From assembly GCF_025200925.1 (NCBI RefSeq), contig NZ_CP104174.1, positions 2,728,001-2,792,000 of the forward strand: a DNA stretch of 64,000 nt, in the 5' to 3' direction. Made by a program: the position numbers and the translations under genes. The notes beneath the pieces were generated by a model. The model had not been told where the DNA came from. It ran no database searches and saw nothing but the letters and a program-made list of their open reading frames with translations. Shown here one piece after another: positions 1-64,000 of the stretch; within the stretch, counting starts at the first letter, position 1, and every line of letters starts with the position of its first letter. This DNA is from Bradyrhizobium sp. CB1015 (GTDB taxonomy: Bacteria; Pseudomonadota; Alphaproteobacteria; Rhizobiales; Xanthobacteraceae).

Positions 1-156
1 GAGCTCGACCGGGTTGGAGCAATAGGGGCATTGCAGCGGACAGCGATGGGTGATCTCGAGCAGCACCGCGAGCGGAATGCCGAACGTCTCCGCCGTCGAG
101 CGCTGCTTCTCCAGCACCGCGAGGCTGTCGCTGGCCGGGATGGTCACGTCGCTCAT
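1..156 (-). CDS. pqqE: PqqE, PQQ biosynthesis radical SAM enzyme (N-terminal 52 codons, cut by window edge)
   Basis: PqqE joins the Glu and Tyr side chains of the PqqA precursor, the first committed carbon-carbon bond of pyrroloquinoline quinone synthesis. Only the N-terminus is here. It carries the radical SAM cluster motif CxxxCxxC, read as CPLQCPYC, preceded by LLEITHR as is usual in PqqE. The ATG at 154-156 overlaps the TGA of pqqD by four bases (ATGA), so the two are translationally coupled. The identity rests on the motif plus the position directly after pqqD in a complete pqqA-B-C-D order. Confidence 0.95.
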
Positions 157-464
157 GACGTCTTCTCCCTGATCTCGGTGAGAAAGCCCTTGTCGGCGAG
201 GTCCTGCAGCATGACGACGACGTCGGCCAGGATCGCCTCGCGCGGCGCGGCGTACTTTGCGGCGAGCTGATCGGCGACGTCGCCGACGCTGCGCTCGCCG
301 TTGCAGAGCTGCAAGACCTCCACCGCGATCTCGTCCGGCGCCAGCACCCGTTCCGGCGCCAGGATCACCCACACCTTGCGCGTCTCGTCATATTTCAGCT
401 TGGCATGCCGCGGCAGCACGGGGCGGCTCGCCTCGCTGACGCTGATATGACGCGGCCCGGCCAT
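153..464 (-). CDS. pqqD: PqqD, PqqA-binding chaperone
   Basis: This 103-residue protein matches the small PqqD family, which binds the PqqA peptide and presents it to PqqE. Family features visible are the basic N-terminal strand ([13 protein letters not shown]), a segment reading [18 protein letters not shown], and the winged-helix-like C-terminal half ending in a DLADKGFL helix. The length is normal for a free-standing PqqD. It lies 25 bases after pqqC and overlaps pqqE by four bases. Nothing is missing. Confidence 0.96.
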
Positions 465-489
465 CTATCTTCCTCTTCAGCTCGCCTTC

Positions 490-1269
490 TTAGTTTTCTT
501 TGGGCACGAATGCGCCCGGCGGAATGTGGCCCTCGACATAGGCATGCTGGAGCGCATCCAGCTGCACCCACAACACGTTGGTCTTGAAGATCAGCGCGTT
601 GCAGACCTGCGCGCGCTGCTCCGGCGTCGTGGCGTGCGTCTTGACATAATCAAGCGCGAAATTGGCATCTCGTGGTGCCTGGGTCAGGCGGCGCTTGAAG
701 TAGCTCATGATGTCAGGATTGACGAAATCGTAATGCTGCAGCATGCCGGCGATGCGCTCTTCGTGGATGCTCGGCGCGAACAGCTCGGTGAGCGAGGAGG
801 CGATCGCCTCCAGCGGGCTCTTCTCACGGCAATAATGCACATAGGCTTCGACGGCAAAGCGCGTCGCCGGCAAGATGCCTTCGGTGGATTCGACGTATGC
901 GGTGTCGAGCCCGAGCCCTTCGGTCAGCTTGATCCAGCGCTCGATGCCGCCTTCGCTGCCGACATCGCCGTCATGATCCTCGATGCGATGGCGCCATTCC
1001 AGACGCGTGGCACGGTCGCGGAAGCGCGAGATCACCACCGCGTCCTTGATCGGGATCGTGCTCTGGTAATAGTAGCGGTTGAGCGCCCAGGCCTGCACCT
1101 GGCCCTTGTTCAGCTTGCCGCCATGCAGCAGCTTATGGAACGGATGCAGGCTGTGATAGCGCGTGGCGCCGATATGGCGCAGCGTCGCCTCCAGCTCCTC
1201 GGCCGAGTTGAGCCTCAAGTCCTTGCCGATCGAGAGCGCGGTCATTCCAGTCAGTGATGCGGCGTTCAC
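490..1269 (-). CDS. pqqC: PqqC, pyrroloquinoline-quinone synthase
   Basis: PqqC is the cofactor-free oxidase that performs the last ring closure and oxidation giving PQQ. The 259-residue all-helical protein has the expected PYHSLHPFHKLLHGG-type N-terminal region (here RYHSLHPFHKLLHGG), the RYYYQ segment and the RIEDHDG segment of the family. The start taken is GTG at 1267-1269, which overlaps the pqqB stop as GTGA; an in-frame ATG eight codons later (MTALSIGKD) is an alternative. The coupling with pqqB favours the GTG. Confidence 0.95.
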   Translation of the reverse strand: MNAASLTGMTALSIGKDLRLNSAEELEATLRHIGATRYHSLHPFHKLLHGGKLNKGQVQAWALNRYYYQSTIPIKDAVVISRFRDRATRLEWRHRIEDHDGDVGSEGGIERWIKLTEGLGLDTAYVESTEGILPATRFAVEAYVHYCREKSPLEAIASSLTELFAPSIHEERIAGMLQHYDFVNPDIMSYFKRRLTQAPRDANFALDYVKTHATTPEQRAQVCNALIFKTNVLWVQLDALQHAYVEGHIPPGAFVPKEN

Positions 1270-2195
1270 AGCACGATCTCCGTTCCATCCGCGGGTATCT
1301 GCCAGCCCGCCTCCTCAGTGATCTTGCGCTCGGGCGAGCCGGGCAGCAGCGCCGGATTCGAATTATTGATATGCAGAAACAGCTTCCTGTCGATATTGAG
1401 GTCTGCCAGCCGCGCGATGGCGCCGTCCTCGCCCGACATCGCGACATGGCCCATGCTCTTGCCGGTCTTGTGGCCGAGCCCGGCCCTGATCATCTCGTCG
1501 TCGCGCCAGACCGTGCCGTCGAAGAACACCAGTGAAGCGCCGTCGATCTCGGCCTTGAGCGCATCGGTCACCTCGGCGCAGGCCGCGACGAAATAGAAGA
1601 ACTTGCCGGTGGCCTTGTCGGTGACCTTCAGGCCCAGCGTGTCGCCATCGCCGCTCTCGCCGCCCGGATGCACCTTGCCCTCGAGATACCAGGCCGACTT
1701 GCCCGGCACGGCAAAGGGCAGCACCTCGAGCCCCGAGCGCGTGCCGTCCGGTAGCCGCGGCTCGAACGGCTCGCGGATCACGATCGGCTGGCGCCGCACG
1801 TTCTTTTCGTTCAGCACGTTGAAGATGCTGTTGGTGCGAAGGATCGCCAGCACCTTCTCGTGCGCATAGATCGTAAACGGCGAGCCCTCGCGCATCGACA
1901 GCAGCCCCGCGACGGCATCGACTTCGCTGTTGGTCAAAATCACGCCCGCAATCGGGGTATGGCGCAGCGCGCCCGCCTTGGGATGCAGCTGCGGCGTGGC
2001 ATTCAATTGCTGGCGAAGATCGGGCGAGGCGTTGATCAGGAACCAGTGCTCGCCATCGCCGCTGAAGGCGACCGAGGCCTGGGTTCGAAAGAGCTCATGT
2101 CCATTCGCACGAGCCGCGCGGCAGCCTTCGCAGCCGCAATTCCACTGCGGAACTCCGCCGCCGGCCCCGGCGCCCAGGACGACGACGCGAAGCAT
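1266..2195 (-). CDS. pqqB: PqqB, metallo-hydrolase fold PQQ biosynthesis protein
   Basis: PqqB has the metallo-beta-lactamase fold and is thought to hydroxylate the cross-linked Glu-Tyr intermediate. The 309 residues begin with the typical VVLGAGAGGGVPQWNC stretch, followed by a Cys pair (NCGCEGC) known in the family as a structural zinc site, and contain the ILTNSEVDAVAGLL and HINNSNPAL segments. Length is normal. The stop overlaps the GTG start of pqqC. It is separated from pqqA by about 130 bases, a gap often seen in pqq operons where the peptide is made in excess of the enzymes. Confidence 0.96.
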   Translation of the reverse strand: MLRVVVLGAGAGGGVPQWNCGCEGCRAARANGHELFRTQASVAFSGDGEHWFLINASPDLRQQLNATPQLHPKAGALRHTPIAGVILTNSEVDAVAGLLSMREGSPFTIYAHEKVLAILRTNSIFNVLNEKNVRRQPIVIREPFEPRLPDGTRSGLEVLPFAVPGKSAWYLEGKVHPGGESGDGDTLGLKVTDKATGKFFYFVAACAEVTDALKAEIDGASLVFFDGTVWRDDEMIRAGLGHKTGKSMGHVAMSGEDGAIARLADLNIDRKLFLHINNSNPALLPGSPERKITEEAGWQIPADGTEIVL

Positions 2196-2323
2196 GATCC
2201 GTCTCCTGGAGGCGAATTCGCGAGGTGGATCTCAGGCCGAGACCGTTTCGGACGAGGTTTCTGTCTGCCGGAAACGTATCGTGACCAAGAACCACCTGCG
2301 CAGAACGCGATCTCGCCAGCCGC

Positions 2324-2404
2324 TTACTTGCGGGTGGCGCTCACATACATGTTGATTTCCATGCCGCAGGGCACTTCGACGATCTTTGGGGCTTTCCAGG
2401 CCAT
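2324..2404 (-). CDS. pqqA: PqqA, ribosomally made PQQ precursor peptide (26 residues)
   Basis: This short gene encodes the peptide whose Glu and Tyr become PQQ. Reading the minus strand gives 26 residues starting MAWKAPKIVEV and containing the invariant precursor core G-M-E-I-N-M-Y, so Glu16 and Tyr20 have the E-x3-Y spacing that PqqE cross-links. An in-frame ATG four codons upstream (2414-2416) would give 30 residues, but the sequence GGAGAG at about 2408-2413 is well placed as ribosome binding site for the ATG at 2402-2404, so the shorter form is chosen. It is the first gene of pqqABCDE. Confidence 0.93.
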   Translation of the reverse strand: MAWKAPKIVEVPCGMEINMYVSATRK

Positions 2405-2437
2405 TTGGCTCTCCATTTTTCGAAAATTCGGACGCAT

Positions 2438-2465
2438 CCGCCCGCAGATAAGTTAGTGCGGGCGG
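2438..2465 (-). promoter_or_regulatory. Stem-loop in the pqqA leader
   Basis: A perfect 9-bp inverted repeat (CCGCCCGCA / TGCGGGCGG) with a 10-base loop lies 34 bases upstream of the pqqA start. It is on the transcript only if the promoter is further out, which I cannot place. It could be an operator, a stabilising 5' hairpin for the abundant pqqA message, or an attenuator. The seen fact is the palindrome; the role is inference. Confidence 0.4.
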
Positions 2466-2667
2466 AAAACTTCGCCAGTGAAATTTTCCCGACCTAGGTA
2501 GTAGGCTCCAAGGAATTGTTGCACTGCAAAGATGGCGTATTGCGGCCGCAAAGATGAGCGGATCAGATACGCAAAATTGCCGATAGGTCGTGGTCACTGT
2601 CGGGATAAACCAGTTGTGAGTATGGACCGGCTTCTCATCGGCGACAGACGCCCCCATTGGATCAGGC

Positions 2668-2925
2668 ATGCCCAGATATTTCTTCAACACCCGCATCGGC
2701 GACGAACTGATCGTGGATCCTGACGGCGAGGACCTGCGCAACCCCGACCGCGCCTGGGAGGTCGCGCGCCAGATGATCCTTGAGGTCGTGAGGTCGGAAG
2801 GAACCCAGCCGGCGCTGCTGGAGGCGGTCATCGAGGTCACCGACGCCGACGGCGAGATCGTGCTGGAGTTTCCCTTCACCGAGGCGCTGCTCGACATGCC
2901 GGACCAGTCCGCGACGCGGCATTAG
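2668..2925 (+). CDS. DUF6894-like small protein
   Basis: The 85 residues begin MPRYFFNTRIGDELIVDPDG, the hallmark opening of the DUF6894 family of small proteins that are abundant and multicopy in Bradyrhizobium and relatives. No function is established. It stands alone, divergent from pqqA with about 260 bases between the two starts, and is followed directly by the IS481 element. There is no signal peptide and no membrane segment; the protein is acidic. Confidence 0.75.
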   Translation: MPRYFFNTRIGDELIVDPDGEDLRNPDRAWEVARQMILEVVRSEGTQPALLEAVIEVTDADGEIVLEFPFTEALLDMPDQSATRH

Positions 2926-2949
2926 AGGGCTTCCCCAGCTCTTTCCGCG

Positions 2950-3954
2950 TCATTGCTGTCGATGTTCACTAATTCGCTGATTGGATCGCGGTGGTCTTGG
3001 TAGCGGCGAAGGCCTTGGGGTTTGTCCTGCCAAGGCCTGATGGGGTCTGTGGTTGTTGTAGTAAACGAGGTACTCGAACAGTTCATTGGCGAAGTGGTCG
3101 AGGTTGTCGAAGGTCGCGCCGTCGATGACGTCGTCATCGAGGGTGCGCCAGAAGCGTTCGACCTTACCGTTGGTCTGCGGCCGATAGGGCCGGGTGTAGC
3201 GGTGTTTGATGCCGAGCTCGAGCAGCATGGCCTCGAACGGATGCTCGCCCGGCTTGGTGCGGGCGGCGAACTCGGCGCCGTTGTCGGACAGGATTTCCTG
3301 GAAGACGAGCCCATAGGTGACGTTGAGGGTGTTGATCATCTTCAGGGTCTTGAACATGACCGGCAGCGCCTTCTTGGATGTCAGGACCTCTGCCCAGGCC
3401 AGACGCGTGCAGCTGTCGATCAAGCTGATGATGTAGGCCGTGACCGGGGGTGGCGCGAGGAACATATCGCGCGGCAATTGATGCAGATCGACGTGGCCCA
3501 GCTCTCCGAGCTTGTCCTTGATAATACGGCGTTTCTCCTCACGCATCGCCGGCGTGCGGCGGTTCAGGCGGTAGCGTTTCAGCACCCGGTAGATCGTGAT
3601 CGGCGAAGGTACCGTGTCGCGCGTTTCGCGCAAGACGGCATGAATCTCATAACGGTTCATCCCCCGCTTGCGATGGGCGACAATCTCCGTCTCGATCCCT
3701 TCCGGCTCGCGTCGCTCCCGCCACTTCGGGCCGCGCCGCCGCGGCAGCAGATCCGCTTCCTCGCCGCTCTGCAGATAGCGATTGTAATACTTGCGGAACG
3801 TCTGCGAGCAGGTCCCGTGGTGCCGGTAGAAGTCGCCGACCCGCTTGAACAGCGGCGATCGGCCAGCCTTCACCGCCTCATACTCCGAAATCAGAAAACG
3901 CCACTTCTGCAGATAGTTGCGTTCAACCGTTCGGTCATAGCTGTTGTCTCGCAT
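2950..3954 (-). CDS. IS481-family transposase (DDE/rve integrase core)
   Basis: The 334-residue protein has an N-terminal helix-turn-helix region, then the integrase core: GELGHVDLHQLP with the first Asp, LSDNGAEF with the second, and TNGKVERFWRTL with the Glu, followed by the family's YYNNHRPHQAL tail. The start chosen is ATG at 3952-3954 (MRDNSYDRT), inside the element; the frame stays open to 4125 through flanking DNA but that part translates a palindromic repeat. The stop TGA at 2950-2952 lies outside the left IS end at 2957, so the last two or three codons and the stop come from the target repeat. Confidence 0.9.
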   Translation of the reverse strand: MRDNSYDRTVERNYLQKWRFLISEYEAVKAGRSPLFKRVGDFYRHHGTCSQTFRKYYNRYLQSGEEADLLPRRRGPKWRERREPEGIETEIVAHRKRGMNRYEIHAVLRETRDTVPSPITIYRVLKRYRLNRRTPAMREEKRRIIKDKLGELGHVDLHQLPRDMFLAPPPVTAYIISLIDSCTRLAWAEVLTSKKALPVMFKTLKMINTLNVTYGLVFQEILSDNGAEFAARTKPGEHPFEAMLLELGIKHRYTRPYRPQTNGKVERFWRTLDDDVIDGATFDNLDHFANELFEYLVYYNNHRPHQALAGQTPRPSPLPRPPRSNQRISEHRQQ

Positions 3955-4007
3955 CGGATCGTTCCTCCGCTGGAGCGATCCAATCAGCGAATTAGTGAAC
4001 ATGCACA
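2957..4007. mobile_element. IS481-family insertion sequence, 1051 bp, with 33-bp inverted repeats and ATTGC target duplication
   Basis: The ends read TGT...ACA. The terminal inverted repeats are 2957-2989 and 3975-4007, 33 bp each with only two differences (CG versus GC at positions 4-5). The 5-bp direct repeat ATTGC flanks them at 2952-2956 and 4008-4012. Removing the element and one ATTGC restores CGTCATTGCGAGGAGCG, the outer arm of a palindromic repeat also found intact at 7725 and 9380 in this window. One transposase gene fills the element, with no sign of decay. Confidence 0.9.
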
Positions 4008-4090
4008 ATTGCGAGGAGCGCTTGCGACGAAGCAATCCAGACCGCCTCCGGGGCTGCAGTCTGGATTGCTTCGCTTCGCTCGCAATGACG
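4008..4090. repeat. Palindromic repeat, class 1 (split by the IS481 element)
   Basis: This is the larger part of a REP-like palindrome whose outer arms read CGTCATTGCGAG and CTCGCAATGACG, with an inner AGCAATCCAG / CTGGATTGCT pair. The first nine bases of the left arm are on the other side of the IS at 2948-2956. Intact relatives are at 7725-7811 and 9380-9465. It lies between pqq/DUF6894 and the amidase. Confidence 0.85.
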
Positions 4091-4165
4091 GAGGTACCCC
4101 CGCGAAATCCGCATGGCTTTGCCACGTTCCCGGCGCTAAAAGACGCCGGTCATTCGGAGCAAGCC

Positions 4166-5566
4166 ATGCAAGATCTCTGGCGCCTGTCGGCCGCCGACCT
4201 CGCCACCCTCGTCAAGTCCAAACAGGTATCCGCCAGGGAGGCCGCCAAGGCCGGTCTCGCGCGGCTCGATGCCGTCAATCCCCAGCTCAACGCGGTGATC
4301 GACCACCGGCCGGAGGACGTGCTCAAGCAGGCCGATGCCGTCGATGCCGCAATTAGCCGGGGCGAGGACCCCGGCGTCCTCGCCGGCGTGCCCGTCACCA
4401 TCAAGGCCAATGTCGACCAGGAAGGCTTTGCCACCACCAACGGCCTGAAGCTGCAGCGCGACCTGATCGCGCGCGAGGACAACCCGGTCGTCGCCAATTT
4501 CCGCAAAGCTGGGGCCATCCTGCTCGGCCGCACCAATTGCCCGGCCTTCTCCTACCGCTGGTTCACCACCAATCTGGTCCACGGCGACACCAAGAACCCC
4601 CGCGATGCCTCGCTGACCCCGGGCGGCTCTTCCGGCGGCGCCGGCTCGGCGGTCGCGGCCGGCATCGGCCACATCGCCCACGGCACCGACATCGCCGGCT
4701 CGATCCGTTATCCCGCCTATGCCTGCGGCGTGCACGGTCTGCGCCCGACGCTCGGCCGCATTCCTGCCTTCAACCCGGCGCTGCCGGAGCGGCCGATCGG
4801 GCCGCAGATCATGGCGGTCTCGGGCCCGCTGGCGCGCACGGTCAACGACTTGCGCGTCTCGCTCGAGGCGATGTCGGCCCGCGACATCCGCGATCCCTGG
4901 TTCGTGCCGGTGCCGCTGCAAGGCCCGACTCGGGACAAGCGCGCCGCGCTCTGCCTCAATCCGGGCGGCCTTGCCACCGCGCCGGAGGTGAAGGCCGCGG
5001 TGAGCGATGCCGGCAAGCGGCTGGAGCGCGCCGGCTGGACCGTCGATGTGATCGAGGACACGCCGCCGATGCGCGAGGCGGTCGAGTGGCAGATCAAGCT
5101 CTGGCTCGGCGACGGCTATGAGGCGCAGCTGGAGATGGCCGAGCGCGAGGGCGATCCCGGTGCGCTGGCGTGCCTGCGCGGCAACCGCGCCAAAGTCACG
5201 CCGATGGACCAGGCCGATTACGCCAAGGCGCTGACCCGGCGCGCCACGCTGACCCGCGACTGGATGTTGTTCTTCGAAAAATACGCCGTGCTGCTGACGC
5301 CGGTCTCCGGCGAATTGCCGTTTCCCGATCATCTCGACCGCAAGGACGACGAGTCCTTCAAGCGGGTCTGGGAAGCGCAGCTGCCGCAGATCGCGATTCC
5401 CTTCATGGGACTGCCGGGCCTCGTGGTCTCCACCGGTCTCGTCGGCAAGGCGCCGGTCGGCGTGCACATCGTGTCCGGCCGCTATCGCGAGGATCTGTGC
5501 CTGCTCGCGGGCGAAGCGATCGAGGCCGGCGGCGTGCCGCCGTCGCCGATCGATCCTGTGGGCTAG
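4166..5566 (+). CDS. Amidase signature family hydrolase
   Basis: A 466-residue amidase with the Ser-cisSer-Lys machinery of the amidase signature family. The Lys is in VPVTIKANVDQ, the Gly-Ser-rich loop reads GGSSGGAGSA, and the nucleophile Ser follows in TDIAGSIRYPA. Members hydrolyse a range of amides (indoleacetamide, acylamides, Glu-tRNA-Gln in GatA); the substrate cannot be told here and no gatC/gatB is near. The start is the ATG at 4166 (MQDLWRLSAADL), preceded by GGAGC; a longer open frame upstream runs back into the IS and the repeat and is rejected. It is followed after two bases by the glutathione peroxidase gene, so they are probably cotranscribed. Confidence 0.9.
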   Translation: MQDLWRLSAADLATLVKSKQVSAREAAKAGLARLDAVNPQLNAVIDHRPEDVLKQADAVDAAISRGEDPGVLAGVPVTIKANVDQEGFATTNGLKLQRDLIAREDNPVVANFRKAGAILLGRTNCPAFSYRWFTTNLVHGDTKNPRDASLTPGGSSGGAGSAVAAGIGHIAHGTDIAGSIRYPAYACGVHGLRPTLGRIPAFNPALPERPIGPQIMAVSGPLARTVNDLRVSLEAMSARDIRDPWFVPVPLQGPTRDKRAALCLNPGGLATAPEVKAAVSDAGKRLERAGWTVDVIEDTPPMREAVEWQIKLWLGDGYEAQLEMAEREGDPGALACLRGNRAKVTPMDQADYAKALTRRATLTRDWMLFFEKYAVLLTPVSGELPFPDHLDRKDDESFKRVWEAQLPQIAIPFMGLPGLVVSTGLVGKAPVGVHIVSGRYREDLCLLAGEAIEAGGVPPSPIDPVG

Positions 5567-5568
5567 CA

Positions 5569-6045
5569 ATGACTGATATCTACGACTTCAAGGCCAACTC
5601 GCTCGCCGGCGAGGAGGTGCCGATGCGGCGTTTCGAGGGGCAGGTGCTCTTGATCGTCAACACCGCGAGCAAATGCGGCTTCACGCCGCAATATCGCGGC
5701 CTCGAGGATCTCTATCGCGATCTCTCCCCGCGCGGTTTCTCGGTGCTCGGCTTTCCCTGCAACCAGTTCGGCGCGCAGGAACCGGGGCAGGCGAGCGAGA
5801 TCCAGGAATTCTGCTCCTCGAACTACGACGTCACCTTTCCCCTGTTCGAGAAGATCGACGTCAACGGGCCGAAGGCGCATCCCTTGTACGAGTACCTGAA
5901 ACGTCAGCAATCCGGGCTTCTCGGCGCCGCCATCAAATGGAATTTCACCAAATTCCTGGTGAACCGTGAGGGCCGCGTGGTCGCGCGCTACGCGCCGACC
6001 GCCCGGCCCGAAAGTTTGCGCAATCAAATCGAAACATTGTTGTGA
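5569..6045 (+). CDS. Glutathione peroxidase-type thiol peroxidase
   Basis: The 158-residue protein has the three GPx signatures: NTASKCGFTPQ with the peroxidatic Cys in place of selenocysteine, LGFPCNQFG, and KWNFTKFLV with the active-site Trp-Asn. It reduces hydrogen or organic peroxides in the cytoplasm. Bacterial Cys-type members often use thioredoxin rather than glutathione, with the FPCNQFG region supplying partners. No signal peptide is present. The ATG lies two bases after the amidase stop and the next gene begins about ten bases later, so this is the middle of a three-gene run. Confidence 0.94.
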   Translation: MTDIYDFKANSLAGEEVPMRRFEGQVLLIVNTASKCGFTPQYRGLEDLYRDLSPRGFSVLGFPCNQFGAQEPGQASEIQEFCSSNYDVTFPLFEKIDVNGPKAHPLYEYLKRQQSGLLGAAIKWNFTKFLVNREGRVVARYAPTARPESLRNQIETLL

Positions 6046-6056
6046 GCGAGACAATC

Positions 6057-6299
6057 ATGAGCGACGAATTTCCGGACCGCCTGTCGGTCGACCCGAACAG
6101 CCCCTATTACAACGCGGACATTCTGGCGCGCGACGTCGGCATCCGCTTCAAGGGCATCGAGAAGACCAATGTCGAGGAGTACTGCATCAGCGAAGGCTGG
6201 GTCCGCGTCACCGCCGGCAACGCCAAGGACCGCTACGGCAACCCGCTGACCATCAAGGTGCACGGTCCGGTGGAGCCGTATTTCAGGGATAAGAAATGA
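6057..6299 (+). CDS. DUF3297 family small protein
   Basis: The 80 residues (MSDEFPDRLSVDPNSPYY...) match the DUF3297 family of small cytoplasmic proteins, common in alphaproteobacteria and of unknown function. A GTG at 6042 overlapping the stop of the peroxidase gene is an alternative start giving five more residues. Position directly behind a peroxidase suggests shared expression, but no biochemical role follows from that. Confidence 0.8.
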   Translation: MSDEFPDRLSVDPNSPYYNADILARDVGIRFKGIEKTNVEEYCISEGWVRVTAGNAKDRYGNPLTIKVHGPVEPYFRDKK

Positions 6300-6355
6300 C
6301 GGCGAAGCCGTCATTGCAGTGACGATCGGAGGCACAGCGCGTCCAAATGCATCTC

Positions 6356-6486
6356 CGTCACCCTGAGGTGCTCGCCTCTTCGGCGAGCCTCGAAGGGCGA
6401 CGGCCCCCGGCGGCACCTCGGCCGTTCATCCTTCGAGGCTCCCGATGGGGCGCTGAGCGCCCCATCACTCGCACCTCAGGATGACG
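6356..6486. repeat. Palindromic repeat, class 2
   Basis: Outer arms read CGTCACCCTGAGGTG and CACCTCAGGATGACG, with inner hairpins (CCTCTTCGGCGAGCCTCGAAGG and GATGGGGCGCTGAGCGCCCCATC). The class recurs at 16319-16451 and inside the composite at 51588. It lies between the DUF3297 gene and tarD and may act as a transcriptional block. Confidence 0.8.
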
Positions 6487-6533
6487 GGGAGACAGTCTGA
6501 CGAACTTCCTCTCGACCATTAAAGGCCAAACCC

Positions 6534-7703
6534 ATGTCCGTCCGCATCATCGGCGTCCGCGAGATCACCAAGCCGATCTCCTCGCCGATCCGCAACGCCT
6601 ATATCGACTTCACCAGGATGACGACCAGCCTCGTCGCCGTCGTCACCGACGTGGTTCGCGGCGGCAAGCGCGTCGTCGGCTACGGCTTCAACTCCAACGG
6701 CCGCTACGGACAGGGCGGCCTGATCCGCGAGCGCTTTGCCGCGCGCATCCTGGAGGCCGATCCGAAGTCGCTGCTCGATAGCCCCGGGGACAATCTCGAC
6801 CCCGACAAGATCTGGGCCGCGATGATGACCAACGAGAAGCCCGGCGGCCACGGCGAGCGCTCGGTCGCGGTCGGCACCATCGACATGGCGGTGTGGGACG
6901 CGGTCGCGAAGATCGCGGGCAAGCCGCTGTTCCGCCTGCTCGCCGAGCGCCACGGCGCCACCGCCAATCCGCGCGTCTTCGTCTACGCCGCCGGCGGCTA
7001 TTACTATCCCGGCAAGGATCTCTCGATGCTGCGCGGCGAGATGCGCGGTTATCTCGACCGCGGCTACAACGTCGTGAAGATGAAGATCGGCGGCGCGCCG
7101 ATTGACGAGGATCGCACCCGCATCGAGGCGGTGCTGAAGGAGATCGGCAAGGACGCGCAGCTCGCCGTCGACGCCAACGGCCGCTTCAACCTGGAGACCG
7201 CCATCGCCTACGCCAAGATGCTGCGCGACTATCCCTTGTTCTGGTACGAGGAAGCCGGCGATCCCCTCGACTACGCGCTGCAGGCCGCGCTCGCCGAATT
7301 CTATCCGGGCCCGATGGCGACCGGCGAGAACCTGTTCAGCCACCAGGACGCCCGCAACCTGATCCGCTACGGCGGCATGCGCCCCGACCGCGACTGGCTG
7401 CAATTCGACTGCGCGCTGTCCTATGGCCTGTGCGAATACCAGCGCACGCTGGAGGTGCTGAAGACTCACGGCTGGTCCCCCAGCCGCTGCATCCCGCACG
7501 GCGGCCACCAGATGTCGCTCAACATCGCAGCGGGCTTAGGTCTCGGCGGCAACGAAAGCTACCCCGACCTGTTCCAGCCCTATGGCGGCTTCCCCGACGG
7601 CGTGCGCGTGGAAAGCGGCCACATCACCATGCCGGAGCTTCCCGGCATCGGCTTCGAAGGCAAGTCGGATCTCTACAAGGAGATGAAGGCGCTGGCGGAG
7701 TAG
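6534..7703 (+). CDS. tarD: D-tartrate dehydratase (enolase superfamily)
   Basis: TarD dehydrates D-tartrate to oxaloacetate, using Mg2+. The protein is 389 residues and counting along it puts Lys182-x-Lys184 in VVKMKIGG, Asp213 in VDANGRF, Glu239 in WYEEAGD, Glu265 in ATGENLF and His322 in IPHGGH. These are the positions I recall for the characterised Bradyrhizobium japonicum enzyme, so both identity and genus are supported. The ATG at 6534 is preceded by a weak AAAGG-like site. No transporter for tartrate is adjacent. It is flanked by palindromic repeats on both sides and is probably its own transcription unit. Confidence 0.92.
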   Translation: MSVRIIGVREITKPISSPIRNAYIDFTRMTTSLVAVVTDVVRGGKRVVGYGFNSNGRYGQGGLIRERFAARILEADPKSLLDSPGDNLDPDKIWAAMMTNEKPGGHGERSVAVGTIDMAVWDAVAKIAGKPLFRLLAERHGATANPRVFVYAAGGYYYPGKDLSMLRGEMRGYLDRGYNVVKMKIGGAPIDEDRTRIEAVLKEIGKDAQLAVDANGRFNLETAIAYAKMLRDYPLFWYEEAGDPLDYALQAALAEFYPGPMATGENLFSHQDARNLIRYGGMRPDRDWLQFDCALSYGLCEYQRTLEVLKTHGWSPSRCIPHGGHQMSLNIAAGLGLGGNESYPDLFQPYGGFPDGVRVESGHITMPELPGIGFEGKSDLYKEMKALAE

Positions 7704-7724
7704 CCCGACTGTCGCCACACACTC

Positions 7725-7811
7725 CGTCATTGCGAGCGCAGCGAAGCAATCCAGCGTCTTTCCGCGGCGGCAGTCTGGATTGCTTTGTCGCAAGTGCTCC
7801 TCGCAATGACG
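7725..7811. repeat. Palindromic repeat, class 1
   Basis: An intact copy with arms CGTCATTGCGAGCGCAG and CTCGCAATGACG and the inner AGCAATCCAG / CTGGATTGCT pair. It lies between the convergent ends of tarD and the malonyl-CoA decarboxylase gene, a place where a bidirectional terminator would sit. Confidence 0.85.
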
Positions 7812-7831
7812 GTCGGGAGCGAGCGTTTGCC

Positions 7832-9184
7832 TTATGACAACCTCATATCCAGCAGCCGCCGCCCCTCACCCTTCAGCAGCTTCTTCACCGCGCTGGATGC
7901 CACGACCTCGCCGTCATTGGCATAGGCCTCGTGGTTCTTCTCGATGTCGTCGAGGCGGTAGAGGTAGTTGACCATGATTCCGGCGGACTCGCGTAGGCCC
8001 TTGGGCGAGAGGTCGCCCAGCCAGTTGATGCGCTCCAGCCGCGCGCCGTTGCCGAGATGGAAGCGGGCGACGGAATCGATCAGCTTGCCCTTCGGCGTGC
8101 GTGCCTTGAGGAAATAGTGCGCCGCGAGCGGCTCCAGCACGGCGCGGAGCAGCGCCGCCGTTTCCGGGCTTTCGAACCATCTGGGATCATCGAGGCGCTT
8201 GAGCACCTCGCGGTCCTCGTCCGACAGCGGCAGGTCCTTGTCCTGCTTCACCCAGCCCATGAAGCCCGGCACCGGCGACAGCGTCACGAAGTTGTCGAGC
8301 TTCGGCAGCTCGCGGCGCAATTCTTCTACCACCTGCTTGATCAGGAAGCTGCCGAAGGAGATGCCGCCAAGGCCGCGCTGGGTGTTGGAGATCGAATAGA
8401 ACACGGCGGTGCGCGCCTTCGCGATGGGAAGGTGCTGGCGGTCGACCGCGAGCAGCGGTGCGATCGCGCCGGGAATCGTCTCGGTCAGCGCCACCTCGAC
8501 GAAGATCAGCGGCTCGTCCACCATCGCGGGATGGAAGAAGGCATAGCAGCGGCGGTCGACGGGATCGATGCGGCGGCGCAGATCGTCCCAGTCGGAGATC
8601 TCGTGCACGGCTTCGTAACGGATGATCTTTTCGAGGATGTTGGCCGGGGTCGACCAGTCGATCCTGCGCAGCACGAGAAACCCCCTGTTGAACCACGAAG
8701 AGAGAAGATGCGAGACGTCGCGATCGAGCGCGGCGAGATCGGTATGCCCGTTCATCATGCCGAGCAAATCGGCGCGCATGTTGACGAGATCGCCGGTACC
8801 GCCCGGCGCGCGGTTGAGGCGGCGGATCAGCTCCTGACGCCGCGGCTCGGAGGCGAAATGCAGGGCGCTGGCATCCTCGTCGGTCGGCTTGGTGCGCCAT
8901 TGCTCGATGGCCTTGGACAAGCGTTCCCGGTCGGGACCGAAAAAGCGCACCAATCCTTCGAAGAAGGCGCGGCGTCCGTCCGCATCCAGCTCCTGATAGA
9001 GATCGAGCACCTCGCGCGCCATGGCAGTGCCGGACGCTTCGCCCCGGCCGGACAGCAGCGCGCCGCAGAGCTCGAGCAGTCCATCGGCATCCCGTTTGGT
9101 GTCCGAGGCGTCCCCGCGGCGAAGCAGCGTGCGGCCGCGCTCGGAGATGGTGGCGAGCAGGTCGGAGAAGAAGGCGTTGGCCAT
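7832..9184 (-). CDS. Malonyl-CoA decarboxylase
   Basis: A 450-residue protein matching the MCD family, which splits malonyl-CoA to acetyl-CoA and CO2. The C-terminal catalytic domain (acetyltransferase-like fold) is recognisable: HPAMVDEPLIFVEVAL, the VFYSISNTQRGLGGISFGSFLIK stretch whose Ser-Phe loop binds CoA, VTLSPVPGF and DSVARFHLGNGA with the catalytic His, and YLYRLDDIEKNHE near the end. The N-terminal helical domain is present. In rhizobia MatA works with MatB and MatC in malonate use; neither is next to it here, so it may instead control malonyl-CoA level. Confidence 0.93.
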   Translation of the reverse strand: MANAFFSDLLATISERGRTLLRRGDASDTKRDADGLLELCGALLSGRGEASGTAMAREVLDLYQELDADGRRAFFEGLVRFFGPDRERLSKAIEQWRTKPTDEDASALHFASEPRRQELIRRLNRAPGGTGDLVNMRADLLGMMNGHTDLAALDRDVSHLLSSWFNRGFLVLRRIDWSTPANILEKIIRYEAVHEISDWDDLRRRIDPVDRRCYAFFHPAMVDEPLIFVEVALTETIPGAIAPLLAVDRQHLPIAKARTAVFYSISNTQRGLGGISFGSFLIKQVVEELRRELPKLDNFVTLSPVPGFMGWVKQDKDLPLSDEDREVLKRLDDPRWFESPETAALLRAVLEPLAAHYFLKARTPKGKLIDSVARFHLGNGARLERINWLGDLSPKGLRESAGIMVNYLYRLDDIEKNHEAYANDGEVVASSAVKKLLKGEGRRLLDMRLS

Positions 9185-9379
9185 CTGGGCTTTCGTGTCA
9201 GGCTTGTGCGATGCGGGAGCTTACACGTGATTTGGGTGGAAACCGATCACAATCAAGCAGGGGAATGCGGCATCTTTAGTTGGGGCGTGCGTTTGGAGAA
9301 TGCTGGCATGCGGGGCGGAGGCGGGGAAGGGGGCGGAGCGTGGGGTGGCATTTGGGAACGAGGCGGCAGCCACATTCTC

Positions 9380-9465
9380 CGTCATTGCGAGCGCAGCGAA
9401 GCAATCCAGAATCCCTCCGCGGCGGCATTCTGGATTGCTTCGTCGCTTCGCTTCTCGCAATGACG
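9380..9465. repeat. Palindromic repeat, class 1, overlapping the 3' end of an AraC gene
   Basis: An intact copy with arms CGTCATTGCGAGCGCAGCG and CGCTTCTCGCAATGACG. It is read through in frame by the minus-strand AraC gene, and the TGA stop of that gene lies in the outer CGTCA of the repeat at 9382-9384. Confidence 0.87.
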
Positions 9466-10284
9466 AGATTGGGGCTGCCCCTTCCCCGCAAACTCCGTCG
9501 GCGTCCGCCCCGTCACCTGGCGGAACGCGGCCGAGAACGCCGGCACGCTGGCATAGCCGAGCTGGTTCGCGAGCTGCTTCACCGACACGCTCGCATCCGT
9601 CGATATCCGCTCGATCGCCGCCGCAATCCTGGCGCGTTGGCACCAGCTCTTGAAGCTCAGCTGCGTCTCGCTGGAGAACAGCCGCGACAGTGTGCGCGCC
9701 GAGGTTCCGACCTCTCGCGCCAGCGTGTCGATGTCGTGCAGGCCGGTGGGATCGTCGAGCACAATCATCGCGGCGCGGCGGCAGCGCGCTTCACGAGGCA
9801 GCGGCACGAAGGTCGCGGAATCCTCCGCCTGGTGCAGTTCCAGCATGACCAGCCGAACCAGCAGCTCGGTGCGCGCCTCGGTGCTGCGCCCGTCGAACAG
9901 CGCCAGGATCGCCTGATTGAGCAGCGGTGACACCCGCACCACGAATTCCCGGGTCAGGCCGTCATAGCGCTGCTCGCGTTCCAGCCAGGGCAGGTCGAAA
10001 TACAGCGTGCGCATTTCGATGTCGGCGAGCAGGTCGATGGCATGCTCGAGCCCGGCCGGCACCCAGACCGCGCGGTCCGGCGGCACCAGCCAGCGTCCGG
10101 CGGGCGTCGTCACCTGCATCGTGCCCTTCGCCGCGTAGATCAGCTGCGCCTCGCGGTGCATGTGCAGATCGATCCGCATCCCCTTGGGATAGTCGCGAGC
10201 GACCAGGTGCACGCCCGCGGGCGAGCGGTGGTTGCTCCGGACCTCCCGCAGGATTGGCGTTTCCAAGACAGTCATTGGCAGCAT
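9382..10284 (-). CDS. AraC family regulator with cupin sensor and repeat-encoded C-terminus
   Basis: The 300-residue protein has an N-terminal cupin-like sensor (LHMHREAQLIYAAKGTMQV) and a C-terminal double helix-turn-helix (DIDTLAREVGTSARTLSRLF, then QLANQLGYASVPAFSAAFRQVTG). The normal family end is near TPTEFAGKGQ. The last 27 residues, RHCEKRSDEAIQ to SLRSQ, are a translation of the class 1 palindrome at 9380-9465, so the native stop has been displaced. The start may be ATG 10284 or the ATG three codons on at 10275. It is divergent from an MFS gene, which it probably controls. Confidence 0.88.
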   Translation of the reverse strand: MLPMTVLETPILREVRSNHRSPAGVHLVARDYPKGMRIDLHMHREAQLIYAAKGTMQVTTPAGRWLVPPDRAVWVPAGLEHAIDLLADIEMRTLYFDLPWLEREQRYDGLTREFVVRVSPLLNQAILALFDGRSTEARTELLVRLVMLELHQAEDSATFVPLPREARCRRAAMIVLDDPTGLHDIDTLAREVGTSARTLSRLFSSETQLSFKSWCQRARIAAAIERISTDASVSVKQLANQLGYASVPAFSAAFRQVTGRTPTEFAGKGQPQSRHCEKRSDEAIQNAAAEGFWIASLRSQ

Positions 10285-10336
10285 CCCGTCATGGGGAGGA
10301 CGTATAACTCATTTCGGAGCAGGAGAGGATTCGGGA

Positions 10337-11509
10337 ATGAACAGCCCCAGCCGGGTCATCGCTTTCGTCAATGCCGGCCATTTCATCGACCATTATTCGA
10401 TGCTGATCTTCGCCGCCGCGGTGATCATCATGGGCCCGGCGCTCGGCATGGCCTATTCGGAATTGTTGCCTTACGCGACGCCGGGCTTCGTCGCCTTCGG
10501 CGCGGGCTCGCTGCTCACCGGCTGGCTGGGCGACCGCTGGAGCCGCCGCCATATGATGCTGATCTACTTCGTCGGCATCGGCCTCTCCATGATCTCCGTC
10601 GGCCTGGTGCAGACGCCCGGGCAGCTCGGCGCCGCGCTGCTCGCGATCGGCATCTTTGCCTCGATCTATCACCCCGTCGGCACCGCCATGATCGTGTCCT
10701 ACGCCGACCGGCTCGGCCGCGAGATGGGCATCAACGGCGTCTGGGGCAATCTCGGCGTGGCCTCGTCGGCCCTGGTCACTGGCGTGATCGGCCAATATCT
10801 CGGCTGGCGCTTCGCCTTCATCGTACCCGGCGTGGTCACGGTGCTGATCGGCATCGCCTTCGCGCTGAGCGTCGTGCACGAGGACCGCAAGGGCAGCAAG
10901 CAGGCGGCGGCGCAGGCGCGGGTGGCCAAGCAGGACATGTGGCGCGTGATCCTGGCGCTGCTGATCGTGGTGATCGCGATCTCCACGACCTTCAACGCCG
11001 TCACCGTCGCGCTGCCAAAGCTGTTCGCCGAGCGGCTTGCGGACCTGACCAAAAGCCCGGCGCTGCTCGGGGTCATCGCCGCCGGCGTCTACGTGTTCGG
11101 CGCGATGACGCAGTACACGATCGGCCGGCTGCTCGACCGCTATTCGCTGAAGACGGTGGCGCTGCCGCTCTCCTTCATGCTGGCGCCGTTCCTGTATCTG
11201 GCCGCCAGTCTCAACAATTTGCCGTTGATCCTGGTCTCGATCGGCATCGTCATGGGCGCGTTCGGGCAGGTCACCGTCAACGACGCCATGGTCGGCAAAT
11301 ACACCACGGAAGAGTGGCGCTCGCGCGCCTATGCCGTGCGCTATTTCGTCGGCTTCACCGCGGCCGGCGCCTCCGTCGGCCTGGTCGCCTGGCTCTACGA
11401 GCAGGGCGGCTTCGCCACCATGCTGCACGCCTTCGCCGCCCTCTGCCTGCTCGCCATCGCCGCCGCGCTGATCCTGCCGCGCGAGATTCGGGCGTCGCAG
11501 AGAGCGTGA
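10337..11509 (+). CDS. MFS transporter
   Basis: A 390-residue membrane protein with about twelve hydrophobic segments and the MFS loop motif between helices 2 and 3 (GWLGDRWSRRHMML). An ATG at 10337 follows AGGAGAGG at 10321-10328. The conserved IYHPVGTAMIVSYADRLGREMGINGVWGN segment resembles the fosmidomycin-resistance/cyanate-type MFS groups, but substrate is not predictable. Divergent from the AraC-family gene with 52 bases between the starts, which is the usual arrangement for a regulator and its exporter or importer. Confidence 0.86.
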   Translation: MNSPSRVIAFVNAGHFIDHYSMLIFAAAVIIMGPALGMAYSELLPYATPGFVAFGAGSLLTGWLGDRWSRRHMMLIYFVGIGLSMISVGLVQTPGQLGAALLAIGIFASIYHPVGTAMIVSYADRLGREMGINGVWGNLGVASSALVTGVIGQYLGWRFAFIVPGVVTVLIGIAFALSVVHEDRKGSKQAAAQARVAKQDMWRVILALLIVVIAISTTFNAVTVALPKLFAERLADLTKSPALLGVIAAGVYVFGAMTQYTIGRLLDRYSLKTVALPLSFMLAPFLYLAASLNNLPLILVSIGIVMGAFGQVTVNDAMVGKYTTEEWRSRAYAVRYFVGFTAAGASVGLVAWLYEQGGFATMLHAFAALCLLAIAAALILPREIRASQRA

Positions 11510-11757
11510 GATGCAGAGTTCTCGTGTCCCGGACAAGCGCGCCTCAAGTGCGGCGCCGATCCGGGACCCAGAGGCCGCGAATTTCCCCTGCCGCGGGGCT
11601 TCGCTTGAGACCCGCCCATCATGCCATTATGCCCCTGTTTTGCCCGACGGAGCAAGCCGTTTCGGCAAGACCGAAATATTATCAAGCCTTTTCAACCTCA
11701 TCCCTACTGTGCATGGGGTTGTTTTCCCACTTTTTGTTTTGAGCGCACCAAAGGAAG
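11510..11757. other. Convergent intergenic stretch with a T-rich tail and candidate repeat
   Basis: Between the 3' ends of the MFS and RND genes. It contains TGCCCCTGTTTTGCCCGACGG and, further on, TGCATGGGGTTGTTTT, which I recall as recurring in Bradyrhizobium intergenic DNA (memory, not checked). The T-rich end could serve termination in the plus direction. No gene is seen. Confidence 0.4.
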
Positions 11758-14700
11758 CTAGGTCTTCACCTCCGCCACCGCCTTCACCGCCTTCTTGCCC
11801 GCCCGCCAGTTCTCGAAGCGCTGCACCACCACGAAGAAGGCCGGCACGAACAGCACCGCGAGGCAGGTCGAGGCCAGCATGCCGGAGAATACCGTGATGC
11901 CGATCGACTTGCGGGCGCTGGCGCCGGCGCCGGTGGCGAGCACCAGCGGGACGACGCCGAGGATGAAGGCGAACGACGTCATCAGGATCGGCCGGAAGCG
12001 GGCGCGCGCCGCTTCGATCGCGGACTCCAGGATCGGCTTGCCGTCGCGGCCGTGCAGCTCGAGCCCGACCTCGACGATCAGGATCGCGTTCTTGGCCGAC
12101 AGCGCGATCAAGAGGATCAGGCCGATCTGGCAATACAGGTTGTTGTCGATCTTGAGGGCGGAGAGGATCAGCATCGGCCCGAGCAGCGACAGCGGCACGG
12201 CGAGGATCACCGAGATCGGCGCGTACCAGCTCTCATACTGGCCGGCGAGCACGAGATAGACCAGCAGCATGGCGAGCCCGAACACCCAGTAGATCTGGTT
12301 CGAGACCGCCTTCTCCTGATAGGACATCGCGGTCCATTCATAGCCGGTGCCGGGCGGCAGCGTCTTGTCCGCGATCTCCTCCATCAGCTTCAGCGACTGG
12401 CCGGACGAATAGCCCTGCGCCGGCAGGCCGATCACGGTCGAGGACGGATAGAGGTTATAGAGGCTGATCAGCGACGGGCCGGTGGCCGGCGTGATCTTGG
12501 CGACGGTGCCGATCGGGATCATGTCGCCGTTCGAGTTGCGCACCTGCATGTTGGCGATGTCGCGCTCGGTGACGCGGAAGGCGGGATCGGCCTGGGTGTA
12601 GACCTGGAACACGCGGCCGAACTTGTTGAACTGGTTGACGTAGGACGAGCCGAGATAGGTCGACAGCGCCGAGAACACCTGATCCGTCGTCACGTGCAGC
12701 GTCTGGGTCTTGATCCGGTCGATCTCGACGTTGAATTGCGGCACCGAGGAGCGGAACGAGGACTGCACGCGCTGCAGCGCGCTCTGGCTCTGGCCGTTCG
12801 AGACCATCGCCCCGGTGATGGCCTGCAGCTTGGCGAAATCGCTGTTGCCGTCGCGCAGCTCGACCTGCATCGAAAAGCCGGCGGCATTGCCGATGCCCTG
12901 GATCGGCGGCGGCGGCAACACGATGGTACGGGCTTCCATGATGATCGCGAGCTTGTCGTTGAGGCCATAGACCAGCGAGCGCAGATCCTCGCCGGGTCCT
13001 TTACGGGCGTCCCAATCCTTCAGGATGATGTAGGCGACGCCGGCATTGGCGAGGCTGGCGCTGTTGTCGAGCGCGGAGATGCCGGCGATGGTGATGACCT
13101 GCGCCACGCCTGGCGTGTCCTTGATCAGCCCGCTCGCCTTGTCGAGCACGGCCTGCGTCCGCTCCAGTGCGGCGCCGTCGGGCAGCTGCACGGCGGCGAT
13201 CAGATAGCCCTGGTCCTCGATCGGCAGGAAGCCGGTCGGCACCCGCGACAGGCCGTAGCCGCTGGCTGCGATGACCAGCAGGGCGAACGCGACCGAGATG
13301 GTGGCGTGCTTCACCAGAAATGTGATCAGCCTGGTGTAGCCGCGCTCGACGGGGTCGTAGACCGCATTGAAACCCCGATAGAAGAAATTGCGTTGCTCCG
13401 GCGGCACCGCCGGCCGCAGCCACAGCGCGCATTGCGTCGGCTTCAAGGTCGCTGCGTTGATGGCGGAGAGCAGCGCGGTCGCGGCGATCACCAGCGCGAA
13501 TTGCGAATAGATGCGCCCCGTCAATCCGGCGAGGAACGAGGCCGGCAAAAACACCGAGATCAGCACCAGCGTGATCCCGACGATCGGCGCGAACAGCTGG
13601 TCCATTGCCTTGATCGCGGCGTCGTGGCCATTCATGCCCTGCTCGATGTTGTGGGCGGCGCCTTCGACCACCACGATGGCGTCGTCGACCACGATGCCGA
13701 TCGCGAGCACGATCGCAAACAGCGTCGACATGTTGATGGTGAAGCCGAGCGCCGCCATCGCGGCGAAGGCGCCGATGATGGTGACGGGCACCGTCGTCGC
13801 CGGCACCAGCATTGCGCGCCAGTCCTGCAGGAAAACGAGGATCACGACCAGCACCAGCAGGCCGGCCTCGATCAAGGTCATGTAGACCTCGTGCACCGAG
13901 GCTTCCACGAACTTGGTGGTGTCGAACGGGGTGTCGTACTTGATGCCTTCGGGGAAGCGCTTGGCGAGCTCCGCCATCTTCTTCTCGACGGCCTGCTCGA
14001 CCTGGAGCGCGTTGGCGCCGGGCGACTGGAACACGCCGATGCCGGTGGCGGGCTGCTTGTTGAGCGAGAAGATCTGGCTGTAGGTCTGCGCGCCGAGCTC
14101 GACCCAGCCGACGTCGCGCACGCGGGTGACGTCGCCGCTCGTGCCCGTCTTGACGATGATGTTCTCGAACTGGCCGGAATCGTCGAGGCGTCCGTTGACG
14201 TTCAGCGTGTACTGGAACGCCTGTCCCGGCGGCGTCGGCGGTGCACCGACCTGGCCGGCGGAGACCTGCTGGCTCTGCTGCTGGATCGCCTGGATCACGT
14301 CCTGCGGCACCAGACCTCGCACCTGCAGCTTGTTGGGATCGAGCCAGATCCGCATCGAATATTGGCCGGCACCGAACACGGTGACGTTGCCGACGCCGGG
14401 CAGGCGCGAGAGCTCGTCGCGGATGTTGATGGTGGCGTAGTTGCTCAAGTAAAGGCTGTCGTATTTCGCATCCGGCGAGGTCAGCGTCACGAACAACAGG
14501 ATCGAGGTCGACCGCTTCTGCACGGTGACGCCCTGGTTCTGCACGGCTTGCGGCAATTGCGACAATGCACTGGAGACGCGGTTCTGCACCAGCACCTGCG
14601 CGAAGTTGAGGTCGGTGCCGATCTTGAAGGTCACGGTCAGCGTATAGGTGCCGTCGGAGCCGCTGTAGGACTGCATGTACAGCATGTCCTCGACGCCGTT

Positions 14701-14910
14701 GACCTGCTGCTCGATCGGCAGCGCCACGGTGTCGATCACGGTCTTGGCGCTGGCGCCGGGATAGCGCGTTGTGACCTGCACGGTCGGCGGCACCACGTCG
14801 GGGTATTGGGCGACGGCGAGGTTGAACAGCGCGACGCCGCCGATCAGGATCATCAGGAGCGCGATGACGTTGGAGAGGACCGGCCGCTCGATGAAGAACT
14901 TTGAGATCAT
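11758..14910 (-). CDS. RND efflux pump, HAE1 (AcrB/MexB-type) inner-membrane transporter
   Basis: At 1050 residues this is a full-length hydrophobe/amphiphile efflux pump driven by the proton gradient. It starts with the family's MISKFFIERPVLSNVIAL, has two large periplasmic loops, the proton-relay Asp pair in TM4 (AIGIVVDDAIVVVE) and the Lys in TM10 (LSAKNAILIVE). The G-F-L-P-x-E-D-Q-G motif (TGFLPIEDQGYL) opens the second half. The adaptor gene is 12 bases upstream, so they form one operon. No outer-membrane factor or TetR regulator is in the window, so a TolC-like partner must be elsewhere. Confidence 0.95.
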   Translation of the reverse strand: MISKFFIERPVLSNVIALLMILIGGVALFNLAVAQYPDVVPPTVQVTTRYPGASAKTVIDTVALPIEQQVNGVEDMLYMQSYSGSDGTYTLTVTFKIGTDLNFAQVLVQNRVSSALSQLPQAVQNQGVTVQKRSTSILLFVTLTSPDAKYDSLYLSNYATINIRDELSRLPGVGNVTVFGAGQYSMRIWLDPNKLQVRGLVPQDVIQAIQQQSQQVSAGQVGAPPTPPGQAFQYTLNVNGRLDDSGQFENIIVKTGTSGDVTRVRDVGWVELGAQTYSQIFSLNKQPATGIGVFQSPGANALQVEQAVEKKMAELAKRFPEGIKYDTPFDTTKFVEASVHEVYMTLIEAGLLVLVVILVFLQDWRAMLVPATTVPVTIIGAFAAMAALGFTINMSTLFAIVLAIGIVVDDAIVVVEGAAHNIEQGMNGHDAAIKAMDQLFAPIVGITLVLISVFLPASFLAGLTGRIYSQFALVIAATALLSAINAATLKPTQCALWLRPAVPPEQRNFFYRGFNAVYDPVERGYTRLITFLVKHATISVAFALLVIAASGYGLSRVPTGFLPIEDQGYLIAAVQLPDGAALERTQAVLDKASGLIKDTPGVAQVITIAGISALDNSASLANAGVAYIILKDWDARKGPGEDLRSLVYGLNDKLAIIMEARTIVLPPPPIQGIGNAAGFSMQVELRDGNSDFAKLQAITGAMVSNGQSQSALQRVQSSFRSSVPQFNVEIDRIKTQTLHVTTDQVFSALSTYLGSSYVNQFNKFGRVFQVYTQADPAFRVTERDIANMQVRNSNGDMIPIGTVAKITPATGPSLISLYNLYPSSTVIGLPAQGYSSGQSLKLMEEIADKTLPPGTGYEWTAMSYQEKAVSNQIYWVFGLAMLLVYLVLAGQYESWYAPISVILAVPLSLLGPMLILSALKIDNNLYCQIGLILLIALSAKNAILIVEVGLELHGRDGKPILESAIEAARARFRPILMTSFAFILGVVPLVLATGAGASARKSIGITVFSGMLASTCLAVLFVPAFFVVVQRFENWRAGKKAVKAVAEVKT

Positions 14911-14922
14911 GGCTGGCAGCCC

Positions 14923-16140
14923 CTACTTGCTCGAGGCCTGCGTCTGCTCGATCTTCGTCACCTGCGGGTCGATCTTCTGGCCCGGGATGACGCGCAAGAG
15001 ACCCGCGGTCACGACGCGGTCCTCCGGCTTCAGGCCGCTCTCGATCACGCGCAGCCCGTTGTCGACCGGGCCGATCTGCACCTTGCGCTGCTCGACGACA
15101 TTGTCGCTGTTGACCACCAGCAGATAACGGCCGCCCTGGTCGCTGCCGAGCGCGGTGTCGGGAACGAGCAGGGCGCTCTTCTCCTGGTCGAAGGGCACGC
15201 GGACGCGGACGAAATAGCCGGGCAGCAGGACCCGCTTGTCGTTGGGAACGAGGCCGCGCACCGCGAGCGTGCCGGTCGACTGATTGAGGGTCGGCGAGAC
15301 GTAGTCGAGCTTGCCCTCGTGCGGATAGCCGGTCTCGGTCTGCAGCCCCACTTGAATCGGGAATTGCTTCATGTCCGTGGGCGTCAGTCCGCGGCGGGTC
15401 GCCTCGGCGCGGATCCGCAGCACGTCCTGCTCGTTGACGGTGAAGTTCACATAGATCGGGTCCATCGCGACGATGGTTGCGAGCTGGGTCGGCGAGGAGA
15501 CGCCAACGAGCTCGCCGATCGAGACCATGTGCGCGCTGACGATGCCGTCGAACGGCGCTGTGACCTTGGTGTAGCCGTAATTGACCTCGGCGAGCTTGGT
15601 GTTGGCCTGCGCCTGCAGCAGATTGGCCTGGGCGTTGTCGCGGTTCGAGGTCGAGGTATCGAGGGTCGACTGTGAGACCGCCTGGCGCTGCACCAGCTCG
15701 GCCTGCCGCTTGTAATCGGCTTCGGCCTGCCGCAGCGAGGCCTGCGCGCCGGCTTCGGCCGCCTGCGCCTGCTCGAGCTTGAGCCTGTAGGTCTCCGGCT
15801 CGATCGTGAACAGCTGGGTGCCCTGCTTGACGAAGCTGCCGTCCTGATAATCGATCGTTTGCAGAAAGCCCTGCACGCGCGCGACCAGATCGACGCTCTT
15901 GATCGGCGCGGTGTTGCCGGTGGCCTCGATGTAGCGCGTCACGGGGCGCTGCACCGGCGTCGCGACGTCCACCTTGGGCGGCGGCGGCGCCACGAACGTG
16001 TTCTTGTCCTCGCAGCCGGCGAGCATGATTACGGCGGTTGCCGCCGCCAAGGATCGTGCCAAGGATCGTGACAAGGCTTGCCCGGCATGTCTCCACACTT
16101 CATTGCATGGTGCGGGAGATGCGGGATTGGCGCGCGTCAT
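14923..16140 (-). CDS. RND efflux periplasmic adaptor lipoprotein (MFP)
   Basis: A 405-residue membrane-fusion protein linking the RND pump to an outer-membrane channel. It has a signal peptide with a lipobox (IMLAGC), so it is probably lipid-anchored, followed by a Pro-rich linker, a lipoyl half (GNTAPIKSVDLVARVQGFL), an alpha-helical hairpin rich in Gln/Ala, the second lipoyl half (TKVTAPFDGIVSAHMV) and beta-barrel domains. The start is ATG 16138-16140 (MTRANPASPA) with GGGGACC upstream; the frame stays open another 25 codons without a likely site. It precedes the pump gene. Confidence 0.92.
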   Translation of the reverse strand: MTRANPASPAPCNEVWRHAGQALSRSLARSLAAATAVIMLAGCEDKNTFVAPPPPKVDVATPVQRPVTRYIEATGNTAPIKSVDLVARVQGFLQTIDYQDGSFVKQGTQLFTIEPETYRLKLEQAQAAEAGAQASLRQAEADYKRQAELVQRQAVSQSTLDTSTSNRDNAQANLLQAQANTKLAEVNYGYTKVTAPFDGIVSAHMVSIGELVGVSSPTQLATIVAMDPIYVNFTVNEQDVLRIRAEATRRGLTPTDMKQFPIQVGLQTETGYPHEGKLDYVSPTLNQSTGTLAVRGLVPNDKRVLLPGYFVRVRVPFDQEKSALLVPDTALGSDQGGRYLLVVNSDNVVEQRKVQIGPVDNGLRVIESGLKPEDRVVTAGLLRVIPGQKIDPQVTKIEQTQASSK

Positions 16141-16318
16141 TCGGTGGTCCCCGATTGCTGTCTGTCGGTGCGGCAGGCTACCAACAAATGCGCAGCCGTG
16201 AAACACCATAGCCATGGCAGTCGCGGGCCTTGCACTGCAAACGGCCGTGTGGCTTTTGACGAATTTGTCATGACAAGGCGCTTTTCACGGGCGCACGATG
16301 AGAGCTTTTTCCTGCGGC

Positions 16319-16451
16319 CATCCTTCGAGACGCCCGCTTGAGGCGGGCTCCTCAGGATGAGGACGGAGTGCGGGGCTGCAATTTCAAAGGGCACTGACGC
16401 TGATGAGCCTCATCCTGAGGAGGCGCGTAAGCGCCGTCTCGAAGGACGAGG
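16319..16451. repeat. Palindromic repeat, class 2, within a 398-bp gene-free stretch
   Basis: Two hairpin units face each other: CATCCTTCGAGACG...CTCCTCAGGATGAGG and CCTCATCCTGAGGAGG...GTCTCGAAGGACGAGG. It is the same class as 6356-6486. The rest of the gap from 16141 to 16538 carries the upstream region of the efflux operon; I see no further gene in it. Confidence 0.78.
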
Positions 16452-16538
16452 CGTGCGCGCAGGCCGCCGCCACAAGCGATATGCGATGGCCCTGGTCCAC
16501 GACCGCATGGTCGTCGGACTGCGTTGGGGACTACAAAG

Positions 16539-17534
16539 CTACATTCCGGTTGCAACCGGCCGGTGCGCATGCCACGCCGCGAGCACATTGGTCTCGTCTT
16601 CGGCGGTGAGACCGACGACCGGCCCGTTGTTGGCGTTGAGCCAATCAAGCGTATCGCGCGCGCTGTCTCCCGGCGGTCGCGAGGTCAGGCCGGCCGTGCG
16701 TGCGGGCGAGGTGTCGCGCGTTAGGAAGCCGGCGTAGTCCGGCAAGGGCAGCCACATCGGCAGGGACCGCGGGCCTGCCCAGCGCCTGACGTCATGCGCT
16801 TCCAGAAAGGCGCGATCGACCCAGGTGAAGCTGCAGGACGCGTTCAGCGCGGATGCGCATTCGCTCAGGAATTCGCCGCGCGTGCGGATCGGCCCGATCC
16901 CGTCATAGATGCCGGTGAGACCGGTCTCTGCCGCATGCACGATCCATTGCGCGAGATCGCGCACGTCGATGAACTGGACCGCATCCTCCGGCGATCCCGG
17001 CGCCAGCACCTCGCCGCCGCGCGCAAGCCGCGCCGGCCAGTAGGCGAACCGTCCGGTCGGGTCCTCGGGCCCTGCGATCAGTCCGGCGCGGCAGATGAAG
17101 GCATCATCACCGACCGCCTGTTCGCAGGCGACCTTGGCGGCGCCGTAGATCGCCTCGGTGCTGTGCTCGATCTCCGCCGCAACAGGCTCGCGCAGCGGCG
17201 CCGTGTCGGCGCGTTGCCCCGGGATGCGGTTGTCAGCATAGACGCTGATCGTCGAAACGAAGGTCCAATGCACGCCCGGCCGCTTCAGCGCGGCGACCGC
17301 GCGCCGGACCTGGCCGGGATGACGCGAGACATCGACCACGGCGTCGAATGTCTCGCCGGCGAGCGGCGCAAGTCCGTCGGCTACGTCGCGGTCGATCCGC
17401 ACGAAGCGGGCGCCGGCGGCAATCGGCCCCGCAAGTCCGCGGGCAGCGCAGGTCACGTCATGACCGCCAGCGCGAGCATGGCTCGCAATCGCCCGGCCGA
17501 GAAACTGGCTGCCGCCGAGAACGAGAATGCGCAT
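16539..17534 (-). CDS. NAD-dependent epimerase/dehydratase family protein
   Basis: A 331-residue Rossmann-fold protein of the extended SDR type. It opens MRILVLGGSQFLGRAIA, a GGxxFLG variant of the NAD(P)-binding motif typical of a plant CSP41-like / isoflavone-reductase-like branch, and has VDVSRHPGQV and FVSTISVYADN with the usual Ser-Tyr region, though the YxxxK motif appears as YGAAK. Substrate unknown. It is the last of several minus-strand genes downstream of the FMO/cupin pair but is 67 bases from the nearest, so linkage is uncertain. Confidence 0.8.
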   Translation of the reverse strand: MRILVLGGSQFLGRAIASHARAGGHDVTCAARGLAGPIAAGARFVRIDRDVADGLAPLAGETFDAVVDVSRHPGQVRRAVAALKRPGVHWTFVSTISVYADNRIPGQRADTAPLREPVAAEIEHSTEAIYGAAKVACEQAVGDDAFICRAGLIAGPEDPTGRFAYWPARLARGGEVLAPGSPEDAVQFIDVRDLAQWIVHAAETGLTGIYDGIGPIRTRGEFLSECASALNASCSFTWVDRAFLEAHDVRRWAGPRSLPMWLPLPDYAGFLTRDTSPARTAGLTSRPPGDSARDTLDWLNANNGPVVGLTAEDETNVLAAWHAHRPVATGM

Positions 17535-17601
17535 GAAACGGTCCGTATCGCCGATGAGATCGCGAGACTACAACCTGTACTGGCAGTTGCAACCCGCTTC
17601 C

Positions 17602-18675
17602 TCAGCGCGCCCTGATCTCCGCGTATTTCGCCATCGCGCGCTCGAACTTCCGGTTGAACAGCCACATTGCGGCGAGGATCTCGCGGTAGCTTGCCGAGGT
17701 TTTCGCCCGGTCAGCCCGTCCGAACGCAAAGATACTGTTGTTGCGGAGGTGCTTCATGATCGTGGGGCTGGACACCCGGTAGTTCAGGAGATCGCCCGAT
17801 TTCAGCGCGGACCGCGTCGGGGTGGGAACGATCTGGATCAGCTCGAACAGCTTCATCTGGTCGATCGGGTCGGGCAGCGTCTTCACGATTCCCGGGATCT
17901 CACGAAACAGATCGGCGTGCGCGTTCATCAGGCCGTCGCGCACATTGGTCCAGTGGTTGAAGCGGTGGTCGGTGCCGCGGGCGCGGGCCTCTTCCTTGTC
18001 GTCGCGCGCGCTCAGGTGCGGATCGATCGCGGCGATGTCGCCCTTGATGGCCTCCCATTTCCGCCGGCCGTTGCGGTCTTCGGAGGGGCCGGTCTGGAAG
18101 CTGCCCATATAGGTGTTCGAGCGTGCATTGCGGACGTTCTGCTTGCCGTTGGTCTCCGCAAAGAACAGCCCGAGGCTGATCCGCCCGGCAGCTTCGGCAT
18201 GTTCGCCGGCGAGCCCCTTGGCGCGCGCAATCGCAACGGCGAGATCGACGACGTCCCTGAACGGCGTCGGCGAGTTCTGCGCGCTGGCAGGCGGCGCCTC
18301 CATGAGGTCGAACAGCCTGCCGTATTCGTCGACGAGTGGCTCGATCTCGGCATCGAAATAGGCCGGAGGAATCTCGAACTTGTTGGGCCGGCCGATCTGC
18401 GACGGCATGGCGTCGGTGAGGTCCTTGTAAGCACTGATCACAGCGACGCGCGCGAGATAGAGCGCCTGTCCCGGCAGGTTCGGCAGCGGCTCCTTCGCCT
18501 CGATCTGGCGTCGCCGCTCGGCGAGGATGGATTTGAAGTCGCCGAGCGCGCGCTCGTAAGCCGCGAGCGCCTCCGACTGCTGTGGCGTCGGCGCCGCCTT
18601 CTGCGCTACGGCGGGCGCCGCGACGCAGAAGGCAACAGCCGCAAGGGCCGCGGCGGCAAGTCGTCTCGATCCCAT
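17602..18675 (-). CDS. Secreted protein of unknown function with a faint lysozyme-like segment
   Basis: The 357 residues start with a clear Sec signal peptide (MGSRRLAAAALAAVAF...APAVAQ, cut after about residue 25). The mature part is helical and charged. A segment in the middle, GLFFAETNGKQNVRNARS then NTYMGSFQTG, has the look of a lysozyme/transglycosylase active-site region (Glu in a helix, then Asn, then a G-x-F/M-Q turn), but the rest does not let me place it in a family. It starts 82 bases after the FMO gene on the same strand. Periplasmic location is fairly safe, function is not. Confidence 0.65.
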   Translation of the reverse strand: MGSRRLAAAALAAVAFCVAAPAVAQKAAPTPQQSEALAAYERALGDFKSILAERRRQIEAKEPLPNLPGQALYLARVAVISAYKDLTDAMPSQIGRPNKFEIPPAYFDAEIEPLVDEYGRLFDLMEAPPASAQNSPTPFRDVVDLAVAIARAKGLAGEHAEAAGRISLGLFFAETNGKQNVRNARSNTYMGSFQTGPSEDRNGRRKWEAIKGDIAAIDPHLSARDDKEEARARGTDHRFNHWTNVRDGLMNAHADLFREIPGIVKTLPDPIDQMKLFELIQIVPTPTRSALKSGDLLNYRVSSPTIMKHLRNNSIFAFGRADRAKTSASYREILAAMWLFNRKFERAMAKYAEIRAR

Positions 18676-18757
18676 GGCCGATCCTATGGCTGGTTCCCGT
18701 CGATTCGATGGCCAGCGAGATCGTAGACGTCGGAGGCGAGCCGCCGCAATTCTCCTG

Positions 18758-20248
18758 TCATGCCGCCCGGTAGTCCGGCGCCGTCGCCAGGAACTTGGCG
18801 TAAGCATCCGCATCCGGCGGCTGGAAGCGCCCCGCGAGTCCGCCGCGCTTCTGCTGCTTCGCGCCGATGTCGGCCATCAGCTCGTCGAAATGGCGGTAGT
18901 GGTAGGGCGCGACGCAGAGGCCGCCATAGACGCCCGCGGCCGGCCGCTCGATGCGCTTGAAGTGCAGCATCATCTCGATGTTGTCGCGCATCGCCTGCGC
19001 CGTCGGCTGGTTCGCGAGCTGGCCGTCGGCATAACGCACCAGCCAGTTGGCGGCGAGGTCGGCGCAAAGCACGGTGCAGAACGAGGAGTTGAAGCCGACG
19101 AAGCCGAGCTCGGGCAGATCAGGGTTGGCGATCAGGCGATAGAGCCGGTACTGCCCGTCGGCATCGACCAGCTTCGCTTGATAGGCCTCGGGCAGGAACG
19201 GCACGCCGAGCTTGTAGCCGATCGCGAGCACCGCGACGTCGGCGCCCACGCGCTCGCCGCCGCTCATCACGATGCTGTCGCCCTCATAATGGTCGAACGT
19301 GCCGAACACGGCCTTGATGCGGCCGTCGGCGACCATCGGATAGAAGCCCGGCGTTGCGATCGGCACCGAGCAATTGACGCCGTCCTCGATCCGCTCCTTC
19401 GGCACCATGTTGCAGCGGCCGAGCTTGAGCTGCGCCTTCAGCAGGCTTTCCAGCCCGCGCCAGTTCGCCCAGACCAGCGGCGCGGCGATGCGATGCGCGA
19501 GCCGCCCCATCGCACTGACGCCCCAGCCCGGAAACATCTCCTCCTGCGCGCGGATGTAGAGGATGCGCTTGAAGTTCACGAGCCCGCCGATGAAATAGGG
19601 AATGCGCCAGACCGGCTCGCGCATCACAATCGTGACCTCGCGCGCGCCCGAATTCACCGCGTTCACGGCGATGTCGGTCGCGGACTTCGAGCCGCCGAGC
19701 ACGACGACGCGGCGTCCCTTCGCCAGCGTCGGATCGCCGTATTTCGACGAGTGCAGGATCTGGCCGCCCTGCGCCAGGAAACCGTCCTCGCCGGGGCAAT
19801 GCAGCTCGCGCGGCTCGTTGAACTGCCCGGTGCAGACCGCGACGAAATCGAAATCTTCGCTCGTGGCCGTGCCGTTCTTGTCCTTGAAGGCCAGCGTCCA
19901 TCCCGGTCTGCCGTCGGCACGGCGCGCCATGCCGGCGACCTCGGTGTTGAGCCGCAGCATGCGGTCGAGGCCGAAGCTCTTGGCGTAATCGGCGAGATAA
20001 GCGTGGACCTGCGGCCCGGTCGGCCATTCCGGATAGGCATCCGGCATGGCGCGGTCGGTGTAGCGGTAGAGCTCCTTCGGGCTCTGGGTCTGCACCTCAG
20101 GATAGGAGCGCGCCGGCTCCCAGACGCCGCCGAGATCTGAGCTGCGCTCGACGATGGTGACGCGGTGGCCTCGGGTGGAGAACGCTTTCGCGGCGGCAAG
20201 GCCGGAGACGCCGGCGCCGATCACGCAAACATGTTTTGGGCTGACCAT
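18758..20248 (-). CDS. FAD-dependent monooxygenase (FMO / BVMO-like)
   Basis: A 496-residue flavoprotein with an N-terminal FAD motif (CVIGAGVSGLAAAKAF), a W-E-P segment (LGGVWEPARSYP) and a second nucleotide motif for NADPH (VVVLGGSKSATD). The region between (LHSSKYGDPTLAKGRRV) resembles the FMO fingerprint FxGxxxHxxxY but with substitutions, so it is FMO-like rather than a proven BVMO. Start ATG at 20246-20248 (MVSPKHVCVIG). The cupin gene lies 99 bases upstream on the same strand and an AraC regulator faces both, suggesting an inducible oxidation pathway for a small hydrophobic compound. Confidence 0.85.
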   Translation of the reverse strand: MVSPKHVCVIGAGVSGLAAAKAFSTRGHRVTIVERSSDLGGVWEPARSYPEVQTQSPKELYRYTDRAMPDAYPEWPTGPQVHAYLADYAKSFGLDRMLRLNTEVAGMARRADGRPGWTLAFKDKNGTATSEDFDFVAVCTGQFNEPRELHCPGEDGFLAQGGQILHSSKYGDPTLAKGRRVVVLGGSKSATDIAVNAVNSGAREVTIVMREPVWRIPYFIGGLVNFKRILYIRAQEEMFPGWGVSAMGRLAHRIAAPLVWANWRGLESLLKAQLKLGRCNMVPKERIEDGVNCSVPIATPGFYPMVADGRIKAVFGTFDHYEGDSIVMSGGERVGADVAVLAIGYKLGVPFLPEAYQAKLVDADGQYRLYRLIANPDLPELGFVGFNSSFCTVLCADLAANWLVRYADGQLANQPTAQAMRDNIEMMLHFKRIERPAAGVYGGLCVAPYHYRHFDELMADIGAKQQKRGGLAGRFQPPDADAYAKFLATAPDYRAA

Positions 20249-20347
20249 GGGATTGCTCGATGTGTTTGGCGCGCACGCGGCCGCGTTCGGCCGCAAGGCG
20301 CGGCCGGCCGGGCTGCAAGCAGATGGAAGCGGAGGAAGCGGCGACGG

Positions 20348-20797
20348 CTAGTCGTTGGCCTCGGGCGGCAGGAAGTCGACCTCGTGCAGTGCCGAGATGC
20401 GCACGACCTCGGCCGGGTCGGTCAGATTGTGCAGCTGGTTGAACAGCGCCTCCAGCTTCTGCATCGGCGAGACCCAGAACAGCGCGCGGCACGGCTTGTC
20501 GGACTTGTTGAAATAGCCGTGCGGAATGCCGCGGGGCATGCGCACGAGGTCGCCGGCATGGGCCTTGACCCATTGACCGTCGAGCTTGAGATCGAGCGTG
20601 CCCTCCTGCACCAGGATGAACTCGTCCTGGGTCGGGTGGATGTGCACCGGCACGAACTGGCCGGGATCGCTGTTGGTTTCGAACGCGAAGGTGGAATCGG
20701 TGACGGCCTTGGGGAAATAGACCTGGCCGAGGATGTTCCAGCTCTTGCCGCCATAGCCCGTGCCGTTGGCGGTAATGCCTTTTTCGAGTGCAGTCAT
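20348..20797 (-). CDS. Cupin domain protein (dioxygenase-like)
   Basis: A single-domain cupin of 149 residues. Cupin motif 1 reads VPVHIHPTQDEFILVQEGTLDL, giving His-x-His and Glu metal ligands, and motif 2 ends in PRGIPHGYFN with the last His, so a metal site is complete. Such stand-alone cupins include quercetinase-like dioxygenases, but the substrate is not visible. It is the first gene behind the divergent promoter shared with the AraC regulator at 20985 and precedes the FMO-like gene. Confidence 0.85.
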   Translation of the reverse strand: MTALEKGITANGTGYGGKSWNILGQVYFPKAVTDSTFAFETNSDPGQFVPVHIHPTQDEFILVQEGTLDLKLDGQWVKAHAGDLVRMPRGIPHGYFNKSDKPCRALFWVSPMQKLEALFNQLHNLTDPAEVVRISALHEVDFLPPEAND

Positions 20798-20984
20798 GGC
20801 TTGCTCCTCATGGATTCCGGCGGGGACGGAGCATCGGCCGGGGACAGGCCGCCTGTCTATCCGCTAAACGAATCCGGAGCGCCTATTGCCGTGCAGCACG
20901 ATGATTTTGCGAGCTACGGCCCTTTTCGCGCCCGCGAAACTATTATAGGCTTAAAGTAATTCCGGGCGCGAAGCATGGTCGACG

Positions 20985-22010
20985 ATGTCCGCAGCCGAGC
21001 TGGAAATGAGCGCAAGAGCCTCTGCAGCCGAACGGCTTGCGGCTTTCGCTCGCGTCACCACGGACGATGTCGACGAGGCGGCCGAGCAGATCGGGCGCAT
21101 CTTCTGCCCGCATGATCTCGAGCCGACGCAGGCGCGCGCGGTGGGCTTCTCGGCCCGGCACAATTGCGCGGCCTTCGATGGCTTTTCCATTAATTACGTC
21201 GCCTATGGCGGATCGGTCAGCATCGATCCCGGCTGCCTCGAGCGCTTCTTCCTGGTGCAGGTCCCGCTCGCCGGCAGCGCCCGCATTCGCGCCGGTCATC
21301 GCGAGCTCGATGCGGCGCCGGGCCGGACGGCGTCGCTGCTGTCGCCGACGATTCCGACCCGGATGATGTGGAGCGATTGCGCACAGGCGATCCTGCTGCT
21401 CGACCGCCGCATGGTCGAGCAGCGCGCCGCGGCATTGTCGGGCAGGGCTGCCGGGGTGGTCGAGTTCGATCCGGTGATCGAGCTGGATGCGCCGTCCGGG
21501 CGGACCCTGCAGGCCACGCTCGCCGAGTTGATGACGCTGGCCGAGCGTCTCGGGCCCTCGGGCCGGCTCTCGCCGGTCGCCATGGCCGATTGGCGCGAAG
21601 CGCTGCTCGATCATCTCCTCAATGGGCAGCGGCATGACCTGTCGGATGCGATTGAAACGTTCTCAGGCCAGGCCGAGCGCCTGCCGCGCGCGCTCCGCGC
21701 CGCACGCGACCATCTGGCCGACAATGCCGGCGAGCCACTCGATCTCGCGCAGCTCGCCTGCGCGTCCGGCATCGGCATCCGCGCGCTGCAGCTCGGCTTC
21801 CGCCGTCATTTCGGCGTGTCGATCTCGCAGATGCTGCTCGACATGCGCCTCGCCGGCCTGCATGCGCGCCTCGCGCAGGCCGCCCCAGATGCCTCCATCA
21901 CCGAGATCGCCTTCGATCTCGGCTTCACCCATCTCGGCCGCATGGCCGGCGCCTACCGCGAAAAGTTCGGCGAGACGCCGTCGGCCACGCTGCGGCGAAG
22001 GATGAGCTAG
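20985..22010 (+). CDS. AraC family regulator (AraC-binding-like N-terminal domain)
   Basis: The 341 residues show an N-terminal sensing domain of the type found in XylS/FeaR-like regulators (FLVQVPLAGSARIRAGHRELDAAPGRTASLLSPT) and a C-terminal AraC HTH pair (LDLAQLACASGIGIRALQLGF, and SITEIAFDLGFTHLGRMAGAYREKFGETPS). The 187-bp gap to the divergent cupin gene should hold the operators. XylS-type members usually respond to aromatic compounds, which would fit the oxygenase-like genes opposite; that is inference. Confidence 0.88.
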   Translation: MSAAELEMSARASAAERLAAFARVTTDDVDEAAEQIGRIFCPHDLEPTQARAVGFSARHNCAAFDGFSINYVAYGGSVSIDPGCLERFFLVQVPLAGSARIRAGHRELDAAPGRTASLLSPTIPTRMMWSDCAQAILLLDRRMVEQRAAALSGRAAGVVEFDPVIELDAPSGRTLQATLAELMTLAERLGPSGRLSPVAMADWREALLDHLLNGQRHDLSDAIETFSGQAERLPRALRAARDHLADNAGEPLDLAQLACASGIGIRALQLGFRRHFGVSISQMLLDMRLAGLHARLAQAAPDASITEIAFDLGFTHLGRMAGAYREKFGETPSATLRRRMS

Positions 22011-22019
22011 CGCGGACGC

Positions 22020-23879
22020 TTACCTCCGCGGTCGCCTCGTGCCACGATCTTCCGCGGCCTGCCTGCGCAGAAACGCCTCGACGTCGGCCTGCACCGAGTA
22101 GGGCGTCGGAATCGCATCGCCGGCGGAATCGACTGCGGTGTCGAGGCTGCGCCGCAGCAGGCGCGCCAGCTCCGCCTTGCGGTAGGGCTTGCGCAGCAGC
22201 GGCGCGCCCATCGTGGCGCGTCCCGGGGTATGCAGGGAATCGTAGGCGTAGCCGGAGGTGAAGAGGACCCTTAAGGACGGTCGCGCGGCCGCCATCTGCT
22301 CGGCGAGCTCGCGTCCGTTCATGCTGCCGGCCATCACGATGTCGGTGAAGAGCAGGTCGAACGGCGTGCCTTCGGCCGCGATGGCGAGAGCCTCGGTCGC
22401 ATCGGCGGCGGGGATGACCTTGTAGCCGAGCCCTTCGAGCTGGACCGTGACGTAGTGGCGGACCTCGCGGTCGTCCTCGACACAGAGGATGGTTTCGGTC
22501 CCACCGACGATCTTGCGATCGTCGTAGCCGGTCGGGCGCAGCGTGCTCGCCTCCGCCTTCGGCAGGTAGATCGTGAAGATGGTGCCGCGTCCTTCTTCGG
22601 AGGCGACCTTGATGCCGCCGCCGGACTGCTTGACGAATCCGAACACCATGCTGAGCCCGAGCCCCGTGCCTTTGCCGACCTCCTTGGTCGAGAAGAACGG
22701 ATCGAAGATGCGTTCGAGAATGGCTTGCGGAATGCCGGTGCCGGTGTCGGCAATCTCGATCTCGACATAGTCGCCGGCATAGCCGGCACCGACCGCCAGG
22801 GCCTCGCGCACGCCGAACACGACGTTGCGCGTCGTCAGCGTCAGCCTGCCGCCGTCCAGCATGGCATCGCGGGCATTGATGGCGAGGTTGAGCAGCGCCG
22901 AGCTCAATTGCCCGCGGTCGGCGTAGGCCAGCCGGACATTGCCGCCCAGCTTCGTCACGATCTCGATCTTCTTGTCGAAGGTTGCGAGCAGCAGCTTGGC
23001 GAGCTCCTCGATGAGCTCGTTGACGTCGATCTCGGCCGGCTGCAGCGCCTGCTTGCGGGCAAAGGAGAGCAAGCTCGATGTCAGCGCGGCGCCGCGATCG
23101 GCGGCCTCGCTGATCAGCTTGGTGATGGTCGCAAGTGGCGGGTTGTCCTTGACGGCGTCGGCAAGGATCTCGATCGTGCCTGTTATCACCGTGAGCATGT
23201 TGTTGAATTCGTGCGCGATGCCGCCGGTGAGCTGCCCGACCGCCTCCATCTTCTGGGACTGGATCAGCTGCTCCTCGGCGGCGCGCTTCTGGGTGATGTC
23301 CCTGACGAAGGTGTTGATGATGGAGCGCTCTCCGATCCGCAACACCGCGCTGGACGCCTCGACCAGGATTTTGTCGCCGTTCCTGTCGACCAGCGTGACT
23401 TCGAACCGCATGCCGGCCGGCGCGGCGGACAATTCCGGAACGAGGCGCGCCATGCGTTGCCTGAAGCCGGCGCGCAGCGGCTCGGCGACGAGAAGATCGA
23501 CGACATCGGCGCCGAGTGCCTCCTGCCGCGTCCATCCGGTCAGCGCTTCCGCCTGAAAGCTCCACTCCAGCACGGTGCCGCTCTCGTCGATCTGAATGAA
23601 GGCATCGAGCGCGGTCTTGATGACGGCTTGCATCATCTGCGCGTTGGCCTGCGCCTGCCCGGCCAGCAGCTCAGCGGTGCGTGTTTCCCGCGACGTCTCG
23701 ATCGCACGGGTGCAGACAGCGGCGAGCAGCACCGCCACGGCGGCGCTGGCCAAGAGGGCGAGGAGCTGGGCCGTGCCGAATTCCGCACGGCCGATCGCCA
23801 GAGATGAGGCGAGGAAGGCTGCAGCAGTCACGATGGCCTGTGCGGCCAACGCGAGGGTCAGAAGCCTCCTGAGTTTCAT
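22020..23879 (-). CDS. Hybrid sensor histidine kinase with PAS and C-terminal receiver
   Basis: At 619 residues the order is: two N-terminal membrane segments (about 8-60), a short linker helix, a PAS domain (AFIQIDESGTVLEWS... about 90-205), a HisKA dimerisation domain with the phospho-acceptor in GGIAHEFNNML, an ATPase domain with N-box LLNLAINARDAM, G1 IADTGTGI and G2 GTGLGLSMV boxes, and a receiver domain (ETILCVEDDREVRHYV ... LLFTDIVMAGSMNG with the phospho-Asp). This design is common in Bradyrhizobium and there is no adjacent response regulator, so signal and output are unknown. Convergent with the AraC gene with nine bases between stops. Confidence 0.93.
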   Translation of the reverse strand: MKLRRLLTLALAAQAIVTAAAFLASSLAIGRAEFGTAQLLALLASAAVAVLLAAVCTRAIETSRETRTAELLAGQAQANAQMMQAVIKTALDAFIQIDESGTVLEWSFQAEALTGWTRQEALGADVVDLLVAEPLRAGFRQRMARLVPELSAAPAGMRFEVTLVDRNGDKILVEASSAVLRIGERSIINTFVRDITQKRAAEEQLIQSQKMEAVGQLTGGIAHEFNNMLTVITGTIEILADAVKDNPPLATITKLISEAADRGAALTSSLLSFARKQALQPAEIDVNELIEELAKLLLATFDKKIEIVTKLGGNVRLAYADRGQLSSALLNLAINARDAMLDGGRLTLTTRNVVFGVREALAVGAGYAGDYVEIEIADTGTGIPQAILERIFDPFFSTKEVGKGTGLGLSMVFGFVKQSGGGIKVASEEGRGTIFTIYLPKAEASTLRPTGYDDRKIVGGTETILCVEDDREVRHYVTVQLEGLGYKVIPAADATEALAIAAEGTPFDLLFTDIVMAGSMNGRELAEQMAAARPSLRVLFTSGYAYDSLHTPGRATMGAPLLRKPYRKAELARLLRRSLDTAVDSAGDAIPTPYSVQADVEAFLRRQAAEDRGTRRPRR

Positions 23880-24000
23880 GGTCTCACACCAAAGACGCCG
23901 GCCGCTCCGGCCGCCTCTCGAGCTGCGGGCATCATGTGAGCTACAGGCTAGGCGCGGCGGCGTCGAGGGGCAATTTCCGGTGGTGCGGGATGGGCCCGCC

Positions 24001-24633
24001 TCAACCCGCCGGCGAATCGGTCTGGCGCAGCGTCGTCACCCAGATCACGCGCGCCACCTGCTGGGTCGGGTTGTCGAACATGTGCGGCACGATGCTCGGA
24101 AAACGAAAGCTGTCGCCGGCTTCCAGCACATGGGCCTGGTTGTCGAGCCACAGCCGCAGGCTGCCCGAGAGGATGTAGCCCGCCTTCTCGCCGGTGTGCT
24201 GCAGGAAATCGGTGCCGGAGGAGGCGCCGGGGTTGAGGGTGAGCTCGTAGAGCTCGAGCTGGCCTTTGCCTTCCGGGGTCAGCGCTTCCTTGACGACGCC
24301 GCTGGCGGTGAGCCGCAGCAGCCGCCGGTTGGACTTGCGCACGATGTAGCGCTGCCCGTCGCCGGGATCGCTGCTCTCGAAGAAATAGGAGATGGGGACG
24401 TCGAGCGCGAGGCCGAGCAGGCGCAGCGTGCGGATCGAGGGCATCGCGCGTGCGCGTTCGAGCTGGCTGATCATGCCGGTCGACAGGCCGGTCTTGTTGG
24501 CGACGTCCTGGATCGAGAGGCCGGCACGCTGCCGCAGCAGCCGCACGGTTTCACCCAGGCGCTGGTCGACCGCATCGTCAGCTTCGATCGCCGAAGCGTC
24601 CTTGGTGCCATTGGTATCGCCGCGACCATCCAT
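24001..24633 (-). CDS. XRE-cupin transcriptional regulator (PuuR-like)
   Basis: A 210-residue regulator with an N-terminal HTH_XRE domain (LRQRAGLSIQDVANKTGLSTGMISQLERARAMPSI) and a C-terminal cupin sensor (GYILSGSLRLWLDNQAHVLEAGDSFRFPS). This architecture is typical of repressors of amine and amino-acid catabolic operons such as PuuR. It faces the ABC-transporter / oxidase operon across 216 bases, so it is the likely regulator of that operon and its ligand is probably the imported substrate or a product of it. Confidence 0.9.
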   Translation of the reverse strand: MDGRGDTNGTKDASAIEADDAVDQRLGETVRLLRQRAGLSIQDVANKTGLSTGMISQLERARAMPSIRTLRLLGLALDVPISYFFESSDPGDGQRYIVRKSNRRLLRLTASGVVKEALTPEGKGQLELYELTLNPGASSGTDFLQHTGEKAGYILSGSLRLWLDNQAHVLEAGDSFRFPSIVPHMFDNPTQQVARVIWVTTLRQTDSPAG

Positions 24634-24718
24634 GTCGCTCTCCCATGCATCATCTCAGCCTCGAGCATCGCGCGTGGCTTCAGTCGGAGTGAAAAGCTGG
24701 CGCATTCTAGCAATGCGA

Positions 24719-24775
24719 TTGACAGCTGTATTTAGTCGTGATGAACTTTTGCCAGAAAAATTTAGAAGCACTAAA
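24719..24775 (+). promoter_or_regulatory. Candidate promoter and operator for the ABC/oxidase operon
   Basis: In the AT-rich part of the divergent gap, TTGACA at 24719-24724 is followed after 17 bases by TGAACT, a weak -10. TTTAGT at 24731-24736 and ACTAAA at 24770-24775 form an inverted repeat that could be bound by the divergent XRE regulator. All is pattern only. Confidence 0.35.
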
Positions 24776-24849
24776 GCCCACTCCTGTCCCCTTGCCGGGG
24801 TCTCGGGGGCGCGGGAGACGGTGCCGCGTGCGCAAACGGAGAGTGGGTC

Positions 24850-26538
24850 ATGGCAGGCGACACCGGCAAGTTCGGCGTTGGGGCAGGGCATCTCGGCATT
24901 CCGAATCGCCGTCAATTCTTCCAGCTCGGCGCAGGCGCGGCGGCGGGATGGACGCTTTCGAGCAGCGCGTTTGCCCAGACCGAACGTCCGACCAATCCCC
25001 CGGACAAGCCGCGCGGACAGGTGATCGCGGCGCTGTCGCAGGAGCCGACCGTCTTTCATCCCCTGATGCCAGGTATCGAGGTCGATCAGGGCATCTGGTG
25101 GCAGGTGTTCTCGCCGCTCTGGTACATCGATCCCGACGGCAAGTTCGTCCCCGACCTCGCCCGCGAAGTCCCGACCATCGAAAATGGCGGCCTCTCGGCC
25201 GACGGCCTGACCTGGAAGATCAAGCTGCGCAATGACGTGAAGTGGCACGACGGCACGGCCTTCACGGCCGAGGACGTCAAGTTCTCGCTCGAGCTGATCA
25301 ACAATCCCGATTTCCGCGTCCGCAACCGCGTCGGCCACAGCCTCGTCAAAGACATCAAGGTCGTCGCGCCCGACGAGATCCACTGGCGAATGGAGGCTCC
25401 CTATTCGCCCTACATGTCGATCCTCTCGCTCACCTTCATCGTGCCTAAGCACATCCTGGAGAAGGTGTCCGATCCGAATTCCTCGCCGTTTCACAACGCG
25501 CCCGTCGGGACCGGGCCGTTCCGCTGGGCCGAGCGCGTGCCGGGCGACCACATCCAGCTGAATGCCCATACCGGGTATCACGGCAAAGGACCTTACGTCG
25601 AACGCGTCGTCTTCAAATATATTCCGGACCTGACCGTTCTCTACACCCAGTTCCGCACCGGCCAGGTCGACTACACCGGCCTGCAGGGCATCCTGCCGAA
25701 CTTCGTGCAGGAGGCGAAGACGCTGAAGGGTCGCAAGATCTTCGTTTCCTCGACGTCTTCGGTGGAGCACATCGCGCCCAATCTGGAATTCGGTCCCTTT
25801 GCCGATCGCACCGTGCGCGAGGCCCTCTATCTCGCCATCAACAAGCAGGCGATCATCGACGCGCTGAATTACGGCCTGCCGACGCCGACCGAGAGCTTCG
25901 TGCCGCAGCAGGCCTGGTCGTTCCAGCAAGGTCTGCCGCAGCACAAATACGATCCCGCCAAGGCCAACGCGCTGCTCGATGCCGCGGGGTGGACGCGCGG
26001 CTCCGGCGGCGTGCGCGAGAAGGGCGGCGTCAAGCTCGAATTCACCAATTCGACGACGTCGGGCAATGCGGTGCGCGAGCAGACCCAGCAGCTCCTGATC
26101 CAGGACTGGCGCGCGATCGGCGCTGCGATGCGCGTCAACAACATGCCGGCGGCGGTGATCTGGGGCGAGTTCTGGCAGCAGTCGAAGTTCAACTCCGTGC
26201 TCGTGTCCGTGAACTTCATGCTCGGCAGTGACCCCGACGTGACGCCGCGCTTCGGCTCGGGTGCCATTCCCGCCAAAGGCGGCCGCGGCTTCAACACCTA
26301 TCAGTACAGAAGCCCGGAGGCGGATCGTCTGCTCGCCGAAGGCGCGAAGCAGTTCGAACTCACCCAGCGCAAGACCACTTATGGTGACCTGCAGAAGCTG
26401 ATCCGCAACGACCTTGCGATCCTGCCGCTGTTCCAGGGCTTCATCGCCGAGGGCGTGAAGGAAGGGCTGCAAGGCTTCCGTCCCAACATCAACACTTCCA
26501 TCAATTGCTGGAATATCCGCGAATGGTATTGGGCCTGA
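24850..26538 (+). CDS. ABC transporter substrate-binding protein, peptide/opine type, Tat-exported
   Basis: A 562-residue family 5 extracellular solute-binding protein. A twin-arginine signal (NRRQFFQLGAGAAAGW ... SSAFAQ) at about residues 18-45 shows export in folded form. The mature part has the family's typical LTWKIKLRNDVKWHDGTAFTAEDVKFS block and NKQAIIDALNYG region. Such proteins bind di/oligopeptides, opines, nickel or sugars; the neighbouring oxidase and hydroxyacid dehydrogenase argue for an amino-acid-like or opine-like ligand. First gene of a six-gene operon. Confidence 0.93.
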   Translation: MAGDTGKFGVGAGHLGIPNRRQFFQLGAGAAAGWTLSSSAFAQTERPTNPPDKPRGQVIAALSQEPTVFHPLMPGIEVDQGIWWQVFSPLWYIDPDGKFVPDLAREVPTIENGGLSADGLTWKIKLRNDVKWHDGTAFTAEDVKFSLELINNPDFRVRNRVGHSLVKDIKVVAPDEIHWRMEAPYSPYMSILSLTFIVPKHILEKVSDPNSSPFHNAPVGTGPFRWAERVPGDHIQLNAHTGYHGKGPYVERVVFKYIPDLTVLYTQFRTGQVDYTGLQGILPNFVQEAKTLKGRKIFVSSTSSVEHIAPNLEFGPFADRTVREALYLAINKQAIIDALNYGLPTPTESFVPQQAWSFQQGLPQHKYDPAKANALLDAAGWTRGSGGVREKGGVKLEFTNSTTSGNAVREQTQQLLIQDWRAIGAAMRVNNMPAAVIWGEFWQQSKFNSVLVSVNFMLGSDPDVTPRFGSGAIPAKGGRGFNTYQYRSPEADRLLAEGAKQFELTQRKTTYGDLQKLIRNDLAILPLFQGFIAEGVKEGLQGFRPNINTSINCWNIREWYWA

Positions 26539-26565
26539 TGTCTCGGGCTGGTCGGATCGCCTGAG

Positions 26566-27516
26566 ATGGCCCGTTACGTCGTCAACCGCCTGGCACAGGC
26601 GATCATGCTGCTGGTGATCGTCTCGGGAATCGGCTTTGCCATCCTGCATCTGGCGCCCGGCGGTCCGCTCTCTCAGTTCGCGGTGTCCGCACAGATGACG
26701 CAGGAGGATCTCGACCGCGTCACCAGGCAGCTCGGCCTCGATCGGCCGCTGCCGATCCAATATCTCGACTGGTTCGGCCGCATGGTGCGGGGTGATTGGG
26801 GCAAGTCGTATCGCGACGGCGAGGCGGTGCTGTCGGTGATCTCCTCGCATCTCGGCGCCACACTGGAGCTGATGGCGACGGCGACCATCATCGCGGTGCT
26901 GCTCGGCTGCTGGATCGGCATCCTTGGCGCACTGCGCCGCTATTCGTTGTTCGATACGCTTGCCACCGTCGGCGCCATGATCGCGCTGTCGATCCCGACC
27001 TTCTGGTTCGGTCTCGTCACCATCTACGTGTTCTCGGTCAAGCTCGGCTGGCTGCCGGCGGGCAACCGGCACACCATTGGCGACGGCTCTTTCCTCGACC
27101 TGCTGCATCATCTGATCGCGCCGGCCGTGGTGCTGGCGCTGGTCGAGACCGCGATGTGGGGCCGCTTCATGCGCTCCTCGATGCTCGAGGTGATCAACCA
27201 GGACTACATCCGCACCGCGCGCGCCAAGGGTATGCCGGAATGGCGCATCCTCACGGTGCACGCACTGCGCAATGCGTTGCTGCCGATGATCACGGTCGCG
27301 GGCCTGCAGTTTCCGACGCTGCTCGGCGGTGCGCTGGTGGCGGAAACCGTGTTCACCTGGCCGGGCATGGGCCGCCTGTTCCTCGATTCCATCGGCTATC
27401 GCGATTATCCCGTGGTGATGGGCATCCTGATGTTCTCGACGACGATGGTGCTGATCGGCTCGCTGCTCGCCGACATCCTCTATGCGGTCGTCGATCCGCG
27501 CATCCGGGTGGGCTGA
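26566..27516 (+). CDS. ABC transporter permease, DppB type
   Basis: A 316-residue inner-membrane permease starting MARYVVNRLAQAIMLLVIVSGIGF, with the DppB-like long periplasmic loop after helix 1 and the EAA-loop region (YIRTARAKGMPEWRILTVHALRNALLP) that docks on the ATPase. It lies 27 bases behind the binding-protein gene and four bases before the second permease. Confidence 0.95.
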   Translation: MARYVVNRLAQAIMLLVIVSGIGFAILHLAPGGPLSQFAVSAQMTQEDLDRVTRQLGLDRPLPIQYLDWFGRMVRGDWGKSYRDGEAVLSVISSHLGATLELMATATIIAVLLGCWIGILGALRRYSLFDTLATVGAMIALSIPTFWFGLVTIYVFSVKLGWLPAGNRHTIGDGSFLDLLHHLIAPAVVLALVETAMWGRFMRSSMLEVINQDYIRTARAKGMPEWRILTVHALRNALLPMITVAGLQFPTLLGGALVAETVFTWPGMGRLFLDSIGYRDYPVVMGILMFSTTMVLIGSLLADILYAVVDPRIRVG

Positions 27517-27520
27517 AGCG

Positions 27521-28396
27521 ATGGCGACCGCAGCTCTCTCCAACGTTCAGCTCGCGCCCGGCGAGGCCGCGTGGCGGCGCTTCCGCCGGCATCGGCTGGC
27601 GCTCGCGGGCGCGTTGATCATCCTGGTGCTCGTGCTCGGCTCGGCCTTCGGTCCCTACCTGCTCCCGTTCGACGACACCTATATCGACATCATGAAGCGG
27701 TTCGCGCCGCCGCTCTCCGGAGCGCACATCCTCGGCACCGACGAGCTCGGCCGCGACGTGCTGGCGCGGCTGTTGATGGGCGGCCGGGTCTCGCTCTCGA
27801 TCGGCATCGTCGCGATGGTGATCGCGATGGCGGTCGGCATCGTCGTCGGCGCTTTCGCCGGCTTTTATGGCGGCGCGGTCGGTGCAGTCCTCATGCGGCT
27901 TGTCGATGCCGTCTTGTGCTTTCCGACCATCTTCCTGCTGCTGGCGCTCGCAGCGCTCACCGAGCCCGGCCTCGTCACGACCACCGTGCTGATCGCCGCC
28001 ACCGCCTGGATGGCGGTCGCGCGCGTCGTCGAGGCCCAGGTGCGCTCGTTGCGTGAGCGGGAATTCGCGGTCGCCGCGCTCGCCTTCGGCTCCTCGAACC
28101 TGCGCATCATGTTCCGCGAGCTCGTGCCCAACGCGATCGCGCCGATCGTCGTTGCCGCGACGCTCAACGTCGCCAAGGCGATCCTGCTCGAATCCTATGT
28201 CAGCTATCTCGGCTACGGCATCCAGCCGCCGGCGGCGAGCTGGGGCAACATGCTCAACAATGCGCAGATCTATCTGACCAGCGCGCCCTGGCTCGCGATC
28301 GCGCCGGGCGTCGCCATCACGCTGGCGGTGACCAGCTTCAACTTTCTCGGTGACGGCCTGCGCGACGCGCTCGATCCGCGCATGAACATCCCCTGA
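27521..28396 (+). CDS. ABC transporter permease, DppC type
   Basis: The 291-residue partner permease has the DppC-type N-terminal OppC_N segment (WRRFRRHRLALAGALIIL), the HILGTDELGRDVLARLLMGGR signature and an EAA loop (EFAVAALAFGSSNLRIMFRELVPN). Start ATG at 27521, four bases after the stop of the DppB-type gene. With it the heterodimeric pore is complete. Confidence 0.95.
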   Translation: MATAALSNVQLAPGEAAWRRFRRHRLALAGALIILVLVLGSAFGPYLLPFDDTYIDIMKRFAPPLSGAHILGTDELGRDVLARLLMGGRVSLSIGIVAMVIAMAVGIVVGAFAGFYGGAVGAVLMRLVDAVLCFPTIFLLLALAALTEPGLVTTTVLIAATAWMAVARVVEAQVRSLREREFAVAALAFGSSNLRIMFRELVPNAIAPIVVAATLNVAKAILLESYVSYLGYGIQPPAASWGNMLNNAQIYLTSAPWLAIAPGVAITLAVTSFNFLGDGLRDALDPRMNIP

Positions 28397-28431
28397 CGCG
28401 CAAGACCTCGAACTGAACTCCAGGAGTGCCC

Positions 28432-29760
28432 ATGTCCCCGCCGCTCAACCGTATCAACAGCGATGAACGCCTGCCGCAGCAGGTGGACGTCGTCGTCATC
28501 GGCGGCGGCGTCATCGGCGTCTCGGCGGCCTATCATCTGGCGAAAAAGGGCCACTCCGTGGCCCTCGTCGAAAAGGGCCATGTCGGCGGCGAGCAGTCGA
28601 GCCGCAATTGGGGCTGGTGCCGCCAGCAGGGCCGCGCCCGCGAGGAGATCCCGCTCGCGCGCGAGGCGCTGCGGTTGTGGGAGGACATGCAGAACGACGC
28701 CGGCGTCGATGCCGGCTTTCGCCGCACCGGCGTGTTGTTCTTGACCAAGAGCAAGGATGAGCTCGCAAGCTGGGAGCGCTGGGCCGCGGTCGCGCGCGAG
28801 CAGCAGGTCCACTCCACCGTCTTGACGCCGGCCGAGGTCGCCGAGCGCATGCCCGGCAATGCCGACACATGGGTCGGCGGCCTGCACACGCCGAGCGATG
28901 GCCGTGCCGAGCCGTCGATGGCCGTCCCTGCGCTCGCCACCGCCGCACGCAAGCACGGCGTCACCATCCACCAGGGCTGCGCCGCACGTGGGCTGGAGAC
29001 GATAGGCGGGCGCGTCAGCGCGGTCGTCACCGAGAAGGGCACCATCCGCGCGCAATCGGTGCTGCTGGCGGGCGGCGCGTGGTCGTCGCTGTTCTGCCGC
29101 CGCCACGGCATCGAGCTGCCGATCGGCCTCGTCAACGCCACCGCGTGCCGGACCACGCCGGGACCGGAGATCACCTCCGGCGCGCTCGGCACCGATTTCT
29201 ACTGCATCCGCCGCCGCCTCGACGGCGGCTTCACGCTGGCGCTGCGCAACCGCGGCACGGTCGAGCTGTCGCCCGATCTGCTGCGCTACGCCTGGACGTT
29301 CTGGCCGACCTATCTGCATCGCCGCAACGGATTGAAGATGTCGTTCGGCAAGACGTTCTTCGACCAGCTCATGCGCGGCACCAGCTGGAGTTTCGACAAG
29401 CCGTCGCCGTTCGAGGCCGAGCGCGTGCGCGATCCCGCGCCGGACATGTCGCTGGTCAACTCGGCGCTGGCGGCGCTGATCAAGTCGAATCCGGAATTGA
29501 AGGACATCGAGATCGCAGAAGCCTGGGGCGGCACCATCGACTGCACGCCCGATACCATTCCGGTGATCTCGCCGGTCGATGCGCTGCCGGGATTCTACCT
29601 CGCGACCGGCTTCTCCGGCCACGGCTTCGGCATCGGTCCCGCCGCCGGCAAGCTCGCCGCCGACCTCGTGACGGGCGCGACGCCGCTGGTCGATCCCGCC
29701 GCCTACAGCCATAAGCGCATGATCGACGGCCGTCGGCTCGCGCCGGTCAGCCCGTTCTGA
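28432..29760 (+). CDS. FAD-dependent oxidoreductase of the DAO family (D-amino-acid/glycine-oxidase-like)
   Basis: A 442-residue flavoenzyme with an N-terminal FAD motif (VDVVVIGGGVIGVSAAYHLA), the SSRNWGWCRQQGR segment near the flavin, and a C-terminal FAD closing motif (GFYLATGFSGHGFGIGPAAGKLAADL). Members oxidise the C-N bond of amino acids, sarcosine or opines to an imine that hydrolyses to a 2-oxoacid. A strong ribosome site (CAGGAG) precedes the ATG at 28432. Lies inside an ABC uptake operon and just before a 2-hydroxyacid dehydrogenase, so it probably acts on the imported solute. Confidence 0.9.
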   Translation: MSPPLNRINSDERLPQQVDVVVIGGGVIGVSAAYHLAKKGHSVALVEKGHVGGEQSSRNWGWCRQQGRAREEIPLAREALRLWEDMQNDAGVDAGFRRTGVLFLTKSKDELASWERWAAVAREQQVHSTVLTPAEVAERMPGNADTWVGGLHTPSDGRAEPSMAVPALATAARKHGVTIHQGCAARGLETIGGRVSAVVTEKGTIRAQSVLLAGGAWSSLFCRRHGIELPIGLVNATACRTTPGPEITSGALGTDFYCIRRRLDGGFTLALRNRGTVELSPDLLRYAWTFWPTYLHRRNGLKMSFGKTFFDQLMRGTSWSFDKPSPFEAERVRDPAPDMSLVNSALAALIKSNPELKDIEIAEAWGGTIDCTPDTIPVISPVDALPGFYLATGFSGHGFGIGPAAGKLAADLVTGATPLVDPAAYSHKRMIDGRRLAPVSPF

Positions 29761-29767
29761 GGCGGGC

Positions 29768-30694
29768 ATGACGGTTCTCTACAAGGCCAACATGGGTCGC
29801 GGCGCCGAGTGGGCGCGCTTCTTCGCGGAGCGTGCGCCCGACGTGCCGTTCCGACTCTGGCCCGACATCGGCGACCCCGCCGCGGTGCGTTATCTCGTGA
29901 CCTGGGTGCCGCCGGATGACATCGCGACGACCTTTCCCAATCTCGAGCTGGTCTTCTCGGTGGGCGCGGGTGTCGATCAGTTCGACACCACGAAGGTTCC
30001 CGAGCACATCCCGCTGGTCCGCATGCTGGAGCCCGGCATCGCCGAGACCATGGTCGAATACGTCACCATGGCCGTGCTCGCCCTGCATCGCGATCTCCTC
30101 GATTTCATCAGCCAGCAGAAGCAGCAGGTCTGGCGCGAGATCCGGATCACGCCGGCCAGGCGCCGGCGCGTCGGCGTGATGGGGCTCGGCCAGCTCGGCC
30201 AGGCGGTGCTGGAACGGCTCAAGACGTTCGGCTTCCCGCTCTCGGGGTGGAATCGGTCGCCGCGCAAGATCGAAGGCGTCGCCTGTTACGCGGGCGCCGA
30301 CGCCTTGCCGAAATTTCTGGCGCAGGCCGACATTCTCGTCTGCCTGCTGCCGCTGACGGATCAGACGCGTGGCATTCTCAATGCCGAGCTGTTCGCGCGC
30401 CTGCCGCGCGGGGCAGGGCTCGTCAATGTCGGGCGCGGCCCGCATCTCGTCGAGGCCGACTTCCTCGCGGCCCTCGACAACGGCGCGCTGTCCGGTGCGG
30501 TGCTCGACGTCACCGATCCCGAGCCGCTGCCTGCAGGCCACCCGTTCTGGAGCCATCCGCGCATCCTGCTGACGCCGCACAATGCCAGCATGACAACGCC
30601 CGATACGGCGGTCGATTTCGTGCTCGACGTCATCGCGCGGCATCGCCGCGGCGAGGAGCTGCCGGGACTGGTCGATCGTAGACGGGGCTATTAG
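29768..30694 (+). CDS. 2-hydroxyacid dehydrogenase, glyoxylate/hydroxypyruvate reductase A type
   Basis: The 308 residues match the GhrA branch of the D-isomer-specific 2-hydroxyacid dehydrogenases. Seen are NLELVFSVGAGVDQ, the NAD(P) motif VGVMGLGQLGQAVLE, the Arg-bearing LVNVGRGPHLVE, the Glu in DVTDPEPLPAGHPFW and the catalytic His in LLTPHNASM. It would reduce glyoxylate, hydroxypyruvate or a related 2-oxoacid. Its ATG is seven bases after the oxidase stop. A natural reading is that it reduces the 2-oxoacid made by that oxidase. Confidence 0.92.
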   Translation: MTVLYKANMGRGAEWARFFAERAPDVPFRLWPDIGDPAAVRYLVTWVPPDDIATTFPNLELVFSVGAGVDQFDTTKVPEHIPLVRMLEPGIAETMVEYVTMAVLALHRDLLDFISQQKQQVWREIRITPARRRRVGVMGLGQLGQAVLERLKTFGFPLSGWNRSPRKIEGVACYAGADALPKFLAQADILVCLLPLTDQTRGILNAELFARLPRGAGLVNVGRGPHLVEADFLAALDNGALSGAVLDVTDPEPLPAGHPFWSHPRILLTPHNASMTTPDTAVDFVLDVIARHRRGEELPGLVDRRRGY

Positions 30695-30703
30695 AGCGAT
30701 CGC

Positions 30704-32572
<1,869 letters not shown>

Positions 32573-33019
32573 CACTGCGAGCTTCACGAAACCAGGCGTG
32601 GATCTTTGATTTCGGCCAGACGTGATCAGCTTTGCTGACCAACCGCGCGTTGCAGATCCAGCGTGTTCGCCGTCCGGTTATCGCGACAATGCAGACGCGT
32701 CCTCCGGAAATTGTGACTGAATAGAGCGACAGGGAGGAGCAATGTGTGAACCGCTTCATACGCGATCGCTCTCTTCCTGAATTACCACTCTCGCAACGAA
32801 AATTGCCGCACCCGGCTCGTTTCAAACGCGGGTGAGAGGCAATGCCTGCGCAGCCGCATGCTCGCAGCTTTGGATTGGTTCCGTCTCGCTCACGAGCAAA
32901 GCCAGTCCCATCACTCAGCAAAGATTCTTCAGAAATTGGAATGAAAGGGCATCGCGCAACTCACGCAGCTTCTGTTCGGGGTCGGCCGGTAGGCTGCTAC
33001 TTACTCAGAAGGAGCTCCT
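32573..33019. other. Gene-free stretch of about 450 bp
   Basis: Base composition is lower in GC than the flanking operon. Short open frames here are Arg/Ser-rich and lack ribosome sites, so I call none. The last 15 bases hold a strong ribosome site (AAGGAGCT) serving the gene at 33020. Nothing else recognised. Confidence 0.5.
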
Positions 33020-33535
33020 ATGAAGATAAGCAGCGCAATTTCCAGCGCCTTCTCTGCAACAAGGCGCGTCGGCAATCTCCGGATCGCCCGTTCCAGTCTG
33101 ATCAAATCGGCCCATCTTCTTGAAAGAATCGGGCTGGCCGCGGTTGGAGCCTCTGGCGGCCTCTATGTTGGTGCGACCCTGTTACGTCAGAAGGCCGGAC
33201 TGTTTGAAAGCGGCTGGGTCGTCCTGATAACGATGCTCTACGGAGCTCTTGGCTATTACGTGGGGATTGATTTGTCCGGCAATGTCGCACGGAGGTCGAC
33301 ATCGAGCATCTCGGAAGAATGGAACGGTTCCGAGCCGGTGGAGATCATGAGTGCGGCCGGAACGTTCGGCGCGGCAATCGCTGCAACTCTGTCCGTCAGC
33401 ATCCTTGTCCTTGATCAAAATCTGCCCAACGGCCTGATCGGCTTTGTTGCCGGCTGCTGGGTGGTTGGTTCTTCGCTCCAGGTTGCGGCGGGCACGATGG
33501 CTCGCAGTTATGAAGCGCCTATCGGCGAGCAGTGA
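33020..33535 (+). CDS. Small membrane protein of unknown function
   Basis: The 171-residue protein has a basic N-terminus of about 35 residues and then four predicted membrane segments (around IGLAAVGASGGLYVGATLL, WVVLITMLYGALGYYVGI, FGAAIAATLSVSILVL and LIGFVAGCWVVGSSLQVAAG). The start is well supported by AAGGAGCT seven bases before the ATG. I do not recognise the family. It is a lone gene between the ABC operon and the cyclase gene, in slightly AT-richer DNA. Confidence 0.6.
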   Translation: MKISSAISSAFSATRRVGNLRIARSSLIKSAHLLERIGLAAVGASGGLYVGATLLRQKAGLFESGWVVLITMLYGALGYYVGIDLSGNVARRSTSSISEEWNGSEPVEIMSAAGTFGAAIAATLSVSILVLDQNLPNGLIGFVAGCWVVGSSLQVAAGTMARSYEAPIGEQ

Positions 33536-33838
33536 AGGAAGCTGCGGTCGTGGAAAACATCCGCTCGGCACAAGCCGTGTTGTTGGTTTCGGTTCTGGTT
33601 CGAAACGACCGCCACGACTCATCGCAACCTCTGCCGTCCAATGCTGCGTGCCAACGATGTTTGGTAGCAAAGCCGTTCGCATCGAGCAGCGTCACTGCTT
33701 GAAAAGCGATATCGGTATTGAGAAACCTAAGTTATCGCGCAACAAACAAGACGTGCCATCATTATGTTGTTGGTATATTGTCGCCGCGCGCCGTGGTCCA
33801 GATTCTGCTAAATGCCGACCACATGATCGGTGGAGCCA
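33536..33838. other. Gene-free stretch of about 300 bp upstream of the cyclase gene
   Basis: Lower-GC sequence with no plausible ORF on either strand. It presumably carries the promoter of the large cyclase gene, but no clear -35/-10 pair stands out. Confidence 0.45.
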
Positions 33839-36800
33839 ATGCAGATTGCGGAGTGGCTCGATAAGCTGGGGCTTGCGCAATACGCCGAGCGCTTTGCCCA
33901 AAATGGGATCGACATAGGCGTCCTTCCCGAACTGATGGACGAGGACTTCGAGAAGCTCGGAGTCCTGCTCGGCCATCGCCGCAAAATGCTGCGTGCTATC
34001 GCTGACCTCGATCCGGCCGCGTTGATCGCATCGCCCGTTCCTCCTCAGGACGCCGAGCGGCGTCACCTCACCGTCATGTTTTGCGATCTGGTCGGCTCGA
34101 CTGCGCTCTCGGCGCGTCTCGATCCCGAGGATATGTGGGAGGTGATCCGGGCCTATCGCGCTGCCTGCGCGAGCGTGGTTGCTGCTTATGATGGCAGGAT
34201 AGCCAGATTCGTCGGTGACGGAATACTCGTCTATTTCGGCTATCCGCGCGCCCACGAAGATGATGCCGAGCGCGCGGTCCGCGCCGGCCTCGACATGATC
34301 TCCGCGATACGCCAGCTCAAGACAGGGACCGACGAACGAGCTGAACTGCGGATCGCAATTGCGACCGGACTTGTGGTGGTCGGCGACCTCATCAGCGGAG
34401 ATGCGTCGGAGGAGCACGCAACCATCGGCGACACACCAAACCTCGCGGCCCGGCTCCAGAGCCTGGCGGAGCCGGGGGTCGTCGTCGTTGCTTCATCGAC
34501 GCGCCGGTTGCTTGGCGATCTCTTCTCCCTGCGCAATCTCGGTCGCCGTGAGGTCAAGGGAATGGCAGACCCCATCGCAGTCTGGGCGGTGGAAGGAGCG
34601 ACCGCATCCGAGAGTCGCTTCGAGGCAGTCCGTGCCGCGCGCTCGATCGGCTTTGTCGGACGCAAGAACGAGATCGAGTTCATCCTCTCGCGCCAGCGGG
34701 AGGCATGGCAGGGCCGGGGCCAGATCGTGTTGATTTCCGGCGAGGCGGGCATTGGCAAGTCGCGTATTGTGGCAACGCTGTCCGAAAGCCCCTCGTTGGG
34801 GACGCACCGCCGCGTGCGATATCAGTGTTCGCCTTACCACACCAACAGCGCGCTTCATCCCTTTGTCGCGCAGCTCGAGCGCGCCGCCGGAATTCGCTCG
34901 CACGACACGCCGGATCAAAAGCTCGACAAGCTCGAGGCAATGCTGGCAATAGGAACCCAGCAGGTCGCCCGGGCAACACCGCTCATTGCGGCTCTGCTTT
35001 CGATTCCCACCGGCGACCATTGCCCGCCCCTCGGCTTGAGCCCGGCGCAGCAGCGGCGGCAGACATTTGCCGTCCTTCTCGATCAGCTTGAGGGACTGGC
35101 GCGAGACCAGCCGCTGCTGATCATCTGCGAGGATATGCATTGGGCCGATGCCACGACACTTGAACTGTTCGATCTCGCGGTCGATCGGATCAGAGGACTG
35201 CCGATACTCGTGCTCCTGACGTCCCGGCCGGAGTTCGAGCCCTCCTGGTCGGGCCTTGCCAACGTCAGTCTGTTGCGGCTCGACCGGCTCGATCGGCAGG
35301 ACACGCGCGCGCTCGTCGAGCAGATCGTCGTCGGTCGCCAGCTGCCACGCGAGATGATGGAGCAGATCATCGACAAGACCGATGGCATTCCGTTATTCGT
35401 CGAGGAATTGACCAAGATGGTGCTGGAATCCGGGCTGCTCGTCGAGGATGCCGGGCGCTACCGCCTGAATAGTCCGCTGCCGCCGCTTGCCATCCCTGCG
35501 ACGCTGCAGGATTCGCTGATGGCGCGGCTCGATCGGCTCGCTCCGGTCAAGGAGGTGGCGCAGATAGGCGCCGCCATTGGCCGCGACTTCTCGTACGCGC
35601 TGCTGAAAACCGTGGGGGGACGCGACGATCTGACGCTGGGCGCGGCGCTGGCACAACTCGAAGAGGCCGAACTGCTGCTGCGTCGTGGGACGCCGCCCGA
35701 AGCAAATTACAGTTTCAAGCACGCCCTTGTTCAGGAAGCGGCCTACGAGAGTCTGCTCAAGAGCAAACGGCAGGTGCTTCACACACGAATTGGCGATGTC
35801 CTGCGCGAGAAGTTTCCAGTCGTCGCCGAGACCGAGCCGGAAGTTCTCGCGCACCACTTCACCGAGGCGGGGCTGAACGAGATCGCGCTCGAGTGGTGGC
35901 GCAAGGCGGGCCAGCAGGCGTTGAAACGCTCGGCCTATTCCGAGGCGATCGCGCATCTCGGCAAGGCCATTGCGATCGCCGATCAATTGCCTGACGAGCC
36001 CCGCCGGATGATGAGCAGGCTGCATCTTCAAATCGCATATGGCCGTGCCTTGCGGGGCAGCCTCGGCCACAGCGCTCCGGAAACGGTCGCCGCATGGACG
36101 CGCGCGCGCCAATTCGCGGCCGGTATCGATGATCCCGTTGAACTTGCGCCGGTCCATTCCGGCCTCTTCAATGCCTGCCTGACGCACGGCGAACTTGCTC
36201 CGATGCGGGAGCTGGCGGATGCCATCAGGAGCGCCGCTGAGCGACGGCCAGACTCGCCGGTGGCCGCCGTCGTGGCCCATTGGACTGGCGGCGTGACCTG
36301 CTGGTTCGCCGGCGAGTATTTGAACGCGCGTACGCATCTTGAGCGGGCGCTGGCAATCTATCGGGCCGAACCGGATCCCGCGACCTTCAGGCCTTCGGCG
36401 CTGGATCTCCCGTTCGTGATCATGCGATTTCTCGCCCTGGTGCTCTGGCCGCTCGGCGGCATCGCTCGTGCGCGCAAGCTCGCCGCGGAAGCGGTGGGTA
36501 CTCCGGGAGAAAAACGGGCGCTGTCCCAGGCCAATGCGCTGGTTCATCGCGCTGTGTTCGACGGAGTGTGCGGGGGCATGTTGCAGCAGACAGAGACGAT
36601 CCTGGCGCTCGGTCTCGCACGCGACCATACGATGCCGCTGTACGTGGCCGCCGGCACCTACCTGAACGGCCTCGCCAAGTGGCGTGCCGGCGACCGAATG
36701 GCCGGACTGGCGGACATGCGTCACGGCTGGACCTTCCTGCACGAGAACGATTGCTACCTCTGCGAACCGTTCTGGGGGATGCATGTCGCCCTGGCGATGG

Positions 36801-37168
36801 CAGATGCAGGCGAAGTCGAGACCGGGCTGGAAATCCTGGACGAATTGATCGTCGGGACGGGACAATCCGGCCAGCATTGGCTTGACGCCGAGCTGCACCG
36901 TGTCCGCGGTAAGCTCTTATCGCGCCATGACCCCTCGGACGAATCCAGGGCCGAAGACGCCCTCAAGCGAGCGCTGGACATCGCACAACATCAGCAGACC
37001 AAGACCTTCGAGCTGCGCAGCGCCCTTGAACTTGCACGCCTGTACAAGACAAATGGCCGGGCGGGTGCGGCATCCGAAGTGCTCGCGCCCGTGCTCGCTG
37101 AATTCGAGGCGGAGCATGGTCTTCCCGAATTCGCGCAAGCGAAAGAGCTGCTTAGGAATGGGCGTTAG
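33839..37168 (+). CDS. SAM domain - class III adenylate/guanylate cyclase - AAA ATPase - TPR protein
   Basis: This 1109-residue protein begins with a SAM domain (about 1-65, IAEWLDKLGLAQYAERFAQNGID), then a class III cyclase domain (about 75-245). That domain keeps metal Asp residues (VMFCDLVGSTALS and RFVGDGILVYFG) and the Asn-Arg pair (GDTPNLAARLQ), so it should be active. Next comes a STAND-like ATPase with Walker A SGEAGIGKSR and Walker B LLIICEDMHWAD, and a TPR-rich C-terminal half. The ATG at 33839 has GGTGGAG upstream; a GTG three codons earlier is possible. The layout suggests a cytoplasmic signal receptor making cyclic nucleotide on ligand binding. Many paralogues are known in Bradyrhizobium. 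Confidence 0.92.
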   Translation: MQIAEWLDKLGLAQYAERFAQNGIDIGVLPELMDEDFEKLGVLLGHRRKMLRAIADLDPAALIASPVPPQDAERRHLTVMFCDLVGSTALSARLDPEDMWEVIRAYRAACASVVAAYDGRIARFVGDGILVYFGYPRAHEDDAERAVRAGLDMISAIRQLKTGTDERAELRIAIATGLVVVGDLISGDASEEHATIGDTPNLAARLQSLAEPGVVVVASSTRRLLGDLFSLRNLGRREVKGMADPIAVWAVEGATASESRFEAVRAARSIGFVGRKNEIEFILSRQREAWQGRGQIVLISGEAGIGKSRIVATLSESPSLGTHRRVRYQCSPYHTNSALHPFVAQLERAAGIRSHDTPDQKLDKLEAMLAIGTQQVARATPLIAALLSIPTGDHCPPLGLSPAQQRRQTFAVLLDQLEGLARDQPLLIICEDMHWADATTLELFDLAVDRIRGLPILVLLTSRPEFEPSWSGLANVSLLRLDRLDRQDTRALVEQIVVGRQLPREMMEQIIDKTDGIPLFVEELTKMVLESGLLVEDAGRYRLNSPLPPLAIPATLQDSLMARLDRLAPVKEVAQIGAAIGRDFSYALLKTVGGRDDLTLGAALAQLEEAELLLRRGTPPEANYSFKHALVQEAAYESLLKSKRQVLHTRIGDVLREKFPVVAETEPEVLAHHFTEAGLNEIALEWWRKAGQQALKRSAYSEAIAHLGKAIAIADQLPDEPRRMMSRLHLQIAYGRALRGSLGHSAPETVAAWTRARQFAAGIDDPVELAPVHSGLFNACLTHGELAPMRELADAIRSAAERRPDSPVAAVVAHWTGGVTCWFAGEYLNARTHLERALAIYRAEPDPATFRPSALDLPFVIMRFLALVLWPLGGIARARKLAAEAVGTPGEKRALSQANALVHRAVFDGVCGGMLQQTETILALGLARDHTMPLYVAAGTYLNGLAKWRAGDRMAGLADMRHGWTFLHENDCYLCEPFWGMHVALAMADAGEVETGLEILDELIVGTGQSGQHWLDAELHRVRGKLLSRHDPSDESRAEDALKRALDIAQHQQTKTFELRSALELARLYKTNGRAGAASEVLAPVLAEFEAEHGLPEFAQAKELLRNGR

Positions 37169-37487
37169 CCGCGCCGCCATTCGATCGGTACAAGCGCCGC
37201 GCCGACTTCAAGCCAGAATAGGTCGGCATCTTGTTCTCGATTCCGGAGCAGTAGTTCTCCGGTTTTGACACGTCTTAACCTGCTGTGGTGAAAGCTAGAT
37301 ATGCTTCTCGTGGTTGCGAGGGGGAGTCTGCTGCGGCGGCGAATCGCGATTTTCGGCCAGCAGCAATGTTGTCGGATTGCTCATTGCCTCAAGGCGCAGG
37401 CTTCATGCCAACGCCTGGGCTGTGCGGCGATTGGCTTGCCTTCGCAGGGGCAGGCGGAGCGACCAAAGCCCATTTGGAGATCCAGTC
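37169..37487. other. Gene-free stretch of about 320 bp before the HlyD gene
   Basis: Open frames here are extensions of the downstream gene's frame or Cys/Arg-rich noise. No repeat class seen elsewhere in the window occurs in it. It probably holds the promoter of the polysaccharide genes. Confidence 0.45.
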
Positions 37488-38768
37488 GTGGTTCGCTTGC
37501 ATGTCGAACGTTTCATTCGCAGCCGGATCGCTCGGCGGTCCCTGGCACTCGGGATCATCGCTCTCAGCGGATGGGCCTTGTTGCCGTATGTGACCTACCG
37601 AATCGCCCCCTCCGCCTATGTCAATGCCGAGCTCATGCGGGTGACTGCGCCGATGGCGGGTCAGCTCTCGTCAGATCTTCCACGCAAGGGTGAATATTTC
37701 GAGCACACCCGGATGGTGCCGCTGGTCGAGGCGCGTTCGCCGGATCGCCGGCACCTCATGGACCTTGATCAGCAGCTGGCCATGTCCACCAAACGCGCCG
37801 AGCTTGCACGCCGGCAACTCGAGGAAATCGCCGAGCTCGATCGCAAGCTCCGTGAGCGAAGCGAGGACTATCGTTCGGGGATGGTAGCGCGCCTGAGCCA
37901 CGAGATAGGTGAAACGGAAGTTGAAAGAGGCGGCTGTCTCGCTGAGGCGCGGCAGCGCAACGATGTCGCGGGCCGCATGGAGAGGCTCGTGAAGCTCGGC
38001 ATTAGTTCGCAGATCCGCTCCGGTGAGGCCCAGGCCTCGCAGGAGGCAACCGCAACGCGGTGTCAGATGGCCGAGGAACGCCTGCGGCGCCTCAAGACGG
38101 AATTGGGGGCGGCCGGCAAGGGCATTTATCTTCGTGGCGATGCCAACGACGTGCCCTATTCTCAGCAGCAGCGCGAGCGGCTTGTCCTCCGCCGCCAGGA
38201 GCTCGAGACAGACCTGTTGCAGAACAGCTCACGTGCCGCGCAGTTGGCCGCGGAAATTGCAGAGGAACGCACTCGACTTGATCGTCTCGATCACTACGAT
38301 CTGTCCTTGCCCGCAGCCCATGTGGTCTGGTCGGTCGCGGCCAGCCCGGGCTCGATGGTCACGGAAGGGCAGTCGGTGTTCGATTTCGCAGATTGCAAAC
38401 GCCGGTTTATCGTCGTTGAACTACCCGAGCGCGATTTCGAGAAGATCAAGGCCGGAGATGCGGCAACCGTCCGCCTGATTGGGAGTCGCGAATGGAAGAG
38501 CGGCCAGATCCGGCAGGTCCGCGGATCGGCCGCGTACGGCGATGATCGGCTGCTTGCGGCTAGGGTGCCGCGGCCTGATCCGGGCAACATTACCATTGAG
38601 ATATCGCTTCCGCCCAATGAGACGTCGGCCGACCGCAATGGCTCCTGCGATATCGGACGGTTGGCCGAGGTGCGCTTCGAGCGCAGAGCCGACGGCCTGC
38701 TACGATTGGTCAGCTCGAAGTTGAAATGGCTGACCGCTCGCCTGGAACTCGACCAATCGCCCCTGTGA
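37488..38768 (+). CDS. HlyD-like periplasmic adaptor
   Basis: A 426-residue protein with one N-terminal membrane segment (SLALGIIALSGWALLPYVTY), a short lipoyl half (VNAELMRVTAPMAGQL), a long coiled-coil hairpin rich in Arg/Glu/Gln (about 90-250) and a beta domain (VVWSVAASPGSMVTEGQSVFDFADC, then FIVVELPERDFEKIKAG). The start chosen is GTG 37488, nine bases after GGAG. Its stop overlaps the N-terminal region of the glycosyltransferase gene, so the two are translated together. It likely forms the periplasmic conduit for the polymer made by that enzyme, as HlyD-like partners do in alginate-type systems. Confidence 0.85.
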   Translation: MVRLHVERFIRSRIARRSLALGIIALSGWALLPYVTYRIAPSAYVNAELMRVTAPMAGQLSSDLPRKGEYFEHTRMVPLVEARSPDRRHLMDLDQQLAMSTKRAELARRQLEEIAELDRKLRERSEDYRSGMVARLSHEIGETEVERGGCLAEARQRNDVAGRMERLVKLGISSQIRSGEAQASQEATATRCQMAEERLRRLKTELGAAGKGIYLRGDANDVPYSQQQRERLVLRRQELETDLLQNSSRAAQLAAEIAEERTRLDRLDHYDLSLPAAHVVWSVAASPGSMVTEGQSVFDFADCKRRFIVVELPERDFEKIKAGDAATVRLIGSREWKSGQIRQVRGSAAYGDDRLLAARVPRPDPGNITIEISLPPNETSADRNGSCDIGRLAEVRFERRADGLLRLVSSKLKWLTARLELDQSPL

Positions 38769-40975
38769 GCGAGATGTTCCATGCAAGCCATGACTCTGCC
38801 TCTCTCTCTCAGCTGTTCGCGCCGATGCTGGGCATCTTTGCTGCGATGTATCTGTTGGCGCCGACCTTCCCAGTCGCGCGCCCTTGGGCGCGTCTTGCGG
38901 TCTTTGCCGTGGTTTGGCTTGTGGTGGCCCGCTATCTCGAATGGCGTATTTTCACCACCGTGCTGCCGGCAAGCGGGACCTGGTATCAGGTCGGCTGGAT
39001 CTGGTTCTGTCTGTTCGTCGAGCTTCTGACTTTCACAGATCAGTTCATTCTCTATCTGACGTTCCTTCGCAGGACCGATCGCCGAAGCGAAGCAGATCAG
39101 CACGAGCATCGGCTTCGCAGCCTGCCGGATGATGAGCTGCCCTCGGTCGACGTCTTTATTCCGACCTATGACGAGCCATTCGAGGTGCTGGAAAAGACGA
39201 TCACCGGTGCGCTGTGCCTGGACTATCCGAACCTTCAGGTCTGGGTCTTGGATGATGGTCGCAGGCCTTGGCTCAGGGCACTCTGCACGCAAAAGGGCGC
39301 CGGCTATCTCACGCGCGCCGACAATTTGAATGCCAAGGCCGGCAATATCAATCATGCCCTGACCAAGACGAGTGGCGAGTTCTTCGCGATCTTTGATGCG
39401 GATTTCGTGCCGCAGCGCAATTTCCTGATGCGCACGATGGGCTTCTTCGCTGATCCAAAGGTCGGAATCGTTCAGATCCCGCACGTCTTCTACAATGAGG
39501 ACCCGATGCAGGCGAATCTCGGCCTGCACAGGGGACTGCCGGACGAACAACGGTTCTTCTTCGATTCCATCATGCCCGCGCGCGACGGCTGGGATGGTGC
39601 TTTTTGTTGTGGTTCCAACTCCGTCACGCGTCGCGCAGCACTCCGCGCGGTAGGCGATGCCTTGCCGACCCAGTCCATTACGGAAGACATCCTGCTGACG
39701 CTCGTCCTGCTGCGCAAGGGATACGTCACCCGCTATCTCTGCGAACCGCTGGCGATTGGACTGGCGCCGGAAAGCCTTGATGCCTTTTTCGTGCAGCGGC
39801 AACGCTGGGCGCGTGGCGCGATCCAGACGCTGTACCTCGCCGCCGGCCCGCTCGGCCCCGGACTGGGCTTGATGCATCGGCTCCTCTTCTTTCCGACGCA
39901 TTGGCTCTCATTGGGCTTGCGGGCGCTCATGGTCGTGGTGGTTCCGATCGTGTTCATGTGGACCGGCTTGGCGCCTGTCGTCGATGTCACCCCCGAATCG
40001 GTGTTCTACTACTTGTTCCCCGCGATCCTGGCGCTCAACGGCGGCATCTCCTGGTTCGCGCCGCACGTGCATTTTCCGCTCGCCGCTCAGGTGTCGGCGA
40101 CGATCCAGAGCTTCAAGATATTGCCGACGGTGCTGGGGACTCTCGTCAAGCCGGCGGGACATGCGTTCAGGGTGACGCCGAAGGGCGCTGCCGCGCGGCG
40201 CGCAAGTTACGCTGCGGAGATATTCTGGCCGTCGGCGGTCCTGATGGCGTTGACGGTTGTCGGTGTGGTTCTGAACACGATCCCGGAATGGCGCATCATC
40301 GATCATCCGGCGGCTCTACCGATGGTCGCCTTCTGGTCGGTCGTGAACATCGTCGTGCTTTTCTTCGTCTGCATGACCTCGCTGCAGGCGCGGATGGGAC
40401 GTACCGAGGAGCGTTTCGACATCGACGAAACTATCTTGATCCAGACCGGGACCGGCGAGCAGCTTTCTGGACGCGTAAGCAACATCTCCCTCTCTGGCGC
40501 CGGCGTTCTGCTTGGCTCCGGCATTGACTGTCCTCGCGCCGGAGAGCCGCTGCGCGTGCACATCATGCAGGTGGGATGGGTAGATGCGGTGATTGCGCAA
40601 CAAAGGGGCCGGCTCATCGGGGTGCAGTTCAAATTGCCGCAGTCGCTTGAACGAGACCTGCTGATCCGAAAGCTCTTTACCGTCGCCCGTCTGAAGCGGA
40701 ACGGTGCCATCGCGTGCTCGGTGAATAGGGCGATGCTCAAGAACATCTGGTCGATGGCCGCGCCGTTGCCCCACATTGTTGCAGGCGGCGCGAAGCCCGC
40801 GTCGGTCTCGCCGACCGAGCGTCTGCCGGCAGAGAGCATGGTCATTCGGCCTCAACCGCGGACAGACGATTTTGCACATCTTGCCGGGGCTCGAAGCCTG
40901 CATCCGACGAGTTTCACTGAACCTGGCTTTGGCCGAGTGGCCGGCACAGTGCTCGAGGCCGTCGCGCCGAGTTGA
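38726..40975 (+). CDS. BcsA-like processive glycosyltransferase with PilZ domain
   Basis: The 749-residue inner-membrane protein has membrane helices at the N-terminus, a family 2 glycosyltransferase core with all polymerase signatures (LDDGRRPW, FDADFVPQ, TED in SITEDILLT, and QRQRW), more helices, then a PilZ domain (RTEERF as RxxxR, then NISLSGAG as NxSxxG). It should extend a beta-glucan-like or related polymer when c-di-GMP is bound. The start may be ATG 38726, GTG 38765 (overlapping the upstream stop as GTGA) or ATG 38774. No bcsB or bcsZ is adjacent, so it is not a standard cellulose operon. Confidence 0.92.
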   Translation: MADRSPGTRPIAPVSEMFHASHDSASLSQLFAPMLGIFAAMYLLAPTFPVARPWARLAVFAVVWLVVARYLEWRIFTTVLPASGTWYQVGWIWFCLFVELLTFTDQFILYLTFLRRTDRRSEADQHEHRLRSLPDDELPSVDVFIPTYDEPFEVLEKTITGALCLDYPNLQVWVLDDGRRPWLRALCTQKGAGYLTRADNLNAKAGNINHALTKTSGEFFAIFDADFVPQRNFLMRTMGFFADPKVGIVQIPHVFYNEDPMQANLGLHRGLPDEQRFFFDSIMPARDGWDGAFCCGSNSVTRRAALRAVGDALPTQSITEDILLTLVLLRKGYVTRYLCEPLAIGLAPESLDAFFVQRQRWARGAIQTLYLAAGPLGPGLGLMHRLLFFPTHWLSLGLRALMVVVVPIVFMWTGLAPVVDVTPESVFYYLFPAILALNGGISWFAPHVHFPLAAQVSATIQSFKILPTVLGTLVKPAGHAFRVTPKGAAARRASYAAEIFWPSAVLMALTVVGVVLNTIPEWRIIDHPAALPMVAFWSVVNIVVLFFVCMTSLQARMGRTEERFDIDETILIQTGTGEQLSGRVSNISLSGAGVLLGSGIDCPRAGEPLRVHIMQVGWVDAVIAQQRGRLIGVQFKLPQSLERDLLIRKLFTVARLKRNGAIACSVNRAMLKNIWSMAAPLPHIVAGGAKPASVSPTERLPAESMVIRPQPRTDDFAHLAGARSLHPTSFTEPGFGRVAGTVLEAVAPS

Positions 40976-41148
40976 TTGCTGTGTTGTCCTTCTCGTCGGA
41001 CCAGTCCATGGGCTGTCGATCGACGGTCAAGCCGCTCATCGATGCCGTCAGTCTCCTTCCGGCGTTCTGCCAAAAAATCACAGCCGGAACGCGCAACCAC
41101 CCTTTAGCCCAGGGCGTTTACCGGCGTTGAGGGTGCAGGGAGCATCTC

Positions 41149-43053
41149 TTGATCGATCACCGCAGCGATCTTCGGAAAGGGCGTCTGACGCTCTGGGCCT
41201 CCGCATTCGTGGCGGTCGCTTGCTTGGCGATTGTCGCGCTCAGCGGCTGGCGGGAGTGGTCCTCGCGACAGACGCTGCTGAAGGGCTCCGAAACAGACAT
41301 GGCCAATCTGGCCCGGTCGGTGACGCAACACGCGGACGATACGTTCGAACTCGCGGACACCGTTCTCAATGTGTTGGTCGGCCAACTCGAACTCGAGGGA
41401 AGCAGCCCGGCCGCGATCGCCAAGATTCAGACCTTTCTTTCCCGGCGCAAAGCCGCGAACCGGATTCGCGCTGTGTTCGTCTATGACGAGACCGGCCGCT
41501 GGCTCGCGACCAGCGAGCCCGTGGATTTCGCCGGCCTCAACAACAGCGACCGCGAGTATTTCCAGCATCATCGCGCCGTGGCTGAGCGAGGAACCTTCAT
41601 TGGGGGTCCAGTGAGGAGCAGGTCGGGGGGCCAATGGATCATCACAGCGTCAAGGCGCTTCGATCATCCTGACGGCAGTTTTGCCGGAGTGGCTCTTACC
41701 ACGATCGATGTCGACTATTTTTTACAATTCTATCGCGGATTCGACGTTGGCCAGAATGGCTCAATTGCACTGGCGACCGCGAAAGGCGTTGTCCTCGCGC
41801 GTAGCCCGGACAACGGATATACGGGCCGCGATCTGTCGAATGCACCGCTTTTTAGGAATTTCCGCGAGCGGCCAGCTGCGGACGTTTACTACTTCACGTC
41901 GCCTCTCGACGGCGTTCGGCGTCTGAGTTTTTATCAACTCAGCAGTCGCTACCCTGTTGTCGTGGTTGCGACGGAATCGGAAGACGACGTCTTGGCCCCC
42001 TGGCGCAGAGCGGCGCTGACGCGCGTAGCTGCGGTGCTGGGACTGATAGGAGGGCTCGCTATTGCGGGGGTTTTGCTGGTGCGCCAGTTGCACATGCGGC
42101 AGAAGATGGCGGCTGCTCTGATCGCCAAGGAGGCGGATTTTCGTCTCCTCGCGGAGCAGTCGGGAGACATGGTCATGCGCATAGCGGTCGATGGACGGAT
42201 TCTCTATACGTCGCCGTCCAGCGCGCGAGTCCTCGGCTGGGCTCCGAACGAATTGGTGGATACGTCGGCCCTCGCCGGCATAAATCCGGCGGATCTGGCG
42301 CGGGTTGAGGAGACGATCTCCGCGTTGATGAACGGCGAAGCCGAGGAGGCAAGAATCACTTATCGCACTCGGCATCGCGAGAAAGGCGAGGTCTGGATCG
42401 AAACCGCGCTGCGCGTCGCCAGGAGTGCGCAGAGTGGAGACATCGACGGCGTGGTGGCGATCTCGCGCGACATGACCGAACGTAAGGACCTGGAACATAA
42501 GCTGGCGGCTCTCGCCAGTTCGGATGGCCTGACGGCCTTGGCAAACCGCAGACACTTCGACGAGCGGCTAGAAGCGGAATGGGACCGGGCCAGGCGCGAA
42601 GGAACGCCTCTGTCACTTTTGCTGATGGATGTCGATCATTTCAAGAGTTTCAATGATCAGTACGGGCATCAGGCGGGCGATGCATGTCTCCGCTCGGTCG
42701 CCGGGGTCCTGGCGGAGCAGGCCAGGCGGCCGGCAGACTTGGCCGCTCGGTATGGTGGTGAGGAATTCGCCTTGCTGCTGCCAAATACCGACACGGGAGG
42801 GTGCGAGCAGGTCGGCGAGCGAATCCGGCAAGCGATTCAAGACCTCGGCATCCTGCACGCGCTCAATCCGCCATCCAAGCAGGTCACCCTCAGTATTGGT
42901 GGCGCCACACATATGTCGTTCGGCGATAAGGCTGATTGCACGTCGTTGATAGCGGCTGCGGACAAGGCGCTCTACGCCGCCAAGGAGAGCGGGCGCAACC
43001 GCCTTGTGATGTCAGGGCAAGTCATCGCGTGGCCCAGCGCGATACGAGCTTGA
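41149..43053 (+). CDS. Membrane diguanylate cyclase: periplasmic Cache-like sensor, PAS, GGDEF
   Basis: The 634 residues run: membrane helix (about 13-31), a periplasmic double-Cache-like sensor (about 32-285, with DREYFQHHR and QWIITASRRF as usual), a second helix (LIGGLAIAGVLLV), a PAS domain, and a GGDEF domain with catalytic RYGGEEF. An inhibitory I-site RPAD stands five residues before it, so the enzyme should make c-di-GMP under product control. The TTG start at 41149 has AGGGAG upstream. Placed 173 bases after the PilZ glycosyltransferase, it is a likely local supplier of the activator. Confidence 0.92.
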   Translation: MIDHRSDLRKGRLTLWASAFVAVACLAIVALSGWREWSSRQTLLKGSETDMANLARSVTQHADDTFELADTVLNVLVGQLELEGSSPAAIAKIQTFLSRRKAANRIRAVFVYDETGRWLATSEPVDFAGLNNSDREYFQHHRAVAERGTFIGGPVRSRSGGQWIITASRRFDHPDGSFAGVALTTIDVDYFLQFYRGFDVGQNGSIALATAKGVVLARSPDNGYTGRDLSNAPLFRNFRERPAADVYYFTSPLDGVRRLSFYQLSSRYPVVVVATESEDDVLAPWRRAALTRVAAVLGLIGGLAIAGVLLVRQLHMRQKMAAALIAKEADFRLLAEQSGDMVMRIAVDGRILYTSPSSARVLGWAPNELVDTSALAGINPADLARVEETISALMNGEAEEARITYRTRHREKGEVWIETALRVARSAQSGDIDGVVAISRDMTERKDLEHKLAALASSDGLTALANRRHFDERLEAEWDRARREGTPLSLLLMDVDHFKSFNDQYGHQAGDACLRSVAGVLAEQARRPADLAARYGGEEFALLLPNTDTGGCEQVGERIRQAIQDLGILHALNPPSKQVTLSIGGATHMSFGDKADCTSLIAAADKALYAAKESGRNRLVMSGQVIAWPSAIRA

Positions 43054-43062
43054 AGAGCAGCT

Positions 43063-43165
43063 CTAAAGCGCGATGCGATTAGGATGAATCGTCATCGCGC
43101 TTTAGGTTGTTGTTTGAGCATGATCTTTTCGGAAAACCGCTACACACTTTTCCGGATCATGCTCT
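43063..43165. repeat. Double-hairpin intergenic repeat, class 5
   Basis: Two hairpins in tandem: CTAAAGCGCGATG...CATCGCGCTTTAG (43063-43104) and GAGCATGATC...GATCATGCTC (43116-43165). The same pair occurs in opposite orientation at 50423-50510. It directly precedes the orphan phaZ fragment. Confidence 0.8.
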
Positions 43166-43188
43166 AGTGCGCCGCGGCGTGACCCTCT

Positions 43189-43261
43189 CGAATTCACGTG
43201 CACGAAATCGCGCAGCAGCGGATAGATCTCGTTGTTCCAGCGCTTGCCGGAGAACACGCCG
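43189..43261 (-). pseudogene. Orphan 3' end of phaZ (left copy of the 73-bp direct repeat)
   Basis: These 73 bases are identical to 45214-45286, the last 24 codons of the PHB depolymerase gene, in the same orientation. Beyond 43261 the two diverge at once. On the other side some similarity continues for about ten bases with a 2-bp deletion (TCTCGAATTC here, TCTCACGAATTC there) which removes the phaZ stop codon. It is not expressed as a protein in any obvious way. It is best seen as the old 3' end of phaZ left behind by an insertion. Confidence 0.85.
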
Positions 43262-43401
43262 GCGCTGCGGTCCGCGGGCTGATGACCGGGCTGGGTCTGG
43301 TTGCCGTTCCCTTCGGGTAGCGTACAAGATCGGATTGTACTATAAGTAGTGCAGAAGATTGCTGACGGCGTCAATTCAATACTCGTGACAGAATTTCAAC
43401 G

Positions 43402-43674
43402 GTGGGTGAGATGTGGCACGGCGTGACTCCGGTTTCATCGATGCATGATCCAATCCTGTACGAAAGCCCTGAGCGTAAGGATGTGCTCGTGGCAAACGCG
43501 GGGCCGGGCACGATCTTGGCCAGAGCCTGGTCAACTCCCCAAGGTGAAGGAATGCCCAGCAGTCAAATCGAGCTTCGGCCAGGAGATCAACGGGTCCTGT
43601 CTGGCTGTCTCATTCGTGCCAAGCATAAACCGCCAGGCGATCTCGCTGCCGTTGCATGGAGGGTTCTTCAATAG
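43402..43674 (+). CDS. Small unknown protein upstream of the metallophosphoesterase
   Basis: A 90-residue protein (or 87 from ATG 43411), with no signal peptide, helix bundle or membrane segment. The second half, VLVANAGPGTILARAW then QIELRPGDQRVLSGCLIRAK and AAVAWRVLQ, alternates hydrophobic and polar residues as a small beta-sandwich would. I do not recognise the family. It ends eight bases before the ATG of the next gene, with the ribosome site of that gene (AGGAGG) overlapping the interval, so the two are probably cotranscribed. Composition matches the cassette, not the host. Confidence 0.55.
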   Translation: MGEMWHGVTPVSSMHDPILYESPERKDVLVANAGPGTILARAWSTPQGEGMPSSQIELRPGDQRVLSGCLIRAKHKPPGDLAAVAWRVLQ

Positions 43675-43682
43675 GAGGACTT

Positions 43683-45170
43683 ATGAGCAAGTTTCCTCAA
43701 ATCCGCATACTGCATATCTCAGACATCCATTTCGGGGGCGACCATTTCTGTCGACATCCCGGGTCAGGGGCAAGCGCTGGAATTCCCAAGCTTTGGGAGC
43801 TGATAGCAAGCGATCTCGGCGGCATCGAGTGGAAGGAGTTCATATGGGCCAATCAAGCCGATTACGATGAACCTACTCGTTTGATCCTCGTCGTTTCGGG
43901 GGACTTGGCTCACACCGCCGATCCAAGAGAATTCCAGAGTGCGTACGAGTTTATCGAAAATCTGATCAGAAACCCCATACTGGGTACGAAGGTTGCGCTT
44001 CAAGACGTTTTCGTCGTGCCCGGAAACCACGATGTCGTATTCAATCAAAGCGATCCTGAACATCGCTTTCTCCCCTATTGCAATTTTTACAACAAGCTTT
44101 TCCGAGGGATTTCCGAGGCTCGGCCAGTTGTTCACGCCGATCAGGCCGACAAGCTCACGCAGGTTCGCGCGTTTCCAAACGACCGCCTGCTCGTGGCCGA
44201 GATAAACTCGAGCTACTATGTAGAGAAGGATACCTTTGACGAGAGCAGGGGGCAGGTCGACTACAAGGCCATCGCTTCGTTGAGACGCGGCTTAGAGCGA
44301 GTGGCTTCAGAGACTCCAGATTCCAAGGAGTGGCTGAAGGTTGGGGTTGTTCACCATCATCCTGTTCTCTTGCCGTCTTTCATTGAGGCAGGCAGAGATA
44401 TTGACGCGATCCTCAACGCGGGATCGCTCTTGACACTCCTTCGTGAGCATGGCTTCCAACTCGTTCTTCACGGTCACAAGCATTTCCCGCAGGTGTTTTC
44501 GTACGATCCCGATCCGGCATGGACGGCGCCTGACACACCAACCCCCAGACCGCAGTTAATCGTCGCAGGCGGTGCCGCTGGTAGCAAGACGCTGCCTCAG
44601 GCGGGGTTGAGGTCCAACACCTACAATCTGATCACAATAAAGTGGAATCCCGGGGCGCTGCAATCCAGGGTGCAAATTGTCACGCGCGGTTTGAATAGAT
44701 GGGGTCCGGCGGGAGAGCTGGATCCGGATCAATGGAATTGGCGTACCCTTCGCGTCTACGACAAGGTCATGTCCCCCTACGACAGTTTGCCGCTCCCTAC
44801 CCAATCTCGCCGTGTCGATTTTCCCGTGCCACCCGACGAGCTCGAAGCGAGGCGAAAGAAAGAATACGAACGGCTCAGATGCAACATGCCTGTTGTAGAA
44901 GTACTGCCGTCCCTGATGCCCGGACAAGGATACGAAGCCCGTGCTTGGATCGTGCCGCATCCGGGTCATAACACTTTTCCAAAGGAAGTATTGTGGTCGG
45001 CGGGCCCGAAATTCAAACGACAGATATCGAGCGCGGACGCATCGTCTAACTTCTGCGTCTCCTTCCACTATTGGGGACCCATGCAGATTCAGGCCGAGCT
45101 GATATTCGAAGACAGGGCCGAAACCACCTACCTGTATGCGCGGCTGCCGGATGCAATCACCCGTCGATGA
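43683..45170 (+). CDS. Calcineurin-like metallophosphoesterase with an unassigned C-terminal beta domain
   Basis: The 495 residues start with a complete two-metal phosphoesterase domain: DIH at 14-16, GD at 73-74, GNHD at 114-117, HH in VVHHHPVL near 224, and GHKH at 264-267. No residue is missing. After about residue 300 comes a linker and then a domain at about 400-490 (YEARAWIVPHPGH, EVLWSAGPKFKRQI, SFHYWGPMQIQAELIFED) that resembles a small beta-sandwich, perhaps of the prokaryotic YEATS type. ATG 43683 follows AGGAGG. Substrate may be a nucleotide, nucleic acid or protein phosphate; cassette context suggests an accessory rather than housekeeping role. Confidence 0.85.
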   Translation: MSKFPQIRILHISDIHFGGDHFCRHPGSGASAGIPKLWELIASDLGGIEWKEFIWANQADYDEPTRLILVVSGDLAHTADPREFQSAYEFIENLIRNPILGTKVALQDVFVVPGNHDVVFNQSDPEHRFLPYCNFYNKLFRGISEARPVVHADQADKLTQVRAFPNDRLLVAEINSSYYVEKDTFDESRGQVDYKAIASLRRGLERVASETPDSKEWLKVGVVHHHPVLLPSFIEAGRDIDAILNAGSLLTLLREHGFQLVLHGHKHFPQVFSYDPDPAWTAPDTPTPRPQLIVAGGAAGSKTLPQAGLRSNTYNLITIKWNPGALQSRVQIVTRGLNRWGPAGELDPDQWNWRTLRVYDKVMSPYDSLPLPTQSRRVDFPVPPDELEARRKKEYERLRCNMPVVEVLPSLMPGQGYEARAWIVPHPGHNTFPKEVLWSAGPKFKRQISSADASSNFCVSFHYWGPMQIQAELIFEDRAETTYLYARLPDAITRR

Positions 45171-45210
45171 AACGCCTCCGCCGGAATCGCCTGAGCCCCA
45201 CTTGCCCGTC

Positions 45211-46434
45211 TCACGAATTCACGTGCACGAAATCGCGCAGCAGCGGATAGATCTCGTTGTTCCAGCGCTTGCCGGAGAACACGCCGTAATGGCCGACGCC
45301 GGCCTGCATGTGGTGGACGCGGCGATAGGCGCGCACGCCGGTGCAGAGGTCCTGCGCGGCCAGCGTCTGGCCGATCGAGCAGATGTCGTCCTTCTCGCCT
45401 TCGACCGTCATCAGGCCCATGCGGCTGACCGCCCTGGTGTTCACGGGACGGCCGCGATGCATCAGCTTGCCTTGCGGCAGGAGGTGCTCCTGGAACACGT
45501 CGCGCACGGTCTCGATGTAGAACTCGGCCGGCAGATCCATCACGGCGAAATATTCGTCGTAGAACGTCTTGATGGTCGCGGCTTTCTCCTTCTCGCCCTT
45601 GGCGATGTGGTTGGCGAGGTCGAGATGCTGCTTGATGTGGCGCTCGAGATTCATCGAGACGAAGGCGGTGAGCTGCACGAAGCCGGGATAGACCTTGCGC
45701 AAGGCGCCGCGGCACTGCATCGGCACGTAATTGATCAAATTGCGCTCGAACCATTCGATCGGCTTGCTCTTGGCGAACTCGTTGACCCTGGTCGGCTGGA
45801 TCCGCGTGTCGATCGGGCCGGCCATCAGCGTCAGCGTCGCCGGGCGCGAGGGATGGTTGTCCTCGCACATGATCGCGGCGGCCGCGAGTGCGGAGACGGA
45901 CGGCTGGCAGATCGCCACCATGTGCGGGCGCGGCCCGAGCTGTCCGAGGAAATCGATCAGGTGCTCGGTGTAATCGTCGAGCCCGAAGCGGCCCTCGCTG
46001 CGCGGGATGTCGCGCGGATTGTGCCAGTCGGTGATGTAGACGTCGTGGTCCTGCAGCAGCGTCTTCACGGTGCCGCGCAGGAGCGTCGCGAAGTGGCCGG
46101 ACATCGGCGCCACCAGCAGCATGCGCGGCTGCTCGCCGACGCCCTCTTTCTTGAAGTGCAGCAGCGAGCCGAACGGCGTCGCGTAGGCGATCTCCTCGCT
46201 GACGGCGACCTCGCGGTTGCCCACCATGACGCTGTCGATGCCGTAGGCGGGACGGTCGTAGGTGAGGGTGGAGCGCGAGATCAGCTCCAGCGCGGCCGAC
46301 AGCCGGCCGACCACCTGGTCCGATAGGCCCTGAGGCACCAGGTGGAGGAATTTGAGCGCGGACGAAGCCCCCGCGCGCCATGGCGCCGTCAGGTCCATGT
46401 GGTTCTGAAAAGCCTGATAATACATCGACATCAT
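45211..46434 (-). CDS. phaZ: Intracellular PHB depolymerase
   Basis: The 407-residue protein matches the intracellular polyhydroxybutyrate depolymerase family, which mobilises stored PHB granules. It begins MMSMYYQAFQNHMDLTAPWR, lacks a signal peptide, and has a Cys in the nucleophile elbow (Cys176 in AICQPSVSA) in place of Ser, as in the Ralstonia PhaZ1 type. Asp and His of the triad are likely in VEGEKDDIC and GVGHYGVFSG. Start ATG 46432-46434. The last 24 codons exist twice in the window; this copy is intact. No phaC, phaA or phaB is adjacent. Confidence 0.93.
   Translation of the reverse strand: MMSMYYQAFQNHMDLTAPWRAGASSALKFLHLVPQGLSDQVVGRLSAALELISRSTLTYDRPAYGIDSVMVGNREVAVSEEIAYATPFGSLLHFKKEGVGEQPRMLLVAPMSGHFATLLRGTVKTLLQDHDVYITDWHNPRDIPRSEGRFGLDDYTEHLIDFLGQLGPRPHMVAICQPSVSALAAAAIMCEDNHPSRPATLTLMAGPIDTRIQPTRVNEFAKSKPIEWFERNLINYVPMQCRGALRKVYPGFVQLTAFVSMNLERHIKQHLDLANHIAKGEKEKAATIKTFYDEYFAVMDLPAEFYIETVRDVFQEHLLPQGKLMHRGRPVNTRAVSRMGLMTVEGEKDDICSIGQTLAAQDLCTGVRAYRRVHHMQAGVGHYGVFSGKRWNNEIYPLLRDFVHVNS
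45214..45286 (-). repeat. Right copy of the 73-bp direct repeat (functional phaZ 3' end)
   Basis: Identical to 43189-43261. Here it is the in-frame end of phaZ (the residues before and including HVNS), followed by TGA at 45211-45213. Confidence 0.9.
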
Positions 46435-46590
46435 ACTGAACCGCCCACCCCGTCCCGTGCTGCTATGCAATAAGGACGCCAGACGGCAATCGGGCCCCGC
46501 GCAAAACTGGCACGTCGCTTGCTGTTCATGCCGTGGAAGCACGAGGCCACGGGCAGGCCGGGCCGATGTCGGGACCAGGGAAAGGGTCAT

Positions 46591-47247
46591 ATGGCGAAGG
46601 CGACACTGACCATCAGCAGCAAGAACTACTCGTCCTGGTCGCTGCGTGGCTGGCTGCTGACGAAATTCTCCGGGCTCGACTTCGAGGAGATCGTCACCGC
46701 GCCGGACGATCCGTCGGCGCGTGCCGAGATCCTGCTGCTGTCGTCCTCGATCCTGGTGCCGTGCCTGCGGCACGAGGGCGCCGTGGTCTGGGACACGCTG
46801 GCCATTGCCGAATATCTCAACGAGGCGATGCCGGACGCCGGCCTGCTGCCGGCCGACCGCGTCCAGCGCGCCCATTGCCGCTCGATCTCAGGCGAAATCC
46901 ATTCCGGCTTCACCACGCTGCGCGCCTCGCTCCCGGTCAACCTGAAGGGACACTTTCCCGGCTTCAAGATCTGGTCGCGGGCGCAGGCCGACATCGACCG
47001 GGTCTGCTTCATCTGGCGCGACTGCCTGGAGAAATCGGGCGGCCCCTTCCTGTTCGGCGAGAAGCGCACCATGGCGGATGCGATGTACGCCCCGGTGGTG
47101 ACGCGCTTCGTGACCTACGACGTCAAGCTCGCACCGCCGCTGAAGGCCTATGCCGACACCATTATGGCGATGCCCGAGATGCAGGAATGGATCGCGGCGG
47201 CGAGGGAGGAGCCGGCCGAGATCGAGGAGCTCGAGGTCGAATATTAG
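46591..47247 (+). CDS. Glutathione S-transferase family protein
   Basis: The 218-residue cytoplasmic protein has an N-terminal thioredoxin-like GST domain opening ISSKNYSSWSLRGWLL, where the Ser-Ser-Trp-Ser cluster supplies the catalytic hydroxyl, a glutathione-binding VWDTLAIAEYLNE (with the ES-like turn replaced by DT), and an all-helical C-terminal domain (MADAMYAPVVTRF). Start ATG 46591 with AGGGAAAGGG upstream. Divergent from phaZ with about 155 bases between. Substrate not predictable. Confidence 0.9.
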   Translation: MAKATLTISSKNYSSWSLRGWLLTKFSGLDFEEIVTAPDDPSARAEILLLSSSILVPCLRHEGAVVWDTLAIAEYLNEAMPDAGLLPADRVQRAHCRSISGEIHSGFTTLRASLPVNLKGHFPGFKIWSRAQADIDRVCFIWRDCLEKSGGPFLFGEKRTMADAMYAPVVTRFVTYDVKLAPPLKAYADTIMAMPEMQEWIAAAREEPAEIEELEVEY

Positions 47248-47528
47248 GCAGGTGTCGCACGGCCCTGCCTGTTTCGGCGGCGCAGGTCCCTCCGCTGCGG
47301 CTGCAGCGCTATGCCTTTGCAACAATTAACCTTTGGCGCCGGCGACAGGCGCCTGCGATCCCGCCGGCTGCGCAGATATTGTGCGTGCCTGCCGGGGCGC
47401 CGCGAGATCTAGTCGTGAACAGAAGCGTACAGGGCGCTTCGGCTGATTCGGACGTGATTCGTTCGGGCCGCGTTCCGAAGGTTAAAGCGGAGCGCGGGCC
47501 CCGTCGCATTTTGAAACAGAGAACGCCT

Positions 47529-47753
47529 TCAGGCGGCCCCGCGCTGCTTCACGCGCGGCAGGCGCCAGCCGATCACGGTTGCCTCCACCGCAATGCCGGC
47601 CTCGTGGTTTTGCCAGCGTCCCTCGACATAGCGGCAGGCGAACGGCAGTTGATATGTCCCGCTGTGATCCTCGCACAGCACTTCGAGTGGCAGGCCCGGC
47701 GGTGGTTCTCCGGCGCCGTCGAATTCCGCCAAACGTCTATCGCGCGTTGCCAT
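47529..47753 (-). CDS. Small conserved-looking protein of unknown function
   Basis: A 74-residue protein (MATRDRRLAEFDGAGEPPPG...) with a central LEVLCEDHSGTYQLPFACRY segment and a basic end. The start at 47751-47753 has GGGGAG about nine bases upstream, and codon use has the GC-rich third positions of a real gene. I think similar short proteins occur next to housekeeping genes in Bradyrhizobium, but I cannot name the family. It stands alone between GST and a small secreted protein. Confidence 0.6.
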   Translation of the reverse strand: MATRDRRLAEFDGAGEPPPGLPLEVLCEDHSGTYQLPFACRYVEGRWQNHEAGIAVEATVIGWRLPRVKQRGAA

Positions 47754-47937
47754 TCTAATATTCTCCCCTAAACAAAGCCGCGGACAGAGCGCCCACTTCT
47801 TCCGCGCGCGGATCATCGTTCCCCGTCCGAGGGAACGGACGCAAGCTCAACGCGAGAATGCGGTACGAGTGTGGTAGCCTCACGCGGCTGCGCACAAACA
47901 GCGCACATTGATGTGATCGACTGGCCGAGGAACTTTC

Positions 47938-48294
47938 ATGCTGCTTCGAAACGCCGGCATTTGTTTCGCGATATTGCTGCTCGCAGCGCTGGCGCCTCTG
48001 CCGGTGCTCGCGCAGGACGTGCCCGGCATCGAGATCTGCACGGTCGAGAAGACCATGGAGCGCCGCACCAGCTGTCTGCAGAGCAATGTCGACTTCCTGC
48101 AGAAGACGATCACCAAGCTCGGCCTCGATCACCAGCAGAAGCTGGACGCGGCGGGTCGTCAGATCGATGCGTTGAAGACAGCCGTCGCCGGCCTGCAGAA
48201 GACGCTCGCCGATCTTCAGGCCGCGCAGGCGAAGACCGCCGAGGATCTGAAGAAGAAGCAGGACGCGCCGCCGGCGAAGGACGCCGCGAAATAG
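47938..48294 (+). CDS. Small secreted coiled-coil protein
   Basis: A 118-residue protein with a Sec signal peptide (NAGICFAILLLAALAPLPVLAQ) cut near residue 26. The mature part has two Cys (EICTVEKTMERRTSC) that could form a disulfide and then a helical, heptad-like region with Gln/Leu/Lys (LQKTITKL... to DLKKKQD), ending in a Lys/Ala tail. It is probably a periplasmic coiled coil. Function unknown. Convergent with the mandelate-racemase-family gene, nine bases apart. Confidence 0.72.
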   Translation: MLLRNAGICFAILLLAALAPLPVLAQDVPGIEICTVEKTMERRTSCLQSNVDFLQKTITKLGLDHQQKLDAAGRQIDALKTAVAGLQKTLADLQAAQAKTAEDLKKKQDAPPAKDAAK

Positions 48295-48303
48295 GCGCGC
48301 CGG

Positions 48304-49407
48304 TCACGCCACGCGATAACGCTTCATCACGCCGCGATCGGGCTCATAGCCGAGCCCGGGTCCCGCCGGCACCGCGACATGGCCGGAGGCATCGACATCG
48401 GCGCGGCCGCCCCAGAGGCAGGCCTTGCGCTTTAAATAGAACATCTCGACCAGCCCGTCGTCGCGCGTCGCGAGCAGATGCAGCGTCGCCAGCAGGCCAG
48501 GGCCGAAGTAAGGAGAGTGCGGCACGATCTTGACGCCGGACCGATCGGCCAGCGCCGCGACCTTCGTGAATTCCGTGATGCCGCCGACCTTGATCACCGA
48601 GGGCTGGGCGTGGCTGACCGCGCCCGCCTCCATCATCTGGCGGAATTGATATGCCGTGCAGGCATTCTCGCCGGCGGCAATACCGAGCCCGCTCTTGCTG
48701 CGCACCTCGGCAAGCGTGGTGAAGTCTTCCGGCGGCCAGACCGGCTCCTCCAGAAACAGCGGCTGCGCGTCGCGGCATGTCGTCGCGAAGGCGATCGCCT
48801 GCTCGCCGGTCAGCGGGCAGTTCATGTCGACCATCAGCGGAATGTTGGGGCCGATCGCCTCGCGTGCGGCGAGCACCGCAAACGTCGTGGTTTCGTGCAG
48901 CTTGATCGCGCCATAGCCGAGCGCGAGCGCCTTCCTGCATTCGGCGGCGATGTTGTCGGGCGAGCCGATCCGGAGCAGGCTCGCGTAAGCCGGAATAGCC
49001 GTGCGCCTGATCTCGCCCAGCAGGCGATGCAGCGGCACGTCCTTAACCTTCGCGGCCAGGTCCCACAATGCGATATCGAGCCCGGAGATTGCGAACATGG
49101 TGATGCCGTAGCGGCCGAACAGATGCAGGTTGCGCTGGATCTGCTCCATGAATGCGGGAATGCCGGCCGCATCGGGCACCTTCAGCCCGCGGGCCTGCGG
49201 CGCGATCATCTCCTCGACCGCGCTGCGCGTGGTGCGCGGACAGACATAGGCGAAGGCATCGCCCCAGCCGGTCAGCCCGGCATCGGTCGTGACCTCGACG
49301 AGAACCATATCGAGGGCCGTGATGGCGGAAGCGCCCTGGCGGAAGCTCGCGACACCGGAATCATAGGGGATGCGGATCTGGTGCGCCCGCACATCGGTGA
49401 TTTCCAT
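48304..49407 (-). CDS. Mandelate racemase / muconate lactonizing enzyme family protein with a KxH motif
   Basis: The 367-residue enolase-superfamily enzyme keeps the metal triad at Asp194 (MVDMNCP), Glu220 (FLEEPVW) and Glu247 (AAGENAC), with His297 (IVPHSPY) as a likely general base/acid. Where mandelate racemase has a KxK motif this has Lys169-Leu-His171 (AIKLHETT), so the second Lys is replaced. Members are acid-sugar dehydratases, racemases or cycloisomerases; I cannot fix the substrate. Start ATG 49405-49407 with GAGGAA upstream. Divergent from an AraC regulator with a 170-bp gap. Confidence 0.9.
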   Translation of the reverse strand: MEITDVRAHQIRIPYDSGVASFRQGASAITALDMVLVEVTTDAGLTGWGDAFAYVCPRTTRSAVEEMIAPQARGLKVPDAAGIPAFMEQIQRNLHLFGRYGITMFAISGLDIALWDLAAKVKDVPLHRLLGEIRRTAIPAYASLLRIGSPDNIAAECRKALALGYGAIKLHETTTFAVLAAREAIGPNIPLMVDMNCPLTGEQAIAFATTCRDAQPLFLEEPVWPPEDFTTLAEVRSKSGLGIAAGENACTAYQFRQMMEAGAVSHAQPSVIKVGGITEFTKVAALADRSGVKIVPHSPYFGPGLLATLHLLATRDDGLVEMFYLKRKACLWGGRADVDASGHVAVPAGPGLGYEPDRGVMKRYRVA

Positions 49408-49577
49408 GACCCGGTTCCTCTTTCTCGTGAGCGGTTTCGACGAATGTAGCCACGAACGCCGGGGCGTTGCCAGCTTCCATTGGCCGGCTATCCTGGCGCG
49501 AAGGACAGCAATGCCGATCAAGCAGGGCGATGGTAACAGGCGCATCATCGCCGCGCTTCGAACGAGGCCTGAACCAC

Positions 49578-50423
49578 ATGAATCCAGCCCAGCGCGCGCT
49601 CTGGTATATCGAGAGCCATCTGGCCGAGCCGATGACGCTCGACGAGATCGCTGCGATCTCGGGCGTGTCGCGGTTCCACATGGTGCGTGCGTTTGCCGCA
49701 GCGGTCGGTCTGCCGGTGATGCGCTACGTGCGCGCGCGGCGGCTGACGGAGGCGGCGCGCAGTCTGGCAAAGGGCGCACCCGACATCCTGTCACTGGCGC
49801 TGGAGGCGGATTACGGCTCGCACGAAGCCTTCACCCGCGCGTTCCGCGACCAATTCGGCACCACGCCCGAAGCGGTGAGGGCGGCAGCGTGCGTCAACCA
49901 GCTCAGGCTACAGGAGCCGATCCTCATGGACTCGACCATGCTCGACCATCTTGCCCCACCGCGCTTCGAGACCGCAAAGGCCTTCCTCGTCGCCGGTCCC
50001 GCCGAGCGCATCGCCTGCGACAACGGCGCCATGATCCCCGGTCTATGGCAGCGCTTCAATCGGGAGGTCGCCGATATTCCCGCGCGCGTCGGCCAAGGAA
50101 ATAATCAAGTCGCCTACGGCGTCTGCTGCAATGGCGATGATGCCGGCAATTTCGACTACATCGCCGGCGTCGAGGTCGCCGACTTCTCCGACCTGCCGCG
50201 CCGCTTCGGTCGCATCCGCATTCCCGAGCAGCGTTATGCGGTGTTCACGCACAAGGACCACGTCGCCTCGATCCGCCGCACCGTCAACACGATCTGGAAT
50301 CAGTGGCTGCCGGCGTCCGGCCTGAAAGCCGCGGATGCGCCGAACTTCGAGCGCTATGACGAAAAATTCGATCCCGCGACCGGCCATGGCGGCTTCGAAA
50401 TCTGGATACCGGTCAGGGAATAG
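49578..50423 (+). CDS. AraC family regulator with GyrI-like effector domain (Rob-type)
   Basis: The 281 residues start with the AraC HTH pair (MTLDEIAAISGVSRFHMVRAF, then ILSLALEADYGSHEAFTRAF) and continue with a GyrI-like small-molecule binding domain (about 115-280, ending GGFEIWIPVRE). This order, DNA-binding first, is that of Rob. It usually senses hydrophobic drugs or metabolites. Start ATG 49578. Faces the MR-family gene, a plausible target. Its stop codon at 50421-50423 runs straight into the class 5 repeat. Confidence 0.92.
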   Translation: MNPAQRALWYIESHLAEPMTLDEIAAISGVSRFHMVRAFAAAVGLPVMRYVRARRLTEAARSLAKGAPDILSLALEADYGSHEAFTRAFRDQFGTTPEAVRAAACVNQLRLQEPILMDSTMLDHLAPPRFETAKAFLVAGPAERIACDNGAMIPGLWQRFNREVADIPARVGQGNNQVAYGVCCNGDDAGNFDYIAGVEVADFSDLPRRFGRIRIPEQRYAVFTHKDHVASIRRTVNTIWNQWLPASGLKAADAPNFERYDEKFDPATGHGGFEIWIPVRE

Positions 50424-50510
50424 CATGATCCGGAAAAGTGCGAAGCGGTTTTCCGAAAAGATCATGCTCAAACAATAACGCAAGGCGCGATGATCTTCAT
50501 CGCGCTTTGC
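50423..50510. repeat. Double-hairpin intergenic repeat, class 5, inverted relative to 43063
   Basis: GCATGATCCGGAAAA...TTTTCCG...GATCATGC followed by CGCGATGATCTTCATCGCGC. The two hairpins are in opposite order to the copy at 43063-43165. The repeat begins at the stop codon of the AraC/GyrI gene, so it may act as its terminator. Confidence 0.8.
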
Positions 50511-50646
50511 AACGCAACGCTGGCATACCGTCCCGCTTGCTTGGCAAGCCTCGGCGACTTTGCCATAACCGCAGGCAAATCTTGCCTGCGGGGGCCCGTG
50601 CCGGACATCCCGTGCAAGCCATAACAAGCAGCCGGGAGGGTCTCCA

Positions 50647-51573
50647 ATGTCCAACGTCCGCGTTCTCGCCACCGACCTCGAATTTCCCGAAGGGCCGGTC
50701 GTGATGCCGGACGGTTCGGTGGTGCTGGTGGAGATTCGCGGCCAGCGGCTGACACGTGTCTATCCCGACGGTCGCAAGGAAATCGTGGCCAAGATTCCCG
50801 GCGGCCCGAATGGCGCCGCGCTCGGGCCCGACGGCAAGATCTACATCTGCAACAATGGCGGCTTCTCCTGGATTCCGGCCGGCAAGATGATCATGCCGGG
50901 CCCGCAGCCGGACGATTATCTCGGCGGCGCGATCCAGCGCGTCGACCTGCAATCCGGCAAGGTCGAGACTGTCGTGACCAAATGCGGCGCGCACGATCTG
51001 CGCGGGCCGAACGACCTCGTGTTCGACAAGCAGGGCGGCCTCTGGTTCTCCGATCTCGGCAAGCGCCGCGCGCGCGAAATGGACGTCGGCGGCATGTATT
51101 ACCTCAAGCCCGGCATGAGCGAGATCGTCGAAATCGTGCACGGCGTATTGCCGGCCAACGGTATCGGCCTGTCGCCGGACGAGAATACGGTCTACATCGC
51201 GGAAACGCCGACCGGGCGGCTCTGGGCCTATGAGCTCTCGGCGCCGGGCACGCTCAAGCCGCGCGATCCGATCTATCGCGGCGAGCGCGGCCAGCCGATC
51301 TGCGGCCTCGGCGGCTACCAGATGTTCGACTCGCTCGCGGTGGAAGCGAACGGCAATGTCTGCGTTGCCACCCTGGTCTCCGGCTGCATCTCGGTGATCG
51401 CGCCCGACGGCGCCCTGGTGGAACAGGTCCCGACCGGCGACCGCGTCACCACCAACATCGCCTTCGGCGGCCCCGAGCTGAAGACCGCCTACATCACGCT
51501 CTCGGGCAAGGGCGAGCTGATCGCCATGGACTGGCCGCGCGGCGGTTTGCCGCTCAATTTTCTGAACAAGTAA
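50647..51573 (+). CDS. SMP-30/gluconolactonase family protein
   Basis: A 308-residue six-bladed beta-propeller of the SMP-30/gluconolactonase/LRE-like family. Metal ligands are visible: Glu in EFPEGPV, Asn in GPNDLVFD and in ANGIGLSPD, and Asp in MFDSLAVEANGN. It should hydrolyse a sugar lactone or related ester using a divalent ion. A GGGAGGGT ribosome site precedes the ATG at 50647. No signal peptide. Close to a GMC oxidoreductase, which could make a lactone, but a GNAT gene and a repeat lie between. Confidence 0.9.
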   Translation: MSNVRVLATDLEFPEGPVVMPDGSVVLVEIRGQRLTRVYPDGRKEIVAKIPGGPNGAALGPDGKIYICNNGGFSWIPAGKMIMPGPQPDDYLGGAIQRVDLQSGKVETVVTKCGAHDLRGPNDLVFDKQGGLWFSDLGKRRAREMDVGGMYYLKPGMSEIVEIVHGVLPANGIGLSPDENTVYIAETPTGRLWAYELSAPGTLKPRDPIYRGERGQPICGLGGYQMFDSLAVEANGNVCVATLVSGCISVIAPDGALVEQVPTGDRVTTNIAFGGPELKTAYITLSGKGELIAMDWPRGGLPLNFLNK

Positions 51574-51587
51574 ACGGTGCTAGTGAC

Positions 51588-51753
51588 CGTCATTGCGAGC
51601 GAAGCAACTACCAGACCCTCACCCTGAGGAGCGCGCCCTTCGCGCGCGTCTCGAAGGGCGAGGCCACCGGCGGGCCTTCATCCTTCGAGACGCGCGTTCC
51701 GCGCTCCTCAGGATGAGGATCTGGCAGTCCGGCTGCCTTGCCGCACAATGACG
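51588..51753. repeat. Composite palindromic repeat: class 2 nested in class 1
   Basis: Outer arms CGTCATTGCGAGCGAAGCAA and CACAATGACG are class 1; between them, at about 51617-51719, is a full class 2 unit (CCTCACCCTGAGGAGCGCG ... CGCTCCTCAGGATGAGG). CCAGA and TCTGG flank the inner unit. It lies between the lactonase and GNAT genes. Confidence 0.75.
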
Positions 51754-51768
51754 TAAGGAGAGATTTCA

Positions 51769-52362
51769 ATGCCCTGGCCCGATCCCATCACCCTGCGCGG
51801 ACAGCACGCCCGTCTCGAGCCGCTGTCGCATGATCATCGCGAGGGGCTGGTCGAGGCCGTCAAGGACGGCGAGCTGTCGAAGCTGTGGTACACCGCGATC
51901 CCGCTGCCGGAGAACATGGGCAAGGAGATCGACCGCCGCCTCGGCCTGCAGGCCGCGGGCTCGATGCTGCCCTTCACCGTGTTCGATTCCGGCGGCAGGA
52001 TCGTCGGCATGACCACCTACATGAACATCGATGCCGCGAACCGCCGCGTCGAGATCGGCTCGACCTGGTATGGCAAGAGCGCGCAGCGCGGGCCGCTCAA
52101 CACCCAGTGCAAGCTGCTGCTGCTGCGCCACGCCTTCGAGACGCTGAACTGCATCGCGGTCGAGTTCCGCACGCACTTCTTCAACCACCAGAGCCGCCGC
52201 GCCATCGAGCGCCTGGGCGCCAAGCAGGACGGTATCCTGCGCAGTCATCAGATCGCGCCGAACGGCACGTTGCGCGACACTGTCGTCTACAGCATCACCG
52301 CCGCCGAATGGCCGACGGTGCAGGCGCATCTCGAATTCCAACTCAACGACAAGCCGCGCTAG
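51769..52362 (+). CDS. GNAT family N-acetyltransferase (RimJ/RimL-like)
   Basis: The 197-residue protein has the GNAT fold sequence pattern: strand pair VFDSGGRIVGMTTYMN, VEIGSTWYGKSAQRGPLNTQCKLLLLRHAF with the acetyl-CoA loop, and the RimJ/L-type VEFRTHFFNHQSRRAIERLGAKQDGILR block. It transfers an acetyl group to an amine on a protein or small molecule. A TAAGGAGAG site precedes ATG 51769. It ends 16 bases before the GMC gene, so both may be cotranscribed. Confidence 0.9.
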   Translation: MPWPDPITLRGQHARLEPLSHDHREGLVEAVKDGELSKLWYTAIPLPENMGKEIDRRLGLQAAGSMLPFTVFDSGGRIVGMTTYMNIDAANRRVEIGSTWYGKSAQRGPLNTQCKLLLLRHAFETLNCIAVEFRTHFFNHQSRRAIERLGAKQDGILRSHQIAPNGTLRDTVVYSITAAEWPTVQAHLEFQLNDKPR

Positions 52363-52378
52363 GGGCGGCCGAGGGACC

Positions 52379-54025
52379 ATGGATAGATTTGATTATGTGA
52401 TCGTCGGCGCGGGCTCCGCCGGTTGCGTGCTCACCAGCCGGCTCAGCGAAGATCCGAAGGTCAGCGTCTGCGTGCTCGAGGCGGGCCCTTCCGACTGGCA
52501 TCCCTACATCCATCTGCCGGCGGGCTTCATCAAGACCTTCCACATGAAGAGCATCAACTGGGCCTATCAGCAGGAGCCCGGTCCGTGGACCGGCGGGCGC
52601 AGCATCTACGCGCCGCGTGGCAAGACGCTCGGCGGCTCGTCCTCGATCAACGGCCACATCTACAATCGCGGCCAGCGCATGGATTTCGACACCTGGGCCC
52701 AGATGGGCAATCGCGGCTGGGGCTATGCCGACGTGCTGCCCTATTTCCGCCGGCTGGAGAAGCGGGTCGGCGAGGGCGAGGACATCTATCGCGGCCGCGA
52801 CGGCAACCTCATCGTCACCACCATGAACTGGCGCGATCCGCTCTGCGAGGCCTTCATGGAAGGCGCGGTCTCGCTCGGCATTCCCCGCAACCCCGATTAC
52901 AACGGCAAGACCCAGGAAGGCGTCTCCTACTGCCAGCGCACCATCAACAACGGCCTGCGCGTCTCCGGCGCGACCGCGTTCCTCAAGCCGGCGATGAAGC
53001 GGCCCAACGTGCATGTGCGCATCCATGCGCACGCGACCGAGATCATCTTCGAGGGCAAGCGCGCCGTCGGCGTGCGCTACACCAAGGGCGGCCGCGGCGG
53101 CCAGCCGGTCGAAGTGCGCGCCAACAAGGAGGTGATCCTGTCCGGCGGCAGCTACAATTCGCCGCAGCTGCTGCAGCTCTCCGGCATCGGCTCGCCGGAC
53201 CTATTGCAGCAGCACGGCATTGCCGTGCGTCACGCGCTGCCGGTCGGCGAGGGCCTGCAGGACCACTACGCCCCGCGCACGGTGGCGCGCGTCAAGGACA
53301 TCAAGACCATCAACGAGCTCCGTCGCGGCTGGCGTCTCTGGGTCGAGGCGATGAAATGGGCGACCGCACGCCGCGGCCTGCTGTCACTGTCGCCGACCAT
53401 GGTCTATTGCTTCTGGCATTCCGGCGAGAGTGCCGAGAGCTCCGATCTGCAGCTCACCTTCACGCCGGCAAGCTACAAGGAGGGCGTGCAGGGTCAGCTC
53501 GAGGACGAGCCCGGCATGACGGTAGCGTCCTGGCAGCAGCGCCCCGAGAGCCGCGGCTATGTCCGCATCCGCTCGTCTGATCCGTTCGCGCCGCCGATCA
53601 TCCAGACCAATTATCTCGACGCCGAGCTCGACCGCCGCGTCATCGTCGGCGGCATGAAGCTCGCGCGGCGCCTCTTGAAGAGTGCGCCGCTCTCGCCCTA
53701 TTACGCCTACGAGGATTTCCCCGGCCCCAACGTCAACACCGACGACGAATTCTTGCACGCCGCCACCGAGCGCGGCACCACCACCTTCCACCCCGGCTGC
53801 ACCTGCCGCATGGGACCCGCGGATTCCACCTGGGCCGTGGTCGACGACCAGCTCCGCGTCCACGGCCTGGAGGGCCTCCGCGTGATCGACGCGTCGGTCA
53901 TGCCGCGCATGATCTCGGCAAACCTCAACGCCTCTACCATGATGATCGCCGACCGCGCCTCCGACCTCATCCGCGGCAAGCAGCCGATGGAAGCCGCAAG
54001 GATTCCGGATACGGCGGTGGCGTGA
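52379..54025 (+). CDS. GMC family FAD oxidoreductase (choline dehydrogenase-like)
   Basis: A 548-residue glucose-methanol-choline oxidoreductase. It has the N-terminal FAD motif (FDYVIVGAGSAGCVLTSRL), GMC signature 1 (GKTLGGSSSINGHIYNRG), signature 2 (EVILSGGSYNSPQLLQLSGIG), and the C-terminal active-site region with His in TTFHPGCTCRMG and Asn in ANLNASTMM. It oxidises an alcohol in the cytoplasm; choline is one candidate but no betB or betI is near. It is followed by a perfect 35-bp inverted repeat that would terminate transcription. Confidence 0.92.
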   Translation: MDRFDYVIVGAGSAGCVLTSRLSEDPKVSVCVLEAGPSDWHPYIHLPAGFIKTFHMKSINWAYQQEPGPWTGGRSIYAPRGKTLGGSSSINGHIYNRGQRMDFDTWAQMGNRGWGYADVLPYFRRLEKRVGEGEDIYRGRDGNLIVTTMNWRDPLCEAFMEGAVSLGIPRNPDYNGKTQEGVSYCQRTINNGLRVSGATAFLKPAMKRPNVHVRIHAHATEIIFEGKRAVGVRYTKGGRGGQPVEVRANKEVILSGGSYNSPQLLQLSGIGSPDLLQQHGIAVRHALPVGEGLQDHYAPRTVARVKDIKTINELRRGWRLWVEAMKWATARRGLLSLSPTMVYCFWHSGESAESSDLQLTFTPASYKEGVQGQLEDEPGMTVASWQQRPESRGYVRIRSSDPFAPPIIQTNYLDAELDRRVIVGGMKLARRLLKSAPLSPYYAYEDFPGPNVNTDDEFLHAATERGTTTFHPGCTCRMGPADSTWAVVDDQLRVHGLEGLRVIDASVMPRMISANLNASTMMIADRASDLIRGKQPMEAARIPDTAVA

Positions 54026-54028
54026 ATC

Positions 54029-54124
54029 TTCGTAGGATGGATAGAGCGCAGCGAAACCCATCATCTTTCGGTGTGCGCGGAAGCCGGCTTGATGGGTTTC
54101 GCTGCGCTCTATCCATCCTACGAA
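54029..54124. repeat. Perfect 35-bp inverted repeat with 26-base loop, class 4, abutting the IS1182 end
   Basis: Arms are 54029-54063 and 54090-54124 (TTCGTAGGATGGATAGAGCG ... and its exact complement). It begins four bases after the GMC stop codon, as a terminator would, but with no T tract. Its outer end at 54124 is exactly where the left terminal repeat of the IS1182-family element starts. Confidence 0.9.
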
Positions 54125-55510
54125 TTGCCCGTCGAGGCTGGGCAAGAATTGGTCGTTGGCGGGCTCATGCCGGAACGAAGCGGCCGATTTGGAGCGGCGG
54201 TCGGATATTGGTCCAGAGAGGCTCTGGAGCAACCAGGATGTGCTGGAGGAGGGCTGCGAAGATACATTGGCAAACAGCAAGCCTCTTTGCGAGGGCAGCC
54301 AGAAACCCGTCAAATCCAAGGATGTTGAGCGCACGGGTGAAATTGTAGCAGAGCGCCATCAGGCTCCATTCGCCGCGGACCTTGTCGAAGCCGCGGACCA
54401 GGAAATGACGATAGCCGGCACGGCATTTGAGCGTGCCAAACGGATGCTCGACAATCCCCGAACGACGACGCATCAGCTCGCCCGCACCCTGCATCCGTGC
54501 GCGGTGGCGTTCGAGAACATCTTCATGCTCCCAGCGACCAATGGTCCGGTAGGTGGTGGTCGGTGAGAGACAGCGGACCTTGAGCGGGCAGCTCCTGCAG
54601 ATTGCTACACGGGCCGCGTAACGGATCTCAATGCGGCCGCTGGTGTTCTTTTGCCTGCTCTTGAACGGATGCAGCGGCTGGCCCGCAGGACAACGGTAGG
54701 TGTCGGTTGCACCATCATAGTTGAAGTCCTTGAGCGCAAAGCGGCCTTGCTTCTCGAGCCGCGCGCTACCTTCGGGCAGCGGTACATAGGCAATGATACC
54801 CTCGTCCTCGCAGGCCTTCAGTTCGACACTGCTGTAATAGCCCTCATCGGCCAGCGCCTGCAGTGTCTCGGCTCCAAGAGCCTTTTTGGCCGCCTTGGCC
54901 ATCGCAGAGAGCTGTCGAACATCACTGCTGTCGTTGACTACCTCACTCGCGACAATGAGCTTGTGCTTGTCATCAACCGCGGTCTGCACATTGTAGCCTG
55001 CAATGCCCTGACCATTCTTGACCAGAAGCCGGGCGTCCGGATCCGTCAGCGACATTTGCGTCTCGCCACTCTCTTCCAGCCGAGCCAGATCGGCCTCGGC
55101 ACGTGAACGCTTCGCCATCAGCGCCGCGACCTTCGCAGCGATATCACCGCCATCTCCTCGACCATCACCGTCCGCGCGATCCTTCCCCGGCTTCTTGGCC
55201 TCTGCCGCATCATTGTCTTCAACAGACTTGCGGTAAGCCTCGATCTCCTGGTCCAGCCTCGCGATCTGCTCGCCAAGCCGCTTGCGCGTAAAGATGGAAG
55301 CCTTGCTGGCGTCGCCGTGGAACAGGGAACCATCAATCGCTACGATCGTGCCGCCCACAAGCCCAAGCTCCCGAGCCAGCAGCACGAAGCTGCGGTTCGC
55401 GGCCTTCAGCGCCTTCCAGTTCTCCTTGCGGAAGTTGGCAATCGTCCGATAACCCGGCTTCAGTCCCTTCAGCAGCCAGATCAGCTCCAGATTGCGGCCA
55501 GATTCCCGCT

Positions 55511-56466
55511 CTAGCTGTGGAGCCTCAAGAGGTTGTCCTCGGTTAGACCGAGCCTGCTGATCGGCGTTTGAGATCTTATCCCGCCGTGGGGGCGATGCCA
55601 GTTGTATCGATGGAGCCAACGGGGCAACTCCTCGGCGCGGCGGTCGGAGGTGGGATAGGCTTGCGCATAGGCCCACTCCCTGAGCGCGGTCTGGATGAAG
55701 CGTTCGGCCTTGCCATTGGTTTTGGGCGTATAAGGCCTGGTTCGCTTGTGCTTGAGGCCGAGCTCCTGGCAGGCGTCGCGGAAGTCGAAGGCTTTGTAAC
55801 AACTGCCGTTATCGGTCATGACCCGGGTGACGGTGACGCCGAGGCCTTTGTAATAATCAATGGCCGCTTTGAGGAAGGCTACGGCGCTCTCGGCTTTTTC
55901 ATCGGGCAAGATCTGGGAGAAGGCGACGCGGGAGTGATCGTCAATGCAGACGTGGACGAATTCCCAGCCGACCCTCGGTTGTTGCTCTGACCGGTGCGAT
56001 CGCCGGTGATGCGGTGGCCGATCTTGTCGAAGCGGCCGAGCTTTTTGATGTCGATGTGGATCATCTCGCCCGGCGTTTCGCGCTCATAGCGGCGCACCGG
56101 CTCGGCCGGCTCCAGGTCGCGTATCCGGTTCAGTCCCAAACGACGCAGAATGCGGCTCACAGTGGCCGTCGATATCTTGAGTTCGACCGCGATCTGCTTG
56201 CCGGTGTGGCGCTGGCGCCGCAAGACCTCAACAGCGGTGCATGTGGCAGGCTCTGTTTGGCTCGGCAGTGAATGAGGTCGTGACGAGCGGTCGCGCAAGC
56301 CATCAACGCCTTCCATGCGGAAACGGCCGACCCATTTGGCAACCGTTTTCGGCGTCGTATTGAACTGGCGCGCCGCGGCTGCTTTGGACAGGCCGAAATC
56401 CACGACGGCACGAACCATCGCCTCTCGACCTTTCGGTGTCAGGGGAGCATTCTTGTGGGTGTCCAT
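55511..56466 (-). pseudogene. IS481-family transposase with a one-base frameshift
   Basis: The gene starts MDTHKNAPLTPKGREAM (ATG 56464-56466), with HTH domains (LSKAAAARQFNTTPKTVAKW and KISTATVSRILRRLGL), then the first catalytic Asp in MIHIDIKKLGRF. A base is missing in the C run 55972-55974 (a G run on the coding strand), after which the frame switches; the rest continues as DNGSCYKAF with the second Asp and TNGKAERFIQ with the Glu. The stop TAG at 55511-55513 lies in the CTAG of the target duplication, outside the element. Probably inactive. Confidence 0.85.
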
Positions 56467-56548
56467 TCGGTTCTCCGCGAATCGCTGTGGTTTGGCGACT
56501 TCAGAGTTCCCGGTCAGGGCCGAATGGACAACCTCCTGAAAGACCACA
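55516..56548. mobile_element. Nested IS481-family insertion sequence, 1033 bp, TCTAGC target duplication
   Basis: Ends are TGTGG...CCACA, with imperfect inverted repeats of about 23 bp sharing TGTGG and GAGGTTGTCC. The 6-bp direct repeat TCTAGC flanks it at 55510-55515 and 56549-56554. CTAG-containing targets are typical of many IS481-family members. It is unlike the IS481 element at 2957, which has a different end sequence and a 5-bp duplication. Confidence 0.9.
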
Positions 56549-56871
56549 TCTAGCCGTCGCGACGACCTGACCTGGTTGATGTAGCCGTAAAGATAGAGCT
56601 TCAGCAGATCGGCAGGATCATACGGCGGCTGCCCGACTTCTTCCGCGCCACGATCCGCGTGGCCGAAACCAAGCTTTGCAAGGTCGAGCGCGCAAACGAA
56701 GCTCTCGATCGCCCGCACCGGATTGTCCGGCCCGACATAGTCCTCAATCCGCGCAGGCAGAAGACTGGGTTGCTCCCGGCTCTCGCCGGTCTTGAATGTG
56801 CGATTCGCCATAAGACGAATCCTACATCAACTCTCAAAAAACGACGTTCTTGCCCAGCCTCGTCGGGCAAA

Positions 56872-57569
56872 ACACCCCGCCACCCAGTCAACCCCTTGCC
56901 GCGAAAATATTCCACTTTACCGAAATTCGGAATTGCGGCATAACCCCAAACAGCCCGGCTCACGAAAGAGGGGCGGTTCGCGAGTCGTTCGAAACGCGGG
57001 CCGGGTTGCGGTGGACGCGGCAGCGTCGGCACGAAAGGTGCGGGCAGGGCGGGTAGTCCCTGTGAGTCCGTGGACCTGCGTGCAGACGGACGGCGCTGAG
57101 CGCGTACGGCAAAACCGTGTGGTCCTGGCCGTCGTTGCTACGGTCAAGCCCTTTGCGGAGATGCGCGCGAGCCCAACCGGGCAGACGGCATCGTCAATTC
57201 GCGGGGCGAGGGAGGCCAGAGGGAATTCGGCTCCCGGGAGAGCGCGGCATAAGCCGTCCGACCATCGCGCAGGGAAGGCCGAGTGATCGGCGACACCTGT
57301 ATGCTGCTGTGCGGTTTCTCTGCGTGTGCTTTTCGCGCAGCGGACCGCGGGTGCCCGTCGGCACCCGGTCTTCCCTGCGCCCTTGTGCCCCCGAAATCTG
57401 GCAGGATGTGGCAACGGGCGGTTGGATCAGAACCGCCCGTTGCCGGAACTGAGCCCGTTGCGCCCAAAGGCGACAGAGCCTGCTAAAGAGCAAGGGACAG
57501 CTCCGGTGTCTTCCTCAACCCGAACAGTTGCAAGGGCTGCGAGCCCGTACCAGGCAAGGAAGGGAGTGG
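56872..57569. other. Gene-free stretch of about 700 bp with repeat-like sequence and hairpins
   Basis: The part at about 57060-57400 (GGCAAAACCGTGTGGTCCTG, CCGGGCAGACGGCATC, AAGCCGTCCGACCATCGCGC) is a sequence I recall as recurring in Bradyrhizobium genomes, usually near mobile DNA (memory only). Open frames in it are Arg/Pro-rich on both strands and show no ribosome sites, so I call no gene. The right end probably includes the noncoding leader of the IS110-family element. Confidence 0.5.
57411..57443 (+). ncRNA. Hairpin upstream of the IS110 recombinase, candidate start of a bridge-RNA region
   Basis: GCAACGGGCGGTT and its exact complement AACCGCCCGTTGC form a 13-bp stem with a 7-base loop, 127 bases before the IS110-family start codon. 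In the IS110 family the noncoding DNA next to the recombinase gene makes a structured bridge RNA; the place is right, but I could not delimit the loops or the element ends. It might instead be a simple terminator of the region upstream. Confidence 0.35.
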
Positions 57570-58533
57570 ATGATGACACAAGACGATCTGGTTGTCGTCG
57601 GCATCGATGTCGCCAAAGACAAGATTGATGCGTGCATTCGGGCCGTAACGGAGCGGAAGACTTGCCCAACAACCGCGGCGGGGCGACGGAGCTTGATTGC
57701 ATGGCTTCGCAAGCATCGGGTCGGCAAGGCAGTGATGGAGGCAAGCGGCGGCTACGAGCGGGTATGGGCCAAGGCGTTGCGCCAAGCAGGGCTGGAAGTA
57801 CGGATCGTCGATCCCAAACGGGTTTCGCCATTTTGCGGAATCGGCGGGACGCCTTGCGAAAAACGACAAGATCGACGCGGAGATGATCTCCTGGTTCGCC
57901 GAGACATTCAGCGAGGCTCCCAGCCAAGTCGACAATCCCGCTCACGAGGAGATGAAGGCACTGGTGAGGGGACGCCAAGGCCTGATTGACGTCAGGGCTC
58001 GCCTGGAAATGCAGAAGGAGCATGAAGCGCCGGCCCTTGTTCGGAAGGCTCGCGCGCGTCTTCTTAAGAAGCTAGCTGACGAAATCGCCGCGCTCGATAC
58101 CGCGATCGCGGCGACGATCAAGACAACGCCGGACTTTGCCAAACGCGCCGAGATCATCCAGAGCGTACCAGGCTTTGCTGAGGGGACCGCAATGGCGCTG
58201 CTTGGAGGACTACCGGAGCTGGGGCAGGTGAGCGATGAAGTTGCCGCCGCGTTGGTGGGCGTTGCTCCTTATGACGACGATAGCGGCAAACGTCGAGGTG
58301 AACGCTGCATCAAGGGTGGCCGCCGCTGGGTGCGAAATGCCCTTTACATGCCCTGCGTCGGCGCCGCGACGCTGAACAATCCGGTGTTCAAGGCCTTCTA
58401 TGAACGCCTGATTGCCAAGGGCAAGCCGCCAAAGATCGCGATCGTCGCCTGCATACGCAAGCTGATCATCATCCTCAACACCATGATCGCTCGCGGCGAG
58501 ACGTGGGATCCGAAAAGATACAGGGTGGCTTGA
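57570..58533 (+). pseudogene. IS110-family transposase (DEDD recombinase) with a single-base frameshift
   Basis: The start MMTQDDLVVVGIDVAKDKIDA has the first acidic residue of the RuvC-like DEDD core, and KAVMEASGGYE the second. The frame breaks in the TTT at 57823-57825: dropping one T gives a continuous reading RVRHFAES then KNDKIDAEMISWF, the expected third and fourth acidic residues. The C-terminal transposase_20 domain (IIQSVPGFAEGTAMALLGGLPELG, VGVAPYDDDSGKRRGERCIKGGR) is intact. So only one base separates it from a full-length protein of about 320 residues. Ribosome site AAGGAAGGGAG. Confidence 0.88.
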
Positions 58534-58556
58534 CGAGCGCGTCTATCTCGCGCTCG
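58534..58556 (+). terminator. Hairpin directly behind the IS110 stop codon
   Basis: CGAGCGCG and CGCGCTCG pair as a perfect 8-bp stem with a 7-base loop, starting at the base after TGA. There is no T tract, so it may be a weak terminator or part of the right end of the element. Confidence 0.45.
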
Positions 58557-58778
58557 GACTTCGGCCGAGCGCATGCCCAGCCCAAAGACCGGCGTGCAGA
58601 CGGGGTCAAGGCCGTCAGCCGCCGAAGGCGGGGGTGCGCCAGCACCAGCCTTGAGCCCGTCTGATCGCCGGTCTACTCCGACCCCAGTTGCTCTTTCTTT
58701 TGGGGCGATGGAATGAAGCAAAGCTCGGGCGAGATGAGCCGCGAGGCCGCGAAGGTGTGACTGCAACTCCACACTCAC

Positions 58779-58882
58779 CGTCATCGCCCGCGAAGGCGGG
58801 CGATCCAGTATTCCAGAGGCGTATTTGGTTGAGTCGAGAAGCCGCGTCGTACTGGATGCCCCGGTCAAGCCGGGGCATGACA
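58779..58882. repeat. Palindromic repeat, class 3
   Basis: Two hairpins: CGTCATCGCCCGCGAAGGCG...GGCGATCCAGTATTCCAG and ACTGGATGCCCCGGTCAAGC...GGGGCATGACA. Related copies are at 61992-62097 and, less closely, 61432-61533. It lies between the IS110 element and the moxR gene. Confidence 0.78.
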
Positions 58883-58930
58883 CCGATAGTGAGGCGAGGG
58901 CGTGGCGCTATCGCAAGAGAACGTGCAGCC

Positions 58931-59773
58931 TCACACTTCCCGTCGGCTCAAGAACGCCAGCCGCTCGAACAGGTGCACGTCCTGCTCGTTCTTCAGCAGC
59001 GCGCCGTGCAGCGGCGGGATCAGTTTGCGCGGATCCCTTTCCCGCAATTGCTCGACGCTCATGTCTTCGTTGAGCAGCAGCTTGAGCCAATCGAGCAGCT
59101 CCGAGGTCGACGGCTTCTTCTTCAGGCCCGGCACCTCGCGCACCTCGAAGAAGATGCGCAGGGCTTCCTCGACCAGGCGCTTCTTGATGCCGGGGAAGTG
59201 GACGTCGACGATGCGGCCCATCGTGTCGGCGTCGGGGAACTTGATGTAGTGGAAGAAGCAACGGCGCAGGAACGCGTCCGGCAGCTCCTTCTCGTTGTTG
59301 GAGGTGATCATCATGATCGGGCGCTGCTTGGCCTTGATCGTCTCGCCGGTCTCGTAGACGTGGAATTCCATGCGGTCGAGCTCGAGCAGCAAATCGTTGG
59401 GGAATTCGATGTCGGCCTTGTCGATCTCGTCGATCAGGAGCACCGGGCGCTGCTCGGCCGTGAAGGCGTCCCACAGCTTGCCGCGCTTGATGTAGTTCCG
59501 GATGTCGGACACGCGCTCATCGCCGAGTTGGCTGTCGCGCAGGCGCGACACCGCGTCGTATTCGTAGAGGCCTTGCTGCGCCTTGGTGGTGGACTTGATG
59601 TGCCAGGTCAGAAGCGGGGCGTTCAGCGCCTTCGCCACTTCCTCCGCCAGCACCGTCTTGCCGGTGCCCGGCTCGCCCTTCACCAGGAGCGGGCGCTCGA
59701 GCACGATCGAAGCGTTGACGGCGACCTTGAGGTCATCGGTCGCAACATAGTCCTTGGTGCCGGTAAATTTCAT
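58931..59773 (-). CDS. MoxR-type AAA+ ATPase
   Basis: A 280-residue AAA+ protein with Walker A GEPGTGKTVLA, Walker B VLLIDEIDKAD, sensor 1 ITSNNEKELPDAFLRRCFF and the Arg finger region following. MoxR proteins act as chaperones that mature metal enzymes or complexes with a VWA partner. The start is ATG 59771-59773 (MKFTGTKDYVATDD). The VWA partner is encoded on the other strand about 480 bases away, with the small GlsB gene between, so the pair is split rather than in one operon. Confidence 0.93.
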   Translation of the reverse strand: MKFTGTKDYVATDDLKVAVNASIVLERPLLVKGEPGTGKTVLAEEVAKALNAPLLTWHIKSTTKAQQGLYEYDAVSRLRDSQLGDERVSDIRNYIKRGKLWDAFTAEQRPVLLIDEIDKADIEFPNDLLLELDRMEFHVYETGETIKAKQRPIMMITSNNEKELPDAFLRRCFFHYIKFPDADTMGRIVDVHFPGIKKRLVEEALRIFFEVREVPGLKKKPSTSELLDWLKLLLNEDMSVEQLRERDPRKLIPPLHGALLKNEQDVHLFERLAFLSRREV

Positions 59774-59880
59774 CGCGCGTCCTTGTTGGTCGTCGTCGCA
59801 AGGCATTGCCAGTATCAATGGCCTCGGTCACGACAAGCGAACGGCCGCGCATCGCGGCCGTTCCTGGTTCGGTCAGGCTT

Positions 59881-60126
59881 TCAGACCCGTTTTATCAGCG
59901 AAAGGATGACGAGCACAATCACCGCGCCGATGGTGGCGTCCACGATGGCGCCGACCGTGCCCGTTGCCAGCTGGATGTGCAGCTGCGGCAGCACCCAGCC
60001 CGCGACCAGCGCACCGATGATGCCGACGACGATGTTGCCGACCAGCCCAAATCCCGCCCCGTGGACAATCTTGCCGGCCAGCCAGCCGGCGATCGCGCCG
60101 ATGATGAGCGCTGCGACAATTCCCAT
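59881..60126 (-). CDS. GlsB/YeaQ/YmgE family membrane protein
   Basis: An 81-residue protein of three membrane segments (GIVAALIIGAIAGWLAGKIV, GFGLVGNIVVGIIGALVAGWVLP, VGAIVDATIGAVIVLVILSLI) with the family's Gly-rich pattern (formerly transglycosylase-associated protein). Members are stress-induced in enterics; function unclear. A GGGGGACG site lies about six bases before ATG 60124-60126. Between moxR and the VWA gene. Confidence 0.92.
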   Translation of the reverse strand: MGIVAALIIGAIAGWLAGKIVHGAGFGLVGNIVVGIIGALVAGWVLPQLHIQLATGTVGAIVDATIGAVIVLVILSLIKRV

Positions 60127-60248
60127 TGCAAACGTCCCCCAACAACCCCTTGAGGCCGACAATTCTAGAGCAAAAAGCCTGCCGGTCCAGCATCCCGCAG
60201 CGGCCTCCACCCCTTGACGTCAGCCAGCTGACGGGCAATCTGTCACCC

Positions 60249-61424
60249 ATGTTCCTGCAATTCTTCACCTCTCTGCGCGATGCGCAGGTCCCCGTGACGC
60301 TGCGCGAATACCTCACGCTGATGGAGGCGCTCGACGCCGACCTCGCGGACTACACGGTCGAGAATTTCTACTATCTGTCGCGTGCCTCGCTGGTGAAGGA
60401 CGAGCGCAACCTCGACAAGTTCGACCGCGTCTTCGGCACGGTGTTCAAGGGGCTGGAAAGCCTGCTCGACGCCATGGACAAGGCGGAGATCCCCGAGGAG
60501 TGGCTGAAGAAGCTCGCCGAGAAATACCTCACGGAGGAAGAGAAGAAGCAGATCGAGGCCATGGGCTGGGACAAGCTCATGGAGACCTTGAAGAAGCGCC
60601 TCGAGGAGCAGAAGGGGCGCCATCAGGGCGGCTCGAAATGGATCGGCACCGCCGGCACCTCGCCGTTCGGCGCGCACGGCTATAACCCTGAAGGCGTGCG
60701 TATCGGCCAGGAGAAGAACCGCAACAACCGCGCCGTGAAGGTGTGGGACAGGCGCGAGTTCAAGGATTTGGACGGCAATGTCGAGCTCGGCATCCGCAAC
60801 ATCAAGGTGGCGCTGCGGCGCCTGCGCAAGTTCGCGCGCACCGGCGCGCCGGACGAGCTCGATCTCGACACCACCATCCGCGAGACCGCCAATCACGGCT
60901 ATCTCGACGTGCACATGCGCCCCGAGCGGCGCAATGCGGTGAAGCTCTTGGTGTTCTTTGACATCGGCGGCTCGATGGACGCGCATATCGAGCAGGTCGA
61001 GGAGCTGTTTTCGGCGGCGAAGAGCGAGTTCAAGCACATGGAGTATTTCTACTTCCACAATTGCCTCTATGAAGGCGTGTGGAAGCAGAACAAGCGTCGC
61101 TTCACCGACCGTACGCCGACCTGGGACGTGCTGCACAAATACCCGCACGACTACAAGGTCGTGTTCGTCGGCGACGCCTCGATGTCGCCTTACGAGATCA
61201 TGGTGCCCGGCGGCTCGGTCGAGCACGTCAACGAGGAGCCGGGCTCCGTCTGGCTCGACCGCATCATCCGCACCTATCCGCACACGGTGTGGCTGAACCC
61301 GGTGCAGCAGAAGCACTGGGACTATTCGGAATCCACCACCATCATCAAACGCATCTTCGCCAACCGGATGTATCCGATCACGATCGAGGGGCTGGAGAGT
61401 GCGATGAAGGAATTGACGCACTAG
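60249..61424 (+). CDS. VWA domain protein, CoxE-like, likely MoxR partner
   Basis: The 391-residue protein has an N-terminal helical region (VTLREYLTLMEALDADL, FYYLSRASLVKDERN), a highly charged linker (EEEKKQIEAMGWDKLMETLKKR), and a C-terminal von Willebrand A domain with the metal site as DIGGSMDAH (DxGxS, a variant of DxSxS) and FVGDASMSPYE. Proteins of this CoxE group work with a MoxR ATPase in maturing enzymes such as CO dehydrogenase. No cox structural genes are in the window. Start ATG 60249; divergent from GlsB with 122 bases between. Confidence 0.9.
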   Translation: MFLQFFTSLRDAQVPVTLREYLTLMEALDADLADYTVENFYYLSRASLVKDERNLDKFDRVFGTVFKGLESLLDAMDKAEIPEEWLKKLAEKYLTEEEKKQIEAMGWDKLMETLKKRLEEQKGRHQGGSKWIGTAGTSPFGAHGYNPEGVRIGQEKNRNNRAVKVWDRREFKDLDGNVELGIRNIKVALRRLRKFARTGAPDELDLDTTIRETANHGYLDVHMRPERRNAVKLLVFFDIGGSMDAHIEQVEELFSAAKSEFKHMEYFYFHNCLYEGVWKQNKRRFTDRTPTWDVLHKYPHDYKVVFVGDASMSPYEIMVPGGSVEHVNEEPGSVWLDRIIRTYPHTVWLNPVQQKHWDYSESTTIIKRIFANRMYPITIEGLESAMKELTH

Positions 61425-61431
61425 CTCCCGC

Positions 61432-61533
61432 CGTCATTCCGGGGCGATGCGAAGCATCGAGCCCGGAACCCATCGGGCCCAGCGGTGTAGAGAAATGGAT
61501 TCCGGGTTCGCGCTATGCGCGCCCCGGAATGAC
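61432..61533. repeat. Palindromic repeat, class 3 variant
   Basis: Arms CGTCATTCCGGGGCG...CGAGCCCGGAACCC and GGATTCCGGGTTCG...CGCCCCGGAATGAC. It ends a few bases before the ribosome site (GAGGGAG) of the rhodanese gene, so it lies in that gene's leader. Confidence 0.78.
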
Positions 61534-61548
61534 AAGAGGGAGAACCAT

Positions 61549-61962
61549 ATGCCCCAGACCATCACCCGCGGCATCAAGGCGCTGATCGACGAGGCCAATG
61601 CCGAGATCGAGACGCTCACCGCCAAGGACGCGATCGAGATCTCCAAGAACGGCGACGTCGTCATCGTCGACATCCGCGATCCCCGCGAGATCGAGCGCGA
61701 CGGCCGCATCCCCGGCGCCTTCGCCTGCACGCGCGGCATGCTCGAATTCTGGATCGACCCGCAGAGCCCCTACGCCAAGCCGATCTTCCAGGAGGACAAG
61801 AAGTTCGTGTTCCACTGCGCCGGCGGCTTGCGCTCAGCGCTCGCGGCCAAGACCGCGCAGGACATGGGCCTCAAGCCGGTCGCCCACATCGCCGGCGGCT
61901 ATGCCGCCTGGCGCGATGCCGGTGGCCCGACCGAGCAGTGGGAGCCGAGGAAGAAGGGGTGA
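61549..61962 (+). CDS. Rhodanese-like domain protein
   Basis: A 137-residue single-domain rhodanese. It has VVIVDIRDPREIERDGRIPGAFA, the active-site loop HCAGGLRSALA with the sulfur-carrying Cys, and GGYAAWRDAGGP at the end. It should transfer sulfane sulfur to cyanide or a protein thiol. ATG 61549 with GAGGGAG upstream. About 190 bases upstream of the mercaptopyruvate sulfurtransferase gene with a repeat between, so the two sulfur-handling genes are neighbours but not clearly one operon. Confidence 0.9.
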   Translation: MPQTITRGIKALIDEANAEIETLTAKDAIEISKNGDVVIVDIRDPREIERDGRIPGAFACTRGMLEFWIDPQSPYAKPIFQEDKKFVFHCAGGLRSALAAKTAQDMGLKPVAHIAGGYAAWRDAGGPTEQWEPRKKG

Positions 61963-61991
61963 GAAGTGCTGCGCTGTCGCGCCAATCTCCG

Positions 61992-62097
61992 CTGTCATTC
62001 CCCGCGAAAGCGGGGAATCCAGTACGCCGCAGCCTCTCGGCTCAATCATGACCGCCTCTGGAATACTGGATCGCCCGGTCAAGCCGGGCGATGACAG
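61992..62097. repeat. Palindromic repeat, class 3
   Basis: Hairpins TGTCATTCCCCGCGAAAGCG...GGGGAATCCAGTA and TACTGGATCGCCCGGTCAAG...GGGCGATGACA. Same class as 58779-58882. Lies between the two rhodanese-type genes. Confidence 0.8.
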
Positions 62098-62148
62098 CGG
62101 AGTCTGATGCGCACTGCTTCAACTTCGGAACGACAAGAAAGATATCGC

Positions 62149-63000
62149 ATGACTACCGACCCCCTCGTCTCCACCGAATGGCTCGCCGCTCACATCGGCG
62201 ATGCCAACGTCAAGATCCTCGACGCCAGCTTCAAGCTGCCGGGCGTGCTGCCGCTGCCGAAGGACGATTACCTCGCCGCGCATCTGCCGGGCGCCATGTT
62301 CTTCGACGTCGATGCGGTGTCGGATCATTCCAACCCGCTGCCGCACATGTTTCCGAGCGCGGAGCAGTTCGGCCGCGACGTCGGCAATCTCGGCATCGGA
62401 AATAGCGACACCGTCGTGCTCTACGATGCCGGCGGCTGGGTCGCGGCGCCTCGTGCCTGGTGGATGTTCCTGTCCTACGGCCACAGCAACGTGCGCATCC
62501 TCAATGGCGGTTTGAAGAAATGGCGCACTGAGGGGCGCGCGACCGAGAGCGGCGAGGTCAAGCCGAAGCCGGCGACGTTCACGGCGAGCTATGATGCCAA
62601 CCGCGTGCGCAGCATGCAGCAGCTGATCGCCAACCTCGAAAGCCGCAAGGAGCAGGTGATCGACGCGCGTGCTGCCGATCGGTTCGAAGGCCGCGCGCCC
62701 GAGCCGCGTCCGGGCATCCGCTCCGGCCACATCCCCGGCGCCCGCAACGTGCCCTACAATCTGCTGTTCGATGCCGCGACCGGCGAGATGAAGCCGCCCG
62801 ACGAGCTCCGCGCCGCCTTCACGAATGCCGGCGTCAAGCTGGATGCGCCGATCGTGACGAGCTGCGGCTCCGGCGTCTCCGCCGGCGTGCTGACCCTCGC
62901 GCTCTACCGCCTCGGCATCACCGACACCGCGCTCTATGACGGCTCGTGGTCGGAATGGGGCCAGGCCGGCGGCCCGGCCATCGCGACCGGCCCGGCGTGA
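62149..63000 (+). CDS. sseA: 3-mercaptopyruvate sulfurtransferase
   Basis: The 283-residue protein has two rhodanese domains in tandem. The N-terminal one lacks the active Cys (VVLYDAGGWVAAPRAWW) and the C-terminal one has the mercaptopyruvate-type loop SCGSGVSAG, where CG[ST]GV separates this family from thiosulfate rhodanese (CRxGxR). It moves sulfur from 3-mercaptopyruvate to acceptors. SGHIPGARNVPYNLLFD and DGSWSEWGQ are family blocks. Start ATG 62149. Ends 19 bases before the convergent last gene. Confidence 0.92.
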   Translation: MTTDPLVSTEWLAAHIGDANVKILDASFKLPGVLPLPKDDYLAAHLPGAMFFDVDAVSDHSNPLPHMFPSAEQFGRDVGNLGIGNSDTVVLYDAGGWVAAPRAWWMFLSYGHSNVRILNGGLKKWRTEGRATESGEVKPKPATFTASYDANRVRSMQQLIANLESRKEQVIDARAADRFEGRAPEPRPGIRSGHIPGARNVPYNLLFDAATGEMKPPDELRAAFTNAGVKLDAPIVTSCGSGVSAGVLTLALYRLGITDTALYDGSWSEWGQAGGPAIATGPA

Positions 63001-63018
63001 GGTTGTCGGAGTGGAGAG

Positions 63019-63927
63019 TCAGCGCGTGCGTGCGGTCGTTGTTGTCGCGAAAGCCGGCTGTTGCTGACCGAACGGATCGAGCTGCTGCTGCAGCTGCTGA
63101 GGCGGCGGACGACGCACCACGCGCTGGCGCTTCTTGGCCTTGGCCTTGCGCTTGGTCGCCTTGCTGTCCGACTTGGTGCTCTCGGCCTTGACCTTCGCCG
63201 GCGCATCGTTCGCGACCGTGGCAGCATTCAGCGCGGCGAGCCTTGCCGAGGCGACATCGATCGCAGCGGCTGCGAGGGCGGCGGTGGGGTCAACAGGCGC
63301 CGGCTCGCTGGCGGTTGCGGTAGGCTGGGCCTCGGGGATCGCGGCCGTGGTGTCGGCGGCGGTCAGCGTATCGGTGGAAGCCGGTGCTGCGGCTGCCACG
63401 GTTGGTTCGGGCTTGGTTGGCTCGATGGCCGGCACTTCCGCCGGGGGCGCGGCGGCCTCGGGCTGACCGTCGGTCTCGGTCGCCAGTGCGGCAACCTGTT
63501 CGGGCTCGCTCAGGGGCAGAGCGATGGTCGGCACCTGGTCGCGGAGCGATGGCGTGGTCTCGGCGGGCGGCTCCGGCTCGGCCCGCAGCACCGCGAGCAC
63601 CGGCTGGGCCGGCTCGGGCGCTTGCGCAAACACCTGCTCCTGCGGGCCGTTCCGCCAGCCGGGGTTGCTGACATATTGCTGGTGGGTCGCCCGCAGCAGC
63701 GCGGCGGTCCCTAGGCCGAACACCAGGATGGAGGTTGACAGCAGGATCGCGGCAAACAGGAAGCGAAAGCCGGGAAGCATCGAGCGGTTGCGAATTTCCG
63801 CCCCGGCGGCGGAGTGGCCGGGGCCCAAGAGCCATCTGAACGCGGTGACGGTACTGCTTGCCGCGTTCGCCACGCGGGACCGGAGCTCAAAAAGGTGGCG
63901 AATCAGGCTGATTCGACCATATCGCAA
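63019..63927 (-). CDS. Ala/Pro-rich single-pass membrane protein of unknown function
   Basis: The 302 residues have a basic N-terminus, one membrane segment at about 50-78 (FRFLFAAILLSTSILVFGLGTAALL), then a long low-complexity tail rich in Ala, Pro, Glu and Thr, a Lys cluster (DSKATKRKAKAKKRQRVVRR) and a Gln-rich end (PPPQQLQQQLDPFGQQQ). The tail is probably extended in the periplasm. Similar proteins occur widely in Bradyrhizobium without known role. The start may be later than the first Met, for example at MLPGF. Confidence 0.6.
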   Translation of the reverse strand: MRYGRISLIRHLFELRSRVANAASSTVTAFRWLLGPGHSAAGAEIRNRSMLPGFRFLFAAILLSTSILVFGLGTAALLRATHQQYVSNPGWRNGPQEQVFAQAPEPAQPVLAVLRAEPEPPAETTPSLRDQVPTIALPLSEPEQVAALATETDGQPEAAAPPAEVPAIEPTKPEPTVAAAAPASTDTLTAADTTAAIPEAQPTATASEPAPVDPTAALAAAAIDVASARLAALNAATVANDAPAKVKAESTKSDSKATKRKAKAKKRQRVVRRPPPQQLQQQLDPFGQQQPAFATTTTARTR

Positions 63928-64000
63928 GGCTTCCGCATCGTTCCGTTAAAATCGCGGCCCAACATCGCGGCAATTGATGGCGCGATACGATTTCAGCCCC

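What the first reader, a model, noticed from the sequence alone, without database searches (positions are those of the whole stretch)
43189..45286. A 2-kb low-GC cassette sits between 73-bp direct repeats made from the 3' end of phaZ
Seen: 43189-43261 and 45214-45286 are identical over 73 bp in the same orientation; the right copy is the true end of phaZ, the left an orphan. Between them is DNA of clearly lower GC with two plus-strand genes. Known: integrating elements that target gene 3' ends carry a copy of that end, so the gene is restored on one side and a fragment is left on the other. Inference: this is such an integration, but phaZ is not a tRNA and no integrase is inside, so it would be either moved in trans, a remnant, or a new kind of small mobile defence or accessory cassette.
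Basis: partly seen in the sequence, partly recalled or inferred. Interest (0 to 1): 0.82.

Follow-up and report, generated by a model that had tools for sequence, protein, structure and literature searches.

The report
Integrase-free gene cassette beside phaZ
In this Bradyrhizobium chromosome a two-gene, possibly antiviral cassette sits just behind a storage-polymer gene, next to a leftover scrap of that gene, and related genomes suggest that such inserts arrive there repeatedly by ordinary DNA recombination rather than by a dedicated mobile-element enzyme.

Summary
In detail: 43185-43261 repeats 45210-45286 (76 of 77 bases, 73 in a row). Between lie a small jelly-roll-like gene and a metallophosphoesterase-pYEATS gene. 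G143 and G261 have empty sites, so this is an insertion; the left copy is the recipient's old phaZ end, its stop codon mutated. The phaZ 3' side is a one-sided hotspot: 13 flank classes in 30 genomes, against 1 upstream and 1-2 at three control genes. Twelve of 82 examined loci hold phaZ 3' remnants of 43-275 bp, three with a second one, with unlike inner junctions; no tyrosine integrase was listed at the loci of 14 genomes (listing cut). This fits one homologous crossover in phaZ plus one illegitimate joint, not a fixed attachment site. Bradyrhizobium sp. DOA9 has the same cassette there, with a homologous right junction, another left flank and 1.4-3.7 times the synonymous divergence of six other genes, so acquisitions were probably separate. 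The cargo looks like defence: distant kin of the tested DS-9/DS-8 phosphoesterases, below family cut-off.

The parts
43185..43261 (-). Orphan phaZ 3'-end remnant (76/77 to the true end); old recipient copy, stop codon mutated TGA to AGA
   Evidence: repeat; aligned with the empty sites of G143 and G261
43262..43311 (+). About 50 bp of unassigned junction DNA, without a counterpart in the DOA9 cassette; weak likeness to the inside of an IS256-type transposase gene (family name recalled)
   Evidence: (best hit G210, 84% over 37 bp, E 3.2e-4 for one genome of 265); homology with DOA9 starts at 43312
43411..43674 (+). ORF1: 87-aa all-beta, jelly-roll/cupin-like small protein (alternative GTG start 43402); partner gene of ORF2
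   Evidence: homologs; same gene order in a Bacteroidales bin and Flavobacterium; model and fold search; dN .051, dS .316 to DOA9
43683..45170 (+). ORF2: 495-aa calcineurin-like metallophosphoesterase with C-terminal pYEATS domain; defence-like
   Evidence: PF00149 55.2 bits, PF20305 34.3 bits; distant DS-9/DS-8 antiphage phosphoesterase, below cut-off; active-site residues kept; dN .044, dS .398 to DOA9
45171..45210 (.). 40-bp junction between ORF2 and the phaZ stop; homologous in DOA9 (39 bp)
45211..46434 (-). phaZ, intracellular PHB depolymerase, intact; homology anchor of the hotspot
   Evidence: (flank classes)
41149..43053 (+). GGDEF (diguanylate cyclase) gene = original downstream neighbour of phaZ before the insertion (still so in G143, G261)

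Best explanation
A foreign two-gene cassette was inserted at the 3' end of phaZ by the cell's own recombination: one homologous crossover inside phaZ and one illegitimate joint. Most likely a fragment carrying the last ~76 bp of a donor phaZ plus the cassette was circularised by end joining and integrated by a single crossover in the phaZ end; homology-facilitated illegitimate recombination (HFIR) with the joint inside phaZ would give a similar product. The crossover keeps phaZ whole on the cassette side; the recipient's own last 76 bp stay behind with its old neighbour, now useless (its stop codon has mutated). Donor-recipient homology ends at the phaZ stop codon, which would explain why joints gather there and why the site is reused. 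Older remnants are displaced outward (G189) or travel in with the donor fragment (G003, G014). Shown: insertion, empty sites, variable remnants, unlike inner junctions, one-sided flank variability, no tyrosine integrase listed. Inferred: circularisation and crossover, the vehicle (transduction, conjugation or transformation), and the cargo's role. The cargo is most likely a small anti-phage module: a phosphoesterase effector with a pYEATS sensor and a jelly-roll partner that binds a ligand or restrains it.
For: Empty sites with the same left flank in G143 and G261. Flank classes in 30 genomes: 1 upstream and 13 downstream of phaZ; in the same 30 genomes three control genes of the window give 1 class on each side, except 24+1 of 25 on one side (n 25-30 per side). 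Remnants reaching the phaZ stop (G260: to within 2 bp) in 12 of 82 loci at E<=1e-4 (72 of those 82 were fetched because one search showed a second match), and in 5 of 30 genomes ranked only by PhaZ similarity. Lengths 43-275 bp at that threshold, 22-42 bp for weaker ones, with extra inside pieces in G014 and G160. Two remnants in a row in G003, G014, G189. In 7 of 10 remnants some other genome's phaZ end is closer than the own intact one (G160 by one base, G003 by two, the rest by 3-10), against in-place duplication. Inner sides are unlike donor DNA: end of the ABC-transporter gene (G014, G189), end of a cyclase-like gene (G003), TetR gene (G045); overlaps at the joint of 1 bp (G003), 4 bp (G189), about 4 bp (G160) and 11-12 bp (G014). 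In G003 the 308 bp before the outer remnant match a G045-like remnant plus cyclase end, in G014 a G189-like remnant plus transporter end: the donors were other versions of this same locus. G000 and DOA9 share a homologous right junction but not the left one. Precedent (PMC3240628, section 12 read): 56 of 60 E. coli integrants carried a partial duplication of the homologous gene end (109-950 bp in 14 sequenced), put down to single crossover of a circular molecule lacking part of the end, probably trimmed and recircularised; 4 of 60 appeared to be HFIR.
Against: For G000 itself the remnant ties with its own phaZ end, DOA9 and G262 (75 of 76 each), so donor and recipient copies cannot be told apart; G249 and the outer remnant of G003 also match their own phaZ best or equally. 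The cassette differs by 11% from DOA9's while phaZ next to it differs by 0.6% over the last 170 bp; a sharp step at the stop codon is also what a site-specific insertion would give (the single-crossover model allows it, a long donor tract does not). 73 bp is short homology for a crossover. The source of 43262-43311 is not established, so no joint can be read for G000; inner sides are also unplaced in G021, G035, G249, G260. Only tyrosine integrases were searched for, in 14 genomes, with 200 matches of which the listing shows a part. Five weak matches to inner parts of phaZ (G036, G053, G056, G090, G153; 65-82% over 38-75 bp) and a scrambled set in G075 lack the 3' end. 25 of 30 unselected genomes show no remnant, so most flank changes left none. 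The flanks also hold 23 other repeat pairs in 16 genomes, so partial duplications are not unique to phaZ. Defence by this cassette is inferred from distant kin only.
Confidence: 0.64

Rival explanations
1. A site-specific integrase, acting in trans or since lost, inserts elements into an attB at the phaZ 3' end; the repeats are attL/attR.
For: Recurrent use of one gene end, same orientation, phaZ restored, homologous right junction in G000 and DOA9, sharp divergence step at the stop codon.
Against: Remnants 22-275 bp with pieces from far inside phaZ; unlike inner junctions; no shared sequence beyond the stop seen by eye between loci of different flank class; no PF00589 match listed at the phaZ loci of 14 genomes (listing cut; the nearest is about 20 kb away on the other side of phaZ in G194); 14 cargo proteins of six loci scanned with Pfam show no recombinase or transposase domain; DOA9 carries the cassette without a clear repeat.
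Confidence: 0.13
2. The whole arrangement (remnant plus cassette) was formed in another strain and reached this one by double homologous recombination in flanking core genes, as proposed for hotspots without mobile elements (PMC5635113, passages seen).
For: Hotspot beside conserved genes with high turnover; such exchange needs only flanking homology.
Against: It cannot create the partial phaZ duplication in the first place; none of the loci held has the same left junction; among the 30 best PhaZ matches the two with the same neighbour directly beside phaZ (G143, G261) are empty, and G003, with the same GGDEF gene by eye, has another insert.
Confidence: 0.12
3. In-place tandem duplication of the phaZ end, with the cassette inserted later between the copies.
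For: For G000 the two copies are identical over 73 bp, and its own phaZ is a joint best match of the remnant.
Against: In 7 of 10 remnants the own intact phaZ is not the best match; G143 and G261 have one copy; remnants stand with cargo in between in 12 of 82 loci.
Confidence: 0.05

Closest known systems
Single-crossover / homology-facilitated illegitimate recombination products in E. coli conjugation (PMC3240628; passages and section 12 seen)
   Same: Insert flanked by a partial duplication of the homologous gene end, of variable length; one homologous and one illegitimate joint.
   Different: There a laboratory event at lacZ; here natural, repeated at one gene across a genus, with two remnants in a row at three loci.
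Sequential displacement of T6SS effector modules and orphan immunity arrays in Vibrio cholerae (PMC5361080; passages seen)
   Same: Incoming module anchored on a conserved stretch, older gene ends kept as a record of past events; HFIR proposed by the authors.
   Different: There the leftovers are immunity genes; here they are dead phaZ ends, and the anchor gene is unrelated to the cargo.
Hotspots without mobile elements (PMC5635113) and core defence hotspots of Pseudomonas aeruginosa (PMC10250203); passages seen
   Same: Fixed chromosomal spot beside conserved genes, cargo turnover, defence genes among the cargo.
   Different: Those papers explain transfer by recombination in the conserved flanking genes, which would leave no scar; here the border gene phaZ leaves remnants.
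DS-9 / DS-8 anti-phage metallophosphatases (PMC13092281; passages seen)
   Same: Metallophosphoesterase core, E 8e-33 to the DS-9A model.
   Different: Far below the equivalog cut-off (114 of 420 bits); partner is a small all-beta protein, not a HAD phosphatase; a pYEATS domain is present.

Membership tests
Integrase-driven genomic island / integrative element at a gene 3' end | Gene end duplicated and gene restored on one side; empty site in relatives | tested here: met
Integrase-driven genomic island / integrative element at a gene 3' end | Integrase gene in the element or locus | tested here: not met
   ORF1 and ORF2 are no integrase; no PF00589 match listed at the phaZ loci of 14 genomes (200 matches, listing cut); serine recombinases not searched
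Integrase-driven genomic island / integrative element at a gene 3' end | Fixed att core length and conserved arms | tested here: not met
Integrase-driven genomic island / integrative element at a gene 3' end | Excised circle | not testable with these tools
   needs junction PCR
One homologous plus one illegitimate joint (SCO / HFIR) | Partial duplication of the anchor gene of variable length | tested here: met
One homologous plus one illegitimate joint (SCO / HFIR) | Second joint with no or short homology | tested here: inconclusive
   overlaps of 1 to 12 bp in four other loci; not determinable for G000 itself
One homologous plus one illegitimate joint (SCO / HFIR) | RecA dependence | not testable with these tools
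   needs experiment
HGT hotspot without mobile elements | One spot beside conserved genes with high cargo turnover | tested here: met
HGT hotspot without mobile elements | Raised homologous recombination in the flanking core genes | not tested
   only sliding identity was looked at
DS-9 anti-phage system | Equivalog score of DS-9A | tested here: not met
   114 bits against cut-off 420
DS-9 anti-phage system | HAD-phosphatase partner gene | tested here: not met
   the neighbour ORF1 has no Pfam match and a small all-beta model
DS-9 anti-phage system | Intact metallophosphoesterase active site | tested here: met
   G73 D74, G114 H116 D117, H224-H226, G264 H265 K266 H267 invariant in 21 sequences; D14, H16 and N115 nearly so (motif roles recalled)
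DS-9 anti-phage system | Protection against phage | not testable with these tools
   needs plaque assay
Insertion sequence / composite transposon | Terminal inverted repeats and transposase | tested here: not met
   no transposase inside; the only inverted pair near the two ends (I4, 25 nt, 76%) lies 170 bp inside the left end

The most novel reading that the evidence does not exclude
The phaZ remnants are portable homology arms: recombination between the remnant and the intact phaZ end can excise any cargo as a circle with one phaZ end, which can re-enter phaZ of another strain through RecA alone, making an integrase-free, self-perpetuating gene-cassette system that spreads small defence modules through Bradyrhizobium.
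Probability: 0.12. Interest if true: 0.78.

Novelty: new variant of a known kind. Interest (0 to 1): 0.52.

Why it matters
Many gene-acquisition hotspots lack mobile elements and how they fill is debated. Here dead gene ends mark some of the events, so number, order and joints of natural insertions can be read from sequence and tested in the laboratory. The site also offers untested defence candidates, among them a phosphoesterase-pYEATS plus small all-beta protein pair found in Bradyrhizobium and in Bacteroidota.

Tried and rejected
Plasmid DNA: 186 records matched but none over 80% of the query; the 20 listed rows cover only query positions 60-180, the dispersed repeat. As protein, ORF2 has one full-length plasmid relative (Rhizobium, 35%) and one partial one (Nostoc, 23%), and one partial 26% phage match; five viral contigs carry only distant partial relatives. 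The source of 43262-43311 was sought in 265 genomes without a convincing answer. Promoter/terminator scan gave nothing above shuffles. Rfam gave only sub-threshold matches, on the dispersed repeat. PADLOC gave only weak hits for ORF2, none for ORF1. No solved structure is related to ORF2 by sequence. No paper in the library holds the word pYEATS; a search for two of Bradyrhizobium / insertion hotspot / phaZ found 45 papers, and the 8 listed do not describe this hotspot by title and start of abstract; searches gave nothing used. An in-place duplication was considered and disfavoured. I first read the repeats as an att pair; variable remnant lengths and inner pieces turned me from it. I also first took the outer of two remnants to be always the older; this fits G189 only, while in G003 and G014 the inner one came with the donor.
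Full report
What is there. The repeat is real: 43185-43261 against 45210-45286, 76 of 77 bases, 73 in an unbroken run. The right copy ends phaZ; the single mismatch turns the phaZ stop codon of the left copy into a sense codon. The DNA between has GC 0.556, clearly below the phaZ side and less clearly below the left side, and two genes.

The site before insertion. In G143 and G261 the GGDEF gene left of the left copy (window 41588 to 43072 or 43064, 98% and 97% identical) is followed directly by a single phaZ end. So the left copy and everything left of it is the original downstream side of phaZ, and 43262-45210 is inserted, with phaZ now ending on the cassette side. G003 has, by eye, the same GGDEF gene behind a different 9.9-kb insert. 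Compared with the empty sites the window also carries a ~105-bp dispersed repeat between the GGDEF gene and the left copy (43064-43168; 39 further near-full copies listed in the genome, where 40 of 162 candidates were scored), with CTCTA on both sides.

The same cassette elsewhere. Of 265 genomes, 106 have some match to ORF2, mostly short and generic; two have it at 90% or more, G000 and G114, and the next best is 38% (G067). In G114 it also follows phaZ, with a homologous 39-bp junction, but its left neighbour is an oligopeptide ABC transporter by eye, and G119 is the matching empty site. Synonymous divergence between the two cassettes is 0.40 (ORF2) and 0.32 (ORF1), against 0.11 for phaZ, 0.11 for the GST-like gene, 0.16, 0.15 and 0.16 for moxR-like, sseA and pqqB, and 0.23 for the ABC transporter; dN/dS is about 0.11 and 0.16, so both genes are kept by selection. 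The cassettes are thus 1.4-3.7 times more diverged than these six genes, which argues for separate acquisitions, though the transporter comes fairly near. A third carrier is suggested by a B. yuanmingense protein (P0001, 91%), whose context I could not see.

The site is a one-sided hotspot. In 30 genomes ranked only by PhaZ similarity, the 1.5 kb upstream of phaZ fall in one class and the 1.5 kb downstream in 13 (15, 2, 2, 2 and nine singletons). In the same genomes three control genes of the window (moxR-like, sseA, pqqB) give one class on each side, except 24+1 for one side of one gene (25-30 flanks long enough per side). The distance from phaZ to pqqB varies from 21 to 48 kb in the 25 genomes with both on one contig; from phaZ to the moxR-like gene it varies from 6.8 to 12.5 kb in 24 of 25, the exception being G143 with 52 kb.

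Remnants. With the last 80 bp of phaZ as query, 83 of 265 genomes show two or more matches (my count from the table; at most three candidates per genome were scored); in most fetched loci the second match was not nearby. I fetched up to 20 kb downstream of phaZ for 72 of the other 82 and for 8 with one match (some flanks were cut by contig ends, the shortest at 0.8 kb). Ten flagged genomes (G067, G080, G101, G102, G200, G222, G225, G236, G246, G247) were not fetched. Among these 80 plus G114 and G000, 12 of 82 have a same-strand piece reaching the phaZ stop (G260: to within 2 bp) at E<=1e-4: G000 76 bp, G003 95 and 102, G014 69, G019 44, G035 275, G045 111, G160 154, G189 163, G194 43, G216 44, G249 117, G260 103. 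Weaker ones: G021 22 bp, a second in G014 (38-42 bp) and in G189 (42 bp), and 26 bp at 77% in G114. G019, G194, G216 and the outer one of G189 share the sequence beside them and are probably one old event. G014 and G160 also hold pieces from 460-505 and 791-910 bp upstream of the stop, and G075 a scrambled set of inner pieces with no 3' end; five further weak inner matches (G036, G053, G056, G090, G153) may be chance. In the 30 genomes ranked only by PhaZ, 5 have a remnant and 25 none.

What joins to the remnants. The sequence just inside differs: the end of the ABC transporter gene in G189 and G014, of a cyclase-like gene in G003, a TetR gene in G045; in G000, G021, G035, G249 and G260 it is unplaced. 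Where both parents are recognisable the overlap at the joint is 4 bp (G189), about 4 bp (G160), 1 bp (G003) and 11-12 bp (G014). In G003 the stretch before the outer remnant matches G045's remnant plus cyclase end (310 columns, 91%), and in G014 it matches G189's old remnant plus transporter end (260 columns, 86%). So in these two the inner remnant came along with a donor fragment from another version of the same locus, and the outer one is the fresh joint; in G189 the outer one is the old one. In 7 of 10 remnants some other genome's phaZ end is closer to the remnant than the own intact phaZ, in G160 by one base only; not so in G000, G249 and the outer one of G003. A self-comparison of the 82 loci finds 10 pairs with phaZ and 23 others in 16 genomes, several of which are these junction pieces.

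Mechanism. A fixed attachment site does not fit lengths from 22 to 275 bp, inner phaZ pieces, unlike inner junctions, or the lack of a listed PF00589 match at the phaZ loci of 14 genomes (200 matches, listing cut). One homologous crossover in phaZ and one illegitimate joint do fit. In E. coli, 56 of 60 such integrants carried a partial duplication of the homologous gene end (109-950 bp in 14 sequenced), which the authors put down to single crossover of a circular molecule lacking part of that end, and 4 of 60 appeared to be HFIR (PMC3240628). The single-crossover route also explains why phaZ of G000 and DOA9 stays 99.4% alike over its last 170 bp while the cassette beyond is 89% alike: no more than the last 76 bp of phaZ need be foreign. 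The layered leftovers resemble the orphan immunity arrays of Vibrio cholerae, for which something akin to HFIR was proposed (PMC5361080). For G000 alone the data cannot separate single crossover from HFIR, nor exclude that the arrangement came ready-made.

Cargo. ORF2 has a calcineurin-like phosphoesterase domain (55.2 bits) and a C-terminal pYEATS domain (34.3 bits), with active-site residues conserved in 21 aligned sequences, two of which are N-terminally short (motif roles recalled). It matches the DS-9A antiphage phosphoesterase model at E 8e-33 but with 114 of the 420 bits required; five distant relatives behave alike. DS-8 and DS-9 protect E. coli and lose this when predicted catalytic residues of the metallophosphatase are mutated (PMC13092281, passages). 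In a Cyanobacteriota bin the relative sits beside SIR2-like and Mrr-like genes. ORF1 has homologs of 55-76% among six database proteins and lies directly before ORF2 also in a Bacteroidales bin and in Flavobacterium; it was not seen (frames of 70 aa or more) in four other relatives (L072, L159, L161, L162). Its model is confident in three of five runs (best pLDDT 94.8) and all-beta. The fold search gives no match at E<=0.001; the best are an insecticidal PirA protein (E 0.007), spore-appendage proteins and cupin or CRP-type barrels, so 'jelly-roll-like' is a loose label. Other cargo at the site includes an AbiJ_NTD3/Abi_C gene (G035), a TIR-nSTAND1-FGE gene (G160) and a HicA-like gene below cut-off (G249), but also metabolic and regulatory genes (G045, G189; G003, G014 by eye) and unplaced ones (G260). 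Anti-phage action is therefore likely but untested.

Verdict. The site is a natural, repeatedly used recombination hotspot that keeps a partial fossil record.

Noticed in passing
window 43064-43168: A ~105-bp dispersed repeat, 39 further near-full copies at 89-99% listed in the own genome (40 of 162 candidates scored), with CTCTA on both sides and absent from the empty sites G143 and G261; weak sub-threshold Rfam likeness to two Brucella sRNA families.
   Followed up: partly
L161:3488-6859: Cyanobacteriota bin: Mrr-like endonuclease, SIR2-like gene and metallophosphoesterase in a row, a possible defence operon.
   Followed up: partly
L162:7980-9999 and L072:4123-6139: Distant ORF2 relatives in Devosia and G067 are each followed by a small gene with no Pfam match, perhaps deoxyribosyltransferase-like by eye.
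   Followed up: no
L112:964-6622: G160 cargo: TIR-nSTAND1-FGE-sulfatase protein overlapping the end of a convergent 920-aa frame with no Pfam match.
   Followed up: no
L136:2150-4344: G249 cargo, GC 0.544: HicA-like gene plus two proteins without any Pfam match, flanked by a 117-bp phaZ remnant.
   Followed up: partly
L093 (G075), about 5.9 kb downstream of phaZ: Scrambled inner phaZ pieces, one inverted, without the 3' end.
   Followed up: no
G143, upstream side of phaZ: 52 kb between phaZ and the moxR-like gene against 6.8-12.5 kb in 24 other genomes, suggesting a large insertion.
   Followed up: no
window 2950-4125 and 54165-56811: Open reading frames that look like insertion-sequence transposases by eye.
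   Followed up: no
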